A stretch of DNA of 64,000 bases from Monarcha castaneiventris obscurior (Eukaryota > Chordata > Aves > Passeriformes > Monarchidae): contig JAMPIT010000269.1 of NCBI GenBank assembly GCA_026261815.1, positions 496,001 through 560,000 on the forward strand, given 5' to 3'. The notes beneath the pieces were generated by a model. The model saw only the letters and a list, made by a program, of their open reading frames with translations. It had not been told where the DNA came from and did not search any database. Positions 1 through 64,000 of the stretch are shown here, in pieces. Position 1 is the stretch's first letter, and every line of letters starts with the position of its first letter. The position numbers and the translations under genes were made by a program.

Positions 1-59
1 AGGCAAATTTGAAGCACGACATTTTAAGGTATTCTTAATACATTTAATATTGATATTTC

Positions 60-370
60 ATCTATTCAGCCAATTTCTAGAACCTTTTTATTTTATTTTA
101 TATAAAAGATAAAATTTTATATATTTTATATATAAAAATAAGATATAAAAATATATATTTTATATTTTATATTTTATATTTTATATTTTATATTTTATAT
201 TTTATATTTTATATTTTATATTTTATATTTTATTTTTTGTATTTTATATTTTATATTTTATATTTTGTATTTTATATGAAATATGAAATATGAAATATGA
301 AATATGAAATATGAAATATGAAATATGAAATATGAAATATGAAATATGAAATATGAAATATGAAATTCAC
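60..370. repeat. AT-rich simple repeat
   Basis: Tandem TTTTATAT-type units (about 100-280) pass into tandem GAAATAT units (about 280-365). Composition changes abruptly to GC-rich at 370, the start of the REEP4 upstream region. No coding signal is seen. Confidence 0.9.
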
Positions 371-390
371 CGCTCCGCGCCTGGGCCCCA

Positions 391-514
391 CTTTTAAAGG
401 GGTCTCCGTTGCCCTTTTAAGTGCATTGCCCTTTTAAGAGGCGGCATCGCCCTTTTAAGGCCATTGCCCTTTTAAGAGCCCCCTTTGCCCTTTTAAGGCA
501 TTGCCCTTTTAAGA
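391..514 (+). promoter_or_regulatory. tandem CArG-like array upstream of REEP4
   Basis: Six copies of CCTTTTAAGN start at 413, 430, 451, 468, 489 and 505. Spacing alternates between 16-17 and 21 bp, implying a roughly 38-bp parent unit. Copies at 451-460 and 489-498 read CCTTTTAAGG, a perfect CArG box (CC-A/T6-GG), the SRF consensus. A related ACTTTTAAAGG lies at 390-400. The array ends 166 bp before the REEP4 start codon. SRF binding is inference; the array could be a neutral repeat. Confidence 0.5.
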
Positions 515-679
515 GCGGTCGGTGGGGCCCGCACCGCGCATGCGCGGTTCCGTTGCTGCAACTTTCAAGTTCTTGGATTCGCTCCTTTGGGGTTCGGGAG
601 GGAATTTGGGGGGGATTTGGGGGCTCCAGGGGGGGCACAACACCGAATTTCCCTCCCAGCCTTCAGCCCCGGCCCCGCC

Positions 680-3600
680 ATGGTGTCCTGGATCCTCAGC
701 CGGGTGATTGAGTGAGTGGGGTCCGCGCGGGGTAACGGGGGAGGGGCTGCAGGGCTGCGGTGCCCCCCCGGGGGGGGTCAAAAAGGGGTCCCTGACCCCC
801 TGTTCCCCCTCAGGGTATTCCATCAGTGGGGTCCCCGTGATGGGCAGGCAGCGGGGACTCCGCGGAGAGGCCCCAGGAGGGGTTTGGAGGGGGCGACCCC
901 AAATTTCTTATGGGGGGGGTAACCAGCAGCCCCCCTCCCCCCACCCCTTCCCCTAAATCCGCCACCCCCCCCAAAAAAGGGGGTCCCTGAACTGCTGCTG
1001 GCTCGCCCTGCTCGTCCTGGGGAGGGTGAGCACGGCCTGGGGTCCCCCTGCATCACCCATGGGTGGGAGGGGTCCCTGCATCATCTTGGGGGTCCCTCTG
1101 CATCACCCATGGGTGGGGGTCCCTGCATCATCTTGAGGGTCCCTGCACCAGCGCGGGGGTCCCTGCATCACCCATGGGTGGGGGGGCAACTCGGGGGTCC
1201 CTGCATCAGCTCAGGGGTCCCTGCATCATCTTGGGGGTCCCTCTGCATCACCCATGGGTGGGGGTCCCTGCGCCAGCTCGGGGTCCCTGCATCACCCATG
1301 GGTGGGGAGGGGGGTCTCTCCATCATCTTGGGGGTCCCTGCATCACCCGTGGGTGGGGGGGCAACTCGGGGGTCCCTGCATCATCTTGGGGGTCCCTGCA
1401 TCACCCATGGGTGGGGGTCCCTGCATCATCTCGGGGTCCCTGCATCAGCTCGGGGGTCCCTGCAGCACCCATGGGTGGGGGGGATCCCTGCTCCCAGAGC
1501 CTCCCCAGGACACACGGGGTGCGTTTTTGGGGCTCACCCCTCACCCCGTGCCCCGGCCGGAGCTTGGCACTGCCACTCCGGGGACGGAGCCTGCGGGCAC
1601 CGAGCCCGTGCCCTGCCACCCCCCCTTGCCCTACCCTACCCTACCCCGACAGGTCGGGCCGGTCCCGGGGACGTGGGAGCGACGCCGAGCTCATGGCTGA
1701 GCCTCCCCGGAGCCTCCCGGAGCCTTTTCCCGGCCTCTCCGGGCTCGGCATGCTGCTGGAAGGGCTCAGGGGCAGGGTCCGGCGCTGGGGCCGAAAGCTC
1801 TGCTGCTCCCTGTTCCTGCTGCTCTACGCGTGCTGGCCCGGCTGCCTCACCCCCCCTCTGCCCTACAGGCTGCTTTTTGGGATGCTCTACCCGGCCTACG
1901 CGTCCTACAAGGCTGTGAAGACGAAAAACATCCGGGAATATGTGAGTGGAGTGCTTGGGGAGCCCTTCCTGGGTTCCAGTGCCCCTTTCCTGGGCTCCAG
2001 TGCCCCTTTCTGGGGTTCTGACCCCCTTTCCTGGGCTCCAGTGCCCCTTTCCTGGGCTCCAGTCCCCTCTGAGAGATTCCAGTCCCCCTTTCTGGGGTTC
2101 TGACCCGCTTTCCCGGGCTCCAGTGCCCCTTTCCTGGGCTCCAGTTCCCCTTTCTGGGCTTCAATCTCTCTTTTTGGGGATCCAGTCCCCCTTTCTGGGC
2201 TCCAGTCCCTCTTTCTGGGGTTCTGACCCCCTTTCCCGGGCTCCAGCCCCCCTTTCCTGGGCTCCAATCCCCCTTCCCGGGCTCCAGTACCCCTATCCCG
2301 GACCCCAGTGCCCCTTTCCCAGGCTCCAGTGCCCCTTTCTGGGCTTCAGCCCCTTCTTTCCTGGGCTTCAGCCCCTTCTTTCCCAGGCTCCAGTGCCCCT
2401 TTCCTGGGCTCCAATCCCCCTTTCCTGGGCTCCAATCCCCCTTTCCTGGGCTCCAGTCCCCGTTTCCTGGGCTCCAGTCCCCTTTTCTGGGCTTCAGCCC
2501 CTTCTTTCCTGGGCTTCAATCCCTCTTTTCTGGGCTTCAGTCCCCCTTTCCCGGGCTCCAGCCCCCTCTGAGAGGTTCCAGTCCCCTTTTCTGGTGTTCA
2601 GCCCCTTCTTTCCTGGGCTTCAATCCCTCTTTTCTGGCTTCCAGTCCCCCTTTCCTGGGCTCTAGTCCCCCTTTCTGGGGTTCTGACCTCCTTTCCAGGC
2701 TCCAGCCCCCTCTGAGAGGTTCCAGTCCCCCTTTCTGGTGCTCAGCCCCTTCTTTCCTGGGCTTCAATCCCTCTTTTTGAGCTTCCAGTTCCCCTTTCTG
2801 GGGTTCTGACCTCCTTTCCCAGGCTCCAGCCCCCTCTGAGAGGTTCCAGTGCCCCTTTCTGGGTTTCAGCCCTTTCTTTCCTGGGCTTCAATCCCTCTTT
2901 TTGGGACTCCAGTCCCCCTTTCCTGGGCTCTAGTCCCCCTTTCTGGGGTTCTGACCCCTTTTCCCGGGCTTCAGCCCCCTCTGAGAGGTTTCAGTGCCCC
3001 TTTCTGGGTTTCAGTCCCCTCTGAGAGGTTTCAATCCCCCTTTTTGGTGCTCAGCCCCTTCTTTCCTGGGCTCCAGTTCCCCTTTCTGGTGTTCAGCCCC
3101 TTCTTTCCTGGGCTTCAATCCCTCTTTTCTGGCTTCCAGTTCCCCTTTCCCGGGCTCCAGTCCCCCTTTCTCGGCTCCAGTCCCCTCTGAGAGGTTCCAG
3201 TCCCCCTTTCCCAGACCCCAGTCCCCCTTTCCCGGGCTCCAGTCCCCCTTTCTGGGCTTCAGTCCCCTCTGAGAGGTTTCAATCCCCCTTTCTGGTGTTC
3301 AGCCCCTTCTTTCCTGGGCTTCAATCCCTCTTTTCTGGCTTCCAGTCCCCTTTCCCGGGCTCCAGTCCCCCTTTCCCAGGTTCCAGTCCCCCTTTCTGGT
3401 GTTCAGCCCCCCCTTCCCCGGGCTCCAGCCCCCTCTGATGCCCCCCCATGCCTCCCCCAGGTCCGATGGATGATGTACTGGATCATCTTCGCCCTCTTCA
3501 TGGCCACAGAGACCTTCACCGACCTCCTCATCTCCTGGTGAGGGATCCCCATACCCTGGTGGGGGAAAAAGGAGGCCCCACAGAGCTGATTTTGGGGGGG

Positions 3601-5172
3601 ACAGGAGGTGTTTTTGGACCCCCCCCGCCATCTCCTGCCCCTCTCCACCAGGTTCCCTTTCTACTACGAGGTGAAGATGGCCTTTGTCATCTGGCTGCTG
3701 TCGCCCTACACGCGGGGGGCCAGCGTTCTGTACCGCCGCTTCCTGCACCCCGCGCTGGCCCGAAAGGAGAAGGTGCAAATTCCTGGGGTTTTGGGGCTCC
3801 TCCCTGCTCGGCCTGGGGGGGTTTCAGCCCCCTGAGTTGGGTTAGTGATGCCCCAGGACATGGTGATGCCCCCGGGAGGTGGCAATGCCCTGGGAAGTGG
3901 CAATGCCCTGGGAAATGGTGATGGCCCAGGACATGGTGATGGCCCAGGGGCAATGCCCAGGGAAATGACAATGCCCTGGGAAGTGGCAATGCCCTGGGAA
4001 ATGGTGATGGCCCAGGACATGGTGATGGCCCAGGGGCAATGCCCAGGGAAATGACAATGCCCAAGGAAGTGGCAATGCCCAGGGACATGGCAATGCCCTG
4101 GGAAATGACAATGCCCAAGGAAGTGGCAATGCCCAGGGACATGGCAATGCCCTGGGAAATGACAATGCCAGGGGAGGTGGCAATGCCCAGGGAGGTGACA
4201 ATTCCCAGGGACATGGTGATGGCCCAGAGAGGTGGCAATGCCCTGGGAAGTGGCAATGCCCAGGGAAATGACAATGCCCAGGGACATGGTGATGCCCCAG
4301 GACATGGTGATGTCCCCAGGGTGACAGTGCCCTGGGAAATGACAATGCCCAAGAAAGTGGCAATGCCCCAGGACATGGCCATGCCCGGGGAGCTGGCAGT
4401 GCCCCAGGCCACCACCCATCCCAATGCCCACCCCACAGGACATCGACGCCTTCCTCCTCCGTGCCCGGGAGCGCGGCTACGAGACGGCGCTGCGCTTCGG
4501 CAGGAGGGGCCTCAACCTTGCGGCCACGGCCGCGGTCCAGGCGGCCACCAAGGTACCCAGGGAGGAAATCCCACCCCGGCAAGGTGCCAGGAGTGGGTGG
4601 TGCATCCTAAATCGGGCATTTCCTGCCCTCTCTGTGCCCCCCGACGCAGAGCCAGGGCGCGCTGGCTGGGCGCCTCCGCAGCTTCAGCATGCAGGACCTG
4701 CGCTCGCTGCCCGAGCAGGCGCCCGTGCACTTCCAGGACCCGCTGGAGGAGCAGGAGAGGCTCAGGCAGCCCCTGGGTGAGGAGTTGGGGGGGTTCACAA
4801 TGAAGTGGGGGGCTCCAGCAAAGCTCGTGGTGGGAGCTGATGTGTCCCCCCCCCTCCCCATCCCCAGCCTACGGCCGCTGCTGCGAGAGCGACACGGAGG
4901 ATGAGGAGCTGTGGTCGGACTCTCAGGTGTCACCCCTGGGCTCCCCACCCCGGGATCCCAAATCCCTGTCCCGCAGCCAGAGCCTGCGATCCCTGAGGAG
5001 GAACCCGGGAAAAGAGGTACTGGGGAAAAGAGGGGGACACAAGGTGGAGGTGTGAGGTTGGGGCAGGAGGGGTCCTGACCTGTCCCTGTCCCTTTCCTTT
5101 CCCCAGGGCTCGTCCCGGCTCCTGCGCAGCCGGGTCAGGAGGAAAGCGGCTCCGGAGGAGCAGGACAGCTAA
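680..5172 (+). CDS. REEP4: receptor expression-enhancing protein 4, 8 exons
   Basis: ER membrane-shaping protein of the TB2/DP1/HVA22 family. REEP3/4 bind microtubules and clear ER from mitotic chromosomes. Exons: 680-711, 1869-1941, 3461-3537, 3652-3772, 4439-4552, 4650-4776, 4868-5016 and 5107-5172, giving 252 residues, close to the usual length of about 257. All introns are GT/AG and phases agree. The start MVSWILSRV matches the REEP1-4 N-terminus. Hallmarks are [20 protein letters not shown] (exon 2), [20 protein letters not shown] (exons 3-4), [16 protein letters not shown] (exon 5) and [14 protein letters not shown] (exon 6); the last resembles REEP3/4 more than REEP1/2. An acidic [10 protein letters not shown] segment and a basic C-terminus follow. 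Introns 1, 2 and 4 are mostly minisatellite. HR follows in the same orientation. Confidence 0.96.
1040..1490. repeat. minisatellite in REEP4 intron 1
   Basis: Irregular tandem array built on GGTCCCTGCATCACCCATGG and GGTCCCTGCATCATCTTGGG units. It generates several overlapping spurious plus-strand reading frames. Confidence 0.9.
1652..1868 (+). other. possible alternative 5' extension of REEP4 exon 2
   Basis: A pyrimidine-rich tract ending in CCCCGACAG at 1643-1651 resembles a splice acceptor. An ATG at 1693 then opens a frame that runs through the normal exon 2 acceptor into the REEP4 frame ([10 protein letters not shown]). The extra N-terminus would be about 59 residues with a hydrophobic stretch ([12 protein letters not shown]). 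Splicing exon 1 directly to 1652 would be out of frame, so this needs its own transcription start. It may be chance in GC-rich DNA. Confidence 0.25.
1955..3430. repeat. large minisatellite filling REEP4 intron 2
   Basis: About 1.5 kb of degenerate 19-20 bp units such as TTTCCTGGGCTCCAGTCCCC. Higher-order duplications are marked by CCCCCTCTGAGAGGTTCCAG. It ends about 30 bp before the exon 3 acceptor. Confidence 0.95.
3845..4420. repeat. minisatellite in REEP4 intron 4
   Basis: Tandem 18-bp-type units of the form GGCAATGCCCAGGGAAATGA and GGTGATGGCCCAGGACAT. It is multiple-of-three in places, so it reads through in several frames without a stop. Confidence 0.93.
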
Positions 5173-5224
5173 AAATCCCGGGGACATTCTGCCAGGAGCC
5201 TGGAGAGGAATTGGCTGCTTTGGC

Positions 5225-6500
5225 ATCAGGAGGGAGCTGTGGCTCCTGGGTCCCTGGGGTGGCTCCTGGGTCCTTGGGGTGGCTCCTGGGTCCCTGGGGT
5301 GGCTCCTGAGTCCTTGGGGTGGCTCCTGGGTCCCTGGGGTGGCTCCTGAGTCCCCCAGGGTTTTTCCTGCATCCTTGGGGTGGCTCCTGGGTCCCCAGGG
5401 TGGCTCCTGGGTCCCCGGGGTGGCTCCTGAGTCCCTGGGGTGGCTCCTGGGTCCCTGGGGTGGCTCCTGAGTCCTTGGGGTGGCTCCTGGGTCCCTGGGG
5501 TGGCTCCTGAGTCCCCCAGGGTTTTTCCTGCATCCTTGGGGTGGCTCCTGGGTCCCCAGGGTGGCTCCTGGGTCCCCGGGGTGGCTCCTGAGTCCCTGGG
5601 GTGGCTCCTGGGTCCCTGGGGTGGCTCCTGAGTCCTTGGGGTGGCTCCTGGGTCCCTGGGGTGGCTCCTGAGTCCCCCAGGGTTTTTCCTGCATCCTTGG
5701 GGTGGCTCCTGTGTCCTTGGGGTGGCCCCTGGGACCCCGGGGTGGCTTCTGAGTCCCCAGGGGTGGCTCCTGGGTCCCCAGGGCAGCTCCTGGGTCCTTG
5801 GGGTGGCTCCTGAGTGCCCGGGTTGGCTCCTGGGTCCTCGGTGTGGCTCCTGCATCCCCCAGGGTGGCTCCTGAGTCCTTGGGGTGGCTCCTGGGTCCCC
5901 AGGGTGGCTCCTGGGTCCCTGGGGTGGCTCCTGGGTCCCTGGGGTGGCTCCTGGGTCCTTGGGGTGGCTCCTGGGTCCCCAGGGTGGCTCCTGGGTCCCT
6001 GGGGTGGCTCCTGGGTCCTTGGGGTGGCTCCTGAGTCCCTGGGGTGGCTCCTGGGTCCCTGGGGTGGCTCCTGAGTCCTTGGGGTGGCTCCTGCATCCTC
6101 GGGGTGGCTCCTGGGTCCCCGGGGCAGCTCCTGGGTCCTTGGGGTGGCTCCTGAGTCCCCCAGGGTTTTTCCTGCATCCTCGGGGTGGCTCCTGCATCCT
6201 TGGGGTGGCTCCTGAGTGCCTGGGTTGGCTCCTGGGTCCTCGGTGTGGCTCCTGAGTCCTTGGGGTGGCTCCTGGGTCCCCGGGGTGGCTCCTGGGTCCC
6301 CGGGGTGGCTCCTGGGTCCTTGGGGTGGCTCCTGAGTCCTTGGGGTGGCTCCTGAGTCCTTGGGGTGGCTCCTGGGTCCCCAGGGTGGCTCCTGAGTCCC
6401 TGGGGTGGCTCCTGAGTCCTCGGGGTGGCTCCTGGGTTCTGGGGGTGGCTCCTGGGTTCCGGGGGTGGCTCCTGAATCCCCGGGGTGGCTCCTGCATCCC
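5225..6500. repeat. 20-bp minisatellite in the REEP4 3' UTR
   Basis: About 60 copies of GGGGTGGCTCCTGGGTCCCT with higher-order 160-bp periodicity (the variant CCCAGGGTTTTTCCTGCATC recurs near 5355, 5516, 5677 and 6160). It starts about 60 bp after the REEP4 stop and lies before the poly(A) signal, so it is probably transcribed. It opens a 533-residue minus-strand frame that is a repeat artefact. Confidence 0.95.
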
Positions 6501-6906
6501 TAGGGATCCTCACACTGTAAATCCCTTCCATGACCTCTGTGCTGCCTCATGGAGGGGGGGGAGCAGCTCCATCCCCTCCCTCCCCTCCCAGACCCCCCCA
6601 GCTCGGTGCCGGCGCCTCTCGTGTGGGGTTTGACCCCCCCCTTTTCCCCCATCCCACCAACACTACACGCTGCCCCCCTCTCCTGCTGCCTTGGTGCCTT
6701 CATTCCCAACGTTCCCATTGCCCTGGATTGTCCCTGGACTCCTGGGAGCCAGGAGTGGATGTGCCTCATCCAGCTGAAGCCAAAGCCATGGTCCCTGCCC
6801 GGGGGGACATCACAGACTGACACCCCCATACTTGAACCCGGAGCACCGGGCACTGCACAGCTTTTAACATTCCCCTCTCCCAAAAAGAGGGTTTTGTACG
6901 TGGAGA

Positions 6907-6912
6907 AATAAA
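6907..6912 (+). terminator. poly(A) signal AATAAA, REEP4
   Basis: First canonical AATAAA after the REEP4 stop, 1.7 kb downstream and beyond the 3' UTR minisatellite. No earlier signal was seen. Confidence 0.7.
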
Positions 6913-6989
6913 TGTTGCAGACTTTGGGAACCGGGAGTTGTCCCCGCTGCTGTCCCCTTCCACAGGAAGCTTCCTGGGATTGGTTTTGC

Positions 6990-7600
6990 TCTCGGAGGAA
7001 GCTCTTATCCTCAGGAATCCATCCGGGGCTCCTCCAGGGCCTATCCCAGGAGCTTTCCACCCACATTCCGGGATCCAGGTAGCAGCCCCTACCTCCAGGA
7101 AACCCCTTTTCCTCCAGGAAAGCTTCCTGAGATTTTTTTTCTTCTGGAGGAAGCTGAACCCTCAGGGATCCATGAGACTCCCTCCAGGCATCTCCCAGAA
7201 CCTTTTCCTCCCCATATTTCAGGTTCCAGAATCCTGAGTAGCATCTCCAGGGAAGCTTCCTGAGATTTTTTTCTTCTGGAGGAAGCTGAACCCTCAGGGA
7301 TCCATGAGACTCCCTCCAGGCATCTCCCAGAGCCTTTCCCCCATATTTCAGGTTCCAGAATCCCAGGTAGCAGCCCCAGGCTCCTCCAGGAAAGCTTCCC
7401 GAGATTTGTTTTCTTCTGGAGAAAGCTGAACCCTCAGGGATCCATGAGATCCAGGCATCTCCCAGAACCTTTCCCCCCATATTTGAGGTTCCAGAATCCC
7501 AAGTAGCATCCCCAGACTCCTCCAGGGACGCTTCCCGCGATGATTTTCTCCTTTGGAGGGATCTCCATGTTGGGAATCCCACCCCATTCACCTCACGGGC
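6990..7600. repeat. tandem array of long units downstream of REEP4
   Basis: About five copies of a 110-130 bp unit carrying CTCCAGGAAAGCTTCCTGAG and TTCTGGAGGAAGCTGAACCC. Copies are 80-95% alike by eye. It contains no gene. Confidence 0.85.
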
Positions 7601-8949
7601 ATCTCCCAGGATCTTTTGCCAACCTCTTCGTGTCCCTGAGCCCACCGCTGGCATTCCCAAACTTGTGGGCTAACCAGGAATCCCTGCAGTAGCCGCGTCC
7701 CCCACGGCGTGGCAGCAGCAGCCGGGACACCCGGGATGCACCCGGGATCTTCCTTTCTCCCTTCCACCTCTCCCCCATCCCACCGGGAATCCCGACTCCT
7801 TCCCGAGATGCGTGGGCTCGTCCCCTACCTGGGTGGGCGACCCGGGGCACGCCCGGGGTGGCCCAAAGTGATTCCATCGCCTCCCCTGGCCCCCCGAGCC
7901 GCCCGCTTGCCCCGCGGTGCCCCCTTGGCATCAATCCCCTCGCTCCCAATCCTCCGTGCCCTCTCCCCTGAGGCCAGCGGGGTATTTTTAGCCCTTGGCT
8001 ACCACCCGCTTTCGGGGGTCTCGCCAGGGCAGCGAGAGCGGGTGGCCCCTGCCCAGGCCGGGCTCCGAGGGGCGTCCCGGGGCAGGCAGGGGGGTGTTGG
8101 AGCAGATTAGGTGGAGGTGGTTGGATTAGCCCCGTAAAACTGCCCGGGAGACGATTACTTAAAGCAGCGGAGAAGGGAAGGGCTGGGAGGGGACAGCGAG
8201 GGCCTGGGGGCTGCCTCTAATCCCCCTAAAGCCGCTTAGGGAGCGCGGTTCCTCCAAGGATACGGCCCAGGGAGGCAGCTGGGGGTCAAAAGGGGGGGTT
8301 TTTCCCACTTTGGGGGTACCCCCAGGTGGGTTAAGAGAGGGAGGGAGCAGCGTTGGAGGGTCAGTGTTGCATGCCCGGGGTGGGGGGTTTTAGGGATTGC
8401 CGAGCTCGGGGAAACTGAGGCACGACACCAGCGCCTTCTAAAGGGGGAAAAAAAAAGCGGGGTCCTGGGAAGGAAAAAGGAATTTTGGTGTCTCCCAGGG
8501 GATGAAACCCAAGGAGAGGGGGGGACAGGAGGGCAGGCAGGGTGGCACAGCCTGTTCCCCCCACCCCGGGGCCGAGGCAGCTCCGGCGGTGCCAGCGCTG
8601 ATCCCAGCTGTGTCAGCGCACGGGCCAGTGCCAGGCTGCATCAGCAAAGCCCTAATCCCCCCCGGCTCGCCTGGCACCGCCCCAGCGCAGCAGTTTAAGC
8701 GCCTGACCTGAGCTCGCCCGCTGCCACCGTCCCCTCCGGCGAGGGGGGTGCCAGGCTGAGCCCCGGCTGGCACCGCTCTGGGCACCCCCTGTGCCACCCC
8801 CGGGTAGAGTTTGGAGCCCCTGGATGGGGGGAAAATGGGGCTGGGGGCTTGTAGGAGGTGACATAATCGGGGGGGGGGGAGCTCAGGGGCTGCAGCAGTC
8901 AGGGATCCCCCAGAGGGTTCAGGGAGGGGATTCTCCCCCTCTGCTCCGC
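7600..8949. other. intergenic DNA, no gene seen
   Basis: Unique GC-rich sequence between REEP4 and HR. Short homeodomain-like stretches occur around 8105-8160 (GGATTAGCCCC, GATTACTTAAAG), and GGGGAAACTGAGGCA lies at about 8408-8422. No coding homology is recognisable. Confidence 0.6.
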
Positions 8950-9190
8950 TCAGGTGAGACCCCACCTGCAGCTCGGGGGTCCCCAATATCAGAAAGACGT
9001 GGAGCTGCTGGAGCGAGTCCAGAGGAGCTGCTCTGAGAGCTGGAGCCCCTCTGGAACCAGGTTGGGAGAGCTGGGGGCGCTCACCTGGAGAAGGGAAGGC
9101 TCCAGGGAGACCTCAGAGCCCTTTCCAGAGCCTAAAGGGGCTCCGGGAGAGCTGGAGAGGGACTGGGGACAAGGCCCGGAGTGCCAGGAC
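8950..9190 (+). mobile_element. CR1 LINE fragment
   Basis: Degenerate copy of the conserved 3' part of avian CR1. Key stretches are GGAGCGAGTCCAGAGGAG, GAGAGCTGGGGGCGCTCACC, TGGAGAAGGGAAGGCTCC and GGAGACCTCAGAGCCCTTTC. Plus orientation. It is truncated and non-coding. Confidence 0.85.
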
Positions 9191-9825
9191 CAGGGGCATG
9201 GCTGCCTGCCTGCATCCTTGGGAGCTGGCAGGGCACCGAGTGACGCAGGGCTGCTCCCTCTCCCAGCTGACAGGGACGCGGCTGATGCTGTGATGCCAAC
9301 CCCGGGCCGGGCACTGCCCCTTCCCGGAGGGCAGCAGCCTCAGGATTTGGTGCCCGGGGGGTGCCACCCCATCCCTGCTCTCTGCCCGGGCACTGCAGGG
9401 TCAGGGGAATTGGGTTTGTTACTCCTCAATGGGATTTACCTCCCCCGGGGAGCTGCTGGGTGCTGGTGCCACCCCCCAGAGTCCCCCTGCGCCCTTCCAG
9501 CATCATCCTCACCTTCCTCCCGTGCTGCTGCCGGGGCTGGGAGCTGACCGAGCCCCCCCAAACCCACCCTGGTGACACCGAGTGCCCCCATCCACCCTCC
9601 TTCAGCCCCTTTCCTTCCTCCCTTCCCCACTCCCAGCTCATTTCCCATCCCCGCACCAACCCGGGGGAGCAGCCGCCTTTGCGGTGGGGATGCTCTGCCC
9701 ATCCCCGGGCTGCCCTTATCACCCTTTAAACGTCTCTTGGGGGTCCCAGGTGGGGGTCTGACCCCCCAAAATCCCCACGGGGCTCCCCCCACGGCTGTCC
9801 CCTGCCTGATTCAGCCGTTCCGGAC

Positions 9826-9859
9826 GGGAGCCATGTGAGGCCGCGCACACATGGCTCCC
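9826..9859. repeat. perfect 12-bp inverted repeat, 10-bp loop
   Basis: GGGAGCCATGTG at 9826-9837 is the exact reverse complement of CACATGGCTCCC at 9848-9859. It borders an AT-rich island (about 9868-9935) with CTGTATTTTTAGCAG, TATCAAAAGCATAATTATG and TGTTGTTTAAACG in otherwise GC-rich DNA. This looks like a conserved regulatory element, but that is inference. Confidence 0.6.
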
Positions 9860-10539
9860 AGCGCGGCACCGCGCTGTATTTTTAGCAGACGGTATCAAAA
9901 GCATAATTATGTCTGTTGTTTAAACGCAGCCTCTTTTCTGGCAGCCCCGGGAGCTCTCAGCTGCCTCCCGCCGCAGAGGGCAGGGAGGGCGGGATGAGGA
10001 GCCGCGGGCGGGGGGCTCGGCCGGGCGGGGGATGAGATTTTATTTTTTTTTTTTTTCCCCCCCTCCCCTCCTCTCCTCTTCCTTCCTCCGTCCCCAGCGC
10101 TGCCGTGCAGGTAAGAGCTTCCCTCCTCGTTCTGGGGGGGCTCCTCCTGCGCCCCCACACCGCGTCCTCAAGCGCGCACATCCCCCCCCCCCCCCCCCAT
10201 CAGGCTGCCGGTGAGGATGAGGATGAGGAGGATGGCGAGGAGGAAGAGGATGGCGGGTGGGAAGGGCGGCGGTGGCGGGAGGGGTCGGGAAAAGGGCGTC
10301 CGAGGTGACGGGAGTGTGGGAGGACACAGCTGAAGGAACGCTGCTGCATCCCCCCGCTCCTCCCCGCAGCCTCCCGTCCCCCCGGGGACCCGTCTGTCCC
10401 CAGGCAGCCCGAGCTGGCACCGAGGAAGGCTCCGGCTCCGTGTCCCTGCCGTGACACCGCCGGCGTTGAGCCGAGGATTTTGGGGAACGCAATCCCCGGG
10501 CTCGTGGAGGAGCTGGGAGTGCTGGGGACCGCGCAGCAT

Positions 10540-11035
10540 CTCCGGTTACCGAGGGAAACTGAGGCAGAACATCTCCGGTAACCGAGGGAAGCAGGCAGAG
10601 CATCTCCGACCACCGAGGGAAACTGAGGCAGAACATCCCCGGGAGCTCAGGGAAACCGAGGCCGAGCATCTCCGGGAGCTCAGGGAAACCGAGGCCGAGC
10701 ATCTCCGGGAGCTCAGGGAAACTGGTGCAGAAAATCTCCGGCTACCGAGGGAAACTGAGGCAGAACACCTCCGGTTACCGAGGGAAACTGAGGCAGAAAA
10801 TCTCTGGCCACCGAGGGAAACTGAGGCAGAACACCTCCGGCTACCGAGGGAAACTGAGGCAGAACATCCCCGGGAGCTCAGGGAAACTGAGGCAGAAAAT
10901 CTCCGGCCACCGAGGGAAACTGAGGCAGAAAATCTCCGGGAGCTCAGGGACACTGAGGCAGAGCATTTCCGGGAGCTCAGGCAAACTGAGGCAGAAAATC
11001 TCCGGCCACCGAGGGAAACTGAGGCAGCGGGCAGG
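10540..11035. repeat. 33-bp minisatellite
   Basis: About 15 units of the type GAGGGAAACTGAGGCAGAAC followed by ATCTCCGGNNACC or GGGAGCTCA. The unit length is a multiple of three, so long frames open on both strands, which is not coding evidence. Confidence 0.95.
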
Positions 11036-13940
11036 GGCTGCCCCATCGCTCCCCATCCCCGCACCGGCATCCGTGCCACCGCACCCCCTGCCCGTCACCG
11101 TGGGCACCCCGGGGGCACCGGAGGGGCCCGGGCTGCTGCCAGGTAGGTGCTGCCAGCCCTGCCTGTGCCGCACGCAGGTGGCAGCGCGCTGCCCGTGTCC
11201 CTGGCTGCCGTCCTAAGCCCTTGGCCCCGGGGTGAGCTTTTAATTACATCAAGGTATTTGAAGCCGGTTCCTGGCGCTGGGTAAACAGGAGTCCCGGGCA
11301 CGTGGAGGGGAGGGGAGGGTGGCACAGGATGGGCACCGTGCCCCCGCCACCGGGGCTTGCCGGGACGGCTCGTCCTCCCCCGGGGCGGGCAGGAGGGATG
11401 CGGGGACGGCAGCATCCGGCAGCATCCCTCAGCTCCGGCTCCTCCCGCGGCTCCCCCGGCATCGCCCCGCCGTGCCCGGGGCATGGGGGGCACCGCCAGA
11501 GGTGGGTCGGGCTGCGGCATCCATCCCGCGGTCCCCCTTCTGATGGGGACGAGCCGCTTCTTCTCCTGGCTCCGTCCGTCCCGAGCTGCCCCTTGAGGGC
11601 GTGCAGGGCCCGGGGAAGGGAAGAGCTGCGCTGGGCAGTGTCGGGGAGCGGCTCGGGGGTGTCGGGGAGCGGCTCGGGGGTGTCGGGGAGCAGCCCCAGC
11701 TCCCCGGGGGGGGGAGCGGCTCGTCCGTGCCCGGCAGCGAAGGGAGCGGGATTAGCGATGCTTACTCACCTCCGCGGGGAAAAGCGGGAGATTAGGGTCG
11801 GGAGAAGTGTCCGACCCTGAGGCGGCGGGGCCGGACGGGGCCGCTCGGGCTGTCCGGGACCGGCACCGGCACCGGGGTGTTTGCCCAGGCCCCGCCGTAC
11901 CGGCAGCCCGAGCTGGAGGGGAGCGCAGGCTGCCAGAGCAGTTGGGCTGTGGCCCTAATTCCCAGAAAGCTGCTCGTGTGGGAGTGAGTGTCCTCCCGTG
12001 CCCTCCGCTCCGCCGCAGCCTCCAGACTCCTGAAGGTTTGACGTGGGGTGTTTTTTTTCCTTTTTTTTTTTTTTTTTCCCCTTTTTTTTGTGTTTTTTTA
12101 TTTAAGCGCCGGGTGCAGATTAACAAAAGCTCTCGCGGCCATCGCGCCCGGCGCTGGGCACTGGGGGGAGGGATCGGGGCTGCTTCCTCTGCCCTGCGCC
12201 CTCAGCTTCCTCACCTGCGCCGCGGTGGAGGCAGGTAGGTGCGTGCCGGGCTCCGTGCCGGGGCTGGGAGGAGGAAGGAGGAGGAGGAGGAGGAAGGAGG
12301 AGGAGGAGGAAGAGGAAGGGCTGTGGTTCTGTGTAAGCGTAGTGGACTCCGGGCAAGCCGGAGCGGGGATCCATTTTGCATGTGGAAAAAAGGCTGGATT
12401 TTGGGGTTCTTTCCCCAAGCTTGTGGGTTTGGGGGTGCAGAGCTCGCTCCTGGAGGGGCCGGAGGTGCCCTGGTCCAAGGAGGGGCTGTGGGCACCGGGA
12501 CAGGGCTGGCAGGGTCCTGGGCTGCTGGAACATCAGCAGGGAGGGTAGGTTGGGATAGCAGGACCCCCACCCATCCCTTTCCCCAGTGCTGGATCCCCCC
12601 GGGAATCCCTCACGGGTCCCCACAACCCCAGGGGACCCCGAGGGGACAGTGCCCCACATCCTCCCATCGTCCCCCCGTGCCCTGGTCTGGAGCAGGGCAG
12701 GGATGCCAAGGGCCCTAATTCGGGTGTTTCTGGCCTCCCCCGGCGGCGTTTTGGCTCTCTCTGGTCGTCCCTCTGCTCGCCCTCCTGTTTGGGGGAAAAA
12801 AACAGGGATTTGGGAGCTCTGTGCGGAGCCACCAAGGCAGAACCCCCCCTCGGGGGATCTCTCCCGGCTGGCACGACTCAAACTCAGCCCGGAACCCCCC
12901 CGAGATCACTCTGGGAACCCTCCGTGGGTCGTGCTGGGGCAGGCAGGGAGTGGAGGAACCCGCTCAGGGTGGGAGCAGGCGCGGATCCTGCTCCTGGCAT
13001 CGGGGGGGGGCTGTGGCCGAGCCCCAAACAGAGCGTCCCGCCCTGTGGCTACCCCGCGGGGGCTGTGCTGGCCCTGGGGAGGTTCCAGCAGGGCCTCGGG
13101 CTCCCTGGCACGCCGAGGGCAGCGTGGCGTGAGGAGGGGACAGTGCCATGGGATGCTGCCCCGGTGCATGGTGGGAAATTCCCTGTTGTCCCTCCATCAT
13201 CCTGATCCCTGCTCCTTGCCCCCAGCAGCGGCTGCCACGGACCCTCCTTGGGGCTTCCCACTCTCAGCGTGCTGTGTCCATAACCCTAACCCTGTCCCCT
13301 CTATCGCGACATTCCCGACACCCCCGGGCACCCCCTCCCGGAGCCACCTGGCCTCACCGGGACCCTGCGGACCCTTCCCCGGGGTCCCCTCCCGGCTGCC
13401 AGCTCCGTCCCAGCCCTTCCGGATCCATCATTGCTGAGGAACGGAGGGAGGGGAGCGGGAAGAGTTTTGTCTTTCAGCACCTTCTCATCGCAGGCAGGCG
13501 CGGGCTCTCCCTCGCCCCGAGCCCTGTCTGGGTCCCCTCCCTGTTCCCTGGCACCCACTGGGTGCAGCGAGCAGCACCCGGGCGCCGCGGCCCCCCAAAA
13601 CCCTCCCCTCCCGGGCGAGTAGGGCTCGGGGGGGGTCCCGCTATGGCTTGACCAGCGCTGGGGGTGGCATGGGACCACCCGGGCCGGCCGAGTGACCCCG
13701 GTGGCACCGGTGCCCCGAGCCGTGCCCAGCAAGGGTTAAAAGCTCCCAGCTCCCGGCTCCCAGCGGGACCAGACCGCAAGGAAGCTGCTGAGCTGGAGGC
13801 AGCCCGTGGTCGGTTCTTCGTGGCTCTGCCGGGCTCCCGCGGGCCCTTGGCCTGCCCTCACCCCTTCTCCCGTGCCCCCAGCCCGCCGGCCCCCCGCTGC
13901 CGAGCCGTGCCGAGCCGTGCCGGGCCAGCGGCGCTGAGGG
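11036..13940. other. intergenic DNA, no gene seen
   Basis: GC-rich DNA with a poly-T tract (12050-12100) and a GGA-rich tract (12270-12325). Many long overlapping frames exist on both strands without family resemblance. It may hold remote HR control elements; none is identifiable by eye apart from the D-box pair just downstream. Confidence 0.5.
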
Positions 13941-13944
13941 ATGC

Positions 13945-13995
13945 GGTTTATGTAAGGCGGGCACGTCCCGGGGACACAGGCGGGTTACATAAACC
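13945..13995. promoter_or_regulatory. inverted pair of D-box-like sites
   Basis: GGTTTATGTAA at 13945-13955 and its exact reverse complement TTACATAAACC at 13985-13995. Each contains TTATGTAA/TTACATAA, the PAR-bZIP (DBP/TEF/HLF) and NFIL3 consensus. They lie 29 bp apart, about 1.7 kb upstream of the HR upstream peptide. A regulatory role is inference. Confidence 0.45.
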
Positions 13996-14204
13996 CGCAC
14001 GGCGCTGCTGGCATCAGCAGCACCTCCCCGGGAGCCCGGGAACGGGGTGCCCACCTGGGTGACCCCCCTGGATGTGCCACTCCCTCTCCAGGGCTCGTCC
14101 GCAGGGGCGGGCGGGGGGTGCGGGTGGGTTTGGGGTCGGGGTGTCCTGGGGCTTGGGGTCCTGGGGCTTGGGGATGGAGTGGGGGGCACCCACAAGGTCC
14201 TGGC

Positions 14205-14875
14205 TTTTGCCTGGTGGGCTGCAGGGCACGGCTGGGATCTCTGTGATCCTGGTGGGCTGCAGGGCACGGCTGGGATCTCTGTGATCCTGGTGGGCACGGC
14301 TGGCATGGGTGTGATCCTAGTGGGCACAGCTGGGATCTCTGTGATCCTGGTGGGCACGGCTGGCATGGGTGTGATCCTGGTGGGCACAGCTGGGATCTCT
14401 GTGATCCTGGTGGGCACAGCTGGGATCTTTGTGATCCTGGTGGGCACAGCTGGGATCTCTGTGATCCTGGTGGGCACGGCTGGCATGAGTGTGATCCTGG
14501 TGGGCACAGCTGGGATCTCTGTGATCCTGGTTGGCACGGCTGGCATGAGTGTGATCCTGGTGGGCACAGCTGGGATCTCTGTGATCCTGGTGGGCACAGC
14601 TGGGATCTTTGTGATCCTGGTGGGCACAGCTGGGATCTCTGTGATCCTGGTGGGCACGGCTGGCATGAGTGTGATCCTGGTGGGCACAGCTGGGATCTCT
14701 GTGATCCTGGTTGGCACGGCTGGCATGGGTGTGATCCTGGTGGGTTGCGGGGCACGGCTGGCATGGGTATGATCCTGGTGGGCACGGCTGGGATCGGTGG
14801 GCACAGCTGGGATCTCTGTGATCCTCGTGGGCACGGCTGGGATCTCTGTGATCCTCGTGGGCTGCAGGGCACCGG
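14205..14875. repeat. 30/60-bp minisatellite upstream of HR
   Basis: About 20 units of GTGATCCTGGTGGGCACAGC plus TGGGATCTCT or TGGCATGAGT. The two variants alternate, so a 60-bp higher-order unit is visible. The multiple-of-three length gives stop-free frames on both strands. Confidence 0.96.
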
Positions 14876-15269
14876 CGAGTGGCCCCGGGCACTCCCTCCT
14901 CATGCCCGCCCAGGGTGGCACCATCAGGGTGCTGTCACAGCACCCCTGTGCCCCACACGGCCCCTCTGCACCCCTTGGGGCACATCCTGCTCTTCCCACC
15001 CGGCTGCTGCGGGCTCTGCAGGGAGGCAGAGGAGCTCTGCCTTCATCGCAGGAGGAGGGATGGGCACGGCTCCGGACCGCGGCTTGTGGCCAGATCGCCA
15101 CCTTTGGCCAAAGCCCAAGGGGTTTGGGGTCCTGTGGGCTCCCATCCCATAGGATGGCCCCACGCTCCACGCCGGACATGCCCCCAGCAGCTCCCCAGCA
15201 CCAGGACAGGGACTTTTGGCCCATCCCGATGTTTCTCCCATTCCAGTTTCGCCCGGAGCGGGCGGCTGG

Positions 15270-15300
15270 AGCCTTTCATTGGTGACGGGGCGGCATTGGC
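15270..15300 (+). promoter_or_regulatory. candidate HR promoter boxes
   Basis: Two inverted CCAAT boxes (CATTGG) flank a GGGGCGG GC box, in GC-rich DNA about 380 bp upstream of the conserved upstream peptide. No TATA box is visible. The transcription start is not determined. Confidence 0.3.
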
Positions 15301-15672
15301 GAACAAAGGGCGCTTTCTTCACCCGCACGGGGCAGAGCAACACCTGCCCGCCTTGGCACCGCCGCCGATGCCCCCGGGGCTGGGCGGCACCGCCGGCACC
15401 GCGCCGATTCCCGGTTCCCGGGCGTCAGCAGCCCCAGCATCCCTCCCGCTCGCCCAGTCGCTGCCGGAGCCGGCGGAGGCTGCACGCTCGTGGGGAGCAG
15501 AGCCGCTGCCACCGCCTCGTCCCGCCAGGATGCTCAAGGCTGCCTAAAACCGGGGGAAGGTCCCGTTCCTGCTGCCGGTGCTCCCTGGGTACCCCCGTCC
15601 CTGAAGCCCAACTCGCCGGGACCCCCAGCTCGTAGGACGATAGGCAGGAGGAGCACGGAGCCTCCCAAACCA

Positions 15673-15786
15673 ATGGATCAAAAACTCCAGCTCCAGCAGG
15701 CGGAGAAGAACATCCCCAGGGCCGCCCGGGCGGCTTTCTGCCTCCTCCAGATCCCGGAGCCGGACCCTTTCAGCCTGTGGGTTTAG
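15673..15786 (+). CDS. HRURF: conserved uORF peptide of HR (U2HR ortholog), 37 aa
   Basis: ATG at 15673 opens a 37-codon frame ending in TAG. Its C-terminus CLLQIPEPDPFSLWV aligns with the human U2HR/HRURF peptide ending (ILQIPESDPSNLRP); the middle is basic in both. Length is close to the human 34 residues. In human this uORF represses HR translation, and mutations in it cause Marie Unna hypotrichosis. It implies a 5' non-coding HR exon here. A plausible donor is CAG/GTAGCT at 15884/15885, with the next acceptor GCAG at 16963. The N-terminal half is poorly conserved. Another in-frame ATG at 15490 exists, but 15673 matches the human start region. Confidence 0.85.
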   Translation: MDQKLQLQQAEKNIPRAARAAFCLLQIPEPDPFSLWV

Positions 15787-16998
15787 GTGCTCCCGCCCGC
15801 CCGGCTTCGCCTCTCCGGGATCCGGTGTCACCGGCGGAGATCCCCGCTCGTCCTCGGCACTGGGGTCCCTGATGGACCCTCCAGGTAGCTGTGGGGCACT
15901 GGGGATGCTCGGAGAGCAGCGGCAGCGGCTCCGTGTGCTCCGGATGGGATGAAGGACAGGGGACAATGTCACCCTGGGGCAGCCGGGGGGATGGCAGGGG
16001 CTGGGGCAGCTTCGGGGCAGCGGTGAGATGTGCTGGGGGAATTTCCTGAAATGGGGCTGGGTGGGAGAGCTTGGATGGATCGTGCGTCTTGGAGGGATGG
16101 GCTGGGTGTCCCCAGGGTGTCCCTGCGCCCCACGGTGCCCCGGCTCGGACGGGGTGGCCCCGGGATGCTTCCCTGAGCAGCGTGGGAATGGGGACTTTGG
16201 GAAGTCCTCTTGGGAAGAGGATGTGACGGGAACGGGCGGCTTTGGGACACAAGCTCCTGTCCCCACCCTGCTCCTGCCCTCATCCCGGGGCTGGGAGCAG
16301 GGCTGGGAGCTGGGGGACCTCGGCTCCGTCCCCCTGGGCTGCTCCAGCTGCCGGGCAGGGAGGGAGGGCTGAGGGGCACGGGGGGCACGGGGAAAGGATG
16401 CGACCGCCGGCGCTGCCAGCTCTGGCTCCGCATCCCTCATCTGCGTGTGGCCCGGGTCCCGGAGGAGGGTTAATCCTACAAATCTCCGCAGGCATTTCTC
16501 CCAGGAGGGGCCCCCCTGGGAAGCGGGGAGCTCCCCCCTCGCTGGGAGCCCTCCTGGGAAGCGCAGCCCAGCCCTGGCCGGAGGCAAATACCTGCGCGGG
16601 GCACGGCCTCCCCACGCTGGGTGCCAGCGGCCGGGCGCGGGGCCAGGCTGGGTGCGGAGGGACTGGTGGGCGCGAGGTGCGTCCCGGCCGCCAGCCCCGC
16701 CGGGATGGGCGCAGGAGGGCCGGGATGGGACGGGGCCACACGCCCCAGACACGTGCCCGCCAGCATCGTGCATCCCGACGGACGCCGCGGGGCACGGGAG
16801 CCGGGGATCCCCCGGCCATGCCGGGGAGCCTCCCATGGAACGCGGGAGGGTGGAGCTGGGGGGGTTGAAGGCAGCCCCCAGCACCCCCGAGCATCCCCGT
16901 GCCTCAGTTTCCCCCGGCAGGGCTCGGCGCTGCTCCCCGCTCATGTCCCTCTCCCTGCCCGCAGGGTCCGGCCTGCCCGGGACGGCGCTGAGCACCAC

Positions 16999-17175
16999 AT
17001 GAGTGTCGGAGCAGCATGGCCAGCGACGCGAGGATGGGGGAGACCCCGCCGCGGTGGAGAAGAGCCCCGGAGGCAGCGCAGGACTCCCGGGGGATGGAGA
17101 GCAGCGGGATGCTTTTATCCCGAAGCGCCGCTGCCGACCTGGGACTCCCGGGCTACCCGGAGCCCGCCAAGCTGA
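16999..17175 (+). other. second uORF overlapping the HR start
   Basis: ATG at 16999 opens a 58-residue frame ending in TAG or TGA at 17175. It overlaps both candidate HR start codons (17016 and 17094) in another frame, and lies within the presumed exon starting at 16964. If transcribed it would compete with HR initiation. No homology is recognised. Confidence 0.4.
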
Positions 17176-20100
17176 GCTACGCCATGGAGAAAGGATGTCC
17201 CTGGAGGGGCTCCGAGGGATGTTTAGGACCCGTCCGGGAGCTCGCCGGTGGCCGGTTGGGCTGCCCGTACCCACCGGCCCCGCCGTGCCTGCGGGATTCC
17301 CTGTGCCGCCCCAAGGACGGAGCCGAGCTCCCCCCGCTGCTGCCACCCAGGAACGGGCAACCCAAAGGGGGCTGGGGGGAGCCCTGCAAGGAGCGCCCGG
17401 GGCCGCGCTGGGCCGAGGCCGTGCTGGCCCCGCTGGCCCTCTACAGCCACGCGTACCACCGCTACCCGCTGCCCGTGGCGGGGCTGGACGCGCAGCACCC
17501 CGGCACCGCCGGCAAACCCCGCAGCTCGCCGGGGGACGCGGCCGGAGACCCCCCGGCTTTCCGCCACTGCCCCTTCCTCGTGGAGGCCAAGCACAGCCCC
17601 TTCCTCCTGTCCTCGCTGCTGCCCTCCGGACCCCCGGCTGAGCCCTCGTTTGGGGGCGCGGAGGGGCCGGGGGCGATGGGGGACGGGCGGTTCGCAGGCC
17701 TGGACTGGCGGCTGGGCTCCTACGCGCCCGCCTGGGGACAGCCCCTCTACCTGGGGGTCCCGCCGAGGTGCAAGGCGGCTCTGACCCCCTTCGACGACTG
17801 CTCCAGCTCAGGGAACAAGGTAGGACACCCTGGAAAAGCTCCGGCGCGGGGATGCTCGGGGGTCCCCGGTGCTCCCCGGAGGTGCCAGCGGCTCCAGCCT
17901 CACCCGAACCCGGCTGGGAGCGGCGGGTTGCGAAAGGCGAGGTTGGCACCGCACCCAGCGCAGGGCCGGGCAGCACCCCCGAGAGGGGCACGACCCCCTG
18001 GTTCCCCCCGCGGCTCGGCAGGGGGATCCCAGCCCCCTCCGAGCGCCGGGAGGACGCCGCGCTGGGGCGATGCTGCTCTCCGCGGTGCCCCTGCGGGTGA
18101 TGCCACCCCCGGGCTGAGTCACGGAGCCTCGGCACGGGGGCGGCGGGAGGCAGCGCTGCCAGTCCTGGGCGCGCCCGTCGCACCCCGCGCCGCTGCAGCG
18201 GCTCCCCATTCCTTTCCCACGCTGGCAGCGGGGGACGCGGGCACCGCAGAACACCGGGAAGCACCGGGAAGCACCGGGAAGCACCAGGCGGCGGGGGGAG
18301 GGTGGGGAAACTGAGGCAGGGCCGCGGGATGCTCCCCATCACCCCCTCGCAGGGATGTGGGTGACAGAAGCCGGGGACCCACACCTTGGGGTCTGCTCCC
18401 TTCCAACCCCTCTGCTCTGCCCCTTTCCAGGAGTTTTACGCGAAAAAAGAACCCGGCTTCCACCCCTCGACCAAGAACCACGCGGCGCCGCAGCTGCTGG
18501 GCAAGAGCCAGGCAGGGCAGGACAGAGAAGGGGAAGCGGAGCCGGCGGTGCCGGAGCTGCCCGGAGCCCCGTGGAGGGATGGCCGGGCCGGGGGCAGCTC
18601 GGCGGTGCCCGCTCCTCACCCCCGCACGCCTCCCCCCAGCTCCGGCCACCCCCTTTTCCTCCTGCAGCCCGGCTCGGGGGGTTGCAGGGGGCCCTGGGTG
18701 GGCTCACGGCCCCACGGCGCCGATTTTTCCATGGACGCCGGGCCGGGCCGGCCCTCGGAGGCCAAAGATGAGCGCCTGGGCTACCAAAGCGCCCAGCCCG
18801 GCTCGCCCCCGGCGTGCGGGGAGCCCAACCCCTCGGCTCTGCTCTCGGACGGGCACTACCCAGCGGCTCTCGCCAAGCCGGAGCCCCCCCCGAGCTGTCT
18901 GTGCCCCACCCCGGGCTGCGATGGGTGCCCGGGGGTGGGCTGCGGGGTGCCCAACCCCTTCGAGCCCACCCTGGGCATGCCCGGGGGGCGTTTTTCGTGC
19001 CCCCCCAGCAACCACACCAAGCTGAAGAAGACGTGGCTGACGCGGCACTCGGAGCAGTCGCTGCCCCGCTCCAAAGCTCCCCGGCGGGATGGGGGTCCCG
19101 AGCCCCCCGGGGATGGCAAGCGCTCGGCCAAACGCCCCCACGGCACCGCCGACGGCCCCCGAGCCACCGGCGAGGGCGCCGGGGCTGCCAAGAGGGGCAC
19201 CAAGGCCACCGTGTGCCCGGGTGATGGCACGGAGAGCGCGGGGGAGCCGGAGGAGAGGAGGATGGAGCTGGGAGACGGAGGTGAGGATGCGCAGGGTGCG
19301 CAGCGGGGCCGCGGAGAGGGCGGGGGCAGCGCCCGATCCCAAGGGAACTTCGCATCCCGGTTCCCGGCGCCCACAGCACGAGTTGGGAACACGCGTGGGC
19401 TGCGGAACCTGCTGCTCTGGGGTTTTTCCCGGCGTGACTGGGTCTGGCAGCCATTCCCAGGGATGGAAATGCACCTTTGGGGCGGCGTGGCACCCTCGGG
19501 TGGATGCCCAGGGGGTGGGAATGCACCTTTGGGGCGGCGTGGCACCCTCGGGTGGATGCCCAGGAGGTGGGAATTCACCTTTGGGGCGGCGTGGCACCCT
19601 CGGGTGGGATTCCCGGGAGTGGGAATGCACCTTTGGGGCGGCGTGGCACCCTCGGGTGGGATTCCCGGGGGTTGGCAGTGCTGTGGCCGGCTCGGTGACT
19701 CCTCGGGGAGGTTTTGGCATCCGAGCCCTGACCCGTGCCGAGCTCCAGCCCTACTTTCCAGCCCTACTTTGTGGCCCAGTTTCCAGCCCCCGCCGCAGCG
19801 TGCCGGCCATGGGAATCCCAGAATCCCGGAATGGTTTGGGTTGGAAGGGACCTCAAAGCCCATCCCCATTCCAACCCCCTACCAGGGACACCTTCCACCA
19901 TCCCAGCTTGCTCCTAGCCCCATCCAGCCCGGCCTCGGGCACTTCCAGTCCCTCCCAGCGGGTGTGGATGGGGTTCCAGGGTATCCCCCAAGCATTTCCC
20001 GTGTCCCCAGAGCCGCCGAGCCGCGCCGGGGAGCCGCGGTGCCTGCAGAGCCTCCCCTGCACCGCGCTGCCCCCGAGCATCCCCCGCTGCTGTGCCTGCG

Positions 20101-23100
20101 CCCCCCGAGCCGGGGGGGACCCCGAGGGCGAGGAGGAGGAGGAGGAGGAGCCCCCCGAGAGCACCTGCAGGCTGATGCATTTCCGCAGGTGAGCCCCGAG
20201 GGGAGCTCACAGGGTGTGGCAGGGGGGAAAGGAGCACCCCTTTCTTTGGAATATCCCTTTCTGTTACCCCGTTTCCGAGTATTTCCTTCCTGGCACCCCA
20301 ATCCTGAGCATCTCCTCTTTAGGATATCCCCTCTTCACCCCACTTTGGGGCATCCCCTCTTCACCCCACTTTGGGGTATCCCCTCCTGTCACCCCTCGTT
20401 GGGACATCTTCTCCATCACCCCACATCACAACACCCTCTCCCATCACCCTATTTTGGAGCATCCTCTCCCTTCACTCCTCTTTAGAAGATCCCCTCCCTT
20501 CACCCCACTTTTGACCATCCTTTCCTTGCCCTGCCACCTCCTAGCACCCTCTCCCTGCCTGCCTCTAGCACCCCCATTTTTCGCCTCTTGTCTCATCACC
20601 CCATTTTGAGCACCCCCCGACTCTGAGCACCCTCCTGTCCCCTCTCCCCGCAGGTTCGCCCTGGGGGACAACGGCGAGCTGAGCGTCGATGGCCTCTGCA
20701 CCCTGGGGGAAGCCGAGGGCGAGCTGCTGGAAGCGGCCGGCCCCGAGCTGGGGGGCAGGAATGTGGGGGGCAGGAATGTGGGGGGCAGGAATGTGGGGAG
20801 CAGCCTCTGCCTGGCCAAATACCTGCTGGGGGTCCTGGGGGATCCCTTCTGCGACGCCGTCCGCAGGGACAGGGACGCGTGGCCGGGAGCCCCCGGAGGG
20901 CCCGAGGGTAAGCAGGGACCAGGGTGAGGGTGGAACTGGGGGATACTGGGGGTACTGGGAGACTCAGGCTGTGCTTCCCGCAGGGGTGACGGGCTGGAGG
21001 CGGGGGGAAGGAGCCCCCCAGCTCTGCGACGCCTGCCAGCGTGGCTTCTTCAACTCCCACTGGAGCTGCGCCAGATGTGGCTTCCAGCTGTGCCCCGACT
21101 GCCACCGCAGCAGGAAAGAGGACAAACACCCCGGTATGGGGATGGGGATGGGTGGAAAGGGGGTGTCAGCCTTTTTGGGCTGGGGCCAGCGGGGACAAAC
21201 TCAGCCTCTCTGTGGCACAGAGGGTCCGGAGCAGCCCCCTGAGTGCACCCCCGGGCGGCACCACCACGTTTCATCGCTGGTCCCCACGCAGTTCGTCCCC
21301 ACCTGTGGTGAGTGCATCCCCCAGCCCCCAAAAACACCCTCTACCCACTGCTGGGGAGGGGGCTGACACCCCCATTTCCATCCATCCCCAGTGCTGACCC
21401 GGCTCTGGAAGCTCCTGCACGAGCTCAGGGTCAAGTTTGGCATCGAGTCGCGCTGTCCCTGTGGGGAGGGGGCTGCGGAGCAGAGCCTGGAGGAGCCCCC
21501 GGGCAGGCAGGTACGGGCTGGGGGGGCTCTGCATGATGGGGGGAGGGAAAAGGGGGTGCAGGAGGACCCCAACCCCTGCACAGGGCGTGTCTGGGGGGCT
21601 GGGATGTGGCTCCCACCCGCTCCGGGGGTGTTTCAGGAGCCGCCGGGTGCCGCCGTGCCCCCCCTGCCACCCCGCAGCCGCTGCCCAGCCGACCCCGCCC
21701 GGCCCATCAAGGAAGGTAGGGCCGGCTGCGACCCCCCCGCCGCGGGCACGGCCTCGCTCCGGGGGGGTCAAGGATGCTGCACCCCCTCCCCCTTCCCCTT
21801 TTTGGGGTGCTGGCTGAGGGGTGAGGCTCAGAGGGCAACCCTGAGCGTGTTCTCTCTCCCCCCTCCAGCAGAGAGCCCCGAGGGGGGGCCGCCGTCCCCG
21901 GGGCAGCCCCCGGCGAGGGGGGGGGCCGTGCAGACCACCACCCTCTGCGACCTGCTGGCCTCCACCGCCGTGAAGCTGTGCCTGGGGCAGGATGGGGTCC
22001 GCATGGCTTTCGCCCCCGTGGCGCCCGCCCTGCCCAGCGTGAGTCCCGCGGCCACCCCCTCACCCCCGGCCCTGCTGCCCACCCCACTTCTGTGGGGGCT
22101 TGGGGGGTCTCAGCGTGGGCTGAGGGGGTCCCCAATTGCGTCCTACCCTAGGATAATCGGCTGACCAGCATCCTGGACAGCATCATCGCCCGCGTGGTGG
22201 AGAAGAAGATCCAGGAGAGGCAGGCGGGGGTCGAGCTGAGCCCCCCCAGCCCCCCGGAGCCCGGCGAGTCCCACTGCACCCTGGCCCCCAGCGGGCTGCT
22301 CTGGCTGCACGACCCCGGCCACGCCAGCAACTACAAATTGTTCCAGGAGCACTGGCGGCAGGGCCAGGTGAGCCCCCCATCCATTGTGGGGGGACAGCCG
22401 GGAGTCCCCCAGGCAGCGACCCCACTGATCCCCGGCTGCCCCGGCAGCCTGTGCTGGTTTCAGGGCTGCAGAAGAGGCTGGAGGGGCGGCTGTGGGCGCC
22501 CGAATCCTTCCGGCCTTCGAGGGGGGAGGAGGAGGAGGAGGTGGAGGCGGTGAATCTGCGGGCAGCGGGGAGCAGAGTCCGGATGAGCAGCCGGCAGTTT
22601 TGGGATGGTTTTGCCGCCAGCACAGGTGAGGGGACGAGGAGTCTGTGGGGTCCTCGGTGTGATTTTTGGGGTGAGGAGTGAAGAGAGCCAGGCTGGGCAT
22701 CCCCGATGTGAGCCGTTCTCCCTCCCGCAGCATCCCCGGAGCAGGAGCAGAGCAGCGGGGAGCTGCTGATGCTGGAGAGAGGCTTTGGGGACATGGAGCT
22801 GAGCCGGTGGGTGCCAGCACAGGGGTGGCATCACCCCGGGGCTGGGGCAGCGGGGCTCGGTGAGGTTGGGGAGCTCCCCGAGAGTCACCAAACCCCCTCC
22901 CTGTGCCACAGGGCCACCAACCTGCGGGCCAGCTTGCCCCTGCCCGAGTACTGCGGGGCCAGCGGCCGCCTCAATCTGGCTACCTACCTGCGGGGCCAGC
23001 GGGGCCGGCGCTGGCTGCGCCCGCGAGTCCGCGTGGCCTACGGTGAGTGCGGGACCGGGGATTCGGGGGGGGCACCGATGGCCGATGCCCGCCGCTCACC

Positions 23101-24478
23101 CGCCGCCCCCCATCCCGCTGCCAGGGGCGCGTCCGCAGGACCGGAATTTTGGGACCAAAAACCTGACGGTGGAAGCAGCCGACTCCATCAGCGTCCTGGC
23201 GCACGCAGCGCCGGCAGCGCGGGGTACGGGGGGAGCCCGGGGGTGCCCCCATGCCCATCCCGGGGGTGCCCCCCATCCCCATCCGGGGGTGCCCCCCATC
23301 CCCATCCCGGGGGTGCCCCACATCCCCATCCCGGGGTGCCCCACATCCCCACCCGGGGGTGCCCCCATCCCGGGGTGTCCCCATCCCCATCCGGGGGTGC
23401 CCCACATCCCCATCCCCATCCGGCAGTGCCCCCATCCCCATCCCGGGGTGCCCCACATCCCCATCCAGGGGTGCCCACATCCCCATCCGGGGGTGCCCCC
23501 CATCCCCATCCCGGGGGTGCCCCACATCCCCACCCGGGGGTGCCCCCCATCCCCATCCCGGGGGTGCCCCACATCCCCACCCGGGGGTGTCCCCCATCCC
23601 CATCCCCATCCGGGGGCGCCCCAATCCCCACCCGGGAGTGCCCCCATCCCCATCCCCATCCCGGGGTGCCCCACATCCCCATGCGGGGGTGCCCCCCATC
23701 CCCACCCGCTTCCCAAACCCGCTGTGCCCCCTCTGTGCCCGCAGAGCCGCTGCTTCTGCCAGGGGACGTGGACGAGCTGGACCCGCCGCTGCGGGAGCGC
23801 CTCGGGGCCAGCGCTGGCCACCCCGGGGCCCTGTGGCACATTTTCCGTGCCGAGGACGCCGGGAGGATCCGGGAATTCCTGCGCAAGGTGGGTGCCACCA
23901 CCCCCGGCCCCGCTGCGGCCGCCGGCTCCCCCTCACCCCTGGCACCCCCGCAGGCATCCGAGGAGCCGGGGCAGGACGGGACGGGCACGGAGGAGCCCCC
24001 GGGGCGCTACCTGGACCCCGGGCTGCGGCGGAGGCTGCGGGAGGAGTGCGGGGTGAGCGGCTGGAGCCTCCTGCAGCTCCCCGGGGACGCCGTGCTGCTC
24101 CCCGCCGGGGCTCCCCACCAGGTAGGAGGCTCCGAACCGGCTCCCCCCAGAGGGGCTGTGCCAACGTTCCTCCCCTTGGGGGAAACTGAGGCACGGCCCA
24201 GCTTTGATGCCACCCGTGCCCGGGCAGGTGCGGAGCCTCGGCGGCACCATCAGCGTGGAGCAGCAATTCCTGTCCCCGGAAAGCGCCGTTCGCCTCCGGG
24301 ACCTCGGCACCGGGAGCCCGCGTCTGCTCCGTGCCCAGGTGGGTGCCCTGGGGGTAATTCGGGTGTGCCGGGGTTGGGGTGAGCGGTGCTGAGCCCCCTC
24401 TTTGTGCCCTGGCAGCTGGACGGGATGATCCTGGCCGCCTTGCGGGAGGCCCTGGGGGTCCTGCGGGGCTGCAAGTGA
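17016..24478 (+). CDS. HR: hairless: JmjC-type nuclear receptor corepressor, 18 coding exons
   Basis: Corepressor for VDR, TR and ROR that acts with HDACs in the nucleus. Exons: 17016-17819, 18431-19280, 20011-20188, 20654-20907, 20984-21133, 21221-21307, 21392-21510, 21637-21715, 21872-22038, 22152-22367, 22448-22625, 22731-22806, 22912-23042, 23125-23223, 23745-23887, 23954-24121, 24228-24338 and 24416-24478, giving about 1290 residues (human 1189). Landmarks are [15 protein letters not shown] (exon 2), a Cys-rich zinc finger from C710 ([19 protein letters not shown]), the LCDLL motif at 865-869, [24 protein letters not shown] and a JmjC core. The JmjC first iron ligand is Thr (TVE, 1111-1113); the distal His is kept (H1232). 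The start could instead be 17094 (MESSG, like the human MEST). Exon 9 has a CAGCAG acceptor (21869 or 21872). Confidence 0.96.
19455..19680. repeat. minisatellite in HR intron 2
   Basis: Four to five copies of a unit of about 55 bp containing GGGAATGCACCTTTGGGGCG and GCGTGGCACCCTCGGGTGG. Confidence 0.9.
19805..19985 (-). mobile_element. CR1 LINE 3' end in HR intron 2
   Basis: Shows the standard reverse-orientation CR1 tail: GAATGGTTTGGGTTGGAAGG, GACCTCAAAGCCCATC, TTCCAACCCC and CAGGGACACCTTCCACCA. It is a few hundred bases at most and non-coding. Confidence 0.92.
20270..20630. repeat. degenerate CACCCC/TTTGGGGCATC repeat, HR intron 3
   Basis: Loose 20-30 bp periodicity (CACCCCACTTTGGGGCATCC) fills most of the intron between HR exons 3 and 4. 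Confidence 0.75.
23225..23715. repeat. minisatellite in HR intron 14
   Basis: About 22 units of the form GGGGTGCCCCACATCCCCAT, 19-24 bp, occupying nearly the whole intron between the two halves of the JmjC domain. Confidence 0.96.
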
Positions 24479-24619
24479 GGCCACGGCCTCACGGGAGGAC
24501 GCCGGGAGCCTCGGACACCGTCGTGGAAACGGCCCGGGAGACGCGGGGAGCCGGGACCGGGCGCTTCTTGCTCGGGGCTTTGCTCTGAGAGTTCCCTGGG
24601 GGGTGCTCGGGGCAGGAGG

Positions 24620-24625
24620 AATAAA
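24620..24625 (+). terminator. poly(A) signal AATAAA, HR
   Basis: Canonical signal 142 bp after the HR stop codon, giving a short 3' UTR. Confidence 0.85.
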
Positions 24626-24654
24626 AATGTTCAGAGCGTGCCGGGGCTGCGGGC

Positions 24655-25560
24655 ACCACCAGCACCCAGCTCGGGGTCTGCCTTCATCATCCCTGCATCC
24701 CATCGGGGTCATGGGTGCTCCTTTGGGACCCCCAGCACCCAGCTCGGGGTCTTCCTTCATCATCCCTGCATCCCATAGGAATCAGGGGTGCTCCTCTGGC
24801 ACCCCCAGCACCCAGCTCGGGGTCTGCCTTCATCATCCCTGCATCCCATGGGAATCAGAGGTGCTCCATTGGGACCCCCAGCACCCAGCTCCGGGTCTTC
24901 CTTCATCATCCCTGCATCCCATCGGGGTCATGGGTGCTCCTCTGGCACTCCCAGCACCCAGCTCGGGTTCTCCCTTCATCCCATCGGGGTCCAGGGTGGT
25001 CTCCCTTCATCCCAGAGAGGTCCGGGGTGGTCTCCCTTCATCATCCCTGCATCCCATGGGGATCAGGGGTGCTCCAGTGGCACCACCAGCACCCAGCTCG
25101 GGGTCTCCCTTCATCCTCCTCCATCCCATCGGGGTCGGGGGTGATCCATTGGGACCCCCAGCGCCCAGCTCGGGGTCTCCCTCCATTCCATCGGGGTCCA
25201 GGGTGGTCTCCCTTCATCCTCCCCGCATCCCACAGGGATCAGGGGTGATCCAGGGGGAACTCCAGCGCCCAGCTCGGGGTCTCCCTCCATCCCAGAGAGG
25301 TCCAGGATGGTGTCCCTTCATCCCAGGGAGGTCCAGGGTGGTCTCCCTTCATCGCTATCCATCCCATGGGGGTCGGGGGTGATCCATTGGCACCCCAAGC
25401 ACCCAGCTCGGGGTCTCCCTTCATCCTTCTCCATCCCACGGGGATCAGAGGTGCTCCTCTGGCATCACCCAGCTCGGGGTCTCCCTTTATCCCAGAGAGG
25501 TCCAGGGTGGTCTCCCTCCATTCCCCCTCCATCCCACGGGGATCAGGGATGCTCCGGTGT
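24655..25560. repeat. minisatellite downstream of HR
   Basis: Repeats of about 66 bp and shorter variants built on CACCCAGCTCGGGGTCTCCC, TTCATCATCCCTGCATCCCA and GGGGATCAGGGGTGCTCC. No gene. Confidence 0.92.
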
Positions 25561-25959
25561 CCCGGGATGGGGTGAGGTGGCACAGCCGGGGGTGGCACAG
25601 CCATGGCACGGCGCCGTCCGGCCCCGGGCACTGGCACAGGGCACCGCTGCGATGAGTTTGCCCGGGCTCAGCCTCACACAGAGCTGGGCACAGCTGGATG
25701 GCGCTGCCCAGAGGTTGAGGGGGCTGCTCCACCTTGGCTGATGCGGGAAAACGACTGAAACAGCACGCGGCAATTAATTAGCACGGGGCAATTAATTAAA
25801 ACGGGGTAATTAATTAACACCGGGCAACGGGCGCTGTGCAAAGGGCGCTGTGCAATGGGCGCCGTGCCGCGAACAAGAAGCGACGGGCACCACGCGCTGC
25901 CCACCGCGCGGCGACCCCCGCGGAACCAACCCCGACTAATTACCCCCGCCTAATTAACT

Positions 25960-26110
25960 GCGCCACGCGCCCGCGCGGCCCCTTTAAGCCCAGCTCCCGC
26001 CCAAGATGAGTGGCAGCGGGATCACCCAATGAGCAGCGAGTTGCGGCGGGGGAGTGACCAATGGGGGACGGGCGGGGGGGCGGGGCCGGCTCGGCGGAGC
26101 CCCCGGCGCG
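25960..26110 (+). promoter_or_regulatory. CpG-rich CCAAT/GC-box promoter, probable NUDT18 5' exon
   Basis: CCAAT boxes at 26026-26030 and 26058-26062, and a GGGGCGGGGCC box near 26078-26090, within a CpG-dense stretch. GCGCG/GTGAGTG at 26110/26111 is a strong donor, so a non-coding first exon probably ends at 26110. The next gene in this orientation is NUDT18; a matching acceptor (CCCCAG at 28921-28926) lies 22 bp before its start codon. ATTAATTA-rich triplicated units sit just upstream (25770-25820). Confidence 0.6.
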
Positions 26111-26209
26111 GTGAGTGCGGTGCGCATGCGCGGGGCGGGGGGAGGCGGCGGGGTCCCGGAGCCCCCCGGAGACCCCCGGAGCCCCCCGGAGCCCTGCCCG
26201 CTCCTGCCG

Positions 26210-27340
26210 CAGCCCCCCGACCCTTATTGCAGCCCCCCGAGCCTTGCTGCAGCCCCCCGAGCCTTCCTGCAGCCCCCCGAGCCTTGCTGCAGCCCCCCGA
26301 GCTTCGCTGCAGCCCCCCGAGCCTTATTGCAGCCCCCCGAGCTTTACTGCAGCCCCCCGAGCCTTGCTGCAGCCCCCCGAGCTTCGCTGCAGCCCCCCGA
26401 CCCTTATTGCATCCTTCTGACGCTTATCGCAGCCCCCCCGTCCTTATCGCAGCCCCCCCGTCCTTATCACACCCCCCTGACCCTTATCACAGCCCCCTGA
26501 CCCTTATCGCAGCCCCCTGACCCTTATCGCACCCCCCGACCCTTATCACACCCCCCCTGACCCTTATCGCAGCCCCCCCGTCCTTATCGCACCCCCCCGA
26601 GCCTCACCGCATCCTCCCGATGCTCGCTGCAGCCCCCTGACCCTCCCTGCAGCCCCCCCATCCTTAGAGCAGCCCCCCGACCCTTTCTGCATCCCTCCCA
26701 CCCTTAGTGGAGCCCCCTGACCCTCACTGCAGCCCCCCGACCCTTATTGAAGCCCCCGAGCCTTGCTGCAGACCCCCGACCCTTATTGCATCCCTCCCAC
26801 CCTTATTGCATCCCTCCCACCCTCACTGCAGACCCCCTACCCTTTATTGCAGCCCCCCGAGCCTTATTGCAGCCCCCCGACCCCCACTGCATCCCTCCCA
26901 CCCTCACTGCAGCCCCCCGACCCTTATTGCAGCCCCCCGAGGCTTAGCGCGGCCCCCCGAGCTTTTCTGCAGCCCCCCGACCCTTATTGCAGCCCCCCGA
27001 CCCTTATTGCAGCCCCCCGACCCTTATTGCATCCCTCCCACCCTCACTGCAGCCCCCCGACCCTTATTGCAGCCCCCCGAGGCTTAGCGCGGCCCCCCGA
27101 GCTTTTCTGCAGCCCCCCGACCCTTATTGCAGCCCCCTGACCCTTATTGCAGCCCCCCGACCCTTATTGCATCCCTGCCACCCTCACTGCAGCCCCCCGA
27201 CCCTTTTTGCAGCCCCCCGACCCCCACTGCATCCCTGCCACCCTCACTGCAGCCCCCCGACCCTTTTTGCAGCCCCCCCAGCCTTGCTGCAGCCCCTCCA
27301 AGACCATCCCCCCACTGTAGCCCCCCCAAACCTTTACTGC
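26210..27340. repeat. 20-bp minisatellite between the NUDT18 promoter and coding exon
   Basis: About 55 units of GCAGCCCCCCGACCCTTATT with variants such as GCATCCCTCCCACCCTCACT. It lies inside the inferred first intron of NUDT18. Confidence 0.96.
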
Positions 27341-27714
27341 AGCCCCCCCCGACCCCCTCCCCCCGGGAGCGCCCTGTAGCCCCCCCAAACCCTTCCCTTC
27401 CTGCAGCCCCCCAACCCTTCATCGCAGCCCCCCCGAACCCTCCCCCTGGATCACCCCATAGCCCCCCCAAACCCTCCCCCGTAGCCCCCCCCAAGCTCTT
27501 CCCTTACTGCAGCCCCCAAACCCTCCCCTGTAGCCCCCCCCCAGCCCCCTCCCCACCCCCCATTGCAGCCCCCCCCCGCCCCCCGCTGCCCCCCCAGGCC
27601 GGGAGCAGCCCCTCCCCCCCCAGCGCCCTGCTGTCCCCCACGCCCTGGGACCCCCAGTCCCCCCCCAGCTCCGGCTCCAGCCCCCCCGGCACCCCCCAGC
27701 CCAGCGAGCTCTTC

Positions 27715-28385
27715 TACCCCAGCCCGGGCATCCCCCAGTCCAGCAGGCCCTACCCTCCCAGTGCCCCCCAGTCCGACCAGTCCTTCCCCACCAGTATCTT
27801 CCAGTCCAGCCAGCCCCTCCCGCCCAGTGCCCCCCAGTCCGGGCACCCCTTTTCCTGCTACCTCTTCCAGTCCGGGCAGCCTTTCCCTCCCAGTAACCAC
27901 CAGTCCAGCTACCCCTTTCCTCCCAGTATCCTCCAGTCTGGCCAGCCTTTTTCTCCCAGTATCTTCCAGTCCGGCCAACCTTTTTCCCCCAGTAACCACC
28001 AGTCCAGTTACCCCTTTCCCCCCAGTATCCTCCAGTCTGGCCAAGCTTTTCCCCCCAGTATCTTCCAGTCCGGCCAGCCTTTCCCTCCCAGTAACCACCA
28101 GTCCGGCCAGCCTTTCCCTCCCAGTAACCACCAGTCCGGCCAGCCTTTCCCTCCCAGTAACCACCAGTCCAGCTACCCCTTTCCTCCCAGTATCTTCCAG
28201 TCTGGCCAACCTTTCCCTCCCAGTATCCTCCAGTCTGGCCAACCTTTTCCCCCCAGTATCTTCCAGTCTGGCCAACCTTTCCCTCCCAGTATCCTCCAGT
28301 CCGGGCAGCCTTTTTCCCCCAGTATCTTCCAGTCCAGCCAGCCTTTCACGTCCTTCAGCTTCCCGTGCATCCTGCAGTCCAGCCA
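27715..28385. repeat. 33-bp minisatellite upstream of NUDT18 coding exon 1
   Basis: About 20 units built on CCCAGTATCTTCCAGTCCGG followed by CCAGCCTTTCCCT. The multiple-of-three length keeps a frame of several hundred codons open (QSGQPFPPS repeats). A related array occurs in NUDT18 intron 1. Confidence 0.95.
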
Positions 28386-28948
28386 ACCCTTCTCCTACCG
28401 CAGCCCCCCCCGGCTGCCCAAATCGTGCCAGCTCTTCCCGGGCAGCCCCCTGGGCCCCCCCCAGTCCAGCCAACCCTTCCCGTCCTGTGCCCCCCCATGC
28501 CTGCCCCAATCCAGCCAGCCCCTGTCCTACCGCAGCCCCCCCCGCCTGCCCAAATTTAGCGACCCCTTCCCCTCCTACCCCCCCCCGGGGGTCCCCCAAT
28601 CCAGCAGACCCTTCCCCTTCTGCCCCCCGCCCTGCATCGCCAAAGCCACCGAGCTCTTCCCTTGCTACGTCCCCCCCCAGCCCAGCAGACCCCTCCCCAT
28701 TTACACCCCCCTGCACATCCCCCAGTCCAGCAGACCCTTCCCCTCCTCCAGCGCCCCTCAGGCCCCCTCCCCGTGCCCCCCACAATCGCCGGATCCCCTC
28801 CCTCACCACCCCCTGCAGCCCCCCCGGCGCCGCGGCTCTTTGTCCCCTCGCCTGCACGTTTGGGGGGTCCCTTCCCCACCCCAAAACCCCGCCACGCCCT
28901 GAGGGGACCCCGCTGGCCGTCCCCAGCCGCCGCGGGACCCCCGTGCCC

Positions 28949-31342
28949 ATGGGGGAGGCGCCGGGGCCGGGGCCGGGGCCGGAGCTGGAGGCGGTGCTGG
29001 ATGGAGGCGCTTGGGAAGTGGGGGCGATTTTGGAGGGGCCCCCCGAGCCCCCCGGGCCCGTCCGCCTGGGCAGGAACGTTTGCTACGTGGTGCTGGCCGT
29101 GCTCTTCAACCAGGAGGTGAGGCAGCCCCCCAGGCCCAGTGCCCCCCCAGTACCCCCAGTGCCCCCCCAGTACCCCCCAGTACTCCCCAGTTCAGCCAGG
29201 CCATTCCCCCCAGTATCCTCGAGTTCAACCACCCCTTTCTCCCCAGTATTTTCCAGTCTAGTTACCCCTTTCCTCCCAGTACCCCCCAGTCCAGCGACGC
29301 CTTTTCCTCCCAGTGTCCCCCAGTCCAGCCAGACTTTTCCTCCCAGTACGCCCCAGTCCAGCGAGCCCTTTCCATCCAGTACCCCCCAGTCCAGCGAGCC
29401 CTTTCCTCCCAGTACCCCCCAGTCCAACCACCCCTTTCCCCCCCAGTGTCCCCCAGTCCAACCACCCCTTTCCCCCCAGTACCCCCCAGTCCAGCCACCC
29501 CTTTCCTCCCAGTACCACCCAGTCCAGCCACCCCTTTCCCCCCAGTACCCCCCAGTCCAGCGGCCCTTTCCCCCAGTACCCCGTCCAGAGCCCTTTCCCC
29601 CCGTACCCCCAGTCCACCACCCCTTTCCCCCGTTCCCCAGTCCAGCCACTTCCCCCAGTATCCCCCAGTCCAGCGCGCCCTTTCCCCCCAGTACCCCCCA
29701 GTCCAGCGAGCCCTTTCTCCCCATTATTTTCCAGTAGTTACCCCTTTCCCCCCAGTACCCCCCAGTCCAGCGAGCCCTTTCCCCCCAGTACCCCCCAGTG
29801 CCGCCCCGCAGGACGCGGTGCTGCTGGTGCAGGAGGCCAAGCCCGAGTGCCGGGGCCGCTGGTACCTGCCCGCGGGCCGGATGGAGCCCGGCGAGGGCAT
29901 CGTGGCCGCGCTGCAGCGGGAGGTGAAGGAGGAGTCGGGGCTGGAGTGCGAGCCCCTGACGCTGCTGGCGCTGGAGGAGCGGGGCCCGGCTTGGATCCGC
30001 TTCGCCTTCCTGGCACGGGCCACAGGTTTGGTGCCCTTTGGTGCTCCGAGAGGCACGGGGCGGGGGCTTGGTGGGGGCATTGGTTGGTTTGGGGGGAAAA
30101 AACTCCAAGGCTGTCCTGTGCCCGATGCCCCCGAGCTCTGAGTGCCACCCCCAGGGGCGGGGATGCCGCCACCACCCCCCTGGGCAGCCCCATTCCAATT
30201 CCCGTGATGGGAAGTGGCATCCCCAGGATGGATTTTCCTGTCCCCTGCCAGCCCCGTGGTGGGTATCAGTGTCCCCTGCCAGTCCCAGGATGGATTTTCC
30301 TGTCCCCTACCAACCCCAGGATGGATTTTCCTGTCCCCTGCCAACCCCAGGATGGGTTTTCCTGTCCCCTGCCAACCCCAGGATGGATTTTCCTGTCCCC
30401 ACCAACCCCAGGATGGATTTTCCTGTCCCCTACCAATCCCAGGATGGATTTTCCTGTCCCCTACCAATCCCAGGATGGGTTTTCCTGTCCCCTGCCAATC
30501 CCAGGATGGGTTTTCCTGTCCCCTACCAATCCCAGGATGGGTTTTCCTGTCCCCTGCCAATCCCAGGATGGATTTTGTGCCAGGGCACCGCTGTCCCCTC
30601 TCACCACCCTCCCCAAACCCCACACTGGGCTATCACTGCCCCCTCTCAACTTCACCCTCGGGGGTCTCAACGCCCCCACCCCGCCCCACACCCGGGCCCT
30701 TTCCCGGGTTCCTGCTGTGCCCCCCATGCCAGGCCACCCCTGTGCCCCACAGGTGGGACCCTGAAGACCCTCGAGGAGGCCGACGCCGAGTCCCTCCAAG
30801 CCACCTGGTGGCCCGGGGACCCCCGGGCGCTGCCGCTGCGCTCGCTGGACATCCTGCCCGTGCTGGACCTGGCCGCCCGCTACCGCCGGAGCCCCCCGCA
30901 CCCCCCGACGCTGCCGCGGGAGCTGCCCTGCCCCTCGCTCTGCCTGCGGCTCCTGCTGCCCTTCGCCAACGCCGCCGGCCACCTGTGGGTGCTGCTGGCC
31001 ACCGCTGGCACCCCACACCTGCCCGTGGTGGCCTGGGGCACGTCCCCATCCGAGCTGCGAGCGGGGCTGCGCCCGCCCCTGCTGCGGCTGCTGCGGGACT
31101 GCCTGGCCTGGGAGGAGCAGCCCGAAGCTCTGGGGCTGCTGGGGCTGCAGCACCGAGCTGGGGGGCCCGGGGGGGCCGATGGCATCTGCTTCAACGTGGT
31201 GCTGAGCGTCCCCCCGGGGAGCCAGCGGGATGAGCCCCCCGAGCCCCGCGACCCCGCGCTGCGCTGGTGGCCGGTGCGGGAGGAGGAGCTGCGGGGCCGC
31301 ATCCTGCGGAGGCTCCGTGCCGCGGTGCCCGTGAGGAGTTAG
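28949..31342 (+). CDS. NUDT18: nudix hydrolase 18 (MTH3), 3 coding exons
   Basis: Nucleotide-pool sanitising hydrolase; the family acts on 8-oxo-dGDP and related oxidised diphosphates. Exons: 28949-29116, 29812-30025 and 30753-31342, giving 323 residues, the same length as human. The start is fixed by homology: after an acidic, poorly conserved N-terminus comes [11 protein letters not shown]. The nudix box is intact at residues 78-100: G78-x5-E84-x7-R92-E93-V-K-E96-E97-x-G99. [15 protein letters not shown] precedes it. The C-terminal exon has [18 protein letters not shown], then LPRELPC and DGICFNVV, all family hallmarks. The reading frame upstream of 28949 is open for 462 more codons, but that stretch is minisatellite. 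The gene converges on FHIP2B. Confidence 0.96.
29140..29805. repeat. minisatellite filling NUDT18 intron 1
   Basis: About 18 units of CCCAGTACCCCCCAGTCCAG followed by CGAGCCCTTTCCTC (33-36 bp). It is clearly related to the array at 27715-28385, so one array family flanks coding exon 1 on both sides. Confidence 0.95.
30040..30215 (-). mobile_element. CR1-like fragment in NUDT18 intron 2
   Basis: The reverse complement contains GGAATGGGGCTGCCCAGG, GGTGGTGGCGGCATCC and GGGGGTGGCACTCAGAGC, matching the CR1 segment that encodes the 3' end. It is nearly the same sequence as the copy at 34395-34590, in opposite orientation. Confidence 0.75.
30225..30575. repeat. 30-bp minisatellite in NUDT18 intron 2
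   Basis: About 11 units of GGATGGATTTTCCTGTCCCC plus TGCCAACCCCA. Confidence 0.95.
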
Positions 31343-31479
31343 GGCACAAAAAAAAAAAAAAAGCTGGATTTGGGAATGGGGGGAGGCTGAGCGCGACAGC
31401 AGCCCGGGGTCCTGGTGGTCGTGACCAAGGGGGGGAGCTCCGGGATGTGCTGCCCGTGGATTGGGGGGTGCTGCGGGGG

Positions 31480-31735
31480 TGGGTTGGGGTCTGGGGGTGC
31501 TGCTGAGAGCAGAAATGGAATAAATCTGGGGTCTGGGGGTGCTGCTGAGAGCAGAAATGGAATAAATCTGGGGTCTGGGGGTGCTGCTGAGAGCAGAAAT
31601 GGAATAAATCTGGGGTCTGGGGGTGCTGCTGAGAGCAGAAATGGAATAAATCTGGGGTCTGGGGGTGCTGCTGAGAGCAGAAATGGAATAAATCTGGGGT
31701 CTGGGGGTGCCGAGAGCAGAAATAGAATAAATCTG
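31480..31735 (+). terminator. 42-bp minisatellite carrying six AATAAA poly(A) signals
   Basis: Units of GGGGTCTGGGGGTGCTGCTG plus AGAGCAGAAATGGAATAAATCT. AATAAA starts at 31519, 31561, 31603, 31645, 31687 and 31726. The first is 177 bp after the NUDT18 stop. Each unit also supplies a G/T-rich downstream element (GGGGTCTGGGGGTG), so each could work as a complete poly(A) site. Confidence 0.85.
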
Positions 31736-31864
31736 GCTGCTGCTGCTGCTGCTTCCATGGTCCTGGCTGTGGCTGGGGGTGGGATATGGGGCGTGGGGGA
31801 AATGGGGAGTGGGGTTTTGGGGGGTGTTTGGGAAGGGGCACAGGAGGTGGAGCGGAGTCACAGC

Positions 31865-31870
31865 TTTATT
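31865..31870 (-). terminator. poly(A) signal (TTTATT on plus), FHIP2B
   Basis: The minus strand reads AATAAA 538 bp after the FHIP2B stop. It faces the NUDT18 poly(A) array about 130 bp away. A short CA-rich tract (31945-31995) lies in this 3' UTR. Confidence 0.75.
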
Positions 31871-32407
31871 AGAGCAGAGTCCCATCACCCTGGGGAGGGG
31901 CTGTGCGGGGTCTGGGGGGGGGGACAGTCCCCGCCACGCCACGCACACGTCACACACACACACACACACTCGTGTCACACGTGTCACGCGTGTTACACTC
32001 CCCCTGCCCCAGCCCCAGGGCAGGGGACAACCCAGTCCTTGCAGCTGAGGGTGGGGGCACTGCCCCCCAAACCCTATTATTGCCTAAAAATTCCCCGCTG
32101 GAGCCTTTAAGGGGGGGTTCGGGGCAGCTCCGGCAGCGCCGGGGGGGAGCAGGGACCCACCACCCAGGAGGAGCCGCGGCACCCACGGCCCCCCGCACCC
32201 AGCGCGGGCTCGGGGCGTCACCTCGGGGCTGGCCAAGGTGGCAACGAAGGGCTCGGAGCCTCCTCGTCCTCCTTGCGAGGTCCTTGCCGCGGTGCCACGG
32301 CCATTCCTGGCTACCGCAGGGCCACCGGGGGCTAGCGGAACGCGGGCTGGGCTATCCCCAGCGGCCACCGCAGCCCTGCTGAAGAGGGAGGGGGCTCAGG
32401 GAAAGGC

Positions 32408-40928
<8,521 letters not shown>

Positions 40929-41135
40929 GGCTGGGACCCCCGGGACCGGCACCGACCCCGATCCCGACCCCGATCCCGCCGCCGGTCCCGGTCCCGCCCC
41001 GCTCCGCCGTCACCGCCCCGCCCCGGGCCCTCCCCCGGCGGCTCCGCTGCGGCTCCCGGAGCCACGGGGCGGGATCGGGGCGGAGAACGGAGGGGTTGGG
41101 AAGGTGCCTCAGCCCTAAAATCGCTCCGGAGGGGA
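40929..41135 (-). promoter_or_regulatory. CpG-rich FHIP2B promoter region
   Basis: Dense CpG with repeated GATCCCGACCCC and CCCGCCCCGC directly upstream of the FHIP2B ATG. No TATA box is seen. Only about 520 bp separate it from the 3' end of the next gene. Confidence 0.5.
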
Positions 41136-41199
41136 GGTTCCGGGTGGGACCGACCCAGGGCACCGGGATGGGGGCGGATCTCACGGGGATCTCGCACCG

Positions 41200-41560
41200 G
41201 GATAGGGATGGACCCCACAAACTCCTTCATCGAGGTTGGGATTGACCCCACAAACTCCTTCACCGGGAGTGGGATTGACCCCACAAACTCCTTCACCAGG
41301 ATTGGGATTAACCCCACAGACTCCTTCATCGAGGCTGGGATTGACCCCACAAACTCCTTCACCGGGAGTGGGATTGACCCCACAAACTCCTTCATCAGGA
41401 TTGGCCCCACAAACTCCTTCATCGAGGCTGGGATTGACCACACAAACTCCTTCACCGGGAGTGGGATTGACCACACAAACTCCTTCACTGGGATTGGGAT
41501 TGACCCCACAAACTCCTTCACCGGGAGTGGGATTGACCCCACAAACTCCTTGCAGCAGGG
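41200..41560. repeat. 33-bp minisatellite between FHIP2B and the AFAP1-like gene
   Basis: About 11 units of CCCCACAAACTCCTTCACCG plus GGAGTGGGATTGA. Multiple of three. Confidence 0.96.
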
Positions 41561-41652
41561 CAGGGATGGAGCCTGCACTCACCAGGACAAGGATAAGGAC
41601 ACCCCCGCCCCTTTCCCTCAGCACAGCCCGAGTTTTACGACATTTTTTGGTT

Positions 41653-41658
41653 TTTAAT
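41653..41658 (-). terminator. poly(A) signal variant ATTAAA, AFAP1-like gene
   Basis: TTTAAT on the plus strand reads ATTAAA on the minus strand about 500 bp after the stop codon at 42157. No AATAAA was noticed nearer, so assignment is tentative. Confidence 0.45.
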
Positions 41659-42156
41659 CCTTCAAAAAATATAACATTTCTCCAATTAAAACCAAGCCCT
41701 GACAAGCACAGCTGATGGAAAACCGCCCAGGGCCCAGCCCGGGTCCCGCTGACTCCAGGGAATGGAAAAATCGGATTTCTCCCAAATCTGTGTCCCCCCC
41801 ACAGCTGCTGCATTTGGGGTTTGTCCATACCCATCCCTTTAAATTGGGATCCTGGGAGGGGTTCTGGGGTGCTGCTGATGGATTGGGCCCACACTTGGGA
41901 TGGAGCCAGCAGCTCCTGGGAATTCTGTACCCCAAAAACGAGCTGCTGGGATGGGTGGGGATGCAGCAGGGAGGGACTGGAAACAGAGCTGATAATTGTG
42001 CATCGATATATCTGGATATAAAAAATAGATGTGCGTAGTTGTAGCGTTGATAGTGATGGATAAAAGTCGAATTCCAGGCTGAATCCAGGCTGGTCCTGCA
42101 CGATCCACGCGCAGCCCGAGGTTCTCCGGGACACTCCAGAGGCAGGGGGTGGGTGC

Positions 42157-45100
42157 TCACATCGCAGATTTCATCTCCCACTCCTGGACAAACCCCGTGG
42201 GAGGGGATCAATCCCTCATTTCCCTGTGCTGTGGGATCGCCTCAACCCTTCCCACCTCCCCAAAATCCCGGAGTTACCTTCGTCTTCCGCATCACATTTC
42301 CCTTCCCCGCGGTGAGCGGGGACGGGGGCGGCCTCAGGGCGCTCCTCGCTGATGTGGTGCGCTTCAGCAGCGGCCTGAGGAACGATCCCTGAGGGAAAAA
42401 CAGCGGAAAAAGGCTGAGGGCTGCCCTCCAAACATCATTCCCCTTGTATTCCACACCTTCCCCGGCGTCCCCTCACCTCGGAGGCGGCCGAGCTGGCGGT
42501 GGCAGCGATGTGACCCTTCAGGGACTTGCCGAGGGCCAGCAGGTTCATCTCGGAGCCGGCTTTGAGCCTGCCCTTCCCGCAGCAGCTCCTCTCCAGCTGC
42601 CCCACCTTCTCCTCCAGCTTGGGAAAGGCTCTGCTCCCTGCAGGGACAGCGGGAGCGCTGCCAGGCCCGGGCACCCCTCGATCCCGGGCACCCCTCAACC
42701 TCGGGCACCCCTGGACCTCGGGCACCCCTCGACCTTGGGTACCCCTAAACCCCTGGCATCCCTCAACCCCGGGCACCCCTCAACCCCGGGCACCCCTCAA
42801 CCTCGGGCACCCCTCAACCTCGGGTACCCCTCGACCCCTGGCACCACTCGACCCCGGGCATCCCTCAACCTCGTGTACCCCTCAACCCCGGGCACCCCTT
42901 GACCCCGGGCACCCCTCAACCTCGGGAACCCCTCAACCCCGGGAACCTCTCAACCCCTGGCACCCCTCAATCCCGGGCACCCCTGGACCTCGGACACCCC
43001 TCAACCCCGGGTACCCCTCGATCCCGGGCACCCCTCAACCTCGGGTACCCCTCAACCCCGGGCACCCCTGGACCTCGGGCACCCCTCGATCCCGGGCACA
43101 CCTCAACCCCGGGCACCCCTCGACCCCGGGCACCCCTCAATCCCTAGCACCCCTCGACTCCGGGCACCCCTCGACCCCTCCGGCTGCTCCGGGCAGGACC
43201 AGAGCCCCTCCGTGCTCCTACCGACGAGGCCATCGAGCCCATCCCGAGTCCCCTTCCTCTCAGGCAGCGTCAGGGTGTGCTGGGAGCGGGAGAAATCCCT
43301 GCTCTGGAGGTTGGGGGTCTCCTTTGCCAACTCGGCGCTGGCAGGTCTGCCCCGGAGAGCTGCCGGGGGTGCTGGGGAGAGAGGGAGGAGGAGGGAGGGT
43401 CAGGAGGAAGGGCAGGGGAAGGATGGTGGGGAGGAGAGGCAGGGAAATGATGCTCGGGGGAAGAGGAGGGAGAGGATGGTGGGGAGGGAGGGAAGAGAGA
43501 GGACGATCAGGAGGGAGGGAAGAGAGAGGACGATCAGGAGGGAGGGAAGAGAAAGGAAGATCAGGAGAGAGGGAAGAGAGAGGACGATCAGGAGGGAGGG
43601 AAGAGAAAGGACGATCAGGAGGGAGGGAAGAGAGAGGACGATCAGAGGAAGGGAAGAAGAGGGACTCCGGAGAGGAAGCACAGGGGAAGGACACAGAAAT
43701 CCCGGCTCTCCTGGGCATCGCAGCCTCCACCCCAAGCACTAGGAGCTGGGGAATGAGGGGAGACCCCTCCGCAGCCCCGGGGGAGCTCCCAGCCCCTCTC
43801 ACCTGCCTGCGAGGGCCGGGCACTGCCCGGGCCGTGGCCGCTGGCACAGACGGGCAGGGCAGACACGGGTCTGCTGCGCTGCCCTTGCGCTGCCCGGTCC
43901 AGGCTCTGCTGCTGCGGAAGGAAGCCCGGGAGATGCCCGTGGGCAAGGGGACAGTGGCAGCGGGTCCCCCCACGCCGGGGGTCACGAGTGGGGGGCAAAG
44001 AGCTCCAGCAGAGGTTACCAGCTGCTGCAGCCGCTCCGCGTTGGAGCAGAGATGTTTTGGGGTCTCGGCTGGTGGGGGCTGCCCGAAGGGGTCGTCCATG
44101 TAGGCGTTGGGGGTCGGGACACGGCGCAGCAGCAGCCCCCTGCCAGGAGGGGATCCCGTTATTGCCCACACCTCACAGCGGAGCGGGAGGGCTGGGGGTG
44201 GGCGAAATCCTTACCCGGCAGCAGGGCGGCTGCTGGGCCTGGGGGGCCTGGGGGGTCTGGGGGGGGGCCCGGCACCCTTCTTGGGCTCCGCTCCTCCCCT
44301 GGCCTGCAGGGTCTTCAGCCAGGCTTCCCTCTCCTCATCCGAGCGTGCCTGGCACGGGGCAGAGCCTGGGCTCAGGGGGTGCCCCCCAGGAGGGGCACGG
44401 GGGGGTGCCCCAGGGGTCACTCACCTGCAGCAGGGCGAGCTCCCGGCCGCGCTGGGCGATGCGGATCCGGAGGTTTTGTGGGGAGCCGGCGGCCGCCCCC
44501 GGGGACACCTCGCAGCCGTCGAGGCGCAGGGCACAGAGGGGGCGCTGGGCAGTGCCAGGCTCCGGGAACATGCGCAGGGCTCCGTGCCGGACCGCGCACC
44601 AGAGCCGCTGCCAGCGCCCGCGGAGCCGCACCGCCAGGAACCCTGCGGGCAGCGCCGTCAGCCCCGGGCTCAGGGGGGCAGGACCCCCGCCTCACCCCGG
44701 CCCTTGGCACCCCTCACCTCCTTTGGCATCCTCTGAGGGCCGCGGGCTGCGGGCGGGGCTCTGCCGGCAGCGATCTTCCTCCTCCTCTTCCTCCTTGCCG
44801 AGCTGGAGGAGAGAGAGGGGGGATGAGGAGAGCCCCATCTCGGTGGGTTTCAGCCCCCTGCGCCCCTGACCCCCTCCCCAAGGCGGCTCTCCCCAGCATC
44901 ATCCAGCAGGGACACCGGGATCGGGGACTGGGGTGTGTTCCTGGCCCTTTCCCATTCCCGGCTTTCCCAAGGGACAAGCTCACCCTGGCGAGCCTGGCGG
45001 AGGGTGACGCTGGCACGCTGAGGGCTGCCAGCCCGCTCGGGGCATCGCTGCTCACCTCCTCGATCACCTGCCGAGGGAAACGCGCAGCGCTGCACCCCCG

Positions 45101-48100
45101 GGGCTCCTCAGAGCTCCTCACAACCCCGGGATGGGAGCTGGGGACAGACAGGATCATCCCCAGCTTCCCCCTCCCCGCCGGGAGCACCGGAGCAGGGCTG
45201 TGCCCCCAAAATTTCGCCCTCCCCACCCCACTCCTGCCCGGCTGCAACACCTCCAAACCTTCCTCCAGTCCTCAGCCTGCTGCCGGCTCTGGAAGCCGAT
45301 GACCAGCGCCTCTCCTGCCCTCCCCGTCACCTTCAGGGCGTGGGGCATCTTCTTGCCTCGCTTGTCTTTGTAGGTGACGCGGCAGCCGCGCAGGTCCAGC
45401 TCCAGCACCGGCTGCAGGTCAGCGGCGCACCTGAAGCACTGGGGGGGCACGGAGCGGTCAGGGGGGCACGGAGGGGTCAGTGGGGCACGGAGGGGTCAGG
45501 GGGGCACGGAGGGGTCCGGGGGGCACGGAGGGGTCAGGGGGGCACGGAGGGGTCCAGGGGGCACGGAGGGGTCAGGGGGACACGGAGGGGTCAGGAGAGG
45601 GGCACGGAGGGGTCCGGGGGGGGACACGGAGGGGTCGGGGGGAGGCACGGAGGGGTCAGTGGGAGGCACGGAGGGGTCAGGGGGGTACGGAGGGGTCAGG
45701 GGGGGCACGGAGGAGTCAGTGGGGCACGGAGGGGTCCGGGGGGCACGGAGGGGTCCGGGGGGCACGGAGAGCCGTTCCCACCCTCCATCCCTCCTCCCCT
45801 GCAGCCCCTCACCAGCAGCACGTGCTCCCGGACGATGAAGAGCTGCTTCGCCCACTGGCCGAGCCAGCGCTTCCTCCAGAGGAAGCCACAGAGCTGCGCC
45901 TCGGGTCGCCCGGGGGGCTCGGGCTCGGCGCTGGTGGCCGCTGGCCAGCGCAGGTAGTGGGCACGGTCCGTCACCCCTTCCTCCTCCTCATCCTCCTCCT
46001 CCTCATCCTCTCCGTACGACTCGTAGTGGCTGCTGTCGCTGTCGCCACCGCCTGGGAGCCGGGATGGGGTCAGGGCTCGGGGGGCGCGGGGGTGCTGGGG
46101 AGGGGGCTCGGGGGGCTCCTCACCGCTTGTGCCACGGCCCGGGGGTTCGGCGTCTTCGTAGGAGCCGTCGGCTGCTGGGCACGGGGGGGAGGCCGGCGCT
46201 TGGTTCTGGGGGTACAAGGGGTGCTCCAAAGAACCTCGCAGGGTCCCCAAGGCACTGCCAGGGGGCTCTGCCAGGAGCGGGTGGGCACCGAGGGCACCTC
46301 CCGGCCTGCTCGGACCCCTCGTGCGAGCAAGATCGGCCACCGGTGCCATCCCTGGCACATCCCCGGGCTCCTCTGCCAGCCCCTGCCCGTGCCCTCCTCA
46401 CCCCTCGGCGCAGGCTCGAGGCGCTGCCCGGGCGGCACTCGCAGCCTCTGCCTCCCTCTGCATCCGCCGTCCTGGATCCTGCGGGGAAAATCAGCAGCGG
46501 CAGCGCTGTGCCGGGGCGCTGAGGGGTCGGGAACCCCCCCAAATCACTCACGGAGGAGGAGATGGGGGGTGGATCGAAGGGGGGGGACTCACCCGGGCTG
46601 GTCCGGCCCTGAGGGGTGCCCGGGGAGGGCGAGAGGCAGCGCATGATCATGTACTCTGCATCCTCTGCTGCGGGGGGAGCTCCGGGTCACGGCCCCCGCT
46701 CCCCGACCCTGCCCCGCTGCCCACCGGGCACGGCCCGGGGGCTTCCCCCCGCCCCCAGCCCCGCACTCACACGGGGGGCTCTGCAGCCGCGACAGGAGGT
46801 CGGACACGGAGTTTTTCTTGGCCCGAGCTGAGGCGCTGAGGCTTTCCCGGTCCAGGATGAGCAGGAAGGACCTCAGGTCCGACAGGAGCTTGTCCAGGTC
46901 TGCGGGGGGACGGGGATGTGCCACCGCACCCTGCACAGGACGCTGCGGGCAGGGGTCCCCAGCGCTGGGGCGGGGCTGGGGGGGTCCCCGATGCCTTGGG
47001 GAGGGTCTCCGGTGCCATGGGGGGCTCCTCGCTGCCATGGGGAGGGTCCCCGGTACCATGGAAGGGGGTCCCTGATGCCATGGGGGGGTCCCGATGCCAT
47101 GGGGAGGGTCCCCGATGCCTTGGGGAGGGTCTCCGGTGCCATGGGGAGGGTCCCCGGTACCATGGGGGGGGTCTCCGATGCCATGGGGGGGTCCTCGATG
47201 CCTGGGGGGGGGGGGTCCCCGAGGCCATGGGAGGGTCCCCGATGCCATGGGAGGCTCCTCGATGCCTGGGGGGGGGGTCCCCGATGTCATGGGGGGTCCT
47301 CGAGGCCTTGGGGGGGTCCCCCATGCCTTGGGGGAGTCCCCGATGCCTTGGGGGTGTCCCCGATGCCTTAGAGGGGGTCCCCGATGTCTCCGGGGAGTCC
47401 CCGTTGCCATGGGGGAGTCCCCGATGTCTCGGGGGAGTCCCCGATGCCATGGGGGAGTCCCCGATGCCATGGGGGTTACGTGCCCTGTGCCACCCGCCCT
47501 GCCCTGCTCCGGCACCTGCCCTGGCCGGGCACAGTCGGGCCATTGACCGGTCCCCGGGGGGCCGGGGGAGGATGAGGAGGGGGACCCGGGACCTGCGGGG
47601 ATGAAGGCTCCTCTGTGTGCCCTCACAGAGCTGGTTTGTTCCCGGTTGGACCGGGGCAGCCACGGCCGGGGGGCTGCGCTGGTGCTGCTCCGCCACGTGC
47701 GGAGGAGGAGAAGGAAGAGGAAGAGGAGGAGGAGGAAGAAGAGGCCTGGCAGCCTCTGGAGCAGCTGATGAAGGCTGAAAAGCTGGGCATTCACCCACCG
47801 CCCCCCTCCGAGGGCAGGCACAGCCGGGGACCCCCGGGAAGGACAGAGAGGGACAAGGAGCTGCTTTGTGAGCGGACAACGGGAGAGCCGGGACGGCACC
47901 GCCTCCACGCCGTGGTGCCCCGGGAGACTCCTGGCACGGGGAGAGGGCCCAGTTTGGGGTCCGTGCAGGCGTCGCATGCCCCGAGGGAGCGAGGGGCAGA
48001 GCAGGACCAGGAACATCCTCAGTCTGTCCCCTGTCCCTGCTCCTGCAGGGTCCCGTCGCCCTGTGCACCTCCAGATGCCAGCTCAGGAGGGGGCAGAGGT

Positions 48101-50458
48101 CCCTCAGTGTCCCTCAGTGTCCCTCAGTGTCCCCCAGGGTCCCTCAATGTCCCTCAGGGTCCCTCAGTGTCCCTCAGGGTCTCTCAGTGTCCCTCAGTGT
48201 CCCTCAGTGTCCCTCAGGGTCCCTCAATGTCCCTCAATGTCCCTCAGTGCCCCTCAGTGTCCCCCAGGGTCCCTCAGTGTCCCTCAGTGTCCCCCAGGGT
48301 CCCTCAGTGCCCCTCAGTGTCCCCCAGGATCCCTCAGTGTCCCTTAGGGTCCCTCAATGTCCCTCAATGTCCCTCAGTGCCCCTCAGTGTCCCCCAGGGT
48401 CCCTCAATGTCCCTCAGTGTCCCTCAGTGTCCCTCAGGGTCCCTCAGTGTCCCTCAATGTCCCTCAGTGTCCCTCAGTGTCCCTCAATGTCCTGCAGTGT
48501 CCCTCAGGGTCCCTCAGTGTCCCTCAGTGTCCCTCAGGGTCCCTCAGTGTCCCTCAGGGTCCCTCGGTGTCCCTTAGGGTCCCTCAGTGTCCCTCGGTGT
48601 CCCTCAGGGTCCCTCAGGGTCCCTCAGCCCTCCGGGGGTCTCTGCCCGGCTCCCCCCAAGGCTCCTTCCTGCCCTGCATCTGGAATTGCTTTGCACAGCC
48701 CCGCTCCAGCCTCTGCTCCCTGCTCCCAGCTGGCATCAAACATTCCAGACCCCGGCACCCCCTGGCACAGGTCTGGCAGTGCCAGCTGCCCCCAGCCCCC
48801 TCCCAATCCCACCTCCGATCCCATTTCCCAGCTGGAAAGGGACAATCCCAACAAAAGCCACCGCCAGCAATGTGACCCCGCCACCTCACATCCCCGAATC
48901 CCACATTTCCCTGGCTTCACAGGGATGCGGTGCACCCCAAAAAGAAGGTGGCAGCGCCTGGGTGAGGAGAGGGCGGGGGGGGGGAGGAGCCCCCCAAGCC
49001 CTGCGTGTGTTACAGGGGGTGGGAATGAAGCCCCCTCCCCACGAGGTGCCGGCACGGGGGGACCCCCGAGCCCTCCGCTGTGTCCCCGGCCCGGGGAGCC
49101 CACACCCTGCCCGGGGGGACAGGAAACATCTGGCAGCGCAGTCCGCCCGAGCAGCGCCGGAGCTGGGCCCAAACATCTGGATTTCCCTGGAAACCGGGCA
49201 AGGGAAGGAGGTGGGAGGTGGGGGGGGGGACACCAGATCCCTGCGGGAAAAGCGGGGAGGGGCTGGGGTAGGGGCTGGCTGGAGGGACCTGCGGGCGGTG
49301 TGGGGGGACACTGGGGTTGTCCCCCCTCCCCTGGCCAGCGGGCCCGGCTCTTCCCCTCCCTTTCTTTCTGCTCTCCTCCGCCCAGGCCGAATTCCTCGGC
49401 AATGACATCTCCGTCCACTCACCCTTTTGCCCTCTCTGCAGCCCCCGCCGCGCTCCCTCCCCAGGCCCCTCTGCCCTGTGCGGGGCAGCGATCCGTGCCC
49501 GGCGGTGCCCAGCGGTGCCCAGCGGTGCCCAGCTGTGCCCAGCTGTGCCCGCAGCCGGTGCAGGGCGGGCAGGGGCTGCCCTCGGGCCTGGCCCGGTGCC
49601 CGCTGCCTGCTGCCGTGCCAAGGGCAGGCGGCCGCGATGGAAAACATCTGCCTCGGTCTGCGGCCCCCCAAAACACACGCACGGAGCTTCTCCTAGCAAA
49701 GCTCGCTGCTCCCGCGCTGTGGCATCCTCGCCCCGGTGCCATCCTCGTGGGAGGAGGAGGAGGAGGAGGAGGAGGAGGAGGAGGAGGAGGAGGAGGAGGA
49801 AGGACGGGGCGGCCCCAGGGATGCCATGGGAACGCGGCGTGCCCGGCTGATGCCCGGCTGCCATTCGGGGCTGCCATTTGGGGTTGCCCTGAGTCTCCGT
49901 GGGGATTTATCGGTGCCCGAGGGGTGCGGAGGTGCCCCGGGGGACCCCGGGGGTGGCTCTGGCCCAGCTCGGCATGACTCAGAGGAGGCTGCGGGGAGCT
50001 GCTGGCGGCCCCAGCGTGACTCGTCATGTGCGGAGGCTCCAGGCCACGGCTCCGGGGTGGGGACGCTTCCCCCTCACGGCCGCTGCACCCCCAAAGTGCC
50101 CCCGGGAGGCCGCTGGCCTCGCCCACCCTGCCATGGCACCGCAGAGTCGGGGGGAGGACACCCCGTCCCTCCTCGTCCCCTCACCTCCATCCCTTCCCCT
50201 CCAGCAGCCATCCCGCAGCTCCCCGCACCCCTTTTCCACCCTCTGCTCCTTCCCCGAGCCCCCTTTTCCACCCTCTGCTCCTTCCCCGAACCCCCTTTTC
50301 CCTTCCACGCCCTCGCGGGCACCCCACACCCGCGTGGGCACCCCCACGCAGCCTCCCCCGTGCTCTGAACCCTCTTTTCCAACCCCTTTTTTAGGTTTTT
50401 TCTCCCCCTCCCCAGGCTCGCATCCCTCTGGACCCCCCGTACCTCTCTGCCGGGACAT
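42157..50458 (-). CDS. AFAP1-family actin filament adaptor, probable fourth paralog, 17 exons
   Basis: Exons in transcript order: 50458-50443, 46899-46771, 46667-46593, 46478-46402, 46205-46124, 46051-45813, 45438-45259, 45067-44984, 44802-44718, 44642-44425, 44348-44215, 44139-44019, 43911-43803, 43371-43222, 42637-42477, 42388-42278 and 42183-42157, giving 665 residues. The N-terminus [20 protein letters not shown] matches the AFAP1L1/AFAP1L2 start. Next come a YxxM at Y54 (EYMIM), the acidic [15 protein letters not shown]1 (about 175-270, [19 protein letters not shown]), PH2 (about 323-410, [18 protein letters not shown]), a proline-rich stretch, [10 protein letters not shown] and a C-terminus [15 protein letters not shown] like family members. 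It most resembles AFAP1L2 (XB130). Half of the usual coiled coil is missing. It is neither AFAP1, AFAP1L1 nor AFAP1L2 by context. The 16-bp first exon is inferred from phase and homology. Confidence 0.92.
42655..43190. repeat. 18-bp minisatellite in an AFAP1-like intron
   Basis: About 29 units of GGGCACCCCTCAACCTCG. Multiple of three, so it reads open in plus-strand frames. Confidence 0.96.
43380..43665. repeat. purine-rich minisatellite in an AFAP1-like intron
   Basis: About 10 units of 27-30 bp around GGGAAGAGAGAGGACGATCA. Strong purine/pyrimidine strand bias. Confidence 0.95.
45440..45775. repeat. 18-bp minisatellite in the AFAP1-like PH1 intron
   Basis: About 18 units of GGGGCACGGAGGGGTCAG between the two exons that encode PH1. 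Confidence 0.97.
46960..47480. repeat. minisatellite in AFAP1-like intron 1
   Basis: Units of 18-21 bp such as GGGGGTCCCCGATGCCATGG, about 26 copies, just upstream of coding exon 2. Confidence 0.96.
47481..48090. other. AFAP1-like intron 1, no gene seen
   Basis: Unique GC-rich sequence with a GGAGGA tract (47700-47745). Long frames exist but none shows a known family. Confidence 0.5.
48095..48640. repeat. 10-bp minisatellite in AFAP1-like intron 1
   Basis: More than 50 copies of GTCCCTCAGT with AGGGTCCCTCA and AATGTCCCTCA variants. It gives S-V-P-Q repeats in all plus frames. Confidence 0.97.
48641..50440. other. AFAP1-like intron 1, no gene seen
   Basis: GC-rich sequence with GGTGCCCAGC units (49500-49550), a (GGA)n tract at 49747-49800 and CCTTTTCCACCCTCTGCTCC repeats near 50230-50300. 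No coding homology recognised on either strand. Confidence 0.5.
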
Positions 50459-50474
50459 GGTGCGGGAGCGCTCA

Positions 50475-50770
50475 CATCGTGCTGAGACCGGGATCGGGAT
50501 TGGGATTGGGACCGGGATGGGGACCGGGATCGGGACCGGGATCGGGATCGGGAAAGGGATAGGGATCGGGATCGGGACCGGGATCGGGATTGGGATTGGG
50601 ACCGGGATGGGGACCGGGATCGGGACCGAGACTGGGACCGGGGTGGGGATCAGGATCGGGATCGGGATCGGGACCGGGACCGGGATTGGGACCGGGACCG
50701 GGACAGGGATTGGGACAGGGATTGGGACTGGGATCAGGACCGGAACCGGGACCGGGAGCGGGGCAGCGCT
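50475..50770. repeat. GGGATC/GGGACC hexamer array upstream of the AFAP1-like start
   Basis: About 48 hexamers of GGGATC, GGGACC and GGGATT. It begins only about 25 bp upstream of the AFAP1-like ATG, so it lies in the 5' UTR or core promoter. It reads PIPIPVP on the minus strand. Confidence 0.95.
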
Positions 50771-50900
50771 GTCCCGGCCCGGCTCGGCTCGCACACGCCC
50801 TGCGGGCCCCCAGCACAGCCCGGCCGGGGCGGGAGGAAGGCGGGGAAGGGCTCCGCATCCTCCTCGGAGCAGCACCGCCATCTGCAGGGACCCGGGCTCG
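50771..50900 (-). promoter_or_regulatory. CpG-rich candidate promoter, AFAP1-like gene
   Basis: CpG-dense DNA (CGGCCCGGCTCGGCTCGC, GCCCGGCCGGGGCGGG) between the hexamer array and the 3' end of DMTN. No TATA box seen. The transcription start is unknown. Confidence 0.35.
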
Positions 50901-50997
50901 GGGACAAGGAGCGGGTCCGAGGGGGATTTTTGGAGGAGGTGGTGGAAGTGGGGGGAAGGAAAGCTGCGGAGCCGGGCTGGATAAAGCCATTTCACCT

Positions 50998-51003
50998 TTA
51001 ATT
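50998..51003 (-). terminator. poly(A) signal variant ATTAAA, DMTN
   Basis: TTTAAT on the plus strand reads ATTAAA on the minus strand, about 1.36 kb after the DMTN stop. The 3' UTR (51004-52365) includes a short TATATAT tract (51110-51135) and otherwise unremarkable GC-rich DNA. Confidence 0.45.
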
Positions 51004-52365
51004 GTAAGCAAAAAATCACTCTCACGCGGATTCTCCGACACCAGCAAATAAAATAAACTCTAACAAAAACAGAGAAAGTGAATCACTGTAGTCCAGTCCG
51101 AAAACAACCCATATTTATATATATATTTATAGATATGTCGTTCGTAGCAGTGAAAGGCAAGTATGGGCCAGTGAATTCCCGATAAATTACATTCTTTACA
51201 TCCCAACAAGGTCTAGCGGCTGGAAAAGTGGCTGGAAACAGAAACCCGGGAGCGGTGAGGGCGGGCCAAAGGGGGGGTGGGGGGTGCGGGGACAGAGGGG
51301 TCCTGCCCAAAACGTGTGCCTGGAGAGGGGATGGGGGTGAGAGGGGAAGGTGCCGAGCCCTGTCTGAGCGGCCGGGGGGGTGGGGGGCGGCACAGGGGGA
51401 CACTGCCCAGACCCCCCCGGGGGTGCCCGCGGTGCCCATGGAGCCGTGCCCTGCCCCGGATCCATCGCCGCTCTTCCTCATCCCAGCCCAACATCCCAGT
51501 TCATGCCCCCAGTGCCCTCCTGTACCCCCCCAAATCACCGCCCCGGTGCCCCCCCTGCACTCCCCCGCCCCTCCTGCACCCCCACCAGTGCATCCCCCCC
51601 TCCCCACACCCGCAGCTGGAAATGCACCGGGAGCTGCCCCAGGGTCCCACTGGGATTCCCCCCACCCCAATTCTGCCACCCCAGGGTGCTCCCCCTGCCC
51701 GGAGCAGTGAGGGGAGGGGGGGTTTGGCAGTGTCCTTGGGGGTCCCTCCTGGCACAGCAGGGACCGGGGCTGGGGGTCTTTGGGGGGGGGGGCTGCAGTG
51801 GGGGGGGGCTGCAGTGGGATTTGGGCCTGGCTTTGCCGGGAGAACATCGGTCTGGCAGTGTCGGCCCCCGGGCTCTTCCCAAACCTCAGGGTGAGGGGGC
51901 AGGGGCACTTTGGGGGGCACTTTGGGGGTCACCCGGGGGTGGGGGGGGGGGCTGCGGACCCCCAGGGAGGAGGGGACCCTCCCCATTGCCCTCCCCTCGG
52001 AGCCAGCCAAAAGCAGAGCCGGGCACTGCCCCACCAACATTCCCGGGGGGGGGGAAAAGAGGGGCACAAAACCCCCAAACCTCCCCAAAAACTCCCCAAA
52101 AACCTCCCCAAAACGTCCCCAAATCCTCCCCAAACCTCCCCTCCCGGCTGAACCGTGCCTGCTGCCGGGCGGGGGCTGCCCCAGGCACGTTCGAGCCGCC
52201 CCAATCCCGTTCCCCTGCAGGAGGATCGAGGGTTGGGGGGCAGATTTGGAGGGGACTGGAGGATCCGGGAAAGGTTGTGGGGTGGGGAACCCCAATAAAA
52301 ACCGGCTGAGAGCCCTAAAGCGGTTACACGGCGCGACACGGACGGAGCTCGGGGCCGAGGAGGGC

Positions 52366-55300
52366 TCAGAAGAGGAAGGCTTTTTTCTTCAGCTCGTTGC
52401 GCTTCCACAGCGCCAGTTTGCCGAACTCCTCCGGCGTCATCTCGAACACCTTCAGGAAATCCTCGGGGGACAAGTGGCGCTGCGGGAAAGGGGGTCGGAG
52501 GGTGCTGACAGAGGGAAGAGACCCCTCCCCGGAGCCCCCCCGAGCCTGGAGCAGCTCCTACCTCCAGCCTGGTCCTGTCCACGCCGGGCGGGAGCTTCAC
52601 ACGGCCTCGGTTCGTCACCATCAGCATCTCATAGGGGTAGATCTGAAACGGGGCGGGGAGGGGGGACAGGGGGGTGTGAGACCCTCTGAGAGACCCCTCG
52701 GCCCCATCCAAGCCCCCCCTGGGCCCTTCCAAGCCTCCCAACCTCATCCAAACCCATCCAATCCCAGCAAAGACACCCCAGCTCCTTCCAAGCCCCCCAA
52801 ACCTAACAAAGACCCCTCGGCCCCATCCAAGCCCCCTCCCAAGCCCCCACCAGCCCATTCAAGCTCTCCCGGCCCCATCCAAGCCCCCCAACCCTAACAA
52901 AGACCCCTCGCCCCTTCCAACCCCCCAACCCCATCCAAGCCCCCCAACCCATCTAAGCCCTCACCCCCTCCAGCCCCTTGTTTGCCCTCAGCCCCATCCA
53001 AGCTCTCCCAGCCCCATCCAAGCCCCCCCTGGGCCCTTCCAAGCCCTCCAACCCCATCCAAGCCCCCCCGGCCCCATCCAAACCCACCCAACCCTAACAA
53101 CGACCCCTCAGCCCCTTCCAAGCTCTCCCAGCTCCTTCCAAGCCCCCCAAACCTAACAAAGACCCTTCAGCCCCATCTAAGCCCCTTCGCAACCCCATCC
53201 AAGCCCTCCCAACCTCATCTAAGCCCTCCCAAGGCCCCCCAACCTCATCCAAGCCCCCCACCAGCCCCATCCAAGCCCCCCAACCCCATCCAAGCCCCCC
53301 AACCCTAACAAAGACCCCTCGGCCCCTTCCAAGCCCCCCAACCCCATCCAAGCCCCCCAACCCTAACAAAGACCCCTCAGCCCCCCTCCAAGCCCCTCCC
53401 GAGCTCTTCCAACCCCCCGAACCCCATCCAAGCCCCTCCCGGCCCCTTCCAAGCCCCCCAATCCCATCCAAACCCACCCAACCCCAACAAAGACCCCTCA
53501 GCCCCTTCCAAGCCCCTCCCGGCCCCTTCCAACAGAATCCAAGCCCCTTCCAACCCCATCCAGCTCTCCCAGCCCCTTCTGAGCCCCCCCAACCCCATCC
53601 AAACCCCCCCCCCGGCCCCTTCCAAGCCCCCCAACCCCATCCAAGCTCTCCCAGCCCCTTCCAAGCCCCTCCCGGCCCTTTCCAAACCCCCCTGGCCCCA
53701 TCCAAACCCCCCCGGCTCCATTCAAACCCCCCCGGCTCCATCCAAACCCCCCCAACCCCATCCAAGCCCCTCCCTGCTCCATCCGAGCCCCCCCCGGCCC
53801 CATCCGAGCCCCCCCAGCACCCAGCCCCGCTCACCTTCTGCTCCAGCATGCTGGGCAGCGAGTTCCCTCTGTCCATGCGCCCGCGCTGCCCGTTCTGGGG
53901 GGGGCCGGGGAGGGGGCAAAACTTGAGATCAACCCGGGCCCCCCAACCTCCCCCCCCCCCGAAGTGCTGCTCACCCCCCACCCCAACCGGAGCCGAGGGG
54001 CTGCAGCCTGCGGGTGAAAGACCCCCTCTGCCCCCCTCAGGGACCGTCCCGGGGGTGTCCCCGTCCCCCCCCCAGCCCCGTACGTCACCCTCTGGCTGGG
54101 TGTCCGCGTCCGCAGCCCCGTGAGTCCTCACCTGTAGGGCTGGACAGAGAGAGAGGGGGGCAGGGGTCAGCCCGGGGACCCCCCCTGTGCCCCCCACATT
54201 CCTGCCCCCGAGGGGCTTTCGCAGCCTCTGCTGAGCCCGGCTTTGTCCCAGCGCTCCCAATCCCTGGGGACGCCCCCGCGTGTCCCGGGACACCCCCAGA
54301 TTCCCGGAGAAATCTCTTGGGACGCCCCCACATATCTAGGACACCCCCACATGTCCCGGGACATCCCCAGATTCCCGGAGAAATCTCTTGGGACGCCCTC
54401 ACATCTCCAGGGCATCCCCACATCCCTCCAGGTCATTCCGGCATTCCCAGGACGCCCCTGCACTCCCAGGGACACCCCCACATCTCCAGGGCATCCCCAC
54501 ATGTCCCAGGACACCCCCACATTTTCCAGGACACCCCCACATGTCCCAGGATACCTTTGGAACATCCCCACATTCCCTGGGACACCCCCACATCTCCCAG
54601 CGATCAGCCCCACATGTCCCAGGACACCCCCACATCTCCGGGACACCCCCAAATTCCCGGGGACATCCTCTGGGACACCCTCACATTTTCCAGGACACCC
54701 CCACGTGTCCCAGGACACCCCCACATGGCCCAGGACACCTTTGGAACACCCCCACATTCCCTGGGACAGCCCCACATCTCCCAGGACATCCCACATGTCC
54801 CAGGGATAACCCCACATCCCCAGGACACCCCCACATCTCCCAGGGATAACCCCACATGACCCAGGACACCCCCAGATTCCCGGGGAAATCTCTTGGAACA
54901 CCCCCACATCTCCAGGGCATCCCCACATCCCTCCAGGTCATTCCAGCATCCCCAGGACACCCCCACATCTCCCAGGGATCATCCCACATCCCCAGGGACA
55001 CCCCCACATATCCCAGGACACCCCAACATATCCCAGGACAGCCCCACATTTTCCAGGACGCCCCCAGATTCCCAGGGACATCCTCTGGGACACCCCCACA
55101 TATCCCAGGACACCTTTGGAACATCCCCACATTCCCTGGGACACCCCCACATCTCCAAGACATCCCTGCATCCCCAGGGACACCCCCACATGTCCCAGGG
55201 ACACCCCCAAATCCCCAAGACACCCTCAAATTCCCGGGGACATCCTCTGGGACACCCCCACATCTCCCAGGGTATCCCCACATCCCCAAGACACCCCCAC

Positions 55301-58300
55301 ATTTTCCAGGACGCCCCCACATTCCCGGGCACATTCCCTGGGACACTCCCACGTCTCCAAAACATCCCTGAATCCCCAGGGACACCCCCACATGTCCCAA
55401 GACACCCCCAAATTCCCAAGGACACCCCCACATGTCCCAAGACACCCCCAAATCCCCAGGGACACCCCCAAACCCCCAAGATACCCCCTAAATTCCCCAG
55501 GACACCCCCAAATTCCCAGGGACACCCCCACATGTCCCAAGACACCCGCAAATTCCCAGGGACACCCCCACATCCTCAGGGACACCCCCAAATCCCCAGG
55601 GACACCCCCAAATCCCCAGGACACCCCTAAATTCCCTAGGACACCCGCAAATCCCCAGGGACACCCCCACATGTCCCAGGACACCCCCAAATCCCTAGGG
55701 ACACCCCCACATCCCCAGGGACACCCCCACATGTCCCAGGACACCCCCAAATCCCCAGGGACACTCCCAAATCCCCAAGACACCCCCAAATCCCCAGGGA
55801 CATCCCCACATGTCCCAAGACACCCCCAAATCCCCAGGGACACCCCCAAATCCCCAAGACACCCCCTAAATTGCCCAGGACACCCCCACATGTCCCAGGG
55901 ACACCCCCACATGTCCCAGGACACCCCCAAATCCCCAGGACACCCCCAAATCCCCAGGGACACCCCCAAATCCCCGGGGACACCCCCACATGTCCCAGGA
56001 CACCCCCAAATTCCCAGGGACAAGGGACACCCCCAAATCCCCGGGACACCCCCAATCCCAGGACACCCCTAAATTCCCAGGGACACCCCCAAATCCCCAG
56101 GGACACCCCCATTCCCTGCCCGGATCCTCACCAGGGCTGCCCTTCTCGCTCCCCGCCGAGCCGAACTCCGCCGACTGCAGCTGCGGGGGGACGGGGCAGG
56201 GTCAGAGGGGTCCCCCAAAACCCCGGAGGGGGCTGGGGGTGACCCCGGGAGTGGGGAGGGGGTCACTTACCCGGGTGAGGGTGCTCCGGCCGGAGGCGGG
56301 GAGCGAGGAGCTCTTGGAGCTCGAGTGCAGGGCTGGGAGAGAGGCAGAGAGAGTCAGGGGCATTTTAGGGACGGGCAGGGATTTGGGGGGTACAGGAAGG
56401 GATTTGGGGGGTACAGGAAGGGATTTGGGGGGGTACAGGTGGGGATTTGGGAGGTGCAGGCAGGAATTGGGGGAATTTTGGGGGGATTTGGAGGGTACAG
56501 GCAGGAATTGGGGGGCACAAGAAGGATTTGGGGGGTACAGGCAGAGATTTGTGGGGTAAAGGAAGGAATTTGGGAGGTGCAGGGGGAATTTGGGGGTAAA
56601 GGCAGGGATTTGGGGGGTACAGGTGGGGATTTGGGAGGTGCAGGCAGGGATTTAGGAGGTGCAGGCAGGGATTTGGGAGGTACAGGGGGGATTTGGGGGG
56701 TACAGGCAGGATTTTGAGGGGCACAGGCAGGATTTTGGGGGGCACAGGCAGGATTTTGGGGGTTCAAGCAGGATTTTGAGGGGCACAGGCAGGAATTTGT
56801 GAGGTGTAGGCAGGATTTGAGGGGCGCAGACAGGATTTTGGGGGGCACAGGCAGGATTTTGGGTGCCCAGACAGGATTTTGGGGAGCACAGGCAGGATTT
56901 TGGGGGTTCAAGCAAGATTTTGAGGGATACAGACAGGATTTGGGGGCACAGACAGGATTTTGGGGGGCACAGGCAGGATTTTGAGGGGCACAGTCAGGAC
57001 TTTGTGGGGCACAGGCAGGAATTTGTGAGGAGTAGGCAGGATTTGAGGGGCACAGGCAGGATTTTGGGGGGCACAGTCAGGATTTTGGGGGGCACAGTCA
57101 GGATTTGAGGGGCACAGGCAGGATTTTGGGGGCCCAGACAGGATTTTGGGGGGCACAGGCAGGATTTTGGGGGCCCAGACAGGATTTTGGGGGGCCAGGC
57201 AGGATTTTGGGGGGCCCAGACAGCCAGAGGTGAGGAGGGGACGGGCTGCAAGCAGAACAACCCCACTCACACGTGTGGAAAGGCGTCCGGTCCGGCAGCG
57301 AGCGAGTTTTTCTCCGGATTGGGAGAGATTTCTCCATCTCCTCCTTCAGGATCAGCTTCCCGAGGTTGGAGGTGACCTGGGGATGCAGGGACAAGGATTG
57401 GGATCGGTTCCAGCTCCTCCCCCGACCCCATCCCAAAGTTCCACCCGCCCCCTCCTCACCTTGCTCAGCTCCTGCCGCTGGAGCTCCCGCAGGTTCTTCA
57501 TCTCCTCCGTCAGATCCTCATCCTCCTCCTCGCCTCTCTTGGACGCCATCCGCCTCCTCCACTCCGTCTCTGCGGGGAAATTTGGGGTTTTCTGCTCATT
57601 CCCAGCTCTCCCCGGGTTCTCCAGGTGGGAAAAGGCTGCGGTTGGCACCTACCCACGACTGCCAGGGACGGGGGGCACGGCCAGTAGTCGGTCTCGATCT
57701 TGGCGGGCTGGTTGGGATCCGGGGGCTGCGCCGCCGGGAATTTGGAGGATTCGATGATCAAATCCTCGATGAGGTGTTTGCCGTGGTGGGCGCTGGAATG
57801 GTGGTCTGGGAAAGGGGGTGGGGGGGGGGCACGGGGAGGGTGAGGCGGCATCCAGGGATACCCCATCCCATGGGATAAACCCCTCATCCTATGGGATAGA
57901 CCCCATCCTAGGGGATAGACCCCATCCCATGGGATAAACCCCTCATCCTATGGGATAGACTCCCCATCCTATGAGATAGACCCCATCCCATAGGATAGAC
58001 CCCATCCCATGGGATAGATCCCATCCTATGGGATAGACCCCATCCTATGGGATAGACTCCCCATCTCATGGGATAGACCCCAATCCCACAGGATAGACCC
58101 CAATCCTATGGGATAGACTCCCCATCCTATGGGATAGATCCCATCCCAGGATAACCCATCCCATGGGATAGATCCCATCCCAGGATACCCCATCCCATGG
58201 GATAAACCCCTCATCCTATGGGATAGACCCCATCCTATGGGATAGACTCCCCATCCCATGGGATAGACCCCAATCCCACGGGATAGACCCCTTCCCATGG

Positions 58301-59958
58301 GATAGACCCCATCCCATGGAATAGGCCCCTCATCCTATGGGATAGACCCCATCCCATGGGACAGACCCCATCCCGGGATACCCCATCTCATGGGATAGAC
58401 CCCAATCCCACAGGATAGACCCCAATCCTATGGGATAGACCCCCCCCCCCATACCACAGGATAGACCCCAATCCTATGGGATAGACCCGCCCCCCATACC
58501 ACAGGACAGACCCCATCCCACGGGACAGACCCCATCCTATGGGATAGACCCCATCCCATGGGACAGACCCCAATCCCATAGGACAAACCCCAATCCCACG
58601 GGACAGACCCCAATCCCACGGGACAGACCCCAATCCCACAGGACAGACCCCAATCCCATAGGACAGACCCCATCCTATGGGATAGACCCCATCCCATGGG
58701 ACAGACCCCAATCCCATAGGACAAACCCCAATCCCACGGGACAGACCCCAATCCCACGGGACAGACCCCAATCCCACGGGACAGACCCCAATCCCATAGG
58801 ACAGACCCCATCCTATGGGATAGACCCCAATCCCACAGGACAGACCCCAATCCCATAGGACAAACCCCCCCTGCACCCCACTCACCTTTCTGCCGGTAAA
58901 TCGGGGGCTTCTTGTAGATGTTGAGCTCTGTGGTGTCGGTCTCTGGAAGGCACAAAAAAACGATCCGTGATTAGGATTGGGATTTGGGATTGGGATTGGG
59001 ATCTCGCAGGCTCGGGGACGCTGGGTTTTGGGATGCCGGGGCTCGGTACCGGGTCTGTGGAAGTGCTGGACGCTGCTGCGGGTGGGGGCAGTGCCCGGGC
59101 GGGCCGGGGGCGGCCCCGGGGCGCTGCTGGGGCCGCGGCTCTCCAGCCACTCCCGGATCACCTGCGGGAACACCGGGATCGGGGATCAGCGCCACCCCTC
59201 CCCAAATTCCCCATCGCCCCCTTCCTCCTCCTCCCCCCCCGCGGGGTCCCGGTACTCACCTCCGGAGATGGAGGAGGAGACATGGATTTGGGAGACAGGG
59301 AGCGCTGCAGGAGGCAAAAATCCTGGTGAATTTTAATCGTTTTAATGAGTTTTAATAATTTTAATAGATTTCACGGAGTGTTGTGAGTTTTGATGATTTT
59401 TTTAAAATCATTTTTTTATGATTTTTACGAGGTTTTATGAATGTTTATGGATTTTTATGATTTTTGATGAGTTTTTGTGGATGTTTATGAATTTTTATGA
59501 TTTTTAATGAGTTTTTATGAATGTTAATGAATGTTTATTATTTTTTCTGAGTTTTTATGGTTTTTAACGAATTTTTATGATTTTTAAAGAATTTTTATGA
59601 TTTTTTTAGATTTTTAATGAATTTTTATGATTTTTATGATTTTTATGATTTTAATGAATTTTTATACTTTTATATTTTTATATATTTAGATATAAAATAT
59701 ATATACTATAAATAGATAAAAATATAAATATGTATAAAATATAAATAGGTATAAAATATAAATAGGTATAAAATATAAATATATATAAAATATAAATATA
59801 TATAAAACTATATATATATAAAACTATATATAAAAATATAAATATATAATATATATAAAAATATTATATATATATAAAAATAAAATACATATTTATATAT
59901 ATATATAAATATATATATAACTATATATAAAAATATAAATATATAATATATTAAAAAA

Positions 59959-59996
<38 letters not shown>

Positions 59997-62249
59997 TTTT
60001 TATATATTTTCATGCATTTTTTGTGCCTTTTAACCACTTCTACGCCAGCATTTTATCCCAGCAACCCAAACCCTGTAACCCTCCTCTCCAGCTGGGATTC
60101 TCCCAAAAAAAAAAACCTCCGGGAATTCCCCCTCACCTCCCGGCTCCGGGGCAGCTCCACGTGCTCCATCAGCGAGTAGGTGAAATGGGGTTCATAAATC
60201 ATCAGATCGGGGCGCTCGATGTCCAGGATCGCTTTGTCCTTGGGGATGGCAGCCAGGTCCTTGTAGCCCAGCACCTCGTTGTCCATTTTGGCCTGGAGTG
60301 AAGGGAAAACTCCTTCATTCGGAGGCAGGAAGGGGATTTTTTGGGAATGGGGCGGGTTCACATCATCCGTGATGTGGGGGGGACGCAGAGGGTTTGGGGG
60401 AGGGGGGGCGCATCCCGAGCTCGTGGGTTTAGGGATGAGGGTGGGAAAATGGGAATGATTTTTGTTTTACCACGATGCTGGAGGGAGACCCAGGAACGCT
60501 GGATCCGCGGGAAGAGCAGACGCTCCCAGGGGAGGTCAGTGGCTGCTGGGTGGGAAAAGGGAGGTTTTAGCCCAGGGAGGGGCTCTGGGGTGTGATCGGG
60601 GGGGTTACAGAGGGACCCCTGTGCCCATGGAGCCCCGATTCCTTGGGGGTGGTGGGCGCTGGGTGGGCAGGGCACAGCCGGGAGGTGCCAGCGGCTTGGG
60701 CAGGGCACCACCGCAGGGAGCAGCCAGGCTGGGCTGGAGGAGGAGGAGGAGGAGGAGGAGGAGGAGGAGGAGGAGGAGGAGGAAGGCAGGGCCCTGCCAA
60801 CAGCAGCCCATGACTGCCCCTGCCTTTGGCCACCAGCCCCTGCCTTTGGCCACCAGCCCCTGCCCTTGGCCACCAGCCCCCGTGTGCCCTCCCTGCGTGC
60901 AGGGCTCACTGATCCCCAGCACTGTGCCAGCGCCCCCAGAACCCTTCCCTGGACCCCCAGCACCCCCAGAACCCTTCCCTGGACCCCCAGAACCCTTCCC
61001 GGGACCCCCAGCACCCCCAGAACCCTTCCCTGGACCCCCAGAACCCTTCCCTGGACCTCCAGCACCCCCAGACCCTTCCCTGGACCCCCAGCACCCCAGA
61101 ACCCTTCCTGGACCCCAGACCCTTCCTGGACCCCAGCACCCCCAGAACCTTTCCTGGACCCCCAGAACCCTTTTGGGGTTGGTGGGGTTTTGGGTTGGGG
61201 TTTGGGTTGGGGTTGGGTTGCCCAGCACCCCCAGAACCCTTCCCTGGACCCCCAGAACCCTCCCCTGGACCCCCAGGACCCTGTTCTGTACCCCCAAAAC
61301 TTTTTCCGGACCTCCAGCACTCTCCCTGGACCCCCAACACCCTTCCCTGTACCCCCGGCACCCTCTCTGGACCCCCAGAACTTCCCTGGACCCTGTTCTG
61401 TACACCCAAAACTTTTCCTGGACCTCCAGAATCTTCCCTGGACCCCCGGTACCCTGTTCTGTACCCCCAGAACTTTTCCTGGACCTTCAGAATCTTCTCT
61501 GGACCCCCAGAGCCCTTCCCTGAACCCCCAGCACCCTCTCTGGACCTCCAGAATCTTCCCTGAACCCCCAGAACTTTTCCCGGACCCCCAGCATCCTCCC
61601 TGGACCCCCAAGCACCCTTCACTGACCCCCAGCACCCTTCCTGGACCCCCAGCATCTTCCTTGAACCCTCAGTACCCAGTTCTGTACCCCTAGAACTTTT
61701 CCTGGACCTCCAGAATCTTCCCTGGACCCTCAGAACTTTTCCCGGACCTCCAGCACTCTTCCTGGACCCCCAAGCACCCTTCACTGACCCCCAGCACCCT
61801 CTTCTGTACCCCAGCACCCTTCCTGGACCCCCAGAACTTTTCCTGGACTTCCAGAATTTTCTCTGGACCCCCTGAACCCTTCCCTGTAACCCCAGCGCTC
61901 TCTCTGGTGTTCTGGACCCCCAGAACTTTCCCTGTACCTCCACCAGCCTCCCTGGACCGCCAGCACTCTTCCCGGACCCCCAGAACCCCTCCCAGACACC
62001 CAGAACCCCCCTCGGATTCCCCAGAACCCTTCCCGGACCCCCAGAACCCCTCCCAGACCCCCAGAACCCTTCCCGGATCCCCAGAACCCTTCCCGGACCC
62101 CCAGAACCCTTCCCGGACCCCCAGAACCCTTCCCGGACCCCCAGAACCCTTCCCGGACCCCCAGAACTCTTCCCGGACCCCCAGAACCCTTCCCGGACCC
62201 CCAGAACCCTTCCCGGACCCCCCCCCTTTACCTTCTGCAGTCTTTCCAT
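52366..62249 (-). CDS. DMTN: dematin actin-binding protein (erythrocyte band 4.9), 15 coding exons
   Basis: Actin-bundling protein of the spectrin-actin junction with a villin-type headpiece. Exons in transcript order: 62249-62232, 60545-60471, 60292-60137, 59304-59260, 59161-59050, 58942-58886, 57805-57653, 57569-57460, 57376-57271, 56332-56271, 56180-56132, 54139-54132 (8 bp), 53894-53835, 52642-52562 and 52479-52366, giving 401 residues (human long form 405). Phases all agree. Landmarks are [136 protein letters not shown] and [20 protein letters not shown]. The headpiece ends [21 protein letters not shown]. The residue equivalent to the PKA-phosphorylated serine near the C-terminus is Phe. 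Introns carry five large minisatellites. Confidence 0.97.
52690..53825. repeat. minisatellite in DMTN intron 13
   Basis: More than 50 units of 16-20 bp such as CCCCATCCAAGCCCCCCAAC and AACAAAGACCCCTCGGCCCC. Confidence 0.96.
54265..56115. repeat. 1.85-kb minisatellite in DMTN intron 11
   Basis: About 100 units of 16-20 bp such as GGGACACCCCCACATGTCCC and AGGACACCCCCAAATCCCC. It is the largest array in the window and sits between coding exons 11 and the 8-bp exon 12. Confidence 0.97.
56355..57230. repeat. minisatellite in DMTN intron 9
   Basis: About 40 units of 20-22 bp such as GGGGCACAGGCAGGATTTTG and GGATTTGGGGGGTACAGG. Confidence 0.96.
57850..58875. repeat. minisatellite in DMTN intron 6
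   Basis: About 55 units of 18-20 bp such as TATGGGATAGACCCCATCCC and CACGGGACAGACCCCAATCC, with a 190-bp higher-order duplication (about 58500-58690 and 58690-58860). Confidence 0.96.
59325..60020. repeat. AT-rich low-complexity DNA in DMTN intron 3
   Basis: TTTTTATGA-type units (59340-59650) followed by TATAAA/TATATA tracts (59650-60010). This is the only large AT-rich block inside a gene in the window. Confidence 0.92.
60735..60785. repeat. (GGA)n microsatellite
   Basis: About 16 GGA triplets in DMTN intron 1. Confidence 0.95.
60920..62225. repeat. minisatellite filling DMTN intron 1
   Basis: About 70 units of 18-20 bp such as CCCCCAGAACCCTTCCCTGG. It runs to within 10 bp of the donor of the 18-bp first coding exon. 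Confidence 0.96.
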
Positions 62250-62559
62250 TCAGCTCTGGGCTGCCGGGGTTGTGTCAGTCACAGGGTCCTGTGGGCACAG
62301 CCAGGGGCTCGGGCACTGCCAGGGTGGGCACAGAGCGACCCCCGGGTTTGGGGGGGGGGGTCCCATCTCCCACCGCCCTCCTGCCACGGGGCCGAGCCCT
62401 GGAACCCCCCAAAACAGCGCCCTGGAACCCCCCAAAACAGCGCCCTGGAGCTGTCACTTGCCCAAATATCGCTGTGCCGGCAGCAGTCCGGGCCTGCCAG
62501 GAGATGCCACCCACCCCCCCCAAAATCAGGGGACGGGCCCCTGTGGGACCCCCACTCAC

Positions 62560-62624
62560 CGCTGCCTCTGTGGCTCCGCATCCCCCCTGGGCTCCGGCAC
62601 CGGGCTGGGGCTCGGGCGCTCCCT
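62560..62624 (-). other. predicted non-coding 5' exon of DMTN
   Basis: Bounded by an acceptor (CCTCGCAG on minus) and a strong donor (AGCG/GTGAGTGGG). It could splice to the acceptor CCCCGGCAG just before 62260, 11 bases upstream of the DMTN ATG. A further candidate first-exon donor (GCGA/GTGAGTCC) lies at 62771. The intervening (GTGCCC)n tract is at 62687-62729. Confidence 0.45.
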
Positions 62625-62899
62625 CTGCGAGGAACGGGACAGAGCTGCCGGTGACCCGCAGCGTGCCGGGGCCGCCCCTCGCCCCCCGTGCCCGTGCCCG
62701 TGCCCGTGCCCGTGCCCGTGCCCGGGGGCTGCTGACGGTGCTGGCGAGCGGAGCAGCGCCAGGGACTCACTCGCTTTTGTGCCTCCGCCTCCAGAAGGCT
62801 CCAGCGGGCTGCGGACCCGGCGTTGCTGCGCTCAGCCCCCCACAGCCCCCGGGCCCCGGCGCTCTAAAGCCCACAATGCCTCGCACAAAGGGGAAAATT

Positions 62900-63920
62900 C
62901 CCCATTCTCCTCCAAAACTTCTCCTTTCACAGCGGGGAGGGAGTTGGGGAAACCTCGTGAGAGGCGGGCGGTGACGGCGGCTCCGGCCCTGAGCCCCGAG
63001 CCTGCAGCCTGGGCACGGGGGAGGGGGTGAGGGGGTGGCACCGTTTTTGGGGACCCCGATGCTGCTGTCCCACAGCCCCGCTGCTCCCGGGAAGCGCCGA
63101 GCCCATTCCCAAGGGATGCGGAGATGGAGCGGGACCAGATCTGAGAAATCCGGGAGCATCCTCCGGCAGCAGGAGAGGAGGGAGCTCTGCCGGCAGCACC
63201 CCCGGGACCCCCCTGCCACAAACAACCCCCAGATTTTTACCCGGGAGGGGGTTTTAACCCTCCTGATCCCCACCCCCGGCACCTCCCCGCCCTCCCCAGG
63301 GATCCAGGAGCGGTGGGATGGGCACACGGAGCGCGGCACAAGGGTGGCATTGTGCGGGCGGGCACATCCATGAGCTCACACTTTCCAGTGCCCGGAGCCA
63401 GCGTTGCCCCCGGCCTCCGGTAGAGCCCCAGGGCTCTCGGGACACCGGCGGCGAGCAGATGGAGGCGATGGCGGAGAACGGCAGGGTGGGTGCGGGGCCG
63501 GGTGGATGCGGGCAAGGAAAACAAACCCGAGCCGGGGGTGCGGAGAAGACGCCACCAAAATCAGCGAGCGGTGCCAGGGTTGCACAAGCACACCCCCCCC
63601 ACCCGGTGCTCACGGTCCCCCCCCCGTCCCCGGCCCTCCGGGGGATGCGGGCAGAGCTTATCAGGAGCAGGCAGGGAGCCACCGCCCCGATGGCAGCCGC
63701 GTTCCCCATGGCAACCTCCGATCTCCCCGCGGAGCCGCTGCCAGGTTCCCCGCGTGTCCCGAGATAAGGGATCCTCGGCGTGTTTGGGATTTTCCTGGCC
63801 CGGAGGGCGAGGGGGAGAGGGGATAGGAGCGGGGGGAAGGTGGGGACACAGCGCGTCCCCCTCCCAGGGCGATGCTGAGAGGAGCCAGGGGGAGGGAAAA
63901 GAGCTGGGAAAAATGGGAGA
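62900..63920. other. upstream of DMTN, no gene seen
   Basis: GC-rich unique sequence with many overlapping frames on both strands. None resembles a known protein. It may contain the DMTN promoter and distal elements. Confidence 0.5.
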
Positions 63921-63929
63921 GAGATGGAG

Positions 63930-63985
63930 GAAGGATTGATGGATGGGTGGGTGGATGGATGGGTGGATGGATGGATGGATGGACA
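63930..63985. repeat. (GGAT)n microsatellite
   Basis: Tandem GGAT/GGGT tetranucleotides near the right edge of the window. Confidence 0.95.
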
Positions 63986-64000
63986 GGACACGTTCCGGCG

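Follow-up and report, generated by a model that had tools for sequence, protein, structure and literature searches.

A 64-kb window of the Monarcha castaneiventris obscurior genome (C192:496001-560000 of a 1.08-Gb assembly) appears to carry a functional fourth gene of the AFAP family, a small group of signalling adaptors linked to actin, a reading to which we give a probability of about 0.86. The gene lies beside dematin, would be an ohnolog from the two rounds of genome duplication (2R) and pairs with AFAP1L2/XB130 in the tree; relatives persist across many groups of jawed vertebrates, whereas human gene listings lack it. The available text of a review counts three AFAP members (PMC4068053), as does a research abstract (PMC9835296), and a fourth member brings the family to the number of copies that two rounds of duplication should leave. 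The family itself is known and the gene has been predicted under other names; what appears to be new is its status as a fourth member. Neither a description of such a member nor a paper using the name AFAP1L3 was found in the literature searched, which covered open papers. Recognition of the gene corrects a misnaming, as in at least one bird the name AFAP1L2 is given to two distinct genes, and offers a way to test which PI3K/Src adaptor functions existed in the ancestral vertebrate and which are missing in humans, and hence in cancer studies of XB130.

Gene structure and coding integrity

The gene runs on the minus strand from an ATG at 50458 to a stop codon ending at 42157, and its 17 coding exons, whose borders were placed manually at splice signals between open frames, amount to 1998 nt or 665 codons (Table 1). 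The only stop codon of the frame is at its end, no frame break occurs across the exons, and GT-AG borders delimit all 16 introns, which range from 72 to 3543 bases. The complete 17-exon frame claimed in a preliminary description of this DNA is thus borne out with exact coordinates, together with the elements named there: the AFAP N-terminal module, encoded by exon 2; a YxxM, which is YMIM at residues 54-57; both PH domains; and the KEWEMK-type C-terminus, here KEWEMKSAM. An annotated protein of Aphelocoma coerulescens (P0001, 664 aa) is 91-92% identical to the window protein, with identities of 71-100% in each of the 17 exons; because it aligns at 91% over 100% of the query, the frame is not a product of chance. 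The gene is predicted, from sequence, to be very probably functional in Monarcha.

Table 1. Coding exons of the fourth AFAP gene and its neighbours in the window
Feature	Position	Strand	Evidence
Exon 1, start codon, MSRQR	50443..50458	-	Matches Aphelocoma P0001
Exon 2, AFAP-family N-terminal helical module	46771..46899	-	Two helices in model of relative P0001
Exon 3, EDAEYMIM, YxxM site at residues 54-57	46593..46667	-	Motif in 32/32 aligned relatives
Exon 4	46402..46478	-	Splice sites, Aphelocoma P0001 identity
Exon 5, SYEDAEP (tyrosine 115)	46124..46205	-	Frame and alignment
Exon 6, HYESYGE (tyrosines 136, 139) and first half of PH1	45813..46051	-	Frame and alignment
Exon 7, second half of PH1	45259..45438	-	180 nt, same length in three paralogs
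Exon 8	44984..45067	-	Splice sites, Aphelocoma P0001 identity
Exon 9	44718..44802	-	Splice sites, Aphelocoma P0001 identity
Exon 10, first part of PH2	44425..44642	-	Frame and Pfam PF00169
Exon 11, end of PH2	44215..44348	-	Frame and Pfam PF00169
Exon 12, 11-residue motif with tyrosine 453	44019..44139	-	Frame and alignment
Exon 13	43803..43911	-	Splice sites, Aphelocoma P0001 identity
Exon 14	43222..43371	-	Splice sites, Aphelocoma P0001 identity
Exon 15, possible C-terminal coiled-coil remnant and KAGSEMNLL motif	42477..42637	-	Frame and alignment
Exon 16	42278..42388	-	Splice sites, Aphelocoma P0001 identity
Exon 17, EWEMKSAM and stop	42157..42183	-	Splice sites, Aphelocoma P0001 identity
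Villin headpiece of neighbouring dematin (presumably DMTN), 5' of AFAP gene	52369..52476	-	Dematin-type headpiece
FHIP2B (FAM160B2) coding exons, 3' of AFAP gene	32411..40740	-	tblastn with crow FAM160B2; RAI16-like domain

Genomic neighbourhood

The position between DMTN and FHIP2B given in the preliminary description holds: the headpiece of the gene that we take to be DMTN lies 5', the FHIP2B exons lie 3', and all are on the minus strand. Outside the Monarcha genome, the adjacency to FHIP2B was seen only through a crow gene model, the database entry 'FAM160B2' (P0104), which spans exons of the AFAP gene and then FHIP2B (window positions 44838-32411). This entry implies that the two genes also adjoin in crow. 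A real AFAP-FHIP2B fusion was rejected, as P0104 has the look of two genes joined by the prediction software. When seven long database proteins were screened with Pfam for other fused neighbours, PH-type domains were the only ones present.

Searched against this genome, the coelacanth protein gives 18 matches, of which 17 fall at four loci (the window on C192, and C675, C324 and C13) and one is a stray. Villin headpieces occur at seven places. Each of the four AFAP loci has one of these on its 5' side, in the same orientation, at distances to the first matched AFAP exon of about 2 kb (C192), 16 kb (C13), 60 kb (C675) and 84 kb (C324), and these four have in common an ABLIM/dematin-type ending, RHL...LW.RN..KK.A.LF, that the other three lack. 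By rough arithmetic, the chance of finding a headpiece at most 100 kb from one AFAP locus is about 0.001, so its presence beside all four is not accidental. The proposed pairing of AFAP with ABLIM genes is thus seen within this genome as a headpiece gene of the right type 5' of each AFAP locus. All four AFAP genes also agree in the exon border within PH1 and in having a second PH1 exon of 180 nt; these shared borders, together with the trees, indicate descent from a common ancestral AFAP gene.

FHIP-type genes are found at four loci. The one nearest to crow FHIP2B is on C675, the AFAP1L2 contig (up to 62 bits, 40-60% identity); C324 gives a weak match (35 bits) and C439 none at E 0.001. FHIP2 is thus carried by the contigs of both AFAP1L2 and the window gene, though placed differently: the C675 copy is some 210 kb past the headpiece, in the opposite orientation. 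The fourfold conserved neighbourhood expected of a 2R ohnolog quartet is seen with the headpiece genes at the four AFAP loci, while FHIP2 is present at two.

Phylogeny of the PH1-PH2 region

A tree was built from 254 columns of the PH1-PH2 region and 42 rows: the window gene, 33 relatives picked for spread from the 164 proteins returned by the two relative searches, five bird AFAP1L2 proteins taken from 120, and exonic segments of this genome's own AFAP1, AFAP1L1 and AFAP1L2. The best 120 of the 3014 proteins in the chimera search were 119 bird AFAP1L2 proteins and one unnamed mockingbird protein. The three known paralogs are represented by bird rows only, and the root was assumed to lie between AFAP1 plus AFAP1L1 and the rest.

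The window gene and the 33 relatives form one clade (100/100), with bird AFAP1L2, AFAP1 and AFAP1L1 outside it. Nesting inside the bird AFAP1L2 or AFAP1L1 clade, which had been named beforehand as speaking against a missing fourth copy, was not found; the shark-to-bird clade was recovered instead. Branching within it largely mirrors the relationships of the species (cartilaginous fishes, ray-finned fishes, coelacanth, salamanders, turtles, crocodile, birds), although the placement of the coelacanth is weak (80/63). Because six cartilaginous-fish rows lie in this clade, the separation of the fourth gene from the other three would predate the divergence of sharks from bony vertebrates. When the tree was rebuilt without Gallus and Cygnus, the clade kept its 100/100 support; the window gene and Strix were flagged for odd letter make-up.

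A second split, between AFAP1 plus AFAP1L1 and AFAP1L2 plus the fourth group (100/99), gives the symmetric shape expected of two duplications. The branch leading to the fourth group is long (0.88). Raw PH1-PH2 identities to this genome's AFAP1, AFAP1L1 and AFAP1L2 are 35.9%, 34.7% and 35.4% for the window gene, 39.1%, 37.5% and 41.9% for the Latimeria member, and 41.7%, 39.0% and 41.4% for a shark member. For the window gene, raw identity does not single out AFAP1L2, as the figure is about 35% for all three paralogs; on the evidence of the tree, as rooted by AFAP1 plus AFAP1L1, and of the motifs described below, the fourth gene probably pairs with AFAP1L2.

Occurrence in other vertebrates and database naming

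A protein search with the window protein gave 197 matches, and the best 120, which were inspected, come from birds, turtles, crocodilians, Latimeria, three salamanders and, among fishes, gar, bowfin, sturgeon, paddlefish, bichir, teleosts, sharks and a ray. The Latimeria protein, a query no nearer to birds than to other tetrapods, gave 1063 matches, the best 120 of which belong to the same groups. One listed row of the former search and three of the latter are without a name. No mammal, squamate, frog or caecilian is named among the best 120 of 197 or the best 120 of 1063 matches, the database content of these groups being uncontrolled; this absence is no more than suggestive of loss there. 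The gene had been described as kept in this lineage: it is kept here, but it is not limited to it, as many jawed-vertebrate groups hold relatives.

Automatic predictions of the fourth AFAP gene already exist in databases, filed under different names. Its relatives are inconsistently called AFAP1L2, AFAP1-like or AFAP1L1; a UniRef entry for Latimeria is named Si:dkey-220o5.5, and the zebrafish member is si:dkey-220o5.5. Aphelocoma coerulescens carries two different proteins both named AFAP1L2, P0001 of the fourth group and P0210, which matches the AFAP1L2 locus on C675. The zebra finch entry P0093 (Taeniopygia), named collagen alpha-1(I), consists of the first part of a fourth-AFAP protein and then apparently of other frames. 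The chicken member P0092 (Gallus) has 513 aa, no N-terminal module, an altered C-terminus and a long branch (0.41). In landfowl (Gallus P0092, Pavo P0119) the gene may be in the course of loss or badly assembled.

Protein features and a proposed mechanism

Pfam domain PF00169 matches the window protein in two stretches (69.1 bits, above cut-off). The model of the relative P0001 has a mean pLDDT of 57 and contains two PH-like domains (blocks of 89-94 for PH1 and 73-93 for PH2), an N-terminal helical pair (2-23, 28-45) and short helices at 472-488 and 574-584, with mostly low confidence elsewhere. No long C-terminal coiled coil is seen in this model, where only the short helix 574-584 stands in a low-confidence part. 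PH-domain proteins dominate the best 50 PDB structure matches; human KIAA1914, which we assume to be AFAP1L2, ranks tenth among these 50 and first by sequence.

Conservation from sharks to birds extends to 70 columns, counted by eye, that are invariant across 32 relatives. The EDAEYMxM-type motif at 54-57 is present in all 32, and Tyr 54, 115, 136, 139 and 452 (P0001 numbering; 452 corresponds to 453 in the window) are invariant in these and in the window gene. N-terminal tyrosine motifs of the SH2-binding type, an AFAP-family trait, are thus present at the level of sequence. The pattern PN.Y(M/I)DDPF occurs in 22 of the 32 relatives; the remaining ten are all ray-finned fishes, and the four of these that were viewed have S for P. 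A simple SH3-binding proline pattern, found in 11 of 32, failed its control, as it was also absent from two bird AFAP1L2 proteins.

With AFAP1L2/XB130, its sister in the tree, the window gene shares the N-terminal module, the YxxM at residue 54 (alike in bird P0230 and the window gene), the YEEAEP and YESY tyrosine sites, two PH domains and the PH1 exon borders. It differs from it in a PH1-PH2 identity of about 35% within this genome and apparently in the absence of the long coiled coil. Two motifs set the fourth group further apart: SE(M/L)NL, in 32 of 32 relatives, and a KR-T-SAK-type motif, in 29 of 32, neither of which was found with the same patterns in two bird AFAP1L2 proteins. AFAP1/AFAP-110 and AFAP1L1 have the same family architecture, PH1 exon borders and ABLIM-type neighbour on the 5' side, but stand across the 100/99 split from the window gene. 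According to the available review text they possess a leucine zipper and an actin-binding domain (PMC4068053), neither of which is seen in the window protein.

The same text places the SH2 sites of XB130 at 54-57, 124-127, near 148 and 457-460, and states that its Tyr54 YxxM binds PI3K p85 (PMC4068053). Because the positions of the tyrosine sites agree with these, the fourth AFAP protein may be a cytoplasmic adaptor working like XB130. Membrane placement would come from its PH domains, and Tyr54 in EDAEYMxM would be a substrate of Src-family or receptor tyrosine kinases; once phosphorylated, the site would bind the SH2 domains of PI3K p85, and tyrosines 115, 136, 139 and 453 could recruit other SH2 proteins. 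From the sequence, we lean slightly towards this PI3K-adaptor mechanism. The protein probably lacks the long C-terminal coiled coil, so that it is unlikely to dimerise or bundle actin by way of this region, and the roles of AFAP1 that depend on dimers or actin would not be expected of it.

Alternative explanations

The names AFAP1L2 and AFAP1L1 given to the gene in databases would suit a duplicate of one of these genes that arose in birds or reptiles and was relocated next to DMTN. The first half of coelacanth PH1 also ranks AFAP1L2 of this genome (50%) before AFAP1L1 (44%) and AFAP1 (42%), but it is 65% identical to the window gene. Such an origin is extremely improbable, as the 100/100 shark-to-bird clade shuts out bird AFAP1L2, Aphelocoma has both genes (P0001 and P0210), and the headpiece neighbourhood is fourfold. 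Uniting the eight bird members with the six bird AFAP1L2 rows, in a comparison run after the tree was known, costs 122 log-likelihood units, and a bird-only AFAP1L2 duplicate is rejected under the model used (p-AU 7.8e-6). The tree dates the split and not its mode, and an older tandem or segmental duplication, preceding the separation of sharks and bony vertebrates, would also agree with the different placement of FHIP2 on the two contigs. However, four AFAP genes on four contigs, each with a separate ABLIM/dematin-type headpiece on its 5' side in the same orientation, form a block pattern, and we consider such a duplication very improbable.

The minisatellite-filled introns and the short, long-branched chicken P0092 with its altered C-terminus might raise the suspicion of a pseudogene, or of a gene in decay, behind the intact appearance in Monarcha. 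This has a similarly low probability: the 17 exons have no stop or frame break, all 16 introns are GT-AG, full-length identity to Aphelocoma is 92%, 70 columns are invariant in 32 relatives, and the zebrafish member appears in a table of changed transcripts in the available part of a published study (PMC4749159). A pseudogene was rejected on the ground that no broken frame occurs in the 17 exons. The fourth AFAP gene is, on sequence comparison, very probably the fourth 2R ohnolog; the missing copy posited in the preliminary description is supported by the shark-to-bird clade and the fourfold headpiece neighbourhood.

The human locus and possible loss in mammals

A published gene table places human DMTN at 8:22048995-22082527 and FHIP2B at 8:22089150-22104911, followed by NUDT18 (PMC13163323). 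The 6.6-kb gap between DMTN and FHIP2B holds no AFAP gene in this table, and none is among the 18 genes listed at 8p21.3 in the available part of that source (PMC13163323). In agreement with the preliminary description, a fourth AFAP gene is thus not listed in the human DMTN-FHIP2B interval; the presence of the gene at this place in human, named beforehand as an objection to a copy missing there, is not borne out by the table.

It would be the second gene from the DMTN region to be missing in human, after npm2a. The available text on npm2a describes it as coming from regions with dmtn, fgf17, lgi3 and bmp1 and as lost in mammals (PMC6233590), which suggests a regional tendency to loss around dmtn. 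Like the AFAP gene, npm2a belongs to the dmtn region and occurs in sharks, fishes, amphibians and sauropsids; in contrast to it, npm2a encodes an unrelated protein, is thought to be a local duplicate and was lost in the coelacanth (PMC6233590), which keeps the AFAP gene. Loss-prone 'elusive' human genes are described as GC-rich, with chicken orthologs enriched on microchromosomes (PMC10208646, available part), and loss of the fourth AFAP gene would fit this pattern.

A broader picture, which we put forward tentatively and at a little under even odds, is that the fourth ancient AFAP branch was a PI3K adaptor resembling XB130, but with less of the C-terminus, and that mammals, squamates and frogs each lost it independently from a DMTN stretch prone to loss. 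If true, the AFAP biology of humans would be a pared-down form of the ancestral system in which AFAP1L2 fills both roles.

Repeats in the window

Tandem repeats account for 189 rows in the window, and the introns and spacers are rich in minisatellites. Large minisatellites surround DMTN, the AFAP gene and FHIP2B (38361-39633, 42666-43178, 46977-47475, 48099-48627, 52701-53823 and 54562-56111), and repeats of this kind may account for poor annotation. An array of (CGGGAT)-type hexamers (50486-50762) lies directly upstream of the AFAP start codon.
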